In this document: positions 1-45,747 of the stretch, one piece after another
Layout of the letters: each line of letters starts with the position of its first letter
How positions within the stretch are numbered: the stretch's first letter is position 1
IMG/VR virus record: IMGVR_UViG_3300020183_000140
Span: 1 to 45,747 of that record
Direction: 5' to 3' (one strand)
Source of the DNA: a virus
DNA: 45,747 nucleotides
Made by a program: the position numbers and the translations under genes
The notes under the pieces: model-generated
The model's input: the letters and a program-made list of their open reading frames with translations, nothing else
What the model was told of the DNA's origin: nothing
Database searches by the model: none

Positions 1-286
1 TAATAAGGTAATTCTTATAAGCATCTCCATCCCAAATATGACAATCATTATCAACAAGGTATTTGATATTGGTGTCACCACGTAAAAACCATAACAATTC
101 TGTTACAATTCCTTTCCAATACATTTTCTTGGTTGTGAGTAAAGGAAAGCCTAAACTCATATCATGACGAATCTGTCTTCCAAATACGGAACGTGTCTTG
201 CCATTTCTACCTTCTTTTAATTCTCCACTCTTAAACACATCATATAGTAGTCTAAGATAATCGTGTTCAATGTTATTTTTTGCCAT
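1..286 (-). CDS. thyA: Thymidylate synthase, N-terminal part (runs off the window)
   Basis: Makes dTMP from dUMP with methylene-tetrahydrofolate, supplying thymidine for phage DNA synthesis. I translated the strand directly: after [18 protein letters not shown] come the ThyA features [32 protein letters not shown] and [15 protein letters not shown], then a W-D-G-D-AY segment. The arginine of the phosphate-binding loop and the [10 protein letters not shown] block are hallmarks of folate-dependent ThyA, not ThyX. About 95 residues are visible; the catalytic cysteine and C-terminus lie beyond base 1. The ATG at 284-286 overlaps the end of the next upstream gene by 14 nt. Fits with the nucleotide-reductase genes elsewhere in the window. 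Confidence 0.93.
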
Positions 287-461
287 ATTTTTTATTTAAA
301 TGTTTTATCCATGCTGATAATTTGCGACCGTTGATAAAAAACCAACCTAAATTTATTTCAAACCATTTATTAATTTTGTATGCCCAATGACATATAATAT
401 GCCAAAATAACCAAACTAGTATTATAATCCAAAAACTAATTATTATTACCATTATATTCAT
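273..461 (-). CDS. Small single-pass membrane protein, unknown
   Basis: A 62-residue protein with a strongly hydrophobic N-terminal segment at about residues 3-25, rich in Ile, Val and Trp, followed by a basic, aromatic tail ending HLNKKYGKK. This predicts one membrane helix with a positively charged cytoplasmic end. Its ATG overlaps the stop of the cytidylyltransferase gene by 4 nt (ATGA) and its own end overlaps thyA, so it is translated as part of that operon. I do not recognise a family; a membrane anchor or a small toxin-like or exclusion protein would fit, but nothing in the sequence decides this. Confidence 0.65.
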
Positions 462-859
462 TTTAAACTAGCTGCTATTAGTTGTTTATATTTTGTAGTT
501 GACCAACCATGATCTCTGTTCAAGTAGTGAATTGAAATATCTAAATCATTTCCTGTAAATGGTTTTCCTATGTAATCATCTCCTAAAAAGCGAACATCAG
601 GGTTCATTTCTTCTAAAATCATATAAAGTTCTGCTTCTGTTTTATAAATCATAATTAGATTTACCTGTTTAAGCGAGTATAAAATTAACAATCTTTCTCT
701 AACAGATAAAATTGGTTTTAATTTTTCTGGTCTTTCATTTGTTGGATCTTCGTGTAGTAGTACTATAAGATAATTACAGTATTTTTTACATTCATTAAAC
801 ATGTAGATGTATCCTGGGTGGATAGCATCAAAATTTCCTGCTATAACTCCTACTTTCAT
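458..859 (-). CDS. Cytidylyltransferase-like nucleotidyltransferase (TagD type)
   Basis: 133 residues with the layout of the short HxGH nucleotidyltransferases such as glycerol-3-phosphate cytidylyltransferase. The N-terminus GVIAGNFDAIHPGYIYMF holds the nucleotide-binding GxFDxxHxGH motif, but the second histidine is a tyrosine (HPGY). LIVLLHEDPTNERPEKLKPILSVRER follows, then FLGDDYIGKPFTG and a C-terminal WSTTKYK that corresponds to the usual ISTTxIR/K motif. Such enzymes activate alcohol phosphates with CTP, for teichoic-acid-like or sugar nucleotide pathways; the substrate cannot be told here. It may modify cell-surface or virion glycans. It lies in a chain of overlapping genes with the membrane protein below and the Smr protein above. 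Confidence 0.75.
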   Translation of the reverse strand: MKVGVIAGNFDAIHPGYIYMFNECKKYCNYLIVLLHEDPTNERPEKLKPILSVRERLLILYSLKQVNLIMIYKTEAELYMILEEMNPDVRFLGDDYIGKPFTGNDLDISIHYLNRDHGWSTTKYKQLIAASLK

Positions 860-1080
860 TTTAATTCTAAGATTATTTTACCAGCATTGCCCCACTCTTC
901 TTTTCCTTGAATATCATAATCTTGAATTATGTGGAAAACTATTTCTTTCATTTTTTTGCTATGTCCTGTAATGATACATATTTCTTTTGTACCTTGAATA
1001 ATATGATTGCCTACAAATTTATCTACTATAGTATAAACATGTTCATGTTTTAAACCATGTAAATCTAAAGTTTTACTCAT
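856..1080 (-). CDS. Stand-alone Smr-domain protein
   Basis: About 74 residues comprising just an Smr domain, the small MutS-related nuclease fold found at the C-terminus of MutS2 and in SmrA/SmrB. Visible motifs are LDLHGLKHEHV near the start (the D-x-H pair) and ICIITGHSKKMKEIV in the middle, the place of the usual TGxGxHS loop, here shortened. I chose the ATG at 1078-1080 (MSKTLDLHG) over an upstream TTG at 1084-1086. It overlaps the previous gene by 8 nt and the cytidylyltransferase gene by 4 nt. Family members nick or cut nucleic acid, including mRNA in collided ribosomes; the role in this phage is unknown. Confidence 0.72.
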   Translation of the reverse strand: MSKTLDLHGLKHEHVYTIVDKFVGNHIIQGTKEICIITGHSKKMKEIVFHIIQDYDIQGKEEWGNAGKIILELK

Positions 1081-1585
1081 ATACAACTACTTTTTTAGGG
1101 CGACCACGTCTTTCAATTAGTCTACTAAAACGTTTAAAATTCTTTAAACAATATACATAAAATTCTTCAGTAGTCCCATCAAATTTTAAAAGACTATTTT
1201 CATAGTCATCAGACGTCATATCAAATTCACGTAAAAATCCTTTTTTAAGTGCCTCTAGTCGGTCAGCTTCATCCTTGTTAAAATCTTCCATTAAACGTTT
1301 TCTACGAGCAAAGTCAACTCCGTTTTTTTCAAGCATCATTTGAATGTTTCCATTGTATTTTTCATATGCATCGTTTAATTCAATTTCGGTTAATTTCCAT
1401 TGCCAAAAATAGTGGGAAAATTCATATTCACCGTTTTGAATACGTTGAAGAAACGTAGCATCTTTAGGAAGTGGTTTTGATTTGGTATCAAAACGTCTCC
1501 ACCACTTAAATTGATTATAGTTTAGTGGTTTAAGTTTTTTAATTTCTTTATAAACAAGATCTTTATTAGACGTTTTATATAACAT
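1073..1585 (-). CDS. Hypothetical protein, charged with basic C-terminal tail
   Basis: 170 residues, mostly helical and highly charged, with no transmembrane segment or signal peptide. There is an aromatic stretch FSHYFWQWKLTEIELNDAYEKYNG near residues 56-80, where the last part looks like a helix-turn-helix-type helix pair, and the C-terminus reads IERRGRPKKVVVYE, resembling an AT-hook (RGRPKK). That tail suggests nucleic-acid binding. It is the first gene of the short operon leading to thyA and overlaps the Smr gene by 8 nt. I do not recognise the family; a small DNA-associated or regulatory phage protein is the best guess. Confidence 0.6.
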   Translation of the reverse strand: MLYKTSNKDLVYKEIKKLKPLNYNQFKWWRRFDTKSKPLPKDATFLQRIQNGEYEFSHYFWQWKLTEIELNDAYEKYNGNIQMMLEKNGVDFARRKRLMEDFNKDEADRLEALKKGFLREFDMTSDDYENSLLKFDGTTEEFYVYCLKNFKRFSRLIERRGRPKKVVVYE

Positions 1586-1635
1586 AACCTATTTTTTCGT
1601 TAAATATAAAAAAAATTTTTTAGGGAGACAAGTTT

Positions 1636-1986
1636 TTATCCACATTCTCCAATAACTTCCCAAACTAAATCTCTACCAACGGTATGCCACCAGTATATCA
1701 CTGTGCCGTCAGAATAAAAACCTTCAGGTGCATAATCACCTCCACAACTACCAAAATTATAAAGTAAATTATTTGTAGAGTCAAAACTATAAAATGAAGC
1801 TCCGGCAGAACATGCTATACCAGGTGCTCCACCGTAACTAAAAACTGAATCTATACATGTTGGTCCGCTACTTGGCCAACCTGGTAAAGATGTAGTTGGG
1901 ATGCCTACTAAACTAGTTATAGATGTTGCTGCTACACCTGCAATGCTGATAATATTTTCTACTGGTACGCCTGATTTATTTGCCAT
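1636..1986 (-). CDS. Small fibre-associated virion protein
   Basis: 116 residues, Gly/Ser/Thr-rich, ending in an aromatic and cysteine-containing region (SCGGDYAPEGFYSDGTVIYWW, then VIGECG). It starts 2 nt below the end of the 414-residue fibre protein and has the composition of the surrounding appendage proteins. The N-terminus with IISIAGVAATSITSLVGIPTTS is a short apolar beta/helical segment of the kind that docks small tip proteins. No enzymatic motif is seen. The position at the end of the fibre cluster suggests a fibre tip or adhesin, which is inference only. Confidence 0.6.
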   Translation of the reverse strand: MANKSGVPVENIISIAGVAATSITSLVGIPTTSLPGWPSSGPTCIDSVFSYGGAPGIACSAGASFYSFDSTNNLLYNFGSCGGDYAPEGFYSDGTVIYWWHTVGRDLVWEVIGECG

Positions 1987-1987
1987 G

Positions 1988-3232
1988 TTATATTACTACC
2001 CAATCATTAGATGGTCTAAATTTCATTGTCCAATATGCGGAGTTATTAGTGTTTTGGTAATATGCATGACCTAAAATTCTAACATACTGCCCTGCAGTTG
2101 TAGGCACTATTATTGACATTGTATTTCCTGCACTTTCTTTAATGTATATTGGTGATCCATTGTCAATATATTGAACTTGTGGCGTATCAGTATATGAACC
2201 ATCATTCACTGTAATTGATCCTTCTAAAATAACTTTAGGGCTAACACCAGTTTCTGCACATATTCCTAAAAGTCTAGAGCAATTATCAGTTCCCTGAGTA
2301 ACTTGATACCACATACCATCTGTTTTTTCTAAATATACTAGATCAAATTGGGCTACATTATTATCTAATATTCCTTCTATTACTTCTCCTTCATAATTAA
2401 AATTACCTATTGTTGGTACATCTGAAAATGCCTCTTGGGTACCTAGATCAATGAATCTTTTTAAGTATGTGTTTGTTTCTATTTTATAGTTAAGAGCAAA
2501 TGCATCCCAATTAAAAACTGCAGTGTTTGATGAATCTATTAAGTCTCTACTGTTCCAATTAATACTATCAGTGTTTACACCGTCATATAATATTCTACTG
2601 TTAGCATTTACACTACTAACACCTGATATATCATTAATATTTCTTTTATTATCATTTACTTCAATTGCAGTAACGTAATTTGCTCCATCATATGTTTGAA
2701 CACTAAATGATCCAGTTACGCCTAATGAGCCTGTAATCTCCGTACTTCCCGTTACTTGTACAGTATTACCATGGGCAACTAGCAGGTTGCTTCGATTACT
2801 AACATCTGCACCGTTACCTACAACAAATGAAGAAGGATCGGATATAGGTACATTGTATTGACCTGTTACATGTTGGTATGAGCCTGAGGCTATTGTGCCT
2901 AATCCTTCTGCATGAGAATAATCACCTACGGCTTGGGTACCTGAACCTTCAGCATGAGAGTAATCTCCTACGGCTTGAGTATTGTCACCTTCTGCATGAG
3001 AATATGAACCTGAAGCTAATACAGAATTGCCGTTAGCTAATGATCCAGTTACGCCTAATGAACCTGTAATTTCTGCAGAACCCGTATAAGGGAATGCAGG
3101 TGTACTTGGAGCATATGAAGCGCTTGTAGCAAATGAAGCAGTTCCAAGTAACGATCCGGTTATGCTTGGAGCATATAATGAATTTAATGTAGCATCAGAA
3201 CCTGATACTATGACTTTTTTCCAGTTTGGCAT
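1988..3232 (-). CDS. Tail fibre/appendage protein with YadA-head-like HAEG repeats
   Basis: 414 residues. The N-terminus MPNWKKVIVSGSDATLNSL is shared with the 330-residue protein at 3782-4774 and probably attaches the protein to the virion. Beta-rich repeats (ITGSLLGTASFATSASYA, TGSLGVTGS) follow, then about residues 75-125 carry SYSHAEGDNTQAVGDYSHAEG-type repeats, resembling the left-handed beta-roll of trimeric autotransporter (YadA) heads. The C-terminal half is a non-repetitive beta-rich domain that could be the receptor-binding or assembly region. Part of the repeat (2868-2980) is identical at DNA level to a segment of the fibre gene at 41630-43336. A structural role outside the cell is inferred from composition and position. 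Confidence 0.78.
   Translation of the reverse strand: MPNWKKVIVSGSDATLNSLYAPSITGSLLGTASFATSASYAPSTPAFPYTGSAEITGSLGVTGSLANGNSVLASGSYSHAEGDNTQAVGDYSHAEGSGTQAVGDYSHAEGLGTIASGSYQHVTGQYNVPISDPSSFVVGNGADVSNRSNLLVAHGNTVQVTGSTEITGSLGVTGSFSVQTYDGANYVTAIEVNDNKRNINDISGVSSVNANSRILYDGVNTDSINWNSRDLIDSSNTAVFNWDAFALNYKIETNTYLKRFIDLGTQEAFSDVPTIGNFNYEGEVIEGILDNNVAQFDLVYLEKTDGMWYQVTQGTDNCSRLLGICAETGVSPKVILEGSITVNDGSYTDTPQVQYIDNGSPIYIKESAGNTMSIIVPTTAGQYVRILGHAYYQNTNNSAYWTMKFRPSNDWVVI
2868..2980. repeat. 113-bp perfect direct repeat, copy A (in fibre gene)
   Basis: Base-for-base identical to 41877-41989; the flanking bases differ on both sides. It encodes the QAVGDYSHAEG repeat block plus GTIASGSYQHV in both fibre proteins, in the same frame. 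Silent positions match too, so the copies have been exchanged or copied recently. Confidence 0.95.
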
Positions 3233-3311
3233 TTATTTTTTTATTATGGTTGGTTATGTAGAATGCTACATCCACTTCCCTATTGGGGCCTATAATACGA
3301 TAATAAATATA
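3233..3311 (-). promoter_or_regulatory. 79-nt leader before fibre gene with small hairpin
   Basis: The gap upstream of the 414-residue fibre gene holds a 6-bp perfect inverted repeat (sense ATGTAG-CATT-CTACAT) at about 3255-3272 and, further upstream, an ATATTTATT stretch near 3301-3309 that resembles the late-gene element. No U-tract follows the hairpin, so it is not an ordinary terminator. It may be a 5' leader structure. Confidence 0.25.
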
Positions 3312-3548
3312 TTATTGTTTTTTTCTTGTTGTTTTAGTTTCTTCGTGTTGAACAATTTGTTGAAGACCTAACATTTTTTCTTCTTCTTTAGCTTTAATCA
3401 TTCGAGTAATTTCTTCTAGTTCTTGTTCTAGTTTAATTTGAATAGAAGCACAAAATTTAGCATCACGTCCTTGAATAGGAATTGTTTCAAGTGCTTGTCT
3501 AATAAAATTTAATTCGGCATGAGTAAAATCAATAGAAAATATGTTCAT
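3312..3548 (-). CDS. Small coiled-coil protein
   Basis: 78 residues with a helical, charged sequence: FTHAELNFIRQALETIPIQG, then IQIKLEQELEEITRMIKAKEEEKML, which predicts a coiled coil, and a basic C-terminus TKTTRKKQ. The 'HAELNFIRQALETIPIQGRDAKF' block is of the type seen in small hypothetical phage proteins beginning with a helix pair. It sits between fibre genes 8 nt from its neighbour. It could be a chaperone or trimerisation helper for the fibres, or a minor virion component. Function unknown. Confidence 0.6.
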   Translation of the reverse strand: MNIFSIDFTHAELNFIRQALETIPIQGRDAKFCASIQIKLEQELEEITRMIKAKEEEKMLGLQQIVQHEETKTTRKKQ

Positions 3549-3555
3549 AACTTAA

Positions 3556-3759
3556 TTATTTAACTTGTTCAGTGTATTGGCTTTGTAATTTTATTATTAA
3601 ATTATATAAAGGCTCAATGTCTTCTCCAAGGAAAGTTGTCTTTTTTATCATAGAAAGAAGAATCTCTATCTCCTTAACCGTTAATTGGTTTGAAGATAGA
3701 GATTGATTTTGTGGTTGAAGTGGAGTAACTCCCTCAATATGACTTGCGGTAAATCCCAT
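3556..3759 (-). CDS. Small hypothetical protein in fibre cluster
   Basis: 67 residues from the ATG at 3757-3759: MGFTASHIEGVTPLQPQNQ followed by LSSNQLTVKEIEILLSMIKKTTFLGEDIEPLYNLIIKLQSQYTEQ. The second part predicts two amphipathic helices. The reading frame stays open further upstream, but that extension lies inside the 5' end of the neighbouring fibre gene and has no fibre-like character, so I use the internal ATG. The LTVKEIEILLSMIKKTTFLGEDIEPLYNLI region looks like a conserved small-protein module that I cannot name. Confidence 0.6.
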   Translation of the reverse strand: MGFTASHIEGVTPLQPQNQSLSSNQLTVKEIEILLSMIKKTTFLGEDIEPLYNLIIKLQSQYTEQVK

Positions 3760-3781
3760 AACTATTTTTTTATAAAATTTA

Positions 3782-4774
3782 TTAAGCGTAGATATAAATA
3801 TCTCCTGTAGCTGTATTAACATGAATATTACCGTAGCCGTTTGAAGCACCACCATAAAGTGGAGCTGCTGATGGAGCAGATGCTGCAACTTCTGTTGTAG
3901 TTACATATGCAGCTGCATTAAATGTTGATTGATTTGCAGTGAAACTTGATGTGAAACCCCAACGATTGATTGAATTTTCATATCCAAATAATTCACCTAC
4001 ATCTTGTGTAGCTTGTTGAATTACTAAACCACCATCACCAGCGGCATTTGAACCAGAAGCTAATAATACGAATCTATCAGCAACTTCTAAATTTGTTGTA
4101 TTTTGGAATGAAGCAGTACCTTGTACAATTAAATTACCTGTAATTGTTTCATTACCTGTTAGAGTTAATGTAGTACCGTCAAATTGTAAATTAGCTTCAC
4201 CATTAATTGAACCACCACCTGTTGCTGTTAATACATAATTGTTTGTATTATTGGTGATATTGTTGTTAATACTTGAAACATTTTGTGCATTTACTGCCCA
4301 ACTTGAAGTACCTTCAACATTTCCTAATAATGAACCAGTAAATGAAGTAGATGAGATAGAGGTAATACCTGTAATAGTTGTTGCTAATGTTAAACTATCT
4401 GTACCTTCAACTGTTAAATTAGTACCTGCTAAATCTGTTAATAAGTTACCATATGTAACGTATTTACTAGCTCCATCATTTATAAAAAACTGATCAGTTG
4501 ATGTTAAATCAGTTTTAGCAGTAGTGGGAAATGTTGCAGTAACACCTGTTAACCCCGAGCCGTTGCCTGAGAATGATCCACTAAATGACCCAGAATGTAT
4601 TAAGTTAGTGGCATTAGTTGTTGCTACAATATTGCCGGTTCCGTTAATTGCTGTTGTAGATAAGTTGCCTGTACCTCCACCAATTACTACCTGACCTGAG
4701 GAGAGGTTGTCTACTTGAAGGGTAGTTAGGTTTGCACTGCTGCCCGAGACTATTACTTTTTTCCAAGTTGCCAT
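3782..4774 (-). CDS. Tail fibre/appendage structural protein
   Basis: 330 residues with the same N-terminal cap as its neighbour (MATWKKVIVSGSSANLTTL). The rest is low-complexity beta-repeat sequence: GTGNLSTTAINGTGNIVATTNA, SGSFSGSFSGNGSGLTGV, TDLTSTDQFFINDGAS, then an N-rich stretch NINNNITNNTNN near residue 170 and a compact C-terminal region (EVADRFVLLASGSNAAGDGG, GELFGYENSINRWGF) that recalls the C-terminal domains of other phage fibre proteins. GLTGV is a common motif in long-tail-fibre-type beta repeats. Probably a trimeric fibre or whisker. Preceded by the ATATTTATA element. Confidence 0.75.
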   Translation of the reverse strand: MATWKKVIVSGSSANLTTLQVDNLSSGQVVIGGGTGNLSTTAINGTGNIVATTNATNLIHSGSFSGSFSGNGSGLTGVTATFPTTAKTDLTSTDQFFINDGASKYVTYGNLLTDLAGTNLTVEGTDSLTLATTITGITSISSTSFTGSLLGNVEGTSSWAVNAQNVSSINNNITNNTNNYVLTATGGGSINGEANLQFDGTTLTLTGNETITGNLIVQGTASFQNTTNLEVADRFVLLASGSNAAGDGGLVIQQATQDVGELFGYENSINRWGFTSSFTANQSTFNAAAYVTTTEVAASAPSAAPLYGGASNGYGNIHVNTATGDIYIYA

Positions 4775-4799
4775 AATTTTAATTTAGTTGTTTTTTATT

Positions 4800-4808
4800 T
4801 ATAAATAT
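4800..4808 (-). promoter_or_regulatory. Late-gene element ATATTTATA
   Basis: Sense-strand ATATTTATAAATAAAA, 25 nt before the ATG of the 330-residue fibre gene. One of twelve copies of the same 9-mer just upstream of virion genes. Confidence 0.4.
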
Positions 4809-4815
4809 ATACATT

Positions 4816-5376
4816 TTAATCAAGACCCACATATAAATTACCAGAAGTAAAATATATTCCACCATTTGGTGCAGGGTCTGTTAAGTTTAGTGATTGGGTT
4901 GATAATATTACTACTCCACTTTGACTTATAGTAAATACAGGAATATTATTTTGATTTTTAATTAGAAAAATATTAGAAGCACTACTAGAAATAACAGTTG
5001 ATCCTTGATTATCTATATTAAAGAAAGTAGAACTTCCTGAGGTGATTCTAAATATATCAGTTCCAATATCTACACTAGCAGATATACTTCCTGTTGATAT
5101 CCTAAATGGTGTAGGAGTAGTTAAAGCAAATGAAGCAGTACCTGCAAATTGAGATGTATTAGAACCTGTATAAGCATTAAATGATGATGTTGTTACAAAT
5201 GAACCAGTGTTAATAGTAATTCCGCTTCCACTTACTGTAAATTCTTTTACATCATTGCCTGAGCCGCTACCATAAAATAAACGTCCGTCAGTTACGTTAA
5301 TTGCTAATTCACCTTGTACAAGTGAAGAAGGAATACTTCCTGATGTTGCGCTATTTCTGGTTATAATTGTACTCAT
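4816..5376 (-). CDS. Fibre protein with Mtd-N-like N-terminal domain
   Basis: 186 residues. The N-terminus IITRNSATSGSIPSSLVQGELAINVTDGRLFYGSGSGN matches the pattern of the major-tropism-determinant/phage tail-fibre N-terminal domain, whose signature is a 'L..GE.A.N..DGRLFYG' block that attaches receptor-binding proteins to the tail. GSF-rich beta sequence and a C-terminal stretch ISQSGVVILSTQSLNLTDPAPNGGIYF follow. No retroelement or variable repeat pair was found near it, so it is not evidently a diversified protein. Probably a short tail spike or accessory fibre. Confidence 0.7.
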   Translation of the reverse strand: MSTIITRNSATSGSIPSSLVQGELAINVTDGRLFYGSGSGNDVKEFTVSGSGITINTGSFVTTSSFNAYTGSNTSQFAGTASFALTTPTPFRISTGSISASVDIGTDIFRITSGSSTFFNIDNQGSTVISSSASNIFLIKNQNNIPVFTISQSGVVILSTQSLNLTDPAPNGGIYFTSGNLYVGLD

Positions 5377-5380
5377 TATT

Positions 5381-5389
5381 TATAAATAT
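5381..5389 (-). promoter_or_regulatory. Late-gene element ATATTTATA
   Basis: Exact 9-mer only 4 nt before the ATG of the 186-residue fibre gene, overlapping the end of the preceding gene's stop region. The short spacing argues against every copy being a simple promoter for the next start codon. Confidence 0.3.
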
Positions 5390-5652
5390 TAAAAGGTACC
5401 TCCGTCTATAGTACCAACAAAATAAGAGGCAGTCACGGAATTTGTAACTGAAATGCTTCCTGTTACTATTTGGTTTCCAATAAAAATATTTGAACCTGTA
5501 GTTGCAAATGAACCTGTATTAATTGGGGTTGATGAGCCTGTAATTATAAATAAGGATCCAGTTCCGTCGTATATGTTGACCCCATCAGTTTGGAGGACCC
5601 TCTGATATGTATTTTCTATATTTTGACCTGTAAAATCAAAAGGTCCGGCCAT
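5389..5652 (-). CDS. Small fibre-cluster structural protein
   Basis: 87 residues. MAGPFDFTGQNIENTYQRVLQTDGVNIYDGTGSLFIITGSS opens it, followed by the repeated INTGSFATTGSNIFIGNQIVTGSISVTNSV type of beta sequence seen throughout the cluster, ending GTIDGGTF. The N-terminal 'F.FTGQNIENTYQRVLQTDG' segment resembles the first residues of virion adaptor proteins that begin with a short docking helix. It probably forms a collar or connector on the fibres. No enzymatic motif. Confidence 0.6.
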   Translation of the reverse strand: MAGPFDFTGQNIENTYQRVLQTDGVNIYDGTGSLFIITGSSTPINTGSFATTGSNIFIGNQIVTGSISVTNSVTASYFVGTIDGGTF

Positions 5653-5660
5653 AACTTATT

Positions 5661-6206
5661 TTAAATTAACGTATGAATAATACCTTCTATTATTTTGTTT
5701 TTTTCACCGTCACTAATTTTGTTTGTTTTTAAATAAGAAGCTATAATGTTGTTTAATTTGTCTTTGTTTTTTGACATATTGTTTACATTAATATTTTCTC
5801 TTACAAGCATTTTAGACAAGTTTTGAACATGATCACCTACTTTAATATTTTTAACGGTAACTCCCGTTTTATTTTCTGTAAGTGTGTTTTTATTTGCTTG
5901 TGATTTTACTTCCACGGTTACTTTTTTAGCAGTTTCTACTTTAAAATCAGATTCCCATGGTGTAAAATATGTATCATCTGCTATAACTTCAAGTTTTATT
6001 TTACCTTTTGTTGATTCTTCTAAAAGATTTTTTAATTTGCGGATAGGAACAGTACATTTTCCATTAGAGTCAATAGTTCCTTTAAATAAAAGATTTAAAT
6101 TATCTGCTTCTACTATTAGGCGAACTTTACTATTTTTAACCGAAGCACCCTCTAGCGATATAGAGCACTCAAAAAGTTCTTGTTTGTCTGTGTATAAGGT
6201 ATACAT
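5661..6206 (-). CDS. Hypothetical beta-domain protein with helical tail
   Basis: 181 residues in two parts. Residues 1-90 look like an immunoglobulin-like beta sandwich (ECSISLEGASVKNSKVRLIVE, LLFKGTIDSNGKCTVPIRKL, KIKLEVIADDTYFTPWESDFKVE). The rest is lysine/asparagine-rich and helical, ending IASYLKTNKISDGEKNKIIEGIIHTLI. Within a fibre cluster and overlapping its neighbour by one base, it could be a scaffolding, adhesion or assembly protein. The Ig-like reading rests on strand pattern only, so the call is tentative. Confidence 0.6.
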   Translation of the reverse strand: MYTLYTDKQELFECSISLEGASVKNSKVRLIVEADNLNLLFKGTIDSNGKCTVPIRKLKNLLEESTKGKIKLEVIADDTYFTPWESDFKVETAKKVTVEVKSQANKNTLTENKTGVTVKNIKVGDHVQNLSKMLVRENINVNNMSKNKDKLNNIIASYLKTNKISDGEKNKIIEGIIHTLI

Positions 6207-6556
6207 TATCTGTTAATTTTTACATCTACTCCTAGTACTTCTTTAGCAACTAGTTTTACATCTCGTATAAATATTTTGGTCTTATGTACCTCTTTAGTTT
6301 CTTTGTATTCTTTTCCCTGAACTTTGCAAAGCAATTTAATAAACTGTTTTTTCTTTTCAGGTCTCTGGTTTAAATAGTCGTCAGGAGCTTTACCTCCTCT
6401 CATTGCTTCAATTATTTCAATAACTAAAGCGCAATCATTCCATAAATTTGTTCCTGTTACTATTTCATTTGGTGGATATGTTTTTCCATCAGTTGGATTA
6501 ATTGCATTCCAATTAAAGTTTGCTGTATTCCATTGAAAAGGTATTCTTGTTGACAT
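6206..6556 (-). CDS. Hypothetical protein of the fibre cluster
   Basis: 116 residues. It opens with an aromatic repeat, FQWNTANFNWNAINPTDG, then TYPPNEIVTGTNLWNDCALVIEIIEAMRGGKAPDDYLNQ, and a lysine-rich helical C-terminus KTKIFIRDVKLVAKEVLGVDVKINR. The 'F.WN..NFNWN' opening resembles peptides that dock minor tail proteins. No family recognised. Starts one base inside the stop codon of the next gene, so translation is probably coupled. Confidence 0.55.
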   Translation of the reverse strand: MSTRIPFQWNTANFNWNAINPTDGKTYPPNEIVTGTNLWNDCALVIEIIEAMRGGKAPDDYLNQRPEKKKQFIKLLCKVQGKEYKETKEVHKTKIFIRDVKLVAKEVLGVDVKINR

Positions 6557-6894
6557 TAAAATTTTCCTCCATTAATATAAGATGCAGTTTGAGCATATAA
6601 AGCATTTTCAGCGTTTAAAGCATATGAAGATGTTGAAGCTAATATGTCAAGAGAAGCAGTAAATGTACTTCCATCCCCTTTATAAAATTCAATATATGGT
6701 GAAAAATCAGATGTTCCTAAAAATACAGAAGCAGATGTTATTGTATTTCCTACGTTTATATCTTCTATATTTATAAATTCACCTGTACTTTTAAGTGAAT
6801 AAACATATGAATTAGGGGCAAAATATACTTTTCCAGTTGAAGGATCAGTAACTTGAACCCAATCAATGGGAGTATTATTTAATAGTGGTTCCAT
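6556..6894 (-). CDS. Small fibre-cluster structural protein
   Basis: 112 residues. DWVQVTDPSTGKVYFAPNSYVYSL near the start and a C-terminal TASLDILASTSSYALNAENALYAQTASYINGG, the 'SYALNAENA/ TASY' beta-repeat found in the larger fibres. SPYIEFYKGDGSTFTASLDI matches a block in the 568-residue fibre protein (LTFEKGDGSTFNVDIS). It is therefore a short member of the same structural family. Sense-strand ATATTTATG, one base off the late-gene element, lies 8 nt upstream. Confidence 0.6.
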   Translation of the reverse strand: MEPLLNNTPIDWVQVTDPSTGKVYFAPNSYVYSLKSTGEFINIEDINVGNTITSASVFLGTSDFSPYIEFYKGDGSTFTASLDILASTSSYALNAENALYAQTASYINGGKF

Positions 6895-6909
6895 TCCATA
6901 TCATAAATA

Positions 6910-7935
6910 TTAATATGTCTTGGTGTTATCATCCAAATTTTTTAGTCTGTTTTGTAATTCTATAGAGGCATTGCCTAGTTTTCTAGAAGAAGCTCCAGAA
7001 TTTTGTATTTTTTGAAGTTCTCTTAAAATACTTTGTCTTTCGGCTTCAATGTTAGGATTAATAACTGGTTGGGGTTCAATTACAGGTTCTATAGTATGTT
7101 CAATAGGTTTAGGTTCACCATAAATATTTGTTTTAGGTTTAATGCGATCAAACGCTTGATTTGTAGCTATAACAAGGGTTATGGCTAGTGGATCAAACAC
7201 AAAGATCAACATGAATATGAACCAATTTGCCACTGTTTTTACGTCTGCTCCCGTAATTTCACTTACATATTGTACTGCACCTAATTCATTGTCTTCACTT
7301 GCTTTAGATTCCATATCTAAAACTTTAATATCCAGGTTGGTGATTGAATCATTTAATGCGTCTATTTTACTAGATAATTTGTCTTTACTAGCCTGTGCTG
7401 TAGCTAATTGTGTTTCAAATGATTTGCGGTTAGCATTATTTGCTTTAGTGATTACTTGGCCCGTTCTTCTATCTACTGATTGAGTAGTTGTATTTGTAGA
7501 TAAAGCATTACGTAACTGGGATATATCTTTGTCTAGGGTTGTTTTTTCTTTTTCCAGTTCGGATTTGATTTCTTCAAATCTTTGTTTTTTAATTTCTACA
7601 TTTTGGATTTGTTTGCCTCCAATTTCAAGTTTTGCAATATTTTCTTGAAACCCAGTACTTAACAAACCATAAATTCCAATAGATGTGATTATGGATAAAA
7701 TTACAAGTGCTATAGTTAAATAAATTTTTAAAAGTGTATAGGTATTTTTCCAAGCATTGTGGAGATATGTTGCAATAGCAATTTTAGATACTTCTAAAAA
7801 CGATCCCATCACGATTACAGGAATAGCTACACCTGCAAATACAATAGATAATCCGATTACACTATAATAAGCTGCTGTGGCGGACAATCCAATTGCACAA
7901 AACAGCAAGAACCAAGGTAAAAATTTTTGTTTCAT
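6910..7935 (-). CDS. Membrane protein with four TM helices and a long coiled coil
   Basis: 341 residues. Predicted membrane helices at about 6-25, 27-47, 70-92 and 237-258. Between the third and fourth lies a charged coiled coil (about 97-210, e.g. KQRFEEIKSELEKEKTTLDKD). The fourth helix begins WFIFMLIFVFDPLAITLVIATNQAF, and the C-terminal tail (about 275-341) is proline/glutamate-rich and then helical. The layout puts the coiled coil and the tail on the same or opposite sides depending on topology. Genes of this general shape occur in other large phages, function unknown. It directly follows the lysis cassette but is separated from it by a strong terminator, so its expression may be independent. 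Confidence 0.7.
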   Translation of the reverse strand: MKQKFLPWFLLFCAIGLSATAAYYSVIGLSIVFAGVAIPVIVMGSFLEVSKIAIATYLHNAWKNTYTLLKIYLTIALVILSIITSIGIYGLLSTGFQENIAKLEIGGKQIQNVEIKKQRFEEIKSELEKEKTTLDKDISQLRNALSTNTTTQSVDRRTGQVITKANNANRKSFETQLATAQASKDKLSSKIDALNDSITNLDIKVLDMESKASEDNELGAVQYVSEITGADVKTVANWFIFMLIFVFDPLAITLVIATNQAFDRIKPKTNIYGEPKPIEHTIEPVIEPQPVINPNIEAERQSILRELQKIQNSGASSRKLGNASIELQNRLKNLDDNTKTY

Positions 7936-7936
7936 G

Positions 7937-7969
7937 TAAAAAAAAATAAGGAGCTCCTATTGGAGCTCC
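7937..7969 (-). terminator. Intrinsic terminator after the holin gene
   Basis: Perfect 8-bp stem GGAGCTCC-AATA-GGAGCTCC (7950-7957 with 7962-7969), followed on the minus strand by TTATTTTTTTTTT. It ends transcription of the lysis cassette before the membrane-protein gene. Confidence 0.9.
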
Positions 7970-7991
7970 AAATATTTTTAAAAAAGTTAAT

Positions 7992-8156
7992 TTACTTATT
8001 TTTGTCAATTACTGACCAAATAGTACCTGCTAAAGTAAGAGCACCACCTGAAATTTCAGTCCAAGTACTTTCATCAAGGAATCCTTTCATGATTAAAATA
8101 CCACCTATGAAAGTTAAAGCATGACGAGCAATTCCTAAAATTTGTTCTTTTGTCAT
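7992..8156 (-). CDS. Holin-like small membrane protein
   Basis: 54 residues, short enough to be missed by simple length cut-offs: MTKEQILGIARHALTFIGG, then ILIMKGFLDESTWTEISGG and ALTLAGTIWSVIDKNK. Two apolar stretches (about 8-25 and 36-50) are separated by a polar loop, with a positively charged start and end. The pattern 'E.ILGI.RH.LT..GG.L...G..DE..W.EI.GG...L.G..WS' fits the small two-helix phage holins of the type described for Pam3 gp28. It lies 18 nt downstream of the amidase endolysin and is followed by a terminator, the usual place for a holin. It would form the membrane lesion that lets the endolysin out. Confidence 0.78.
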   Translation of the reverse strand: MTKEQILGIARHALTFIGGILIMKGFLDESTWTEISGGALTLAGTIWSVIDKNK

Positions 8157-8174
8157 TTTATTTGTTTTTGGGAT

Positions 8175-8849
8175 TTATAAAGTTTTTAACATTGCAATCA
8201 TACGAGGGCAAGGATAAATGTCTGATTTGTCTTTTCGGTAACTGTTATGTGAATATAATCCATTTTCACCTTTTAATGCTTTTGTATTAACTGTAAACAT
8301 TTGATCATAATTGTATGTTAAGTTAATTTGGTAAATATCTTTCCAATAAAGAAGTAAATCTTTTACTGATTGAATTTGAGCATCTGAATATTTATGGTAA
8401 AATAAGTGTCCTTTATAAGGAGTGTCTAGTTTAGTAACTTGATCAGCTGGGATTTCTCTATTAACATAGGTGTAATATTTTCCATCTTTTAATGTTATTG
8501 GGCCCCAATTACAAATCTCAATACCAATTGCTATTCTATCTAACGATTGATATGAAATTTTATATGCTTTAAATACTTCAGGTTTAATACCTAAATGGTA
8601 TGCCCAGTATTTTGAACTAAATGCTTGACAAATTTCTCCATCATGTGTTCCTTTTGCTCCAGGGCCTGAAATGGTTACACATGTAGCAATTCTTCCTCTA
8701 TCATCTGTGTCCCACATTGATATTGTGTTTACTCCGGAAGCATTGCCTGCTGTATGATGAAGTACAATTTGAGTTTTTGGGGTTTCTTCTTTAATGTATT
8801 GAGATTCTTTTAATGGAACCTGTTTAATTTTTGATATATCTAAAGCCAT
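8175..8849 (-). CDS. N-acetylmuramoyl-L-alanine amidase (endolysin)
   Basis: 224 residues with the zinc amidase (amidase-2/PGRP, T7-lysozyme-like) fold. IVLHHTAGNASG carries the first zinc ligand (H31), SHNSYRKDKSDIYPCP carries H201 and C214, the other two ligands, and YWAYHLG and GIEICNWGP are the usual core strands. It cuts the bond between muramic acid and the stem peptide of peptidoglycan. There is no signal peptide, so release needs a holin; holin-like genes sit on both sides. Length is typical for a single-domain amidase, with about 20 extra residues at the N-terminus. Confidence 0.93.
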   Translation of the reverse strand: MALDISKIKQVPLKESQYIKEETPKTQIVLHHTAGNASGVNTISMWDTDDRGRIATCVTISGPGAKGTHDGEICQAFSSKYWAYHLGIKPEVFKAYKISYQSLDRIAIGIEICNWGPITLKDGKYYTYVNREIPADQVTKLDTPYKGHLFYHKYSDAQIQSVKDLLLYWKDIYQINLTYNYDQMFTVNTKALKGENGLYSHNSYRKDKSDIYPCPRMIAMLKTL

Positions 8850-8850
8850 A

Positions 8851-9090
8851 TTATTCTTCTTCTTTAAAAAAGTTTGTTAAAAATTTACCTACAGCACCTA
8901 AAGAAATAGAAGCAACTATCATTGCTTTAATTTCAAATGCTGTAAAAATATCTTTAAGATTATCAAACTGCCATATTCCTCCAATTGCAAGTACTGAGGA
9001 GATTGCTAAAAAAGTATCCCCAATTTTTCTCCATTTTTTTGGAGTTGGTTTCCAATAATCTTTTCTAAGAGTTAATATTTTTTTGTTCAT
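8851..9090 (-). CDS. Second holin-like or lysis accessory membrane protein
   Basis: 79 residues. A basic N-terminus (MNKKILTLRKDYWKPTPKKWRK) is followed by two membrane stretches, about 26-42 (FLAISSVLAIGGIWQF) and 54-73 (IKAMIVASISLGAVGKFLT), and an acidic end FFKEEE. It stops one base before the amidase ATG. A two-helix protein next to an endolysin is typical of holins or antiholins. With another such protein on the other side of the amidase, one may act as holin and the other as antiholin; the sequence does not say which. Confidence 0.68.
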   Translation of the reverse strand: MNKKILTLRKDYWKPTPKKWRKIGDTFLAISSVLAIGGIWQFDNLKDIFTAFEIKAMIVASISLGAVGKFLTNFFKEEE

Positions 9091-9099
9091 TTCTTTTAT

Positions 9100-9108
9100 T
9101 ATACATAT
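9100..9108 (-). promoter_or_regulatory. Late-gene element variant (ATATGTATA)
   Basis: Sense ATATGTATAATAAAAG, one base different from the ATATTTATAATAAAA element, 9 nt before the ATG of the first lysis gene and just downstream of nrdA. Would give the lysis cassette late expression. Confidence 0.35.
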
Positions 9109-9110
9109 TG

Positions 9111-10835
9111 TTAACCTTCACAAGCTACGCAATTGTCGTCTCGTTGAATTGCATCCCCGCGCAAAATCGATTCAGATCGCATATAATAAAGTGTTTTAAT
9201 ACCTTCTTTCCAAGCTAATTTATGTACATCACTAATATATTTTGGTGAATCAGAAGGATCAAATGTTAAGTTTAATGAAATAGCTTGGTCAACATATTTT
9301 TGTCTAATACCATTTTGACGAACAATTTCATATGGGTTAATTTCCTTGAATGTCAAAAAAACTTCTTTTTCTTCATCCGTCAAAATGTAATCAGGTAACC
9401 CCATTACTGAACCTTTATCTTTTGCAATTTGATCCCAAACACTGTCAATATTGTATCCTTTAGATTCAAGTAATTTTTCTAATGTTGGGTTCTTTTTAAT
9501 AAAGGTACCTTTTGCTGTTTTTAAGTTAAATACGTTTGCTGGGATTGGTTCAATTGAAGGTGAAACACCACCTGAAATATGGGCATTAGAAACTGTTGGG
9601 GCAATTGCTAAATGATGGGTATGGCGCAGTCCGGTACCTTTACACCATTCAGGTTCTCCATATAGTTCAGCTTGGGCGCGGGAAGCCTTTAGTGCTTCTT
9701 TTTCAATGAATTCAAACATAACTCTTGTATAAGAATTTGCTTGCAATCCCGCAAACGGTATTCCTTTTTCTTGTAAAAATGTATGCCATCCTAAAACACC
9801 AATACCAATTGCTCTACCTTTAGATGCTGAGCGGTATGTGTTTTCCATGAAACGGATGTTTTTTGAACGATCAATAAATTCTTGTAATACACCTTCTAAA
9901 AACCAACAAGTTAATTCAGGTAAAGTCATTCCATTTTCAAATTTATACTCATTCCATTCATCCCATCTTGCTAAATTAAGAGAAGATAAACAACAAATAA
10001 ATGAATGTAATTCATCTGTGTATAATGAAATTTCAGAACAGATGTTTGTCATAGAAACATGTAAATTATTCTTTTTATATGCTTCAGGATTTGCATTATT
10101 AACATTGTCCTCAAACATAATGTAAGGTTCACCTGTTTCTAGACGTGTTTTTAATATTTCACCCCATAATTTTAATGCTTTTGGGTCACGTTCCTCTACT
10201 TTGTTCATGAATTCATCATCAATTACAACACATTGATGCATGTTTAAACATTGACGGTTTACATCTCCTTTTGGTCGACGAATCATTAAAAATTCTTCAA
10301 TATCTGGGTGGTTGATGTGTAAGTTAGCTGAAGCTGCTCCACGTCTAACTGAACCTTGATTGGTTGCTAAAATAGTTGAATCATATATTTTAATCCAAGG
10401 AACTACACCTTCAGATACACCATTGTCTTTAATTTGTTTACCACGCCCTCTAATACGGGATACACCAATTCCTACACCTCCACCTTGAGATGATAAACGC
10501 ATTAATTCTGAATTAGCTAGAGCAATTCCTTCAATAGAATCATCTGTATCAATTCCAAAACATGAAATAGGCATTCCACGTTCTGTACCTAAATTTGAAA
10601 GTACAGGTGAAGCTAAACATAACCAATTTTTTACTATTGCTTCTAAAAAGAATGGGTATAAATCTTTACGTTTTAAACGACGTGCTGCTGCTTTAGAAAC
10701 ACGTTTAAATGCATCAAAAACATCTTCATCAGGCAATAAATAACCTTTAGAAATCATTGATAATGAAATCTCATTCATCCATGTAGGATAATTTTTACCT
10801 TTTGTCCAATCTGTTGTATCTACTTGTGTGCTCAT
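9111..10835 (-). CDS. nrdA: Ribonucleotide reductase, class I, large subunit
   Basis: Reduces ribonucleotides to deoxyribonucleotides. 574 residues, with the radical-chemistry residues in place: C92 in GMPISCFG, N264/C266/E268 in TNICSEI, C281 in FICCLSSLNL, the tyrosine pair in IKTLYYMRS, and the C-terminal redox pair C569/C572 in CVACEG. The substrate loops GGGVGIGVSRIRGRG and GSVRRGAA are also visible. The N-terminal ATP-cone is missing; the protein begins directly with the catalytic NrdA region, giving a length well below the 750-odd residues of E. coli or T4 NrdA. Adjacent to nrdB, with two small genes between. Confidence 0.96.
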   Translation of the reverse strand: MSTQVDTTDWTKGKNYPTWMNEISLSMISKGYLLPDEDVFDAFKRVSKAAARRLKRKDLYPFFLEAIVKNWLCLASPVLSNLGTERGMPISCFGIDTDDSIEGIALANSELMRLSSQGGGVGIGVSRIRGRGKQIKDNGVSEGVVPWIKIYDSTILATNQGSVRRGAASANLHINHPDIEEFLMIRRPKGDVNRQCLNMHQCVVIDDEFMNKVEERDPKALKLWGEILKTRLETGEPYIMFEDNVNNANPEAYKKNNLHVSMTNICSEISLYTDELHSFICCLSSLNLARWDEWNEYKFENGMTLPELTCWFLEGVLQEFIDRSKNIRFMENTYRSASKGRAIGIGVLGWHTFLQEKGIPFAGLQANSYTRVMFEFIEKEALKASRAQAELYGEPEWCKGTGLRHTHHLAIAPTVSNAHISGGVSPSIEPIPANVFNLKTAKGTFIKKNPTLEKLLESKGYNIDSVWDQIAKDKGSVMGLPDYILTDEEKEVFLTFKEINPYEIVRQNGIRQKYVDQAISLNLTFDPSDSPKYISDVHKLAWKEGIKTLYYMRSESILRGDAIQRDDNCVACEG

Positions 10836-10976
10836 TTATTTTGTTTTACTTTTTATTAATTCAATTAGATTTTCTAAAGTTAATATATTTTCAACTTCTT
10901 CATCTTTTATTTCAATATTATATTTAGATTCAATAAGTTGGATGATTTCTATTTTATATATTATATTTTCTTCCAT
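10836..10976 (-). CDS. Half-length acyl-carrier-protein-like peptide
   Basis: 46 residues between nrdA and an unknown gene: MEENIIYKIEIIQLIESKYN, IEIKDEEVENILTL, ENLIELIKSKTK. It abuts the nrdA ATG directly and its start overlaps the upstream gene's end by 16 nt. The helix-loop pattern, with 'IES.YNIEI.DEEVE.I.TLENLIELI', closely follows the second half of acyl carrier proteins ('LEEEFGIEIPDEDAEKI.TV.D...YI'). The first half, including the DSL serine that carries phosphopantetheine, is absent. The reading frame is tightly fitted, with normal start and stop, so it is probably expressed. Function unknown. Confidence 0.6.
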   Translation of the reverse strand: MEENIIYKIEIIQLIESKYNIEIKDEEVENILTLENLIELIKSKTK

Positions 10977-11416
10977 ACTTGTAAAGTTGCATCTCCAATT
11001 TTTTCTTGAGTATTTTGAAAATCTGGAAAGTGTTTAGTTAAGTAGTAGTTATAGAGTTGGTTTCTTGTTTTACCTTCTGCCCCATATTCAAATTGTTGAA
11101 TATTATGTTTATCTACCCAATATCTTATTAGACCAAAAATTGCAGCTAATATTCGAGATGAATATGGAGAATTTAATAATTGGTTTAAATTTAAATTTTC
11201 ATAATTTTCATCAGTACTTCCAAAATTTATAGATGGTCTTTTAGAATTAAATAAAGGGAGAATTGTTAAAGTATAATATTGATCTTTATATTTTAAATTG
11301 GCTCTAAAACGAGTTGGGGCTTCTTTTTCAATATCATATTCAATATCTTTAGAATTTAATTCTTCAGGAGAATATATATCAATTATTTCCTTTAATAAGT
11401 TTGTTAATTTTATCAT
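10961..11416 (-). CDS. Hypothetical protein between nrdB and nrdA
   Basis: 151 residues, soluble. It starts MIKLTNLLKEIIDIYSPEELN, similar in style to the short N-terminal helices of two other proteins in this window. Beta strands follow (RFRANLKYKDQYYTLTILPLF), then IFGLIRYWVDKHNIQQFEYGAEGKTRNQLYNYYLTKHFPDF. That last region recalls acetyltransferase-like phage proteins in which 'F.(A/G)...RN.LY..Y' follows a long helix. The call is not strong enough to name an enzyme. Embedded in the nrd operon. Confidence 0.6.
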   Translation of the reverse strand: MIKLTNLLKEIIDIYSPEELNSKDIEYDIEKEAPTRFRANLKYKDQYYTLTILPLFNSKRPSINFGSTDENYENLNLNQLLNSPYSSRILAAIFGLIRYWVDKHNIQQFEYGAEGKTRNQLYNYYLTKHFPDFQNTQEKIGDATLQVWKKI

Positions 11417-11422
11417 AATTTT

Positions 11423-12373
11423 TTATAAATCGCTCCAATCAGCGGTTGATTTTGAATAATCTGTTACTCGGTTTGCAAAGAAATCTTGATGTGTTTTTCC
11501 GCTTGTTAAATGGTTAAACCATTCCATCTGTCTCAGTAAATTAGGATCTACATCGTTGTAAAGTGAACTATAACCTAATTCGTTTAATTTTTCGTTTGCA
11601 CGTGCTTTGATAAAGTTTTTTAATTGCTCTTTTGATAAACCTTCAATATCACCCATTTCAAATGCTTTGTCTATAAAGTCAAATTCTAGGTTAACTGAAA
11701 CTTCACATGCTTTGTAAATTTCACCCATTAATTTATGGTCATCTAGATCTGGGTTTTCGCTTACTAGTGTTCTAAATAACCAGCATCCTGCTTTTGAATG
11801 TAATGATTCATCACGTACGCTCCATTCTACAATTTGGCCTGTACCTTTCATTAGGTTACGCAATTGAAATGACATCAAAACAGCAAATGAAGAAAATAAA
11901 TTTACACCTTCAGTAAATGCAGAGAATATAGCTAATGAAAGTGCTTTTTCATGTAATGTTTCTCCAGGTGTTTCAACTAAACGATCAATTTTTGCTTTAG
12001 CTTCTTCGTCTTCTAAAAACGCTGCAAAATTATCTAAACCAAGTTCTTCATTTAAACGAGCATATGCTTCAGCATGGATACTTTCAAAGTCAGCAAATAC
12101 ACGAGCCATTGCTTGTACTTCAGGTTTTGGAAACCATATAGATACTTTTGTTGACCAATAGTCGTTTACGTGTACTTCTGTTTGGGCAAATGACTTTAAA
12201 ATATTTCCAATTAAATTTCGTTCAGAATCGTTTAATTTAAGTTTCCAATCATTTAAATCTGAAGCTAGTGGTACTTCATCTGCTAGCCAATGTGCTCTAT
12301 GTTGGTCTTTATAAAAATTAAATGCGGTTTGATACTCAAAAGGTTTGTAAAAATTGCGTGGTTCAGTTATCAT
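11423..12373 (-). CDS. nrdB: Ribonucleotide reductase, class I, small subunit
   Basis: Houses the di-metal/tyrosyl radical cofactor for NrdA. 316 residues with ferritin-like helices. Metal ligands are E97 and H100 in FESIHAEAY, E155 in FTEGVNLF, E189 and H192 in VRDESLH; the radical tyrosine is Y104, seven residues after E97 as in E. coli (E115/Y122). At the first ligand position (D84 in E. coli) the aligned residue appears to be E66 in SFAQTEVHVND. There is no ATP-cone. The gene overlaps the helicase gene by 4 nt (ATGA). NrdA and NrdB would form an active pair, probably using host or phage thioredoxin/glutaredoxin. Confidence 0.95.
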   Translation of the reverse strand: MITEPRNFYKPFEYQTAFNFYKDQHRAHWLADEVPLASDLNDWKLKLNDSERNLIGNILKSFAQTEVHVNDYWSTKVSIWFPKPEVQAMARVFADFESIHAEAYARLNEELGLDNFAAFLEDEEAKAKIDRLVETPGETLHEKALSLAIFSAFTEGVNLFSSFAVLMSFQLRNLMKGTGQIVEWSVRDESLHSKAGCWLFRTLVSENPDLDDHKLMGEIYKACEVSVNLEFDFIDKAFEMGDIEGLSKEQLKNFIKARANEKLNELGYSSLYNDVDPNLLRQMEWFNHLTSGKTHQDFFANRVTDYSKSTADWSDL

Positions 12374-13722
12374 GTATTTAGTTCAAAAAATTTACTTGCT
12401 AGCATTTTTCTGTCAAGATCTTCATATTCTTCATTTGATAATTTCTTTGGAGCATCAGTTTCTTCGTCATAGTGGTTTCCTACTTTAATTCTACCGGTTG
12501 AAGTGTCAACTTCAACTTGGAAGGTAAGTCCATCCATCCCATATCTGTTTTTCATAATATGAAGTCTTCCTGTTCCGTTAACTTTATCTTCTTTCTTTCT
12601 TGATAACGATATTGAAAGGTCAGTTATCATCATTTTGTCATAACTTCCCGCGGCTTTATCGCCCTCAATAACATCATCCTTGGCTCCTGCGCGATTTACT
12701 TGCGAAACTGACCAAATTGGTATGTTTAATTCGCGAGCTAATCCTTTAGTACTTGTATAAATATCATCAATTTCTTCTTTACGATCACTCCTTTTTCGTT
12801 TTGAAGAAAGAAGGTCAATGTAATCTATTATGATAAGGTCTGGGGTGATTCCTAAATCTTTTACCTTGTTTATGTGCGCTTCTATTGTAGAAATTGTTGT
12901 TTTTCCCATAGGAAATTCACGAATAATTAATTCACCTGGTAAATCAGCTGTTGAATTTTCTACAGCATCTTTATGTTTTTCTAATTGGTCAACAGGTACA
13001 CCAGTAAAGAAAGCGTCATATCGTCTTCCAGTATATGCTTCACTTAATTCTAAAGTATAGTGGATAACATTGTATCCTATTTTTACAGCATAACCACCTA
13101 GAGCAACTAATGTCCAAGATTTACCTCCTCCAGGATTACCAAAAATTAAACCTAAATCTCCATTACCTAAACCACCTTGAACTAGTTCATTAATTTCAGG
13201 CCAAGGAGTAGGTACTATTGTTCTATGGTCTTCACGGTAACGTGATTCGGTATCTTTTTTATATTCGTGTCCAATGTTTTTATCAGCACCTGCTTTCATT
13301 GCTGATTCAATCATGTATTTGATAGAATCGTAATCGCCTGCTTTTAACAAATCAACACTATTTAATAGAGCTTTTTTTAACTGTTGGTTTTTACAAAATG
13401 TAGAAAATTCTTCTTGTACATACTGTAAATCTTCAATGTCTGCTCTATATGCTTCTCGTAACTGTTCTTTAACAGATACTTTAAGTACTTCATTGTCTAA
13501 CTTTTTCATTTCAACTTTTAAAATATCCATTGAAATGGTTGTGTGGTACTTTTCGTAGTACTTTAAGATTTCATTTATAACCCATTTATGTGCTGGGTTT
13601 GAAAAATATTCATCGCTCAGTACATCATTGATGTTTTGTAAAAATTCTTTATGCGTTAATAATGAAGATATTACTTTCATTTGAAACGTGGGTCCGTATT
13701 CATCTATTGAATGAAGTGTCAT
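12370..13722 (-). CDS. Replicative DNA helicase, DnaB/gp41 type
   Basis: 450 residues. The N-terminal 150 residues are helical, as in the DnaB primase-interaction domain. The RecA-like ATPase starts near 170 (PTPWPEINELVQGGLGNGDLG). Walker A is GNPGGGKS at 195-202, Walker B is DLIIIDYIDLL around 293-303, followed by the IWSVSQVNRAG sensor block and LHIMKNRYGMDG, which carries the arginine finger region. It unwinds DNA at the replication fork as a hexamer. Operon order nrdB-helicase-FEN-UvsX-SSB links it to replication. No separate primase is seen in the window. Confidence 0.93.
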   Translation of the reverse strand: MTLHSIDEYGPTFQMKVISSLLTHKEFLQNINDVLSDEYFSNPAHKWVINEILKYYEKYHTTISMDILKVEMKKLDNEVLKVSVKEQLREAYRADIEDLQYVQEEFSTFCKNQQLKKALLNSVDLLKAGDYDSIKYMIESAMKAGADKNIGHEYKKDTESRYREDHRTIVPTPWPEINELVQGGLGNGDLGLIFGNPGGGKSWTLVALGGYAVKIGYNVIHYTLELSEAYTGRRYDAFFTGVPVDQLEKHKDAVENSTADLPGELIIREFPMGKTTISTIEAHINKVKDLGITPDLIIIDYIDLLSSKRKRSDRKEEIDDIYTSTKGLARELNIPIWSVSQVNRAGAKDDVIEGDKAAGSYDKMMITDLSISLSRKKEDKVNGTGRLHIMKNRYGMDGLTFQVEVDTSTGRIKVGNHYDEETDAPKKLSNEEYEDLDRKMLASKFFELNT

Positions 13723-13752
13723 ATATTATAACTTTTATTTAAATTTAATAAC

Positions 13753-14784
13753 TTATTGTCGGGTAACCAACAAATCTTTGAAAACATCTTGAACCCAGAA
13801 TTCAGTATTTCGAATTAAGTTTCCAATTTGGTCTTCGTTGCACATTTCAACAAATGTGTGAGGTAAAAAGTTTAAGTGGGTTGTTTCAACAAACTTATCT
13901 ATAAACATTTTATCTGTATCGCTCATCATAGGATTAGATAAATCCATGACTTTGTATTTGTCTTCTAATAGGGGAACATCATGTAACACTCTTGCATACA
14001 CAATATGTTCTTTTAATTTAGCTTCCGCTATATCTAGCAGATCATCAAACGATAAATCACGTTCAGCTAATTCAGGGAATTTTTTAAATAAACCTTTAGG
14101 TCCTAATCCCTTAATACCTATAATTCCATCGGAATTATCACCTATCAACAATTTGTATAATAAAAAATTGTGGGGAGGAATATTAAATTTTTCTTTTACA
14201 GTATCTGTAGTGTAATATTCTTTTTCAATTGGGCGATAAACGATTACTTTTTCGGTTACCAACTGTAAATAGTCTTTGTCACTGGATACTATGAATACTC
14301 TATCTTTAGGTTTTGTAGGCAATGTATCACTTAAATATGCAATAATATCATCTGCTTCTACTCGAGGTAAAGATATTGTTTTAACAGGTAGTGTTTTTAA
14401 ATATTGAATGATTCGAACAATTTGATCTACTTTAGAGTCGTCTTCTTCTTCCAAACTATCAAACAATTCATGTTTTGTTACTCGAGTTATATTTCTTGCA
14501 GATTTATATTCCGGTATAATATTTTTTCTATTATTGGAGGAACCCGCACCATCAAACACAACATAAACTTGGGTTGGTTGAATGGTGCGAATTAAAGCCC
14601 CCAAAGAACGAAAAAATCCTCCTAAACCCCCTATATGGACTCCGTTTGAATTGACTGCATTAATTGCACTAAAATTTCGAAAGAAGAGATTGAGTCCATC
14701 TATAAGCAGGTAGCGCTCCGATTGTGGGGTTTCTTCCCCGTGTTCTTGTATGTTATCTAAGAGGTTTAAGAGGTTTTTTTTCAT
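13753..14784 (-). CDS. 5'-3' exonuclease / flap endonuclease (T4 RNase H-like)
   Basis: 343 residues from the ATG at 14782-14784, one base after the uvsX stop; an in-frame upstream start would lie inside uvsX and is rejected. The FEN/PIN-type nuclease core is clear: YLLIDGLNLFFRNF (first metal aspartate), VYVVFDGAGSSNNRK, SLPRVEADDIIAYL (E and DD), FIVSSDKDYLQLV and LLIGDNSDGIIGIKGLGPKG, the last being the helix-hairpin-helix that grips DNA. It would remove RNA primers and flaps from lagging-strand fragments. It is a stand-alone enzyme here, as in T4, not fused to the polymerase. Confidence 0.92.
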   Translation of the reverse strand: MKKNLLNLLDNIQEHGEETPQSERYLLIDGLNLFFRNFSAINAVNSNGVHIGGLGGFFRSLGALIRTIQPTQVYVVFDGAGSSNNRKNIIPEYKSARNITRVTKHELFDSLEEEDDSKVDQIVRIIQYLKTLPVKTISLPRVEADDIIAYLSDTLPTKPKDRVFIVSSDKDYLQLVTEKVIVYRPIEKEYYTTDTVKEKFNIPPHNFLLYKLLIGDNSDGIIGIKGLGPKGLFKKFPELAERDLSFDDLLDIAEAKLKEHIVYARVLHDVPLLEDKYKVMDLSNPMMSDTDKMFIDKFVETTHLNFLPHTFVEMCNEDQIGNLIRNTEFWVQDVFKDLLVTRQ

Positions 14785-14785
14785 A

Positions 14786-15871
14786 TTAATCTTCGTTTTC
14801 AAATAAATCAGGTGTAGGTGCTTTTTCGTCCCACTCACTATTGTCTTCCTGTACTGTATAATTACCTTTTCCTAAAATATCTGCCCATTCGTGAACGTGA
14901 GCATCTTTGTACTTTTTAATTGCGTTTGGATCATCTTTAATGAATCCATGTACTGTTGAAACAATAGTACCCATTGTAGTAATTCCATTAATATGGTTTT
15001 TATCACAAGCAATTTTTGTACGTAATGCAAATTCAACTTTTTTCTTGTCTTTAACAGCGTTAAGTTTAGAAGTACCAGCATTTGTAACATTTCCAAAGGT
15101 TAAACACAATGACACGTCATAGTAAAATGTATCTCCACCTTTATTTGTCATCCTAGGTTGTGACATAGGAGTTAAAGCCGGAGCAACGCCTACTTTATTT
15201 ACAACAAATAAAGTATTTGTGTATTTTGAGCTTTCTTTGCGAGACATTACAATCTGTTGATTAATAAAATTACCGAATTGAGTTGCAATAGCTCCTGCGT
15301 TCCACATTGGATTATTTTTACCTTGTTCAATTGACATTTGACATGGAATTGAACCAACTGAATCCCAAAGGAATAGTAAATCATATGGTAGATTACCTTT
15401 TTTCTGTTCGGCTAGTAAGTCGATAATAAACTCAGCAATATCTTCAATTGAATTTAATGAACTTCTATCTCGGTAAATAAAGAAACCTGTTTGATCAATA
15501 ATCTCACCAGTTTCTATATCAACTACATCTTCGATTTCAAAACCCATTGTTTTCCAGTGGTTCCAATCGTGTTTCATTTCGGTAATAATCAACACAGGTA
15601 ATATTCCCATCTTTTGAGCATTAACTGCTACTTCAATAGTCATAGTTGATTTACCTGTGTTACTTTTACCTCGAACCATTGAATTATGTCCCATAGGAAT
15701 ACCAGGGATAGACAATGCTTCTTGAAGAGCAGGTGAAAATGGAATCCATCTTTGCTCTTTAAATTTAACATTTGATGCTAAACCTTTATTCGCCTTAAAT
15801 TTATCTAAATTGAACGCGGATTTTAGTTCATTACCCGCCGCTTCAGTAAGCGATTTTCTTCCTTTAGCCAT
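14786..15871 (-). CDS. uvsX: UvsX/RecA-type recombinase
   Basis: 361 residues. The RecA core has Walker A GKSNTGKST at about 68-76, IITEMKHDWNHW (the catalytic glutamate region), Walker B LLFLWDSVGS ending at D170, and NTLFVVNKVG with FYYDVSLCLTFGN behind. N-terminal 40 residues are basic; the C-terminus is acidic (DNSEWDEKAPTPDLFENED). Forms filaments on ssDNA for recombination-dependent replication and repair, working with the SSB encoded next to it. Order uvsX-SSB and sequence style follow T4-like phages. Confidence 0.92.
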   Translation of the reverse strand: MAKGRKSLTEAAGNELKSAFNLDKFKANKGLASNVKFKEQRWIPFSPALQEALSIPGIPMGHNSMVRGKSNTGKSTMTIEVAVNAQKMGILPVLIITEMKHDWNHWKTMGFEIEDVVDIETGEIIDQTGFFIYRDRSSLNSIEDIAEFIIDLLAEQKKGNLPYDLLFLWDSVGSIPCQMSIEQGKNNPMWNAGAIATQFGNFINQQIVMSRKESSKYTNTLFVVNKVGVAPALTPMSQPRMTNKGGDTFYYDVSLCLTFGNVTNAGTSKLNAVKDKKKVEFALRTKIACDKNHINGITTMGTIVSTVHGFIKDDPNAIKKYKDAHVHEWADILGKGNYTVQEDNSEWDEKAPTPDLFENED

Positions 15872-15886
15872 AACTTATTTACTTAA

Positions 15887-16711
15887 TTAAAATGGAGCAT
15901 CATCATCATCCTCACCAAACAAATCGTCAAATGCTTCTGCTTTTGATTTTTTAACTGCTGGTTTAGTAGATAAACTGTAATTTGACTTAGGTTCTTCTTT
16001 TATTTCGTCTGCAGGTTCAGTTGTTGCTTCTTCTTCCTCTGCTTCAGGATCTAACCATTCTTGAAGTGCTTGTTTGATTGTATCAAATGGAAGCGGCTTG
16101 TACATATCTTTTGGATTTTCTTGCTCTTCTAACCATTTTTCAATTTGTTTAGAATCTTCAGATAGTGCAGATGTTTTCATTGACGGAGCAATAGTTGTTT
16201 TATTGTAAGCTGTTCCTGTTGATTCAGGTCCTACAGTAACCAACTTAATGTCTCTACCAGACATAATATCTGTAAAATCACCTACTTCTTCATCAGCAGC
16301 CATTTGCAAAAATGCTTCGTAAATTTCTTTACCAAATTCCCACAATTGAACACCTTCAGATTCTTCACCACGTACAATTACAGGAGCGTAGATACGAGTT
16401 TTCGGATCTAATTTTTTAGCTAAACGCCAATTTTCTTTGTCGTTTGTTCCACGTAATTGTTTTGCAAATTCTGCAATTGGATCCTTTTCACCCCAGTTTA
16501 AAGGTGAAGCGATTACTTTACGGCTTCCAATTCCGTAATAAAATTTCATTTCCGTAAATGGAAATTCCTTATTGTATTTAAAAGGTACAATACGGATTGT
16601 TTGTTTGCCAATCGTTGGTTTAAAACGCTTGACGTTACTTGAATTGTTAGATCCTCCATTAGAGGTTTTTTGCATTGATTCAAGTTTTTTCTTGATTGCA
16701 TCGAGATTCAT
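15887..16711 (-). CDS. gp32-like single-stranded DNA-binding protein
   Basis: 274 residues. A basic N-terminal arm and low-complexity linker (NGGSNNSSN) lead into the OB-fold region GKQTIRIVPFKYNKEFPFTEMKFYYGIG, PLNWGEKDPIAEFAKQL and RIYAPVIVRGEESEGVQLWEFG, the gp32 pattern. Unlike T4 gp32 it has no cysteine at all, so the zinc site is absent. The C-terminus is a long acidic linker ending AFDDLFGEDDDDAPF, which mimics the acidic DDDxPF tip of bacterial SSB. Coats ssDNA and recruits partners in replication and recombination. Preceded by the element shared with the polymerase gene. Confidence 0.88.
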   Translation of the reverse strand: MNLDAIKKKLESMQKTSNGGSNNSSNVKRFKPTIGKQTIRIVPFKYNKEFPFTEMKFYYGIGSRKVIASPLNWGEKDPIAEFAKQLRGTNDKENWRLAKKLDPKTRIYAPVIVRGEESEGVQLWEFGKEIYEAFLQMAADEEVGDFTDIMSGRDIKLVTVGPESTGTAYNKTTIAPSMKTSALSEDSKQIEKWLEEQENPKDMYKPLPFDTIKQALQEWLDPEAEEEEATTEPADEIKEEPKSNYSLSTKPAVKKSKAEAFDDLFGEDDDDAPF

Positions 16712-16756
16712 ATATAACTATTTTTATTGTTTACAACGTTTAATATAATAACCTTT

Positions 16757-16774
16757 TTTTAAATAGCCAAACTA
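16757..16774 (-). promoter_or_regulatory. Shared upstream element of replication genes, copy 1
   Basis: Plus-strand TTTTAAATAGCCAAACTA, matching 17 of 18 bases at 19029-19046. It lies 45 nt before the SSB start codon, in the 66-nt gap after the next gene. A promoter or a regulator-binding site for middle/early transcription is possible. Confidence 0.35.
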
Positions 16775-16777
16775 TTT

Positions 16778-17296
16778 TTATTTCTTTGAAATTTTAATTA
16801 TTTCGTTTGGTTTAATATCCAAAACATAACATCCATAAAAACTTAAATTTTTATTTTTTAAATCAATTAATTCAGAAACATCCTGTAATGTTGGGTTGGG
16901 TTTAGATTCAACTATTTCATCAAATTTATCAAAATCTTCTACACCAAACTCTTCAGGATCATAATCATCTAAATCTATAAAAATTTCATTTAGTGGTTTT
17001 TTAAATTTAACATTAATATAAGGTATATCTCCTCCTTCATCACTCATAGTATCTATCATCTCAAATGGTATTTTTTGAGCAGGAATAGCAGGTTTACCAG
17101 ATGATTTAAAATTTTGTTGGGTTGCTTTTAAACCATTTTTGAATTCGGGTTTCCATACAGTATATCCTGTATCCCCTCCTCTTTCAAAATCATCTTGAGA
17201 TTGAAGAAAAGAAGTATTTAATTCAATAGTTGGGATAGTAGATAATACTTTTTGTATTTCTTCTCTAATAATTTGCTTTAATTGAGATTTTTTCAC
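16778..17296 (-). CDS. Hypothetical protein with N-terminal EEI helix
   Basis: 172 residues, starting at a GTG that overlaps the previous stop (GTGA). The N-terminus MKKSQLKQIIREEIQKVLS is an amphipathic helix seen in related form in other phage proteins of this window (29442-29813). A loop region rich in D and G follows (DDFERGGDTGYTVWKPEFK), then NVKFKKPLNEIFIDLDDYDPEEFG and FYGCYVLDIKPNEIIKI. It is acidic and soluble. The same helix on unrelated proteins suggests a shared docking or packaging tag; function unknown. Confidence 0.6.
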   Translation of the reverse strand: MKKSQLKQIIREEIQKVLSTIPTIELNTSFLQSQDDFERGGDTGYTVWKPEFKNGLKATQQNFKSSGKPAIPAQKIPFEMIDTMSDEGGDIPYINVKFKKPLNEIFIDLDDYDPEEFGVEDFDKFDEIVESKPNPTLQDVSELIDLKNKNLSFYGCYVLDIKPNEIIKISKK

Positions 17297-17754
17297 AGTT
17301 CAACAATTTTAAAAATCTTTGTATTTAATTGTTTAATCTCATTGTGTTGAGTTAACAATATACAATTTCTATAATGTTGCCAATTTACTGAAAAGTTAGT
17401 ATCAACTACACCTCCGTTTAACTTTTTAATTAACTCGTTTAACGCGTTTATTGTATAAAGTGTATTTGATTCTTTTTTTCTATGTACTAAAATAGTATTG
17501 TCAGGAATGTCATTTACGTTTCCTTGATCTACATTATATGTGATAACATATTCGTTATTGCTTTTAATATGCAACACAAACATTTTATTGTACATTATAC
17601 TGTAACGATTTGTTAATGCTAGAATCAACGCCTCTAATTCACTCAATGGTGTAAAAGTACAAAACAATCTATTGTTCATCAATAACGTATCAAATGTAAA
17701 ATCATAGTCGTATTGATCATACATATGATAGGGGCGTTCTAAAGTATTGTACAT
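17293..17754 (-). CDS. Hypothetical protein upstream of SSB
   Basis: 153 residues, alpha/beta, without a clear motif: YDFTFDTLLMNNRLFCTFTPLSELEALILALTNRY, then FVLHIKSNNEYVITYNVDQGN, and NTLYTINALNELIKKLNGGVVDTNF. The pattern of short strands between helices suggests a compact single domain. It lies 5 nt below the DNA polymerase gene and its stop overlaps the GTG of the next gene, so it belongs to the replication operon. It may be an accessory to the small polymerase, but I have no sequence evidence for that. Confidence 0.6.
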   Translation of the reverse strand: MYNTLERPYHMYDQYDYDFTFDTLLMNNRLFCTFTPLSELEALILALTNRYSIMYNKMFVLHIKSNNEYVITYNVDQGNVNDIPDNTILVHRKKESNTLYTINALNELIKKLNGGVVDTNFSVNWQHYRNCILLTQHNEIKQLNTKIFKIVEL

Positions 17755-17759
17755 AACTT

Positions 17760-19007
17760 TTATTTAATTTCGTGGTAGTTTTTACCTTTTTTAATTTTTA
17801 TTTGTAATTTTTTATCTTTAAATACCTGTTTTATTTGCTCTATTGTATCTATTTCACTTTCATCTACATCAAATAAAAATGAATCGTACACATATAACAC
17901 GAGTTTAGTATTTTTCCCTCGCAAAATCTTAAATATCTCATATAATATAAGAACATTATTTGCGGTCTCCAAGTTTTGTAGTACGTAATTTAAAAGCTTT
18001 TGTGGATTCATATTCTCCAGATCCTTTTTTATAAATTTATGATCTGAAATAGGGCATTTAATGTATCCGTTTGTATTAAATGTTTTCCACAAATCGTCTG
18101 TATATGCTTTTACTTGTCGAAAAAAGTCCAAGGTCTCGTATTCTTTCCAAATTCCTCCATAAAGCTGTTTAAACGTGATCTCTTTTGCTTTGGCATAGTC
18201 AACTCCATACATTTGAGCAAAAGATAAGTGGATATCGTCACTACTAAAGTCGTAACCGCAAAGACTAGCCAAAAGGGTAGGGTGATAAGCAGAAATATCA
18301 AACTCAATAAAACTCTCATTACGGGGTATAAAGCATTTTCTTTCTTCATTGTCTTTGTTTAGGGCTGAAAAGTTAATAGTATTAAATGTATTTGATGGTC
18401 TTGTTGTTAGCGTGTTTAAATTGTATTGCGTGTAAACAAATTCGTTTACTTGTTGATCAAAGTATTCCTCGAATAACAATGGGTCTACTTTAATACCCGT
18501 TCGTTCTAGTTGATTAAACACAAGTGCTGCTTTGTTGTAAAATGGGTTTATTTCACCTTTAAAGTTAGCATAGTTTTGTTCACATACCTCATAGTGTTTT
18601 ACAATCGGTACTATTGTGTTTAAGTATTGTATGTTTGGATACTTGTTGTAAATGTGCGTGTGAGCCGTTGTTTGTTGAGGTATATACGTATAGGGGGAGG
18701 GTGAGTATTGGTAGCAATGCTTAAGGCAAAAATAATGTAGAAATTCCTTTCTATCCCTTACGTAAATATTTTTTATACTGTTTAATACCTTTAAACAATC
18801 ATCTATTGTAGAATTTATTGTTTCACTATGGTTGATTGGGATAATATATCCTTTTGAATCATCTCTTGGACGAATGTATAAAGCACATACTTCATTTTCA
18901 ACAGGATGTAAGTTGTGTGAAGTAGGAATTACTTCAACATAAGCAACTTCATATTCTATCTTTGCTAAAATATCTACATGTTGAGGATTTTCTATCAGCC
19001 AGTACAT
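17760..19007 (-). CDS. Compact family A DNA polymerase, thumb-less, degenerate exonuclease
   Basis: 415 residues. Family A landmarks appear in order: QLERTGIKVD at 167-175, RPSNTFNTINFSALNK at 203-218 (the T-G-R-L-S-S/Q-N region), motif A FIEFDISAYHPTLLASL with D237, motif B AKEITFKQLYGG with K275, F279, Y283, and motif C LVLYVYDSFLFDV with D375. Only about 28 residues separate the first and second landmarks, where Klenow-type enzymes have the thumb. The first 130 residues follow the 3'-5' exonuclease pattern (GYIIPINH) but the metal-binding acids are gone. It is probably the phage replicative polymerase, or a primase-like/short-patch enzyme. Confidence 0.75.
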   Translation of the reverse strand: MYWLIENPQHVDILAKIEYEVAYVEVIPTSHNLHPVENEVCALYIRPRDDSKGYIIPINHSETINSTIDDCLKVLNSIKNIYVRDRKEFLHYFCLKHCYQYSPSPYTYIPQQTTAHTHIYNKYPNIQYLNTIVPIVKHYEVCEQNYANFKGEINPFYNKAALVFNQLERTGIKVDPLLFEEYFDQQVNEFVYTQYNLNTLTTRPSNTFNTINFSALNKDNEERKCFIPRNESFIEFDISAYHPTLLASLCGYDFSSDDIHLSFAQMYGVDYAKAKEITFKQLYGGIWKEYETLDFFRQVKAYTDDLWKTFNTNGYIKCPISDHKFIKKDLENMNPQKLLNYVLQNLETANNVLILYEIFKILRGKNTKLVLYVYDSFLFDVDESEIDTIEQIKQVFKDKKLQIKIKKGKNYHEIK

Positions 19008-19028
19008 GCTGTAAAGATACTAATTAAA

Positions 19029-19046
19029 TTTTAAAAAGCCAAACTA
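19029..19046 (-). promoter_or_regulatory. Shared upstream element of replication genes, copy 2
   Basis: Plus-strand TTTTAAAAAGCCAAACTA, 21 nt before the polymerase ATG in the 42-nt gap that separates the baseplate genes from the replication genes. Matches 17 of 18 bases at 16757-16774. Confidence 0.4.
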
Positions 19047-19049
19047 AAA

Positions 19050-19988
19050 TTAATATCCTCCACCTCCTCCATAGCTTCCACCTCCTCCACTTATATTCCC
19101 TGCATTTCTCATGTTTTGAGATTGGAGATAAGAAATATTTGTATTTTTTAAAGTATTATTTTGAGAAGATGTTGTTGGAATATTTTGTAAATTAGATTGA
19201 TTTTTATTAATTACTTGTGAATTAGTTGGGATTAAGGTTTCATGGGGGGTATTAGTATGGATTTTTCCTATCATAGGAGTTTTTCCTTCATGGATATGGT
19301 AATATCCTATGTAATTTTGCCCATTTTGAGTAGTAAATTCACCTCCTGCAGTGTATAAATTATTAAGGGTTAATGGGGTGTAATATTTTAAGAATTTATC
19401 TTGAAAGTATTGAGAAAAACCATACCATTTTAAATTTTGTTCTATAGCAATAGCAGATGCTTTATTTGATCTATAAACTTGCTCTTTATTACCTGTAATT
19501 TGCCAAGTTAAAGAAACTGGGGTGTATAGGTCCCAAGCTATTCTAGGGTTTTTCTTTTGAAGTTGTAGAAAGGTATTTTTATCTATTTCAAGATATCTTA
19601 TTTCATTGTTTTTCTTACAGAAGTATCTATTAAATTGTCCGTTTTGTTGGTCTTGAGTGGTTGGAGTGGTTGGGTTAAATTTAGGAAGAGAACGAATAGG
19701 AGGTAAAGATTGGTTAGGGATTGTATCTTGGGGAATTATTAAATTATTAACTGGGGATGTAAGAGAATCAGCTTCAGGGGTTAAAATTGATGTGTTGATA
19801 TCAAAAAAAATTGTATCTGGAGAAAGTAAAAGGATATTATTTCCTTCTTGGGGGGATTTACCTGTGTATTTGTTTCCATTTGAAATTTCATAGTAATATC
19901 CTTTATATTCCTTTTTAGTAGTAGAAAGGATATATTCTTTACCGTTAGTAAAAAGATTTGTTTTTATTTGAGATTTTGGGTAATACAT
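19050..19988 (-). CDS. Hypothetical baseplate-cluster protein with Gly-rich tail
   Basis: 312 residues. N-terminus YYPKSQIKTNLFTNGKEYIL, then a proline/threonine linker (about 95-115, PPIRSLPKFNPTTPTTQD) and a middle domain ending TPLTLNNLYTAGGEFTTQNGQNYIGYYHIHEGKTPMIGKIH. A linker of N/Q/T follows, with a C-terminal glycine tail GGGGSYGGGGGY. The YxGYYHIHxG...M.G..H motif is distinctive, but I cannot assign it. It sits 3 nt below the baseplate hub gene, so it is likely a baseplate or hub-associated virion protein. No enzyme motif otherwise. Confidence 0.65.
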   Translation of the reverse strand: MYYPKSQIKTNLFTNGKEYILSTTKKEYKGYYYEISNGNKYTGKSPQEGNNILLLSPDTIFFDINTSILTPEADSLTSPVNNLIIPQDTIPNQSLPPIRSLPKFNPTTPTTQDQQNGQFNRYFCKKNNEIRYLEIDKNTFLQLQKKNPRIAWDLYTPVSLTWQITGNKEQVYRSNKASAIAIEQNLKWYGFSQYFQDKFLKYYTPLTLNNLYTAGGEFTTQNGQNYIGYYHIHEGKTPMIGKIHTNTPHETLIPTNSQVINKNQSNLQNIPTTSSQNNTLKNTNISYLQSQNMRNAGNISGGGGSYGGGGGY

Positions 19989-19991
19989 TTT

Positions 19992-22900
19992 TTAAGAAAA
20001 AGCGTTAGGGTCTTTTTGTAAAATATCCCAATAGTATTTAAATTTATTAATTCTATCTTGATATCCATTTGGGGGATTTTTTCCATTTATCCAAGATCCT
20101 ATTTTGTTAATTATTGCAACAGATGATCCTTCTTTTGCTTTTTGGGAAAATTTTTTAACTCCTTTAGGACCTGCTACTTTCCAAAAATAAACAGATACAT
20201 CAGCGGCATATTTAGTAGCTACTAATGTAGGATTTTTTACTACATCATCTGTTTTACCTTTAGTTTTAAGATAGTCATTATAACTAATGTAATTTGATTT
20301 TCCTGTTAATTGAATATAACCTCTTCCTTTATATTTTTTTCCGTCTCCAGGAGATGTATTGCCTAAATCTTTTCTACCTTCATATGCTTCTCCAGAAGCA
20401 AATTCGGTTGTTGCAGAAAATCTAGCGGATTCAGTGTTGCATTGAGCTAAAAAATGAGCTTTTTCTAAAGGATCAGTTATACCATATTCTTTCATAGCTT
20501 GAATTAAACTAGGAGGTGGAGTCATAGTTGGTTTATCGTATTTAGGTGGGTTATTGTTTATATCTTCTACTATAGCTTCAGCTGTAATAACTAAATCTTT
20601 TAATTCATTTGTTTTAGGAATTAATGTAGTTTCAATATTTGTTTCCCAGTCATCATTTGATAATTTATGGCTAACTCCTGTTACAATTAAATCTAGTTCA
20701 GTTCCATATGCTTTAGGTAAAAAACGAGTATCAACGTGTAATTTGTTGTATATCTTTATACCCGATATTCCATCCATAGAAAAATTCAATTTAAACGGAA
20801 TAAACCCAACAGTTCCACCTTGTTGGTTCTTTTGAGATGCAATTAAATATTTATAGTATTCTGTTACAACTGAGATATTTTTTTCAATAGCACCTGGGTC
20901 TATTTGAAGGTTTTTAGCATTGGTACTTACTATGTTCCCTTTAAACCCATAACGAGAAGCATTGCCTGCTTTAGCCGATAAAAATTTATTAATATAGTTT
21001 GATGCAGCTTCATCTTCACCGTTTTCTTCTTGAGAATTTTCATTTCCCGGGATAAGTTTTTCTTTAAATCTATCGGTTAACCCATCATTCCATTTTGAAA
21101 ATGCTGTAGCTTCTATTCCTTTAACATATCCTCCTGCGGTTGCTCCTACTGTAATCATAGTTGCATATTCTGGGGTGATAGCTGTTTTTAAATCAACGTT
21201 TCTAACAAAGTTAGAAGTAGAAGCATTATACCCAAATAATTGTAATGTATAAGAAGCTGTTTCAGAACCTATACCAGGGATAGGAGTAGTATCAATAATA
21301 TAAAGAGTATTAGTATCTTCATTTATGATAGGTTCTAAATTATTTATTCCTCCTAAAGATTTATTTAAACCATCACATATTGCTTTTAAAAATCCAAATA
21401 TTCCAATATCTCCTTTTTCATCTAAATTATTATTAATGCAATTTATTATAAATTCAAAATTTAGATATATATTCATAATATATGCCTTATTAGGGTTAGG
21501 TTTTGATGAATAATCTTCAGATCTAAAAGGCAATAAATGTCTGTATACTTCTGTTATTCCATTAGAAGTTTGAAATTTATCATTTCTTACTATACAAACT
21601 CTTGGATCTAAAGAAATTTGATTTGGTAACGAATACATATAATTTCCTAAGTCTCCAGTTCCATATACATCAGTATTTATACTAAATACAGGTGGTTTAT
21701 TCTTATAATTCGAATTAGATGTATCTACTTTAGGAATAATAGTAGTTCTTAAATACTGTAATAAAGCTCCAAATCTTAAATAAAATTGTTTATCAGGTTC
21801 AGTAGTTATAAAACATGCATCTTTTTTACTAAAATTAGTTAAAGGACTATCAATAGTTGTTTTTTTATTCCCTAAACTTTCATAACCTGCTAAAACTCTT
21901 TTATAATCTTGAATACCACTAGGATTAACAAAACTTAATCGATTTTTTCCATCCGTTATTAATTTATCATCTCTTGATTTACGTTCTTTTTGAGCTTCTT
22001 CTTCGTGATTTGGATAAATATTAAGATCATAAGGTATTTCAACAGATTTATAGTAAGTATCTGGACTTAAGTCTGGGTATATTTCTATATCATATCCATA
22101 AGCTAGGTAAGCAAATCTATATGTAACAAATGTAGAAGTAAGAGTAGTTGAGGTTTCTAAAAATGCTCCTACAAATCTATCTCCTTCATCTGGACGTCTT
22201 ATATAAATGCTATCTTCATAGGATTGATAAGTTAATAAATCTTTATTAACATATTTCCAACAATATAACATTGCTGCTATATCATTAGAATCAGCATTTT
22301 CTTCAATAAGATTATTTCCTCCTTCACTTCCTGAGGGGTTAGCAGCAAGAGTATTTTCAATAAATAGGCTTAATTGTCGGTTTGATGAAATATTAGTTTT
22401 TAAAGATTCAACTACATCACCTAAACTTATTATAGTAATTTCTATATCATATGACCCATCAGATTGAAAAGTCCAATTAAAATTTGATACTTTACCTAAA
22501 AGCCCATCATAATTTCCCTTATATTTATCTCGATAATACTCTATTACGAAAAGTATGTCTCTATGAGACTTTCCTTTTCCATATTCTGGGTTAAAAAATC
22601 TTTTTTCATCTTCTACAATGGTTTGTTGAACTAATTGTCTATCGGTACCGTTAGAAGTGTACATACTATTTCCCCATTCAAGTAAAACAGTATATCCTAA
22701 TCTTAGATAAAGAAGATCAATAACATCAAATTGTTGTTTATTATTAGCAGTAAGTTTAACTGTTGCTTTTTTAAGCGAACCCCTATTTAATGCTTTTATA
22801 TCAGCACTTATAATTCCGGGCATAGGAGAATATCCAAAATCTCCATGTAAATATGAACTATTGGATTGGTAGGGTAAAAATCCTTCTTTTTGTTGAAGTC

Positions 22901-23171
22901 TTTGTCCTCCTACTAATTTAGAAGTTCCTCCAAATAAAACATTATTTTTTGCTAACTCCATCCCACTATAAGATGTACTTACTTGTATATCTCTTAATCT
23001 ACTAGCATTTACTGAAATTCCAGATGCTAATTTTACCCAAGAAGAATTTGAATTTAATACACTAATTTGTTGTGGTGTTCTACTAGTAGAAGTTCCACTT
23101 CCATGTAACTTTTGTCTTGCATTAATTTGGCTTATAGTATAACTTTCTATTTCCTGTCCTATTATTGACAT
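19992..23171 (-). CDS. Baseplate hub protein fused to GH19 muralytic domain
   Basis: 1059 residues. The N-terminal 700 or so look like a gp27-type central hub: GFLPYQSNSSYLHGDFGY, MPGIISADIKALNRGSLKKATV, and FDVIDLLYLRLGYTVLLEWGNS are the usual 'G.I....N.GSL..A......FD...LY.R.GY..LLEWG' blocks. Residues about 884-1059 form a glycoside hydrolase family 19 domain (chitinase/lysozyme): HFLAQCNTESARFS carries E914, one of E923/E928/E931 is the second acid, and YKGRGYIQLTGKSNY is the substrate-loop signature. It would open peptidoglycan during DNA entry, like T4 gp5 but with a different enzyme. Starts 3 nt below the wedge gene. Confidence 0.88.
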   Translation of the reverse strand: MSIIGQEIESYTISQINARQKLHGSGTSTSRTPQQISVLNSNSSWVKLASGISVNASRLRDIQVSTSYSGMELAKNNVLFGGTSKLVGGQRLQQKEGFLPYQSNSSYLHGDFGYSPMPGIISADIKALNRGSLKKATVKLTANNKQQFDVIDLLYLRLGYTVLLEWGNSMYTSNGTDRQLVQQTIVEDEKRFFNPEYGKGKSHRDILFVIEYYRDKYKGNYDGLLGKVSNFNWTFQSDGSYDIEITIISLGDVVESLKTNISSNRQLSLFIENTLAANPSGSEGGNNLIEENADSNDIAAMLYCWKYVNKDLLTYQSYEDSIYIRRPDEGDRFVGAFLETSTTLTSTFVTYRFAYLAYGYDIEIYPDLSPDTYYKSVEIPYDLNIYPNHEEEAQKERKSRDDKLITDGKNRLSFVNPSGIQDYKRVLAGYESLGNKKTTIDSPLTNFSKKDACFITTEPDKQFYLRFGALLQYLRTTIIPKVDTSNSNYKNKPPVFSINTDVYGTGDLGNYMYSLPNQISLDPRVCIVRNDKFQTSNGITEVYRHLLPFRSEDYSSKPNPNKAYIMNIYLNFEFIINCINNNLDEKGDIGIFGFLKAICDGLNKSLGGINNLEPIINEDTNTLYIIDTTPIPGIGSETASYTLQLFGYNASTSNFVRNVDLKTAITPEYATMITVGATAGGYVKGIEATAFSKWNDGLTDRFKEKLIPGNENSQEENGEDEAASNYINKFLSAKAGNASRYGFKGNIVSTNAKNLQIDPGAIEKNISVVTEYYKYLIASQKNQQGGTVGFIPFKLNFSMDGISGIKIYNKLHVDTRFLPKAYGTELDLIVTGVSHKLSNDDWETNIETTLIPKTNELKDLVITAEAIVEDINNNPPKYDKPTMTPPPSLIQAMKEYGITDPLEKAHFLAQCNTESARFSATTEFASGEAYEGRKDLGNTSPGDGKKYKGRGYIQLTGKSNYISYNDYLKTKGKTDDVVKNPTLVATKYAADVSVYFWKVAGPKGVKKFSQKAKEGSSVAIINKIGSWINGKNPPNGYQDRINKFKYYWDILQKDPNAFS

Positions 23172-23174
23172 AAC

Positions 23175-23489
23175 TTATATATTTAAATTTAATGCTTCGT
23201 ACTGGGATATTATGTTAAACAATCTTTCAAAGGCTGGGATTCTTATTTGTGCTCCTATTGAAGGGAATAAAGATCCAGCATCTTGAGATGGGTTTGCTCT
23301 GTTTATTACCCACCAGTATGAAGAATCACCATAATATGTTTGAGCTAAAACATCATATCTATCTCCTTGAGTAGTATACACATAAATGTCTGTAGAATCA
23401 AGGGAAATTGAAGGATATTTTGAATTAATATATCTTAATTTAGGATTTTCAACAGTGCTTATGATTGGTATAGGTTGATATCGGTTCAT
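23175..23489 (-). CDS. Baseplate wedge protein, gp53/LysM-like
   Basis: 104 residues. DIYVYTTQGDRYDVLAQTYYGDSSYWWVINRANP and SLFPSIGAQIRIPAFERL match the LysM-like core of T4 gp53-type wedge proteins ('G.R.D.LA..YYGD..YWW.I..AN.....L..G..IRIP'). In T4, gp53 clamps the baseplate wedges to the hub. The gene lies between the hub-lysozyme and the large baseplate protein, a normal order. A tail terminator-type LysM protein (gpX) is the alternative reading. Confidence 0.78.
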   Translation of the reverse strand: MNRYQPIPIISTVENPKLRYINSKYPSISLDSTDIYVYTTQGDRYDVLAQTYYGDSSYWWVINRANPSQDAGSLFPSIGAQIRIPAFERLFNIISQYEALNLNI

Positions 23490-23498
23490 AACATTATT

Positions 23499-25607
23499 TT
23501 ATACAAATAAAGAAAAATCATTATTAATTTCCCCCTCATTTAAAACTGTAGTAACGGGGCCTGTAGGTTTAGTAACAGGTTGTTGTAAAAGTAAGTTAGT
23601 TTGTGTAAGTGGTTTTAATGGGATATCTAAAGATATTTTTTCTGCTTTTTTATCTTCAGGTTTTTGTTTAATTACATTATATGATGTTTCTAAGCTAATA
23701 TATCTTTGATTTCCATAGTCATTAGAATCATTTAATGGGTTATCAGTTTGGTTAATATCTTTCTTAGTTTCAATATCCATAATTTCAGGTCTAAATGTAT
23801 GAATAGGAGTAAACTTCATAGTTACTTTTATCATATGAGGCATTTCTCTTACAGTATCGTCATCAAATTGAGTTCCAACTCCTTTACCATTTTCATCTTT
23901 AATAGGAATGGCTATTTCCCAAGGAGCTTCTTCAGGAACTGAATATTCTACACTATTAATTATTCCTGGGAGTTCATAACACCATGCTCCTACTGTAAGG
24001 TATGCAATATTTCCTCTTAAATATCCTTTACTCGAATATGATGGGGCTAATGAAGAAGCTAAATAATTTAATTTCTTATACATTGGTATAAGTTCTTGTT
24101 TTGATAAAGCAGCTACAATAAATATTACACTAATACTTCTAGAAAATTTATCGTATTTATAAAAATTTTCTCCTCTTCCCATGTAATTTAAAGATTTCCA
24201 ATCACCCCCGTATGAATCTGAAAAAGAATCTAAAAATGCTCTAAAATGCATAAAAAATCTAGTATTCTCATCATTATCTAAAATATCTATTCTAAATTTA
24301 ATTAAATCATTTTTATATTCATTTTTAGATGTTACGTTACTTGATTTATATATAGGCAAAGCATTAATAAAATCAACAGGACCTAATATATTTCCCGCAG
24401 GATCTTTTTTACCTTGGACATAATTTGATATATCTCCTTTTTGTCCAGGGCTACGTAAACCTATCCTTCCATATCCAGTAGCATTTGCTGAAATTGAAGT
24501 ATCATCAGATTCTATCATATATCTTTTATAGCTTGGGGAAAGGCTTAAAAAGGTATATTGAGGGCTTTCTGTTGGTTTTAGTATTTGTCTAAAATCCTCT
24601 AATGTAGTTGCATTTGGATTAGGAGGTTGATTGACAAAATTTTGTTGTGTCCATGAACCTTTTCCTATATTACTATTACTTTTAAGAGACTCAGATTCGT
24701 AAACGTCTACTATAAAATTTTGTGTAAACGAATTTTTTCCGTTTTTGGTTAAATCATTTTCAGCAAAATTACTTGAAAAATTTTTTATGTATTCGTTATA
24801 ATCTGAAGATGCATTGATAGGTAACTGGAATTTATCTTCATTGGTTGGGTCATATGGTTTATCTACTAAATAATCTTTTGGTTTAGGTATCAATGTTTTT
24901 AAAGGGACACCATCATTTCCAGTTGCAAACTTAATTTTAGTTTTTCCTATTCCTAAAACAGAATCAGATCCACCTCCATAGGAAATTAGAACATCATTTT
25001 CTAATTGGGGGTTTAATTTATATTCTACAACATTTGCAAAATTATTTATTCCTCTATTTACTGGGATTAAAGTGGAAAGCCTAACTAATCTATTATTTTC
25101 TAAATCAATTCTCCCAGTAAGTTGATTTTGGGAAATAACATCTTGATATTTGTTAATAGAAGCAAATGAAAATAAACCAGTAGGATCTAAACCTTGTTTG
25201 TTCACATGGCCTCCAGCCCATACTATCCCAGCTTCAGCTAATGTAGATAATGGTGTGTATGCTCCTTCATTTAAAAAACCTCCAGCATAACCTAAACCTT
25301 TAGATGCTTCTGTTTTTGTTCCTACTCGAGAAAGTAGGTTTTGTTTTGCTATAAATAAAAGACCACTTGGGTTTTTTATGTTTATAAAGTATTTTGTTAA
25401 ACGAGCAACGTCTTCAGCTGCACTTAAAGGGGCTTCAATTCCTCCACGTATAACAAAATCGTTATAAAAAGCAGGATTTTGAATACCTGTTTGTATGTTT
25501 TGAGGAATATAAGGTTGTCCACTATCTCCCCCTCCTGGTCTGTCCTTACCAAATTTAAGTGATTTTAATTGGGTATCCCCATTATTTAATTTCAGTAAAA
25601 GACCCAT
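23499..25607 (-). CDS. Large baseplate / tail-tube initiator-type structural protein
   Basis: 702 residues, no enzyme motif. The N-terminus MGLLLKLNNGDTQLKSLKFG is similar to that of the next small protein (MGILTKLTTQ). The middle is loop-rich and N/S-heavy. Residues about 425-590 are the most ordered: RIDILDNDENTRFFMHFRAFLDSFSDSYGG, FYKYDKFSRSISVIFIVAALSKQELIPMYKKLNYL, YLTVGAWCYELPGIINSVEYSV and APWEIAIPI. A 'VG.W..ELPG.I.S..YSV....PWEI' run occurs in tail-tube-capping and baseplate proteins. It may combine the roles of T4 gp48/gp54, but that is inference from size and order. Confidence 0.7.
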   Translation of the reverse strand: MGLLLKLNNGDTQLKSLKFGKDRPGGGDSGQPYIPQNIQTGIQNPAFYNDFVIRGGIEAPLSAAEDVARLTKYFINIKNPSGLLFIAKQNLLSRVGTKTEASKGLGYAGGFLNEGAYTPLSTLAEAGIVWAGGHVNKQGLDPTGLFSFASINKYQDVISQNQLTGRIDLENNRLVRLSTLIPVNRGINNFANVVEYKLNPQLENDVLISYGGGSDSVLGIGKTKIKFATGNDGVPLKTLIPKPKDYLVDKPYDPTNEDKFQLPINASSDYNEYIKNFSSNFAENDLTKNGKNSFTQNFIVDVYESESLKSNSNIGKGSWTQQNFVNQPPNPNATTLEDFRQILKPTESPQYTFLSLSPSYKRYMIESDDTSISANATGYGRIGLRSPGQKGDISNYVQGKKDPAGNILGPVDFINALPIYKSSNVTSKNEYKNDLIKFRIDILDNDENTRFFMHFRAFLDSFSDSYGGDWKSLNYMGRGENFYKYDKFSRSISVIFIVAALSKQELIPMYKKLNYLASSLAPSYSSKGYLRGNIAYLTVGAWCYELPGIINSVEYSVPEEAPWEIAIPIKDENGKGVGTQFDDDTVREMPHMIKVTMKFTPIHTFRPEIMDIETKKDINQTDNPLNDSNDYGNQRYISLETSYNVIKQKPEDKKAEKISLDIPLKPLTQTNLLLQQPVTKPTGPVTTVLNEGEINNDFSLFV

Positions 25608-25617
25608 TTAATTAATT

Positions 25618-25914
25618 TTACTGTGGTAAGTTATTCAAATATGGTAAACCTTGCCCCCCAGGTGATACAGGTGGGATAACTCCATTTATATCTAATAATG
25701 AAGGTAATGGAATTTGATTTGGAGTACCATCTTGATAAGCATTATAATCTGCCGTTACTTGACCAGCATTAGCACCATTTAATGAATATCCTGGTTGGTT
25801 TCCATCAGCATGCAACTTAGATTGTTGGGTTGCAAGTGGGTTTACTGTTGGAGTAGTTCCATCATATGCTGTAAAAGCAGATCCTTGAGTTGTTAATTTA
25901 GTTAAGATTCCCAT
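25618..25914 (-). CDS. Small baseplate-cluster protein
   Basis: 98 residues rich in G, Q, N and P: AYDGTTPTVNPLATQQSKLHADGNQPGYSLNGANAGQV and ending SPGGQGLPYLNNLPQ. Little secondary structure is expected. The N-terminus MGILTKLTTQGSAFTAYDG resembles that of the 702-residue protein beside it, so the two may share a docking site. Preceded by a late-gene element. Probably a minor tail protein or a flexible linker. Confidence 0.6.
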   Translation of the reverse strand: MGILTKLTTQGSAFTAYDGTTPTVNPLATQQSKLHADGNQPGYSLNGANAGQVTADYNAYQDGTPNQIPLPSLLDINGVIPPVSPGGQGLPYLNNLPQ

Positions 25915-25929
25915 GGTTATTTATTTTAT

Positions 25930-25938
25930 TATAAATAT
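25930..25938 (-). promoter_or_regulatory. Late-gene element ATATTTATA
   Basis: Sense ATATTTATAATAAAATAAATAACC, 15 nt before the ATG of the 98-residue protein and just below the tape-measure gene stop. Confidence 0.45.
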
Positions 25939-25944
25939 TGTATA

Positions 25945-28353
25945 TTAAAATATTTTGTAAGCTTTTGTTCTACTTTCATCTCCTACAGTATTAGGATTAG
26001 AGTAAATAGCTTTAGTTACATTTTTTCCATCAATTTGTACATTTATTGGACGATTAGCTAAAGCATTTACGTCTTTCCTTAACTCCATAATAGCGTTTAC
26101 TACTGCTGAAGAATCACCACCTAATTTAATTTCTCCTTTTTTACCCATTTGAGTAGCTTTACCTGGTTCAGATTTAACGTCGTTTCCAAATAAATTTGTA
26201 CCGGCAATAACTGTATCTTTATCGTTTAATTGGATTGCTCCTTCTGGTCCTAATAGAGTGCGTTTACCGTATCCTGGGGGGGCTGACATTAAGTCATTAG
26301 CTGTTTTTGCTTGAGTAGCTAAACTTATCATTCCAGCTACTGCAGTAATTGCTAGTGGGATGCCTAATCCAAAAGGAATCATGGAAAATGCTCTAAATAT
26401 ACTAAATATAGCAGTCATTAGTGTTGGAGCTAACATAGCTGTTAATCCAGCTGCTAAAGCAACCATAAGAGGTTGACCTTCTTTTAAACCTTTAACAAAT
26501 CCTTTCACAAGATTACCTATAAGTCTAAATCCTTCTATTAAAGGGGCTAATAAAAAATTTATAACAGGCATAATAGTAGTAGCAATATCTGCTAGCATAG
26601 TAAATATAGGCATTAAAGCATCTCCAACTTGAGTAAAAATTTCTTTTAATTTTTCTATAGTTGCTGTAAACTTTTCTTGGTTAGATTGTTCTTTAAGAAG
26701 ATCCCCTATTCCATCTTTTTTTAACATTGCTGAAGCTTTTTCTACTCCATGTTTAGCCTTAGCTGCTTCAAATGCTGCTTGTTCTTCTTCGTTTAAATCT
26801 CTCCCTATCGATTTTAAAGCTTCTTGTTCAACTAAAGTATCAGCTAATTGATCTGCGGTCATACCAACAGCATCAGCCATAGCTTCTTGTTGAAGCCTAT
26901 TCATCTTACTAAATTCTGCTGCTGATCCAGCTTGTTTAGTGATTTCTTCTGCTACTGTTGCTAAATCATTGTTTAAGGCGGCTTGTCTTGCTTTTTCTAA
27001 ATTTATATCTTTACCAGTTAATAATTCAGCACTTAATTCGGCTTCAATAGATTGTTCAAAATTAAGAAGTTTATCTGAAATTGCTGCTACTTTTTCTAAG
27101 TCACTTCCCATAACTTTTGCAGCTACTGCTGCTTTAGCTAATCCTGCTGCTCCTCCTTCAATAGATAATTTAGTTCTATTTGAAACATTGACCATATCAG
27201 TCATTAACTTTTTAGTATCAAGAGCAATACCCGCTTGAAATTTAGCACTTTTTGCAGAATCTTGAAAAGATTTTACAAAATTTTTATATGTTTCACCAGT
27301 AGCAACAGCAGTAGTACGTAATTTGGCTTGAGTTTCTAAAGATATACCAGCTTGTTTATTAAGCTTAGTCATAAGAGTTAATTCTTCTGTAGATATTCTA
27401 GCAGACGTTCCTAACTCGGTATTAACAGCAGCTAAGGATTCTTGTAAACCTTTTACAGTTACATTAGAATCTAATGAGGTATTAGCTACTGCTGCAAATT
27501 CTTTTCTAAGATTACTAGCTGTATCATAAGTTATTCCTAATGTTTTAGCTAATTCACCGGATTGTTTGTCCGCAGACATAAACCCATCAATTAATCCTAC
27601 AATAACAAATTGGATGATATTAGCTTTTGAAGCAATTTCAGAAAAATTACTACCTAATTCTTTAAAAAATGTTTTAGAAGCACTAAACTTTTTAAATTCT
27701 TTATCTCCTAAACTTGCTGCTTCTTGTCCTAATTTTTGAGTTTTTGATAATGCTTCAGAAATGCCTAACCCAGACATCCCTAATTTACTTAAGCCTTTAT
27801 CTAATCCACCAAATACTTGAGGAATAATACCCAATTGTTTATTTATTTCTTTATGGGTTTTTAAAGCTCCCTTAAGACCTTTTTCATAATCATCTAAAGA
27901 ATCTATAACTGATTGGATTTCTTTTTGTTGTGCTTGGGTTAAATTACCTGATTCTTTGGCTTGTTTAAGTTCTTCTCTTTGTGACTTTATTTTTTCTTGA
28001 GCTAGTTTTACACTTTTTTCATCTAAAGAAGTTTCTCCTCTTCTTGCTGAAAGGACTTCACGGGCTGTAGTGGAAATTTTGCTAATAATGCTTCGAGAAG
28101 AAGTAAGGTACTTGTTTTGTCTAGATAATTCATTAACAGAATCCTTAAATGATTGGGCTACATAACTTAAAGAACTATTAACTTTATCTACTTTATCTTG
28201 AAATGTAGCTAATTGATCATTCCATTCATCTAATCCAGCACCTCCTGATTTTAGTGCTGCTATAATTCTTTCTAGGGCTTTTTGGCCAACTTTATCTAAT
28301 GAAGCCTTAAGTTTATTAAGTTTTTCTTCTATTTGTTTTATATCATCAGCCAT
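25945..28353 (-). CDS. Tail tape measure protein
   Basis: 802 residues, mostly helical. The N-terminus is coiled coil (IEEKLNKLKASLDKVGQKALERI, DELSRQNKYLTSSRS). Low-complexity helices with AKAA, KAGISLETQAKLRTTA and LAKTLGITYDTASNLRKEF follow. Apolar stretches lie at about 245-255 and 580-680 (LADIATTIMPVINFLLAP, LMVALAAGLTAMLAPTLM, FGLGIPLAITAVAGM). This is the usual make-up of a tape measure, which sets tail length and is ejected into the host envelope. At roughly 1.5 angstrom per residue it predicts a tail near 120 nm. Position between baseplate and tube genes fits. Confidence 0.85.
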   Translation of the reverse strand: MADDIKQIEEKLNKLKASLDKVGQKALERIIAALKSGGAGLDEWNDQLATFQDKVDKVNSSLSYVAQSFKDSVNELSRQNKYLTSSRSIISKISTTAREVLSARRGETSLDEKSVKLAQEKIKSQREELKQAKESGNLTQAQQKEIQSVIDSLDDYEKGLKGALKTHKEINKQLGIIPQVFGGLDKGLSKLGMSGLGISEALSKTQKLGQEAASLGDKEFKKFSASKTFFKELGSNFSEIASKANIIQFVIVGLIDGFMSADKQSGELAKTLGITYDTASNLRKEFAAVANTSLDSNVTVKGLQESLAAVNTELGTSARISTEELTLMTKLNKQAGISLETQAKLRTTAVATGETYKNFVKSFQDSAKSAKFQAGIALDTKKLMTDMVNVSNRTKLSIEGGAAGLAKAAVAAKVMGSDLEKVAAISDKLLNFEQSIEAELSAELLTGKDINLEKARQAALNNDLATVAEEITKQAGSAAEFSKMNRLQQEAMADAVGMTADQLADTLVEQEALKSIGRDLNEEEQAAFEAAKAKHGVEKASAMLKKDGIGDLLKEQSNQEKFTATIEKLKEIFTQVGDALMPIFTMLADIATTIMPVINFLLAPLIEGFRLIGNLVKGFVKGLKEGQPLMVALAAGLTAMLAPTLMTAIFSIFRAFSMIPFGLGIPLAITAVAGMISLATQAKTANDLMSAPPGYGKRTLLGPEGAIQLNDKDTVIAGTNLFGNDVKSEPGKATQMGKKGEIKLGGDSSAVVNAIMELRKDVNALANRPINVQIDGKNVTKAIYSNPNTVGDESRTKAYKIF

Positions 28354-28367
28354 TTAAATGATTTTGT

Positions 28368-28376
28368 TATAAATAT
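28368..28376 (-). promoter_or_regulatory. Late-gene element ATATTTATA
   Basis: Sense ATATTTATAACAAAATCATTTAA, 14 nt before the tape-measure ATG. Confidence 0.45.
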
Positions 28377-28391
28377 TGAAAATTAATATTT

Positions 28392-28670
28392 TTAGCTATA
28401 TTTAGGAGATTTTTTATTTTGTAATGCTTTTTGAAGTAATTCAGGAGCTTTTATTGTACCATCTGAATTAATGACGGTTTTCTTTCCATCACCTCCTTTG
28501 TTTTCAAGGGCATTTTTTTCTTCAGTGTAGAAGTCTTGAATTTTTGAAAATGTAAAACGGCGAAGCCATATAGGCATGTTATAAATTGTATCCCAATCAT
28601 ATCCTCCTTTACCGTGAAAAACTATTTCGTGGATTTGTGTAAATACAGCAGCCCTAGCTTGGGGAGCCAT
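28392..28670 (-). CDS. Baseplate hub assembly protein, possibly gp51-like
   Basis: 92 residues from the ATG at 28668-28670, which follows the gp26-like stop by one base (TGAAATG). APQARAAVFTQIHEIVFHGKGGYDWDTIYNMPIWLRRFTFSKIQDFYTEEKNALE is the ordered part; 'HGKGG..W.T.Y.MPIWLR.FT..K...Y' is a striking block. A TTG at 28701-28703 would add GLAFFGLTYE, overlapping gp26. The tail is disordered and basic. The order tape measure, this gene, gp26 recalls the gp26/gp51 neighbourhood of T4-like phages. Could equally be a tail-assembly chaperone. Confidence 0.62.
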   Translation of the reverse strand: MAPQARAAVFTQIHEIVFHGKGGYDWDTIYNMPIWLRRFTFSKIQDFYTEEKNALENKGGDGKKTVINSDGTIKAPELLQKALQNKKSPKYS

Positions 28671-28671
28671 T

Positions 28672-29400
28672 TCATAGGTCAGGCCAAAAAAAGCTAATCC
28701 CAATTGGGATATTGATTCTATCGTTACTCCCGTCGGGAAAAAAAGTTAAATCAACATCGGGTTGAATTTCTCTAACATATTCTCTTAATGCCCTGGAGTC
28801 TTGGGCGAGAAGATAATTGTCAACAAACTCTCGAATATCTTTTTTATCTCGTTTTCCTTCTACTGAGGTAATTAGGTATTTTAAACGGGTTGAAAGTTCA
28901 GGGGAAGCATCTTTATTGATTTTTTTTAAACCTTCTAGTTCACGTGTAATATCTTGTTCGTCTTTATGACTTAAAAGTTTAAATGTAACTACATTACCTG
29001 ATTTAGGAAGAGTAAAAGTAAATTCATTTACATGACTTGTAAATAATTCTTCTTTAAGTGGTTTGTTTTCAACTTGAGATAAATCTACTGTGTGTGAATC
29101 ACCTAAATAATTAAAAGTGTATTCAGCTCCATATCCTAAAATACGGGCAGCAACCATAATTGCATTTTTATCACCTATTAATAGATCATCATAGTTAATT
29201 TTCGATACAATCAATGATTTCATTAATTTATCTAGTACAGTACCGTTTTTAATATATGATTGGTTAGTAAGAATATCTTCTTCTTTAGCAGTCATGTATT
29301 TAATTTCAACAGTACCTTTTGCTAATTCAGAATCTTCAGGGTATAGTAAGCCTTTAGAGGGTAACTCAACTGTTTCAGTTAGTAATTTAAATTCTTCCAT
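28672..29400 (-). CDS. Baseplate hub subunit, gp26-like
   Basis: 242 residues. VELPSKGLLYPEDSELAKGTVEIKYMTAKEEDILTNQSYIKNGTVLDKLMKSLIV at the N-terminus and DLLIGDKNAIMVAARILGYG are characteristic of the gp26 family of contractile-tail phages ('LPS.G.LYP....G.V.I..MTA.EEDILT....I..G...D.L'). The rest is beta-rich with FKLLSHKDEQDITRELEGL. It ends SFFWPDL. In T4, gp26 is part of the central baseplate spike region that is fitted on the hub. The following small gene starts at the stop codon. Confidence 0.85.
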   Translation of the reverse strand: MEEFKLLTETVELPSKGLLYPEDSELAKGTVEIKYMTAKEEDILTNQSYIKNGTVLDKLMKSLIVSKINYDDLLIGDKNAIMVAARILGYGAEYTFNYLGDSHTVDLSQVENKPLKEELFTSHVNEFTFTLPKSGNVVTFKLLSHKDEQDITRELEGLKKINKDASPELSTRLKYLITSVEGKRDKKDIREFVDNYLLAQDSRALREYVREIQPDVDLTFFPDGSNDRINIPIGISFFWPDL

Positions 29401-29441
29401 AATTTTTATTTAATATAACTTAATTGTCCTATATACATATA

Positions 29442-29813
29442 TTAAAGAGAAGAGATATTATCAGGATTTACATTATATGATAAAACTCCTTCTACTTTTA
29501 ATATTTCTTTACGTATGTCTTCCATTTTTGAACGATCAAAACCACCTTTTGTAATCCAAGGATGACCATCTACTTTAATAGTTAAAATAGTTTGAAATTT
29601 TTCTGTATTTTGTTCATTATATGGCATAGGTTCTTTTGAAGATGCTACTGTAACTCCGGGGATAGAGCGGATGTCGGAAAATATTTCTTTTTGGGGGCGT
29701 TGTTTAATGTTAGAAATAAGCATACCAACCATTTTAAATTTATCTTGGTATTTTTCATTTAATTGCTTATTAAGCTCTTCTTTAACTAAAGTACGTAAGT
29801 GGTTCAGTTTCAT
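29442..29813 (-). CDS. Hypothetical protein with N-terminal EE-helix
   Basis: 123 residues. After an N-terminal amphipathic helix (MKLNHLRTLVKEELNKQLNE) comes an alpha/beta region: KMVGMLISNIKQRPQKEIFSDIRSIPGVTVASS, ILTIKVDGHPWITKGG and IRKEILKVEGVLSYNV. This beta-alpha-beta pattern with paired 'I..IPGV' and 'I.KVEGV' helices suggests a ferredoxin-like fold. It lies between the hub genes and the SprB-like gene. The function is unknown; the helix is shared with unrelated proteins of the window. Confidence 0.62.
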   Translation of the reverse strand: MKLNHLRTLVKEELNKQLNEKYQDKFKMVGMLISNIKQRPQKEIFSDIRSIPGVTVASSKEPMPYNEQNTEKFQTILTIKVDGHPWITKGGFDRSKMEDIRKEILKVEGVLSYNVNPDNISSL

Positions 29814-29818
29814 ACTAT

Positions 29819-29827
29819 TATAAATAT
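29819..29827 (-). promoter_or_regulatory. Late-gene element ATATTTATA
   Basis: Sense ATATTTATAATAGT directly before the ATG (5-nt spacer) of the 123-residue gene, at the end of the SprB-like gene. Confidence 0.35.
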
Positions 29828-29831
29828 TGTA

Positions 29832-32294
29832 CTATCTAATAAGGGTAACACTTCCTTTAATTAATGTTTCTTTATCTGTGTTTTTGTCTCCATAAACTAT
29901 AACCCAAGTATAAACTCCATCTTGACATTTTGTATTGTTGTATGTTCCATCCCAAGGAACTGTACTATTATAACTTTTAAACATTAATTCTCCCCATCTG
30001 TTATAGATAGTTAAATAAAAATCTTGTGGGTCAAAACCTGAAGTAAAGACTGGGTGCCAAGCATGGTTGATTTCATTCCCATCAGGGGTAAATGTATTTG
30101 GGATATAAATTAATTCTTCAGGGCATCTTTGAATAGTTGTCAAATAAGATGTTGGGTATGATACACATCCGTTTTGGTATCCTACAGCTGAAAATGTAAA
30201 GGATCCAAAACTATCCCAAGAAATAGGTAAAATTGGGTTTGTAATACTATCTTGGTTTAAAATCCACACTACATCTCCACCTCCTAAAACAGTTGCACTA
30301 TAAATTCTTCCTATACTATCGCCTTCACACAATTCTATAAATTCAGATGTTAGGTTTCCTAAATCATTTTGTATAGATGAAATAACAGGTCTAGAATAAA
30401 CAGTTATTTGGCGAGTAGTATCAAAAGTACAATTTGATTGCACATAAGTATATGTTATTGTATTGGTTCCTGCTAATAAAGGTGAAGGACAAAATGTATT
30501 CCCGTTTACTCCATTTCCTGTAAATGTTCCCCCAACAGGAGCTCCAGTTAATGTTACACAATTACTATAATCACATAATGAAGTAATCGAGTCTATCGTA
30601 GGTAAAACATTTAAAATATAAACATTAACATCTTGTGGTAAGCTTGTACAACCAAATTGATTTATCGCTACAACATTAACAGCTCCAGGCATAAATCCTG
30701 CAGGAAATAGAGACCAATCTACTGTAATACTATTTGTTCCTTGACCTGAAGTGATGTTTCCAACACTTGACCAAGTGTAAGAATATCCTGCACCTAAACT
30801 TGGTACTGAATATGTTTCATTAGAAGATAAATAACAGATTGTATCTAGTGAAGTAATATTTCCTACTACAACCATTGGAGGGTTTACTAAAGCAATAGTA
30901 TTTAAAGCAGGACACCCATTTGCATCTGTTACTATAACATTATAAGCTCCTGCACATAAATTAGTTGCGGTTTGTGTTGTTTGTCCATCTCCCCATAAAT
31001 AAGTGTATGGAGCAATACCATCAATTGAGTTTGCTGTTGCAGTTCCATTACAATCTCCAAAACAAATAGGGTTTGTTGCTGCCATCAATGGCACTTGTAA
31101 AATAGGTGGATCTATTAATGTAGTATTTGCTGTAATAGTGCAGTTGTTTGCATCTGTTACAGTTACTGTATAAGTTCCTGCACATAGATTGTTAATTGTT
31201 TGGGTATTTTGGCCGCTACTCCAAACATATCCTATAGGAGGAGTACCGTTTGTTGGGTTTACTGTAATAGATCCGTTACAATCTCCGTTACATAATGGAT
31301 TTGTTACTACAAAATTCGGTTGATTTAAATTTGGTGGACCCGGAACAACTTGAATAGTATCAGGCCCTAGTCCACCACCTAATGCACTACAAGTTGCCCA
31401 ACCTGCATTACAAGCCGGATACTCCAAATGACAAGTATAGTAAGCTCCACCTTGAGAAGGTGTAACTGTAATTTGATTTACGTTTTGAGCAATAGGAACA
31501 GGATTTCCTACTTGATACCAAACTAAAGTTGGCAAAACAGGTGCACCACTAGGTGTCCATCTCCAAGCATTATTTACTGCAGTCCATTGAGTTGAATTTC
31601 TACCAGGTACTGTTACTGCCTGCGTTCCTACAACATTATGTACGCCATGCACTGCAGTACCATTAGCCCATTGATTACAACCAGGTTTATTAGCAAGATA
31701 ACTTTCAATATAATTAGTTGATTCATAAATTACTATATGAAATGTGCCTTGTAAGTTAGTGCACGAAAACATAGGCACTCCGATCCAACTTACTGTTAAT
31801 TTGCGGCAAGGAGCCGTGCCTGAGGTTTGGTAGCGTATTTGTCCGCCTAGACTAGGATTCCAATCTTGCCACGGGCCCATTATGCAATTTTTTGGTACTG
31901 CTGCGTTTACTGATGGTATTGCTTGTGTTGTAAATGTAGTTGGCTGTACACCTGCACCCAACGAGATCCAACCATTTGAGCCTATTCGAAACTGAGTATA
32001 GGTTTGTCCATAAAAACAAAAAGTAAATCCAATGTTAAACGTGCCTGATTGGGAGTCATCACTTAAGGCTACTAAAGTACCTGTATTAACTTGGGGCACA
32101 TATAGTATTTGAGAAACTGTATAATTTGTAGTTTGATTAGGGTTATTACCTGCTCCACATTGGCTTAAATCTGCGGTTAAAGTAGTTGAAGTTACACCAC
32201 AAGGTAATATTTGATTAGGACCTAAATAAGGGCAATATTGACTATAAATAAAACCTGTTAGTAGTATAAATAAAAGTAAATTAATTTTTTTCAT
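29832..32294 (-). CDS. Secreted SprB-like adhesin with T9SS/gliding C-terminal domain
   Basis: 820 residues. A Sec signal peptide (MKKINLLLFILLTGFIYSQ) precedes an extracellular beta domain (GFTFCFYGQTYTQFRIGSNG, PWQDWNPSLGG). About residues 330-475 hold two SprB-type repeats, each with N.LCNGDCNGSITV, then Y.WS.GQ.TQT..NLCAGTY.VTVTDAN.C. PKD-like domains follow. The C-terminal 90 residues are the gliding-motility-associated (CHU_C, type B) sorting domain: YIPNTFTPDGNEIN, FYLTIYNRWGELMF, WDGTYNN, DGVYTWVI, KGSVTLIR. In Bacteroidota this signal exports proteins through the type IX system to the outer surface. Between phage tail genes, with local GC up to 55%. Confidence 0.88.
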   Translation of the reverse strand: MKKINLLLFILLTGFIYSQYCPYLGPNQILPCGVTSTTLTADLSQCGAGNNPNQTTNYTVSQILYVPQVNTGTLVALSDDSQSGTFNIGFTFCFYGQTYTQFRIGSNGWISLGAGVQPTTFTTQAIPSVNAAVPKNCIMGPWQDWNPSLGGQIRYQTSGTAPCRKLTVSWIGVPMFSCTNLQGTFHIVIYESTNYIESYLANKPGCNQWANGTAVHGVHNVVGTQAVTVPGRNSTQWTAVNNAWRWTPSGAPVLPTLVWYQVGNPVPIAQNVNQITVTPSQGGAYYTCHLEYPACNAGWATCSALGGGLGPDTIQVVPGPPNLNQPNFVVTNPLCNGDCNGSITVNPTNGTPPIGYVWSSGQNTQTINNLCAGTYTVTVTDANNCTITANTTLIDPPILQVPLMAATNPICFGDCNGTATANSIDGIAPYTYLWGDGQTTQTATNLCAGAYNVIVTDANGCPALNTIALVNPPMVVVGNITSLDTICYLSSNETYSVPSLGAGYSYTWSSVGNITSGQGTNSITVDWSLFPAGFMPGAVNVVAINQFGCTSLPQDVNVYILNVLPTIDSITSLCDYSNCVTLTGAPVGGTFTGNGVNGNTFCPSPLLAGTNTITYTYVQSNCTFDTTRQITVYSRPVISSIQNDLGNLTSEFIELCEGDSIGRIYSATVLGGGDVVWILNQDSITNPILPISWDSFGSFTFSAVGYQNGCVSYPTSYLTTIQRCPEELIYIPNTFTPDGNEINHAWHPVFTSGFDPQDFYLTIYNRWGELMFKSYNSTVPWDGTYNNTKCQDGVYTWVIVYGDKNTDKETLIKGSVTLIR

Positions 32295-32307
32295 AGCCTT
32301 AATATAT

Positions 32308-32343
32308 TAAAAGAAAATAAAAGCCCCAAATTTCTTTGGAGCT
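32308..32343 (-). terminator. Intrinsic terminator between tail tube and SprB-like gene
   Basis: Sense AGCTCCAAA-GAAA-TTTGGGGCT (32322-32343), nine pairs including one G-U, then TTTATTTTCTTTT. It ends transcription from the tail tube gene before the SprB-like gene, which therefore may have its own promoter. Confidence 0.85.
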
Positions 32344-32369
32344 TTACCTGATAAATTATTAACCTAATA

Positions 32370-32858
32370 TTAGTAGTTTAAAATACAGTAATCAGGTTGA
32401 ACTGTTACTTGGATATTTACTGGGGTTCCATCATCATCCCAGTTATAGTCTCCAAAGTTAACTTCAGTAATAAAAGCTCCTTTAATAATCCATTCAGAAA
32501 CAATATCACCTACAGGACCTAAAACGTTAAATGTAAGATCTTTTTTATAGAAATCAGAATACCCATCTCTACCTGTTACTGATTCATGTCCTAAACGTAC
32601 CCATTCCATTACTGCTTGGGCTCCAGAAGGAGTAATTGATTCATACATTGTAAATTGGATAGTATTCCATTTTGTTTTTCCTTTCACATAACGTTGAATA
32701 TTAATGTGATTAAGAGTAACTGTAGATTGGGTTAAAGAAACAGCTCCTATTTGTTTAACAAGATATGAAGGAATCCCATCTAAATAAAGGATAAAACGGT
32801 TTGTTTGTTTTGGTTCAAACGCTGTGTAAAATATTTCGTTTGGGTTTAAAATTGCCAT
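32370..32858 (-). CDS. Tail tube protein, gp19-like
   Basis: 162 residues. AFEPKQTNRFILYLDGIPSYLVKQIGAVSL, IQRYVKGKTKWNTIQFTMYESITPSGAQAVMEWVRLGHESVTGRDGY and DLTFNVLGPVGDIVSEWIIKGAFITEVNFGDYNWDDDG are the blocks of T4 gp19-family tube proteins. Rings of six stack to form the inner tube through which DNA passes. Length is typical. It lies next to the two sheath genes as in other contractile phages. A late-gene element sits 22 nt upstream and a terminator follows. Confidence 0.93.
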   Translation of the reverse strand: MAILNPNEIFYTAFEPKQTNRFILYLDGIPSYLVKQIGAVSLTQSTVTLNHINIQRYVKGKTKWNTIQFTMYESITPSGAQAVMEWVRLGHESVTGRDGYSDFYKKDLTFNVLGPVGDIVSEWIIKGAFITEVNFGDYNWDDDGTPVNIQVTVQPDYCILNY

Positions 32859-32880
32859 TTGTTTTCTATTTTAATTTTAT

Positions 32881-32889
32881 TATAAATAT
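32881..32889 (-). promoter_or_regulatory. Late-gene element ATATTTATA
   Basis: Sense ATATTTATAATAAAATTAAAATAG, 22 nt before the tail tube ATG. Confidence 0.45.
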
Positions 32890-32904
32890 CTAAATTTCAA
32901 ACTT

Positions 32905-34635
32905 TTACCCTGGAAATTCTGCTCCTGTTGGGAGTAAAATAAAATCCAAAGAAATAAATTCAGCGGTACGTGTTGGTTGAATATAAATTTGTCCAATTAA
33001 TTGGTTTTGATCAATTACAGCTGGTCCATTATTTGAATCATCCATTATTACTTTATAAGCATATAATCCTTGTTTTTGTTGGATAGCTTCTAAATATGGA
33101 TTAACTCTAGCTAAAAATGAAGTTCTAGTTTGAATTGTATTTTGTTCAAATACAATTGTATCAGCAATTTGGCGGATATAATTTTTAAGTTCAATTAATA
33201 AACGTCTTACATTTACACGATCAAGAGCTGAATCTGCTTTTTGTAAAGTTTTTTGTCCAAATACTACAACACCTTGTTTAGGTAACGTAGCAATTGGATT
33301 AATATTATTTGAATATAAAGAATCTCTATTATTTTGAGTTAATTTTAATTCTGCTTGTAATACTGTACCTAAACCACCACGATTAATACCTGCAGGTGCA
33401 AACCAAGGAGCAGATACTTTATCGTTAAAGGCGTATACACCTGGTATTACAGTTGAAGCTGGGGCCCAAATATGTTTTCCTGTTGATGGGTCAATAATGC
33501 GAACCCAAGGCCAATATGAAGCAGCATATGAAGTATCACGAGTTTGAGCTTGTGTAATAGCTTGAGAAACTGTACTTCCATATGCTACTAAATCTGCTAC
33601 AAACATACTATCACCTCTAGCAATTGTATTAGTAATAATATTTGTAATTTGACCAGTATGAGTATCGTTTAATAATCCAGGGGCAAATAAAAGGTTAAAT
33701 TGATATGCTTCTTGATTACCAAATAAAGCAATCATAGTATTATAATCACTTCCTACTAATCCTTGAGTATTAGATGAATTTATATTTTCATAAAAATTAA
33801 TAGCTGATGAAATTAAAACAGTTCCTGTGGCTCCTCCAAAAGCACCACCTAAAGAACCACTTCCATTTGCTGGAAGAGACCCTGTGTATAATGGATTAGC
33901 TACAACTCCATTTGAATTTAAATAGTTTGGAGTAGTATAATTTACTTCTTTTACACGAACAAATTTTGAATTATTTGGATAACTTCCAGATAATACCATT
34001 TGAACATTGCCAGAATCATAGTTTAATTTTTGATCTCCAATTACTTGAGCAATAAAACGAGATGAATTAGGATCTAAATTTACATTGTTCCAAGACTCTA
34101 AAACAATTTTATTAGTTTGAGTGTCGTCTCCTCTTCTAATCAATACATTAAATGTACCTGACCCAGTATTTACATTAGTGACTTCCCACCTTACATTTTC
34201 TTTACTTCCTGGAAGCAATGAACCTAAAGCTCCTGAACCTGAGTTGTTCATAATGGTACCTTCAGAAATTGTTTCTAAAACAAATGGAGAGAAACCTGAA
34301 GTTGGGCCACTAGATCCTGTAGGCATGTAGCTACTAGTAGCAGAAGAATATGATCCTGAAACAACACGGGCCACTAACAATGAAGTACCACCGTAATTAA
34401 AATAATTGTAAGCAGCAATTGAAGTTAAATATGAATAAGCATTACCACCACTAATAAAAGTATCTCCAAATAACATTTGAAAATCTGAATAAGATGTTAC
34501 TAAAGTTGGTTTTTCAACTGGACCTTTAACTGTTGGTCCTATAATAGCCGCACCTGCTTGAACTGGTTGTCCTGTTAAAAATGTATTATCTATTTCGCTA
34601 ACTGCTACTCCAGGAGAAACTGTGAATTTTGCCAT
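32905..34635 (-). CDS. Tail sheath protein, gp18-like, copy 1
   Basis: 576 residues. N-terminus VSPGVAVSEIDNTFLTGQPVQAGAAIIGPTVKGPVEKPTLV, the usual sheath start. The core has TLPKQGVVVFGQKTLQKADSALDRVNVRRLLIELKNYIRQIADTIVFEQN and IQPTRTAEFISLDFILLPTGAEFPG, the conserved C-terminal domain that contacts the tube. It packs around the tube and contracts to drive it through the envelope. It is a clear paralogue of the next gene. A late-gene element lies 13 nt upstream. Confidence 0.93.
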   Translation of the reverse strand: MAKFTVSPGVAVSEIDNTFLTGQPVQAGAAIIGPTVKGPVEKPTLVTSYSDFQMLFGDTFISGGNAYSYLTSIAAYNYFNYGGTSLLVARVVSGSYSSATSSYMPTGSSGPTSGFSPFVLETISEGTIMNNSGSGALGSLLPGSKENVRWEVTNVNTGSGTFNVLIRRGDDTQTNKIVLESWNNVNLDPNSSRFIAQVIGDQKLNYDSGNVQMVLSGSYPNNSKFVRVKEVNYTTPNYLNSNGVVANPLYTGSLPANGSGSLGGAFGGATGTVLISSAINFYENINSSNTQGLVGSDYNTMIALFGNQEAYQFNLLFAPGLLNDTHTGQITNIITNTIARGDSMFVADLVAYGSTVSQAITQAQTRDTSYAASYWPWVRIIDPSTGKHIWAPASTVIPGVYAFNDKVSAPWFAPAGINRGGLGTVLQAELKLTQNNRDSLYSNNINPIATLPKQGVVVFGQKTLQKADSALDRVNVRRLLIELKNYIRQIADTIVFEQNTIQTRTSFLARVNPYLEAIQQKQGLYAYKVIMDDSNNGPAVIDQNQLIGQIYIQPTRTAEFISLDFILLPTGAEFPG

Positions 34636-34648
34636 TTTATTTTTTTAT

Positions 34649-34657
34649 TATAAATAT
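34649..34657 (-). promoter_or_regulatory. Late-gene element ATATTTATA
   Basis: Sense ATATTTATAATAAAAAAATAAA, 13 nt before the sheath copy 1 ATG. Confidence 0.5.
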
Positions 34658-34681
34658 CAATTTTTTTTTTAAAATATATTA

Positions 34682-36439
34682 CTAAGCAGGAAATGTTGCA
34701 CCTGTAGGTAATATATTAAAGTCTAATATAATAAATTCAGCCGTTCTAGTAGGTTGTAAATAAATTTGTCCTACTAATTTATTATTATCTACTACTAAAG
34801 GTGGGTTATTTGATTCATCCATGATAACTCTAAAAGCTGTTAAACCTTGTTGTTGTTGAACAGAAGCTAAATATGGGTTAATAGCTGCTACAAAATTATT
34901 CCTAGTAACAGCATCATTTTGTTCAAATACAAATGTGTCTCCTATTTGAGATATGTAGTTTTTAAGTTCAATTAATAAACGTCGTACATTTACACGATCT
35001 AAAGCACTTTTTTTCTTTTGTAATGTTTTTTGCCCAAATACTGTTACCCCGGATCCAGGAAATGTTGCAATTGGATTTACATTTCCTTGATAAAGTGAAT
35101 CTCTATTTGTTTGAGTTAATACTCTTTCAGTTTGAACTACTGTTGTCATAAGACCTCTATTAATGCCTGCAGGTGCAAACCAAGGAAATGCTACATTATC
35201 ATTAAATGCATATACACCTGGGATCATTGTTGATGCGGGAACCCAAACTTGATTACCATAATTGGGGTCAATAGTTTTTAACCAAGGCCAATAAGTTGCT
35301 GCGTATGATGTATCAAAAGCACTAGCTGCGGTAGTTACAGGGGTTAAATTTGAATTATATCCAACAACATCTACTATAGCCATAGCATCTCTTCTATCTT
35401 GAACCATTGTAATTAGTTGTTGAACTGTGTTAAAATGATATGAAGAATTTCCTATTAACCCAGGAGCTGTTATAAAATTATAATTGTATGCGTCTTTATT
35501 TGCTAATAAAGCAATAGATTCTGTGTAATCATTAGCTGTTAAGCCTTGGATATTAGTTGCTGAGATAGTTTCATAATATGCTCCTGCAACCCCTGTGGGG
35601 ATATTGCTTCCTTTCCCATCTCCAAATGATCCACTGCTAACAATAGGTAAAGAACCAGTAAATTGATTTTTTGGAATGCCATTGTTATCAAAATAATCTG
35701 GTGTAGTTTGGTTTACTCGTTTAACTCTAACATATGATGATTGATTTGGATAATTTCCTAAAAGTTGAACATAATATTCACCTGTTGTTGGGTCATTTAA
35801 AATAGTTTCAACTTGATTACCTATTATCTTTTCAATATAATTTGCAGAAAATGGGTCTAAAGATACAGGGCCCCAAGTTTCTAATATAGACATAAAATTT
35901 GTAGTATCATTTCCTTGTCTAATTAATACTGTAAAAGTACCGGTATTAATATCTGGGGATACTATTTGCCATCTAAAATTGTTTGCTGAACCGCTTAATA
36001 AAGTTCCATTAGATCCTGTAGGACCTGTATTATTCATTATTTCTCCTTCAGAAATTGTTTCTAAAACAAATACATCTGTATTATAAGGAGCACCAACAGC
36101 ATGAGCAGATGCAGAAATAAATGATGATGTTGCAGGAGTCCAATTAGTAGTTGTACTACCATTAACTACACGAGTTACTAATAATGAAGTACCACCACTA
36201 TTAAAATAATTAAAGGCTGAAATAGAGGTAAGGTAGGTATAGGTTTGGCTTCCACTTAAAAAAGTAGTGCCAAATTTATTTTGGTATTCACTAAATGTTG
36301 TAACTAATGTAGGAATACCTACTTTACCTTTAACCGTTGGTCCTATAATAGCTGCACCTGCTTGTACAGGAGCTTGTGTAATAAAAGATTGGTCATTTTC
36401 TATTGCTAATACACCAGGTGATACAATTGTTTCTGCCAT
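34682..36439 (-). CDS. Tail sheath protein, gp18-like, copy 2
   Basis: 585 residues, with the same start pattern (VSPGVLAIENDQSFITQAPVQAGAAIIGPTVKGKVGIPTLV) and the same C-terminal block (VNVRRLLIELKNYISQIGDTFVFEQN, LQPTRTAEFIILDFNILPTGATFPA) as its neighbour. The middle (about 100-330) diverges most, as expected for the outer, exposed sheath domains. Both copies look intact, with no frameshift or missing core strand. Each has its own late-gene element, so both are probably made. The two could form a mixed sheath or a modified end of the tail. Confidence 0.92.
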   Translation of the reverse strand: MAETIVSPGVLAIENDQSFITQAPVQAGAAIIGPTVKGKVGIPTLVTTFSEYQNKFGTTFLSGSQTYTYLTSISAFNYFNSGGTSLLVTRVVNGSTTTNWTPATSSFISASAHAVGAPYNTDVFVLETISEGEIMNNTGPTGSNGTLLSGSANNFRWQIVSPDINTGTFTVLIRQGNDTTNFMSILETWGPVSLDPFSANYIEKIIGNQVETILNDPTTGEYYVQLLGNYPNQSSYVRVKRVNQTTPDYFDNNGIPKNQFTGSLPIVSSGSFGDGKGSNIPTGVAGAYYETISATNIQGLTANDYTESIALLANKDAYNYNFITAPGLIGNSSYHFNTVQQLITMVQDRRDAMAIVDVVGYNSNLTPVTTAASAFDTSYAATYWPWLKTIDPNYGNQVWVPASTMIPGVYAFNDNVAFPWFAPAGINRGLMTTVVQTERVLTQTNRDSLYQGNVNPIATFPGSGVTVFGQKTLQKKKSALDRVNVRRLLIELKNYISQIGDTFVFEQNDAVTRNNFVAAINPYLASVQQQQGLTAFRVIMDESNNPPLVVDNNKLVGQIYLQPTRTAEFIILDFNILPTGATFPA

Positions 36440-36457
36440 TGTAATATATTATTTTAT

Positions 36458-36466
36458 TATAAATAT
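36458..36466 (-). promoter_or_regulatory. Late-gene element ATATTTATA
   Basis: Sense ATATTTATAATAAAATAATATATTACA, 18 nt before the sheath copy 2 ATG. Confidence 0.45.
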
Positions 36467-36484
36467 GGTGTATTTCAGATTAAA

Positions 36485-36748
36485 TTATCCTAATACAGTA
36501 ATTTCACCAGTTTCTGGGTTGATACTAGATTTACCATATTTTTCAACAATTAATTGATTAAAATTTTCTTCTTTGAGTGATAATTCATCTAAAAATGCTT
36601 TAGCAGCTTGATGTCTGTTATCAATTTGAATTTTAATCATTTCAATTTCACCTAGTTCTAGTATTAAAACTTGAGTTTTTTGTTGAATTTCTTTTAATGT
36701 ATTTTTTTCTTCGTCTGTTAAAAACTTTTTATCCGAAACTATTCCCAT
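36485..36748 (-). CDS. Small coiled-coil protein next to sheath genes
   Basis: 87 residues, nearly all helix: FLTDEEKNTLKEIQQKTQVLILELGEIEMIKIQIDNRHQAAKAFLDELSLKEENFNQLIVEKYG, then SINPETGEITVLG. The coiled coil and the 'KYG.G.I....GEI' ending recall small phage structural helpers near tail genes. It may be a sheath chaperone or a minor tail component. No enzymatic motif. Has its own late-gene element. Confidence 0.65.
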   Translation of the reverse strand: MGIVSDKKFLTDEEKNTLKEIQQKTQVLILELGEIEMIKIQIDNRHQAAKAFLDELSLKEENFNQLIVEKYGKSSINPETGEITVLG

Positions 36749-36761
36749 AAATTTATTTTAT

Positions 36762-36770
36762 TATAAATAT
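36762..36770 (-). promoter_or_regulatory. Late-gene element ATATTTATA
   Basis: Sense ATATTTATAATAAAATAAATTT, 13 nt before the coiled-coil gene ATG and 2 nt past the stop of the basic 48-residue gene. Confidence 0.5.
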
Positions 36771-36771
36771 A

Positions 36772-36918
36772 TTATTTCCCTTGAGAAACATACATTTTTA
36801 CATAGTTTTTGCTGTTTTTGTTTTTACTAGTTTTTGATTTTGCATGAACTCCTGGTCTTCTTTTTTTAGGTTTACGGACAAACGAAATTACTGATTGAGA
36901 TTTTGCTTTTGCTGCCAT
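36772..36918 (-). CDS. Small very basic protein, 48 residues
   Basis: Read from the strand: MAAKAKSQSVISFVRKPKKR, RPGVHAKSKTSKNKNSKNYV, KMYVSQGK. About one third of residues are Lys or Arg, with no acidic residue, so binding to DNA or to an acidic protein surface is likely. The gene is bounded by the next gene's ATG-proximal region (1 nt gap to the 301-residue gene) and a late-gene element. The 'FVRKP.KKRPGVHAK.K' core looks like a conserved short motif. A small virion-associated DNA-binding or neck protein is the best guess. Confidence 0.7.
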   Translation of the reverse strand: MAAKAKSQSVISFVRKPKKRRPGVHAKSKTSKNKNSKNYVKMYVSQGK

Positions 36919-36919
36919 T

Positions 36920-37825
36920 TTATTTACTATTTAAATTATTAACTACTTCTGCTGTAATGATAACCTGAGCTTTGCTATTATATTTTTTAATAGCTGTAAT
37001 CTCTTTTTGAATAGTATCCGGAATAATATATCCAAATAATTTAATTGAAAATGTTCCTTTAATAATACGGTTTGTTGAATCCGATACTTCTATTGCTGTA
37101 GTATATGAATCAATAGATGCTTTAAATTTAAAGCGTTCTGGGTCTCCCCAATATGAGTCTGAAGCGTAGTTGATTGCTTCAATAATTTTATTCATTTGTT
37201 CAACATAATATGTTTGAATAGCACATGAATATGTTAATGTAACATAATCAGGTACTACATTAACTACATACTGTTTTACAGGAATTCTATTTGTTAATAT
37301 GCTAAAATTTGAATATGCATTTTTTGAATTATATGTTTTCATACAAGATGCATACAAATGAGGTGTATTAGCGTCTAATTTATTTGTTAAAGAACGGTTT
37401 TTATCAATTGTATCTCTTTTAAACATAATTAACGGGGCCATAATAGCTCCATTTTTATCTTTGTAATATCCATCTTTTTGTACTGATTTCCACTTTTCAG
37501 GTGAACCATATATTACAGGTACTGCTAATCTATTTCCGTTTTGTATTACTGTTGGGCGAATAACATTTTGAAAATAATACATTATAGATTCATCTATATC
37601 TTGTAAACCTACAGTAAATGGTTTAGTAGTATCATCTTTAAATGACATTTGTTCAGAACGATTAAAATCTATTCCGCTTTGTTTTTTATCTGTAAATTGG
37701 TTAAAATTAGAAGGAATGTTAGGGTTACCATAAGACTCACTCGTTTCAGGAAACACATATGGTTCTATCTGGCTATTTTGTATCTCTAATTGAGATTTTG
37801 GATTAGGTTTTTTAATTGAGGGCAT
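36920..37825 (-). CDS. Tail completion / sheath-stabiliser-like protein (gp15-like, tentative)
   Basis: 301 residues. After a disordered N-terminal 65, an ordered domain: FTVGLQDIDESIMYYFQNVIRPTVIQNGNRLAVPVIYGSPEKWKSV, APLIMFKRDTIDKNRSL, VNVVPDYVTLTYSCAIQTYYVEQMNKIIEAINYASDSYWGDPERFKF, FSIKLFGYIIPDTIQKEI. The 'VPVIYGSPEKW' and 'APLIMFKR' blocks plus order next to the neck genes match what is expected of the tail terminator protein gp15 of T4-like phages. In T4, gp15 caps the tail and binds the neck. Family assignment is from pattern and context, not a confirmed match. Confidence 0.68.
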   Translation of the reverse strand: MPSIKKPNPKSQLEIQNSQIEPYVFPETSESYGNPNIPSNFNQFTDKKQSGIDFNRSEQMSFKDDTTKPFTVGLQDIDESIMYYFQNVIRPTVIQNGNRLAVPVIYGSPEKWKSVQKDGYYKDKNGAIMAPLIMFKRDTIDKNRSLTNKLDANTPHLYASCMKTYNSKNAYSNFSILTNRIPVKQYVVNVVPDYVTLTYSCAIQTYYVEQMNKIIEAINYASDSYWGDPERFKFKASIDSYTTAIEVSDSTNRIIKGTFSIKLFGYIIPDTIQKEITAIKKYNSKAQVIITAEVVNNLNSK

Positions 37826-37826
37826 G

Positions 37827-38399
37827 TTATATTCTTTCTCTAGTTATTTGTACTCTATCCGCAGGTGCATAGTGTGCAGTACAAATAATGGATAAATTTG
37901 ATCCAAAATTTTCTAATCCTGGGTTCAATGGGTTTTGGTTATATGGGTATGCTGGATCTTTTCCAACAAATAGTTGATTAGTATTTACATTATCAATTTC
38001 CCAATATGAATTATCCCACATTATAATATCTCCTACTTTAGGGAGTACATCAGCTCCATAAGATGTTCCAGGGTAATTACCTATATCAGGGCCTCCACCA
38101 GAATTAACAGGATTTTTGCCACGTAAATCGTCACGTAAAAATTTAAATGTCATTGGTCTATCAGTAGTTACACCAAAGTCATCAACCGGGTTAGAGAAGT
38201 CACCTCTATCAATTAACACGTTTAAAAGCACAGGTTCTTCATAGTACCTAGCACCTGCTGCTTCACCATATATGTTTACTTTAGTTTCAGCAGTTTTTAA
38301 TTGGTAAAATACACATTGTTGGGTAATAATATCCCATAACAACTCACGATTAAGATGCCTAAGTAAAGAAACATCACGTTGTGTGCCAAATAATGCCAT
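37827..38399 (-). CDS. Neck protein, gp14-like
   Basis: 190 residues. INIYGEAAGARYYEEPVLLNVLIDRGDFSNPVDDFGVTTDRPMTFKFLRDDL, and DVLPKVGDIIMWDNSYWEIDNVNTNQLFVGKDPAYP, resemble the gp14 family ('YGEA...YY.EP', 'P..GD.I....S.WEID.V'). In T4, gp14 with gp13 forms the neck that joins head and tail. The gene starts 1 nt below the gp13-like gene, which supports the pair. Somewhat shorter than T4 gp14. Confidence 0.75.
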   Translation of the reverse strand: MALFGTQRDVSLLRHLNRELLWDIITQQCVFYQLKTAETKVNIYGEAAGARYYEEPVLLNVLIDRGDFSNPVDDFGVTTDRPMTFKFLRDDLRGKNPVNSGGGPDIGNYPGTSYGADVLPKVGDIIMWDNSYWEIDNVNTNQLFVGKDPAYPYNQNPLNPGLENFGSNLSIICTAHYAPADRVQITRERI

Positions 38400-38400
38400 A

Positions 38401-39546
38401 TTATCCTATAAAAATTGTCATTGGAACCTCTGCTAATATATTTTTTTGACTAACTGTTTCTAATGCTTTATTTTCTAATAAAGTTTTACGTGAAGTAGTA
38501 TCAAAATATGCTCTTAAACGTTCTATTAATGCTGTTTTTTCACTAGTTGCAGCTGAAATTAAATCTCCTTGGTTTAATGTTACCTCAGCTCCTGGGATAG
38601 GGACTGTAGAATATTTCCCTCTAACATATCCTAATATTTCTTTTGATAAAGCTAAAGCATACTCAAATATCCAAGAACGACCAATTGAATTTATTTGTCG
38701 ATAAATTGGGTTTTCATACGGTACATTTGAAGCGTTAGTGATCATATCTTGCCCTGTACTAGGAACATATGGCATGTTTCTATCAGATTCTAAAATATAT
38801 TTAAAACACAATTTTTGTTTACCTCTTGGAATAGGAAAAATACGTAAATTATTATTTACAAGTTCAAATGTAAATTGAGATTTTCTAATTTGGTCGTTAA
38901 GTTCTATAGCTTGAATTTTTTGTAAGTCATAGTTAATAGGCATTAACATAAAGTTAATAGCTGGAGAATATGATCCCCACCCAAAGCTATCAAGCATTTG
39001 CATCATGCCAGTACCGGTTCCAGCATATGGATCAAAGTAACGAGTAATTGCAGGTGGTGCTTCATAAAATATACGTTTTATTTCAATACGACCTTGAATC
39101 CCATTATCAATAGCCCATTGATTCATATCATAATCTTGTTGTCCTGCTACTAAATCAAGAGAACCTGTTTTATAACTTATTGTTCCTCCAACACCTGCTT
39201 CTTCTCCATATTGTTGAGATAAACGAATAACAGATGCCATATTATCTTGAATAACTCTATTATTTGCTGAGCCTATTACTTGAGGGTTTCCTTGAAAAGT
39301 TAATAAATTTTCTGCTACTTGATAAGCATATAATTCATTTCCATAAGTTGTTACTGCATCTTCAAGTGTAGTATAAAAATTAATATCTTGTAATTCAACT
39401 TCTACTAAAGGATATCCTAAACGTTGAGCAGCAAATTTTGCAAATTTATCTGCATCAATTTGAAATTGAGGATCATTATCATAAAATCCAAACGGTGTGT
39501 CTCCTGGTTGGAATGAACTTGAGCCGGGCCAAATAGGGATGTTCAT
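38401..39546 (-). CDS. Neck protein, gp13-like
   Basis: 381 residues. N-terminal ILPGSSSF-type start (PIWPGSSSFQPGDTPFGFYDND), DADKFAKFAAQRLGYPLVEVELQDINFYTTLEDAVTTYGNELY, a central beta region (YILESDRNMPYVPS), and a conserved C-terminal block IGRSWIFEYALALSKEILGYVRGKYSTVPIPGAEVTLNQGDL followed by EKTALIERLRAYFD. The last block is typical of gp13-family head-completion proteins in T4-like phages. Larger than T4 gp13 by an N-terminal extension. A late-gene element and a terminator lie directly upstream. Confidence 0.78.
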   Translation of the reverse strand: MNIPIWPGSSSFQPGDTPFGFYDNDPQFQIDADKFAKFAAQRLGYPLVEVELQDINFYTTLEDAVTTYGNELYAYQVAENLLTFQGNPQVIGSANNRVIQDNMASVIRLSQQYGEEAGVGGTISYKTGSLDLVAGQQDYDMNQWAIDNGIQGRIEIKRIFYEAPPAITRYFDPYAGTGTGMMQMLDSFGWGSYSPAINFMLMPINYDLQKIQAIELNDQIRKSQFTFELVNNNLRIFPIPRGKQKLCFKYILESDRNMPYVPSTGQDMITNASNVPYENPIYRQINSIGRSWIFEYALALSKEILGYVRGKYSTVPIPGAEVTLNQGDLISAATSEKTALIERLRAYFDTTSRKTLLENKALETVSQKNILAEVPMTIFIG

Positions 39547-39559
39547 GTTGATATTTTGT

Positions 39560-39568
39560 TATAAATAT
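39560..39568 (-). promoter_or_regulatory. Late-gene element ATATTTATA
   Basis: Sense ATATTTATAACAAAATATCAAC, 13 nt before the gp13-like ATG, and directly after the U-tract of the terminator at 39570-39596. That order, terminator then element then gene, is what a promoter would show. Confidence 0.55.
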
Positions 39569-39569
39569 G

Positions 39570-39596
39570 AAAAAAAAGGGCCTCATTTAGAGGCCC
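39570..39596 (-). terminator. Intrinsic terminator upstream of neck genes
   Basis: Sense GGGCCTC-TAAAT-GAGGCCC (7 GC-rich pairs, 39578-39584 with 39590-39596) followed by TTTTTTTT. Ends transcription of the fibre cluster before the neck/tail operon. Confidence 0.92.
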
Positions 39597-39617
39597 ATTT
39601 TAAAAGTATGTTTTTAA

Positions 39618-39980
39618 TTAGTCTATATAATTGATTCCTATACTAAGAGAACATGTTCCTTGTATAACTAAATCTGATAGGGTAAATGTTGATGGATCAA
39701 ATGTAGTTTTTAAACTTGCTGTACTATCATTAGCTATAGAGAATATTATACTTCCTGTATCATTTGAAGAAGAAGGAGTATACGTTAAATAAGCTCCTAT
39801 ACTTCCTGTATAACTTCCAGAAAGTCCTGTAAATGAGCCAGATGATAAAAAATAAAAGGATCCAGTATCTACTTTTTCCCATGTTCCGTCTATAGTATTA
39901 GTAGAATCAGATCCAATATTAGGGATAATAGCAGTTGGAACTTGTTCTAAAATTGCACTGTATAAAGATATAAATGGCAT
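39618..39980 (-). CDS. Small fibre-cluster structural protein
   Basis: 120 residues, beta-rich with the SGS-type repeats of the cluster: DTGSFYFLSSGSFTGLSGSYTGSIGAYLTYTPSSSNDTGSIIF. It starts MPFISLYSAILEQVPTAIIPNIG and ends TCSLSIGINYID. No enzymatic motif. The last gene before the terminator of the second fibre cluster; probably a short fibre tip or collar protein. Confidence 0.62.
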   Translation of the reverse strand: MPFISLYSAILEQVPTAIIPNIGSDSTNTIDGTWEKVDTGSFYFLSSGSFTGLSGSYTGSIGAYLTYTPSSSNDTGSIIFSIANDSTASLKTTFDPSTFTLSDLVIQGTCSLSIGINYID

Positions 39981-39996
39981 GATGTTTTATTTTTAA

Positions 39997-41604
39997 TTAA
40001 AGTGATACGTTGTAAGATACTTGAAGTTTAGCATTAGGAACGTTAACTGGGTTGAATAGATTATCATAAACGCTCAGTTCAAAAATAGGACAAAATTCAG
40101 CATTGTAATATGCATCAAGTAATCCTTGAACAGGATGAACAAATGATCCTATGTAATTTCTTCCTAGCATTTTAAATCCACCTCCAGCAGCAGTATATGT
40201 TGGTAAAGATGGGATGTTAATTATTAAGGTTCCTGGGTCTCCAATATTATCTGAAGTGTATGGGTTTTGAGAAGAAGAAACAAATGTTCCAGGAACAACA
40301 GAGGTTGTTTGAGGTGGGAATTGAATTGTAGAGTACATCCATGAATTTGTTGTTCCAGGATGGTTATTAATCCATGGAGTTACTACATTTGTATTAAAAT
40401 TATTATATGTTAAAATAGGATTAAATGGAGTAACTGGTCCTATTGGGTTTGAATTTTCATAGTATTCAATAGTAGTTCCTAATGAAAGTCTTAAATATGC
40501 TGTAGAATTACTAGCAGTAATATTTGTTAAAACTTGAATACTATTAATAGATTTCCATACGTTTTGTCCAATAATGGTATCAGGATAAGTACGTCCAAAA
40601 ATATAAGTTCCAAAAGCATTTGTAAAATTACCTACAGCATATTGAGTTGTGTTTAATCCATTGTATGCATTGGCACTACTCAAATTACTTCCACTTACTT
40701 TAATTGAATTATTTACAAAGGCAATATGATAAGAAGATGTACTATGATTAAAGTTAACAACTCCAGAAGTAATTGTTGTTGATGATGCGTTAACATTTGT
40801 TACAGACCATCCACCTGGGAGTGGGTTTTCGTAGCAATCAAATGAATATGATTTTCCATCAGATGGAATAACTAAGTATCCATCAATTACTCCATTAATG
40901 TCTCCACCTATTACGCTTGGGAAAACAAGAACATTTATACCACTTTTGTTAACAAGTGTAACTGTTTTACCTTGAGTAGGTGTTTGAGGTAATCTTAAAC
41001 AATATGATTGAGAGGATGCTGTGGAAATTACATTAATTCCGTAATTTGAATATGTAGTAGTATTTGTTGAATTTGGATTAAATGAAGCAGTTCCAGTAGG
41101 TACTAAAGAAATTATAGGACGAACAACAGCACTTCCTGAGGTAGTAAGTCTAATATCTCCACTTGCTGTTACGTTTCCGTTTATTGTTACGTTTTGATTT
41201 AATGTATTAACATATGAAGCAGTTGCAGCATTTGTAGCATTTGCAACTGTTCCTACAACGTTTGAAGCAGCAACATATGAAGCAGTTTGAGCTGTTGTTA
41301 CTGTAGTGTTTAATACATTTGTAGCAGCATTATAAGTTAAACCTGAATCAATAAAGGGTGATTGGCAACCTACGGCTTGTTCGTTTACTAAAACAACTGA
41401 GGTTGTAGTGTCTCCAGGAACAATAGTTGAAATATTAATGTTACTAGCACATCCTGCTGTAGTAGCATATGATGCTGATAAGTTAGAAGATCCAGTTCCG
41501 CCTACTACAATATTACCTCCAGGTCCTTTAATTAATAATTCACTATTTACTACTACAGAATTGCCTGAAGTAGGTTCAATATTATTTACCTTTAATGTAC
41601 TCAT
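39997..41604 (-). CDS. Tail fibre/appendage protein, MSTLKVNN family
   Basis: 535 residues. The N-terminus MSTLKVNNIEPTSGNSVVVNS is shared in pattern with the next two genes (MSTLNVN, MSTLSVNNLEPTSG) and probably attaches the fibre. Beta repeats of the 'NATNAATASYVNTLNQNVTINGNVTASGD' type follow, then a C-terminal half (about 210-535) of non-repetitive beta-rich sequence, with several glycine-bounded strands. That part could recognise a receptor. Gene length, glycine/serine richness and cluster place it among the receptor-contacting appendages. Confidence 0.75.
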   Translation of the reverse strand: MSTLKVNNIEPTSGNSVVVNSELLIKGPGGNIVVGGTGSSNLSASYATTAGCASNINISTIVPGDTTTSVVLVNEQAVGCQSPFIDSGLTYNAATNVLNTTVTTAQTASYVAASNVVGTVANATNAATASYVNTLNQNVTINGNVTASGDIRLTTSGSAVVRPIISLVPTGTASFNPNSTNTTTYSNYGINVISTASSQSYCLRLPQTPTQGKTVTLVNKSGINVLVFPSVIGGDINGVIDGYLVIPSDGKSYSFDCYENPLPGGWSVTNVNASSTTITSGVVNFNHSTSSYHIAFVNNSIKVSGSNLSSANAYNGLNTTQYAVGNFTNAFGTYIFGRTYPDTIIGQNVWKSINSIQVLTNITASNSTAYLRLSLGTTIEYYENSNPIGPVTPFNPILTYNNFNTNVVTPWINNHPGTTNSWMYSTIQFPPQTTSVVPGTFVSSSQNPYTSDNIGDPGTLIINIPSLPTYTAAGGGFKMLGRNYIGSFVHPVQGLLDAYYNAEFCPIFELSVYDNLFNPVNVPNAKLQVSYNVSL

Positions 41605-41629
41605 TTTTTTATTTTTGTTTTTTTATATT

Positions 41630-43336
41630 TTATACAAATGAACCTGATCTCCAAGCTCCGTTCATCCACATATAAAGGAAATATTGGCCTCCTACGGTTG
41701 CAGGGACAATTTCTCCATCAGTTCCTGTCCAAGAAGGAGCAGCTGATTGGGTTGTAGGTAATACAATTGAACCGGACATTCTAACTTTGAAAGCATCTGA
41801 ACGAGCTAATTGTCCTGTACCATTACCAACAATCATTAATGAAGTATCATCTCCTTGGGTATTAAATTGGCCTTGGACATGTTGGTATGAGCCTGAGGCT
41901 ATTGTGCCTAATCCTTCTGCATGAGAATAATCACCTACGGCTTGGGTACCTGAACCTTCAGCATGAGAGTAATCTCCTACGGCTTGAGTGATCCTACCTT
42001 CTGCATGAGAATATGATCCTAAAACACTGTTTTCTTGTCCTGAGGAAAAGGATCCAGATATAATAACTTTTCTAGAGGAAAAATCACCTCCAATTAATGG
42101 GTCACCATAATCATTATTAATGTAAAGTTTATTACTTTGATTTACTTGAGAAGAAGGTCCTGCTTTAATTCCTAAATAAACATTTCCAGTAGAGTTTGCA
42201 GAAGCATTTCTTCCAGCTAAAAATCCAACAGCTACGTTATCATTCCCAGCAGTTAAATGTTCAAAAGTATTATCACCTATTGCTACATTTTGAAAACCTG
42301 TAGTATTAGCATTCATAGCATTTGTTCCTACCCCTATATTGTTAGTTCCTGAGGTAACAGAACTTAAAGAATGATATCCTACTGCTGTGTTTTGGATACC
42401 TGTAGATGCATTTTTTAAAGAAGAATGTCCTACTGCAGTGTTATGTCCACCTGAAGTAAGATTTTCTAATGAATATGATCCTAGAGCAGTATTGTAACTG
42501 TTAAGTCCTGAAGGACCTCCAATATAAGATACTAAAGTGTTAGATCCTATAGCAGTGTTGCCCAATCTATCATCATTAGATGATGCTGAAAAAGATAAAT
42601 CTCCTACAACTATATTACTTGATCCTGATTTAGGGCCTTGTCCTACTCTAACTGAATTAAAATATGCATCTCCGTCTGTAGCAATACCATTTGCAGTTGA
42701 AGATAAAGTTCCTTGAATAGTTCCACTTCCGTCTAAAAAGTTTATTGTACCATTTGATACATAAATATCTTTCCATGCGTTTGTAGGTGAACCTAAACTA
42801 AATGATGAAGTAGTAGAGGCACCATTTGTAGCTGGTATAATTGATCCACTAATTAAAAGTGAACCTGAAAATGTAAGGTTATTTGTTGATGGGTTAAATG
42901 TTAAAGTAGTTTTACTATAAACACCTGAAAAATTATCAAATACTCCTGGCCATCCAAGCAAAATTGGGTAATTTCCAGGTGGAAGCCCTGAGGTAGTAGT
43001 ATATACTGAGTCAGCTTCAGTTGCATTGTTTACATACCCATCAACATTTGCACCAGCAACGTATGATGCAGATGTAGTGTTTGTAGGTATTAAAGTTGAA
43101 ATATCAACATTGAATGTACTTCCATCCCCCTTTTCAAAAGTTAAATTAGGGTCAGAAAATGAAGCTGTAACTAGTAAAGAACTAGTGTTAACACTTCCAC
43201 CACCGTTCAAAGCATAAGAAGCGGTTAAAGCATTTGTGATTGATCCACTAATATTTCCTGTTACGGTTAAACTACCAGATATAACAAGGTTATTTCCTGT
43301 AGTTGAGGATATTGTGTTTACATTTAATGTACTCAT
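41630..43336 (-). CDS. Tail fibre protein with NTAVG and HAEG repeats
   Basis: 568 residues. N-terminal cap MSTLNVNTISSTTGNNLVISGS. The middle (about 260-390) has roughly six repeats of NTAxGxxSLxxxxSGxxN type (NTALGSYSLENLTSGGHNTA, NTAVGYHSLSSVTSGTNN), a left-handed beta-roll pattern. A HAEG repeat block follows, with 113 bp identical to the 1988-3232 fibre gene. The C-terminal 45 residues (SWTGTDGEIVPATVGG, YLYMWMNGAWRSGS region) match those of the 507-residue neighbour. A trimeric fibre is likely. Late-gene element 14 nt upstream. Confidence 0.78.
   Translation of the reverse strand: MSTLNVNTISSTTGNNLVISGSLTVTGNISGSITNALTASYALNGGGSVNTSSLLVTASFSDPNLTFEKGDGSTFNVDISTLIPTNTTSASYVAGANVDGYVNNATEADSVYTTTSGLPPGNYPILLGWPGVFDNFSGVYSKTTLTFNPSTNNLTFSGSLLISGSIIPATNGASTTSSFSLGSPTNAWKDIYVSNGTINFLDGSGTIQGTLSSTANGIATDGDAYFNSVRVGQGPKSGSSNIVVGDLSFSASSNDDRLGNTAIGSNTLVSYIGGPSGLNSYNTALGSYSLENLTSGGHNTAVGHSSLKNASTGIQNTAVGYHSLSSVTSGTNNIGVGTNAMNANTTGFQNVAIGDNTFEHLTAGNDNVAVGFLAGRNASANSTGNVYLGIKAGPSSQVNQSNKLYINNDYGDPLIGGDFSSRKVIISGSFSSGQENSVLGSYSHAEGRITQAVGDYSHAEGSGTQAVGDYSHAEGLGTIASGSYQHVQGQFNTQGDDTSLMIVGNGTGQLARSDAFKVRMSGSIVLPTTQSAAPSWTGTDGEIVPATVGGQYFLYMWMNGAWRSGSFV
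41877..41989. repeat. 113-bp perfect direct repeat, copy B (in fibre gene)
   Basis: Identical to 2868-2980, same orientation and frame. The sequence diverges immediately outside the copy on both sides. The distance between the copies is 39 kb. Confidence 0.95.
42165..42562 (-). repeat. Coding tandem repeat, NTAVG motif
   Basis: About six degenerate repeats of 20-25 codons in the 568-residue fibre gene (NTAIG, NTALG, NTAVG, NTAVG, NNIGVG, NVAIG, NVAVG), separated by loops rich in S, T and G. The DNA copies are only loosely similar, so they are old. Confidence 0.75.
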
Positions 43337-43350
43337 TTTTTTATTTTGTT

Positions 43351-43359
43351 TATAAATAT
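43351..43359 (-). promoter_or_regulatory. Late-gene element ATATTTATA
   Basis: Sense ATATTTATAAACAAAATAAAAAA, 14 nt before the ATG of the 568-residue fibre gene, just beyond a T-rich terminator-like region. Confidence 0.5.
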
Positions 43360-43360
43360 G

Positions 43361-43398
43361 AAAAAAAAAATAAAAAACATTTAAACGGTGCCTTAAAT
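43361..43398 (-). terminator. Probable terminator between fibre genes
   Basis: Sense ATTTAA-GGCACCGT-TTAAAT stem (43379-43398), weak and AT-rich, followed by a T-rich run (TGTTTTTTATTTTTTTTTT). A late-gene element comes next, as at 39560. Moderate only because the stem is weak. Confidence 0.45.
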
Positions 43399-43416
43399 TT
43401 TAAATTGTATTATGTT

Positions 43417-44940
43417 TTATGCTAAAGAACCTGATCTCCAGGCATTATTTAAGTATACATAAAAGAAATAGTTGTCGGAATTTACTACAAATACTATTTC
43501 ACCTTTTTTACCAGTATATTCTGGGGGACCATCTAATACTCTAGGCAAAGCGAGTCCTCCAGATACTTCAAGAGATCCTGAAATTTTTCCATCTCCTTTA
43601 ATGTCTACTGAACCTGTAACTTCTGTAGGTCCTGTTACTGTAACTGAACCAGATGTAGAAGTTGAACCTGTAATTGTAACTGATCCAGTAAATGTTGTAT
43701 CTCCGTATAATACGTTTCCATCACAACAAAAAGTTGCGGTTTGGGTTGGAGTTAATGAACCTGAGCCCATTAAAACATCAGCTCCAAATGATTGTAGATT
43801 TGGAGTTTGGTTTCCAATATGAATTACGGGCATTGGATTAAATGCTGTAAGTGTTGAAGTTGAATACTCGATAATAGTAAGAGTTTGAGTCCAAGTTGAA
43901 CCTATATGAGTTACAGTTTGAGTAGTTCCTGTTGCTGTATTAAATAATTGAAGTGTTCCTCCATTTGCAGCTGCAGATGCTGAAATAGGGGTTCTAACAT
44001 CTCCATAAGAAGGATCTAACCAAGCATAATTAAGGTATGCACTAGCAGAAGATTTTGAAAATCTAACTGATCCTTCATATCCATACCATGCTGTTGCTTC
44101 GTCTCCAGGACAATACATTTCAATACATCCTGTTACAATTAATCCATCATGTAAATTTGTAGGACCATATACATCTAATCCACCGGAAATTGTTACATCA
44201 CTGTATAATGTAATTTCATCACAGCAAAAAGAAGCAACTGGGGTTATAGATCCTGTCCCAATTGGGTAAATTGGTATAGCTCCTGAAATAGGGAACGGAA
44301 AACCAATTTGAACTATTGTTCCTGTAGCAATATCTGGACCAGAAGCTGAAATATATGTAACTACACCATCAAAATTGGTTCCTGCATATCCATAGGGGGC
44401 ATATATTCCAGTAGCAGAATCGTAAATATAACATACGTTGTTTGAAGCAACAGCTGCTGCAGCAATTCCTACTGTTAAATTTCCATATGTATTAAAGTTA
44501 ATAGAAACATATTCAAATCCGTTTGGAGCAGGAGTTGTTCTACCATCTACGGCCCAAAAAATAGGATTATCTTCATCATTATAACAATTAATATCTAAAC
44601 ACCCACTAATAGTTATATTACCAGTAAAATCAGTATCACCTAATACTTCAAATGATCCAGTTACTGTTGTAGGTCCTTCAAAATCCACAGAACCTGAGTT
44701 TGTAAATGACCCAGTGCATTCAAAAGATCCTGATTTAAGGATTAAGTTACCATTATTAATAATTAAGTCACCATCTTTATTAGCAATTGATCCAGTTACA
44801 TTTAACGATCCACTAAAATCATTAGTAGCACCCCCAAGATCTATTTCTTTTCCGGTAGCAGATATGATTTTAGTGTCAGCATTGATAATGACTGTAGTTC
44901 CTGAGGTAGGTTCGAGGTTATTTACACTTAATGTACTCAT
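43417..44940 (-). CDS. Tail fibre protein, MSTLSVNN family
   Basis: 507 residues. N-terminal cap MSTLSVNNLEPTSGTTVIIN, as in the 535-residue protein. Then beta repeats (GSLNVTGSIANKDGDLIINNG, GSFECTGSFTNSGSVDFEGP), two related modules of about 150 residues that each begin with 'ISGCLDINCYNDEDNPIFW' / 'VTGCIEMYCPGDEATAWYG' and end 'CCD.....GD', a final run of 'GSVTITGSTSTSGSVTVTG' repeats, and a C-terminal cap (GEIVFVVNSDNYFFYVYLN, NAWRSGSLA) shared with the previous fibre. The two internal modules look like a duplicated domain. Confidence 0.75.
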   Translation of the reverse strand: MSTLSVNNLEPTSGTTVIINADTKIISATGKEIDLGGATNDFSGSLNVTGSIANKDGDLIINNGNLILKSGSFECTGSFTNSGSVDFEGPTTVTGSFEVLGDTDFTGNITISGCLDINCYNDEDNPIFWAVDGRTTPAPNGFEYVSINFNTYGNLTVGIAAAAVASNNVCYIYDSATGIYAPYGYAGTNFDGVVTYISASGPDIATGTIVQIGFPFPISGAIPIYPIGTGSITPVASFCCDEITLYSDVTISGGLDVYGPTNLHDGLIVTGCIEMYCPGDEATAWYGYEGSVRFSKSSASAYLNYAWLDPSYGDVRTPISASAAANGGTLQLFNTATGTTQTVTHIGSTWTQTLTIIEYSTSTLTAFNPMPVIHIGNQTPNLQSFGADVLMGSGSLTPTQTATFCCDGNVLYGDTTFTGSVTITGSTSTSGSVTVTGPTEVTGSVDIKGDGKISGSLEVSGGLALPRVLDGPPEYTGKKGEIVFVVNSDNYFFYVYLNNAWRSGSLA

Positions 44941-44949
44941 TTTTTTATA

Positions 44950-45300
44950 TTATAGTATTACTAATCTAGAACCAGTGCTTACAATAATTGAACCTGAATT
45001 ATAAACAGGTCCTACTAATAATGCATTGTATCCTGGAGGAATAAATAAGGAGATAGAATTTGTTGGGAAATTAGCAATATATCCTTCATCAACTACTAAA
45101 GATCCAGTAAGTTGAACATCTTGTTGTAAAGGACTTAAATAAGATGCTGTAACATCTCCTGAAATACTTCCTGTAATTCCACCGGTTACTATAAGTGAAC
45201 CTGTTATTGCATGTGAACCTGTAAAGTATTCAAAGTTACCATCTAATTCAGCGATAGTAAGTGGAGAACCTTTTACTTGTCTTAAAGTTAAATTTGCCAT
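44950..45300 (-). CDS. Short fibre-cluster protein
   Basis: 116 residues. It opens MANLTLRQVKGSPLTIAELDGNFEYFTGSHAI, where 'L.I.ELD.NF..F' is the start motif of many phage fibre proteins, continues with 'GSLIVTGGITGSISGDVTASYLSPLQQDVQLTG' repeats, and ends in a compact beta region (IPPGYNALLVGPVYNSGSIIV). It is a short member of the cluster, possibly a connector. Late-gene element 11 nt upstream. Confidence 0.65.
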   Translation of the reverse strand: MANLTLRQVKGSPLTIAELDGNFEYFTGSHAITGSLIVTGGITGSISGDVTASYLSPLQQDVQLTGSLVVDEGYIANFPTNSISLFIPPGYNALLVGPVYNSGSIIVSTGSRLVIL

Positions 45301-45311
45301 TTTCTTTTATT

Positions 45312-45320
45312 TATAAATAT
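45312..45320 (-). promoter_or_regulatory. Late-gene element ATATTTATA
   Basis: Sense ATATTTATAAATAAAAGAAA, 11 nt before the ATG of the 116-residue protein, at the stop of the next gene. Confidence 0.45.
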
Positions 45321-45747
45321 TAAGTGGATGCTACAAAATATTCTAATTGTGTATTTCCTCCGATTGCTTTTGCTTTTATAGAGCTTAAATATACAAAATC
45401 GCTATAATAAGCTTCATCAACATACCCATCTACAACATAATCATTAATTGATGGGGTGTTTATCTCAGTATCCCCTAACATTATAGATTTTCCAGGAGCT
45501 AAATCAAATAATGCACTTTCGGTATTATCGTTTGCAACTAAATATACTGAAGTGTTATATTGGGTTGATATGTTTGTAATTCTAATATATTGTACTTGAG
45601 ATTTTACAAATGCTCCACCTGTTTGTTCTTCTTCACTATTACAAAAGCGGATAATTTCAATACCTGAACCACTAAAAGTAGTAGCAATAGTATCTACACG
45701 GCGAACTATTTGGTTAATTCCTGAAATGTTTTTAAACACATAAGTTT
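45320..45747 (-). CDS. Virion-type hypothetical protein, start beyond the window
   Basis: At least 139 residues. The first candidate start inside the window is a GTG at 45737-45739, but the frame stays open to the edge (TYVFKNISGINQIV), so the true start is probably outside. The visible part is a compact beta domain: IEIIRFCNSEEEQTGGAF, VQYIRITNISTQYNTSVYLVANDN, LFDLAPGKSIMLGD. A pattern of strands with 'I.I.NIS' and 'V.L.V.N' suggests a small jelly-roll-like appendage or connector protein. No enzymatic motif. Part of the fibre cluster. Confidence 0.6.
   Translation of the reverse strand, partial: TYVFKNISGINQIVRRVDTIATTFSGSGIEIIRFCNSEEEQTGGAFVKSQVQYIRITNISTQYNTSVYLVANDNTESALFDLAPGKSIMLGDTEINTPSINDYVVDGYVDEAYYSDFVYLSSIKAKAIGGNTQLEYFVAST

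Follow-up and report, generated by a model that had tools for sequence, protein, structure and literature searches.

The window analysed here, a virus record of 45,747 bases, contains an ATG-initiated open reading frame encoding an 820-residue protein with the architecture of a one-piece type IX secretion system (T9SS) type B adhesin (Table 1). The frame lies on the same strand as the recognised phage genes of the window and sits among genes of a myovirus tail (sheaths, tube, baseplate hub, tape measure and tail X), in keeping with the phage tail region named in the initial annotation. That annotation had also described a signal peptide, SprB repeats and a T9SS C-terminal domain, and had proposed HMM searches with CHU_C/T9SS type B and SprB models. 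Matches above the curated Pfam and NCBIfam cut-offs bear out both domain assignments: CHU_C scores 50.8 bits (cut-off 27), the NCBIfam T9SS type B sorting domain 41.6 bits over residues 730–820 (cut-off 35) and SprB 52.5 bits (cut-off 28; two stretches, the best at residues 328–363). PKD_6 is matched at 42.9 bits (cut-off 25), and further Ig-like domains are present besides the head, the SprB repeats and the PKD-like domain. The signal peptide is recognisable by eye, signal peptides being called throughout by eye or by a crude rule, and cleavage would be expected before Gln19.

Table 1. Features of the adhesin gene and its surroundings in the window.
Feature	Coordinates	Strand	Evidence
One-piece phage T9SS type B adhesin, 820 residues	29832–32294	-	ORF, domain matches, 194 viral matches
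Signal peptide, residues 1–18	32241–32294	-	By eye; same pattern in 23/23 aligned homologues
Head module, residues 19–320	31335–32240	-	Most conserved part of the adhesin
SprB repeat region, residues 325–475	30870–31322	-	PF13573, two stretches; alignment
PKD-like domain, residues 476–551	30642–30869	-	PF19408; region homologous to split subunit B (joint alignment)
T9SS type B C-terminal signal, residues 730–816	29847–30107	-	PF13585, TIGR04131
Tail tube (gp19-like), edge of cargo slot	32370–32858	-	phrog_4542 tail tube, 4.4e-24
123-residue phage gene (p123), other slot edge	29442–29813	-	Own ATATTTATAA motif starting at 29827
Baseplate hub (T4-like)	28672–29400	-	phrog_150, 3.3e-7
Two tandem tail sheath genes	32905–34635 and 34682–36439	-	PF04984 and PF17482 on 32905–34635
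Intrinsic terminator upstream of the adhesin, closing the tail-tube transcript	32320–32345	-	11-bp stem

Mean identity among 23 phage copies is 73% in the head and 39–58% in the other mature domains. The head probably combines a nidogen-like beta domain with an Ig-like domain: of 101 family members, 16 give a weak NIDO match and 13 an Ig_7 match, the window's own copy giving neither. An AF2 model of the head has a mean pLDDT of 93.5 and no PDB match at E 0.001; with VIA-align, Z scores reach at most 7.2, over common Ig folds. Five viral proteins match the model at E 0.001, one a leucine-rich-repeat protein and the others uncharacterised or unnamed. The full-length model is of lower quality (mean pLDDT 76.9, pTM 0.37). 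SprB repeat number differs from phage to phage in the alignment; no SprB match was found in the relative L054, and the region is missing from L056.

The search for the gene in related phages suggested by the initial annotation returned the same arrangement on 26 other viral contigs, with the tube gene directly upstream of the adhesin, among 59 viral loci carrying relatives. At one further locus (L035), on a contig cut at its left end, p123 lies directly downstream of the adhesin, and 32 of the 59 loci have no tested neighbour in common with the window. A chimeric assembly joining host and phage DNA is vanishingly improbable, given that the same junctions recur on 26 contigs, two of which (L002 and L003) encode an adhesin identical in protein sequence to that of the window. 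Both sheath genes match the sheath of the cultured Flavobacterium phage immuto, the pair being approximately 55% alike (L002), and among 50,697 phage records the sheath is best matched, at 51% identity, by Flavobacterium phages of the immuto group. In immuto itself, the tube gene (58% identical) is followed by the hub gene (62%), with neither the adhesin nor p123 between them.

Among the best 80 further tube relatives, the adhesin is present in eight; p123 or the hub follows within 600 bases in 55, five hold other inserts, nine have no room and three are unassigned. The 26 carriers already known fall outside this set, so that 8/80 understates the frequency of the adhesin. In L271 the tube is 91% identical, the slot is empty and the hairpin is kept. 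Elsewhere the slot holds an endonuclease-like ORF (L320, by eye) or a split form of the adhesin (L275); inspection by eye of the inserts behind the tube gene in L320, L325, L328, L305, L308 and L334 gave endonuclease-like, tail-fibre-like and unknown ORFs. Other phage lineages have the adhesin beside non-tail genes, namely thymidylate synthase and groEL, topoisomerase II or a dehydrogenase, or a glycosyltransferase, and the protein is therefore best read as accessory cargo of an insertion slot and not as a part of the tail.

The hairpin upstream of the adhesin is present in 26/26 copies by eye. The initial annotation had correctly recognised a terminator there, but had assigned it to the adhesin; a similar hairpin stands at this position in adhesin-free relatives as well, which makes it the end of the tube transcript and not a part of the adhesin. 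A second signal, ATATTTATAA, occurs 12 times on the coding strand of the window, each time 13–34 bases before an ORF, and once on the other strand (expected 1.0 per strand). The minus-strand sites include 32889, 34657 and 36466 besides that of p123, and the motif is probably a phage late promoter element. It is absent before 26/26 adhesin copies. A separate timing of adhesin expression, considered on account of this absence, was dropped because 10 of the 21 split cassettes in the tube–hub slot do have the motif. Two other candidates were rejected: TATATTAA is too common for another promoter (40 sites, eight of them upstream of genes), and p123 is not a conserved partner of the adhesin, being unlike the similarly placed gene of 122–124 residues elsewhere and also occurring without the adhesin. 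Separately, a 1059-residue protein is encoded in the baseplate region of the window (19992–23171); its last 170 residues match endolysin families, with a weak GH19 match below cut-off.

The position among tail genes raises the question of whether the protein is a component of the virion, for instance a Hoc-like decoration or a fibre, and residues 422–516 do match the Hoc-like head decoration family PHROG 2973 (2.5e-8). This is very unlikely in view of the signal peptide in all 23 copies, a T9SS signal under purifying selection (below), the uniform lack of the late motif, the placement of the gene outside the tail region in other lineages and its absence from many tube relatives. Judged by these features, the adhesin appears not to be a virion part.

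Profile searches gave 194 viral and 119 bacterial matching stretches, of which the best 80 of each were kept. The head tree was built from 201 sequences, reduced to 140 by removal of near-duplicates (63 viral, 77 bacterial); all trees were calculated with FastTree and rooted at the midpoint. All 63 distinct viral heads form one clade (support 0.927) inside the diversity of the 77 bacterial sequences, and this clade is unchanged (support 0.948) after addition of ten more bacterial loci, the best from 198 genomes of a Bacteroidota class. A single phage clade inside Bacteroidota diversity argues that the adhesin is an old and widespread phage gene family. In the tree of the T9SS signal (approximately 100 residues), the viral signals do not form one clade and fall into groups of 69, 8 and 35; either exchange of the signal or its short length would account for this. 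Median dN/dS among eleven copies of the window's lineage is 0.12–0.29 across the mature domains (head 0.15, T9SS signal 0.12), values that indicate purifying selection on the adhesin, its secretion signal included.

The initial annotation had taken a local rise in GC content as a hint of transfer. The adhesin gene is indeed richer in GC than the window (0.359 against 0.319); the excess sits at second codon positions (0.485), a pattern shared with several other genes (e.g., 41630–43336, 0.515), and GC3, at 0.169, falls inside the span of the other listed ORFs (0.07–0.28). The case for recent capture from GC content was accordingly rejected, and the single clade of phage heads also speaks against it. 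That the gene is a recent acquisition from a host, with no function for the phage, is highly improbable: the head module is common in Bacteroidota (137/198 genomes of one class), but against this stand the phage clade, the phage-like GC3, purifying selection and full-length relatives on contigs of up to 436 kb and in an uncultured phage of 634,780 bases, whose copy is 49% identical over 98% of the length.

Among the carriers are contigs of 290 and 436 kb, and tblastn searches with the head and the signal against the 50,697 phage records found matches in uncultured phages only. CHU_C is present in 30 of the 32 records tested. The viral status of the IMG/VR contigs was checked by hallmark searches: of 23 records (LR756502.1 and 22 carriers), 18 gave a terminase and 15 a sheath at E 0.001, nine of the latter above the sheath cut-off. 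A tyrosine integrase was found in 0/21 records (19 carriers), on which ground the carriers look virulent; the search covered the tyrosine type alone, and many records are fragments.

The family also exists in a split form, found in L275 and in three large contigs (G008, 140 kb; G020, 152 kb; G021, 436 kb) that also hold a one-piece copy. Its three genes lie next to one another, and every product starts with a signal peptide of its own: a head (A), a stalk (B) homologous to approximately residues 476–640 of the one-piece form, and an anchor (C) homologous to approximately residues 640–820. Split loci comprise L275 (3865–5630), L223, L224, L225 and L350–L416. A stalk profile found 67 viral loci, of which two are cut off and 65 were analysed; in 22 of the 65, the cassette adjoins tail genes of the window's own type. 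The 65 loci encode 47 distinct stalks, all of which end in P-I-x-H followed by Asn (44) or Asp (3). An ORF abuts the stalk upstream at 65/65 loci, and among the 50 distinct sequences, chosen regardless of how they end, 47 end in His-Asn, two in His-Asp and one (L407) in neither. The downstream ORF is readable at 60 of the 65 loci; its 42 distinct versions carry the strict T9SS motif in 38 cases and degenerate forms, judged by eye, in four. Other ORFs of at least 120 residues in the split loci have the His-Asn end in 3/237 cases, and these three are heads themselves.

Within the stalks alone, 41 of 197 alignment columns are invariant, so the tail is not exceptional there and the case for it rests on its being shared by unrelated proteins. 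The heads fall into two families of 5 and 41 distinct members. When the two families are compared, 11 of the 12 best matches fall at the extreme C-terminus (10–15 residues) and one in the signal peptide, so that otherwise unrelated proteins share the same tail. Between sister cassettes the head family differs while stalk and anchor stay the same. It is the protein and not the DNA that is conserved, since all four His-Asn codon pairs are used (46, 20, 18 and 6 of 93 distinct A and B ends, the A ends in this count having been chosen for His-Asn; Asp in the other three).

In a joint alignment of 47 stalks and 31 one-piece proteins, split forms typically have the terminal His-Asn and, where the mature stalk begins, Gln19, Thr22, Asn24 and Pro25. 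These residues are infrequent in one-piece proteins, from which the I-x-H-N end is absent. In L375 and L387, A and B both end in His-Asp and Asn24 of B is replaced by Gln; the two loci are much alike, and both changes may reflect one event. In L395, B but not A ends in His-Asp. No acceptor site stood out in C. An ORF with such an I-x-H-N end was found in 0/120 bacterial loci, and a head-type tag pattern in 0/395 genomes; the latter would catch 21 of 46 distinct heads and 0/47 stalks, so that it tests bacterial absence only in part. The open-access literature searched yielded neither the split form nor I-x-H-N ends, the motif itself not being among the search terms.

The tail shared by head and stalk is perhaps an assembly signal. 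There is about an even chance that Bacteroidota phages encode a modular fibre in interchangeable one-piece and A-B-C forms, with I-x-H-N as a phage-invented signal by which A docks on or joins B, and B joins C. In such a scheme, each of the three subunits would be produced and reach the periplasm on its own; the tail of A would then engage B and the tail of B would engage C, and only C would need a T9SS signal. Heads could in this way be exchanged without rebuilding the anchor.

Several other phage proteins have features of secreted proteins. In the cultured Flavobacterium phage immuto 3-5A (L222, 2528–7869), a run of genes with signal-peptide-like starts includes a C-type lectin and a cohesin-domain protein whose T9SS tail is of type A (PF18962 match); the end of immuto18 resembles an outer-membrane barrel by eye. 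A 1670-residue protein of LR756502.1 (L063, 8416–13428) has 13 SprB stretches and a T9SS signal, and lies in the same topoisomerase II neighbourhood in which L048 and L050 carry a 740-residue adhesin. In L020 (10524–12842) and L040 (10528–12471), a second secreted Ig_7 protein is located directly behind the adhesin, its end resembling a degenerate type A tail by eye. The huge phages LR745206.1 and LR756502.1 contain four and three type B T9SS signals, respectively, one of which in each phage belongs to an ORF of only 127 or 121 residues.

Export by the type B route requires a PorP/SprF shuttle, which is mostly encoded next to its cargo (9 of 12 genes in Flavobacterium johnsoniae, as reported in PMC12618676). 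No PorP/SprF gene was found in 32 phage records searched without a positive control, nor in 12 viral records in a repeat on 16 records whose four Bacteroidota genomes, the positive controls, gave 10–20 copies each. The bacterial relatives are similar in this respect: among 58 loci whose downstream sequence exceeds 1 kb, a shuttle gene lies directly behind in one (L139). A type B-like signal is present in 48 of the 58, L139 among them, and the L139 signal groups with shuttle-linked signals. For the phage signals, the mean of the best matches is 0.49 to the signals of bacterial relatives (56 compared) and 0.35 to shuttle-linked signals (15 compared), an uneven comparison that is tilted toward the larger set; the window's own signal does not exceed 0.49 identity to any of the 56. 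Since the bacterial relatives too are nearly always without a linked shuttle, the phage adhesin likely uses a host shuttle shared among cargos. There is precedent in F. johnsoniae, where three orphan type B cargos (Fjoh_1123, 1720 and 4934) are described as using one common shuttle (Fjoh_1677) and reaching the gliding machinery (PMC12618676). These are cellular genes, likened here to the phage gene by description, with which they share a type B signal and the lack of a linked shuttle gene. The adhesin gene is probably portable for the reason that it was an orphan cargo already, for which a host shuttle common to several cargos suffices.

We put the probability at roughly 0.6 that the protein is an accessory surface adhesin of virulent-looking Bacteroidota phages, displayed on the infected cell through the host T9SS. 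It would leave the infected cell through Sec and then the T9SS, carried by a shared shuttle of the kind that serves the three F. johnsoniae orphans, and would remain on the cell surface or the gliding machinery. One point against this account is that type B secretion is reported to be shuttle-specific (PMC12618676), and a foreign signal may therefore be exported poorly. According to the same paper, the core domain is not always sufficient as a type B signal.

Two published cases of phage-encoded T9SS cargo emerged from the open-access literature searched, and neither showed the present type B family or its split form. Bellas et al. (2020, PMC7468147) described proteins with T9SS signals encoded by Cryophage genomes and proposed a part for them in superinfection exclusion or in competition between strains. 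The Cryophage signals are of type A and are found on an endoglucanase, a glycoside hydrolase 39 and a PA14 protein, highly variable between variants, whereas the present protein is type B, adhesin-like and a single family across many phages. BACON-bearing crAss-like phages of the gut also have ORFs with T9SS sorting domains; these carry BACON domains, and no conserved adhesin family is seen in the accessible part of that report (PMC6949934).

Among cellular proteins, the gliding adhesin SprB shares the SprB repeats and the type B signal. SprB is far larger than the 820-residue phage protein and is linked to sprF; the phage adhesin is without PorP/SprF. By description, the favoured function outlined below would, if correct, resemble that of T5 Llp, a small phage lipoprotein that blocks a single receptor from its place on the envelope of the infected cell.

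What the displayed adhesin does is harder to define, and superinfection exclusion is slightly favoured over adhesion. Somewhat short of even odds, we suggest that the adhesin occupies the shuttle and surface sites or masks SprB-type receptors, so that further phages would adsorb less well. Carriers without an integrase fit exclusion, as do the proposal of gliding-linked phage receptors (PMC7345892) and the role put forward for the Cryophage cargo (PMC7468147). The strongly conserved head of the one-piece form points to a conserved ligand and is not what would be expected of a receptor mask in an arms race. Alternatively, the protein may promote adhesion or aggregation, infected cells or their debris sticking to particles, algae or other cells and the progeny meeting hosts more often. 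We consider this the next most likely use, a little less probable than exclusion. The adhesin architecture and the differing head families of sister cassettes are in its favour, as is the match of the family profile to the Aureispira grappling hook protein GhpA (PDB 9flp; 4.5e-56, best stretch at profile positions 325–725), a cellular protein of 5898 residues; the head profile alone has no PDB sequence match. Against it, the head has no known ligand, and its model has no structural match in the PDB.

The one-piece and split forms together suggest that infected cells are given a new outer decoration by these phages. If this is correct, virulent-looking phages, and not temperate ones alone, would use the host's type IX system to remodel the outer surface of Bacteroidota. 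This would provide a testable link between the T9SS, gliding receptors and phage competition in hosts that are abundant in aquatic and gut habitats. Should the I-x-H-N ends join subunits that are exported separately, they would represent a new way to assemble surface fibres, and possibly a tool for display on Bacteroidota cells.
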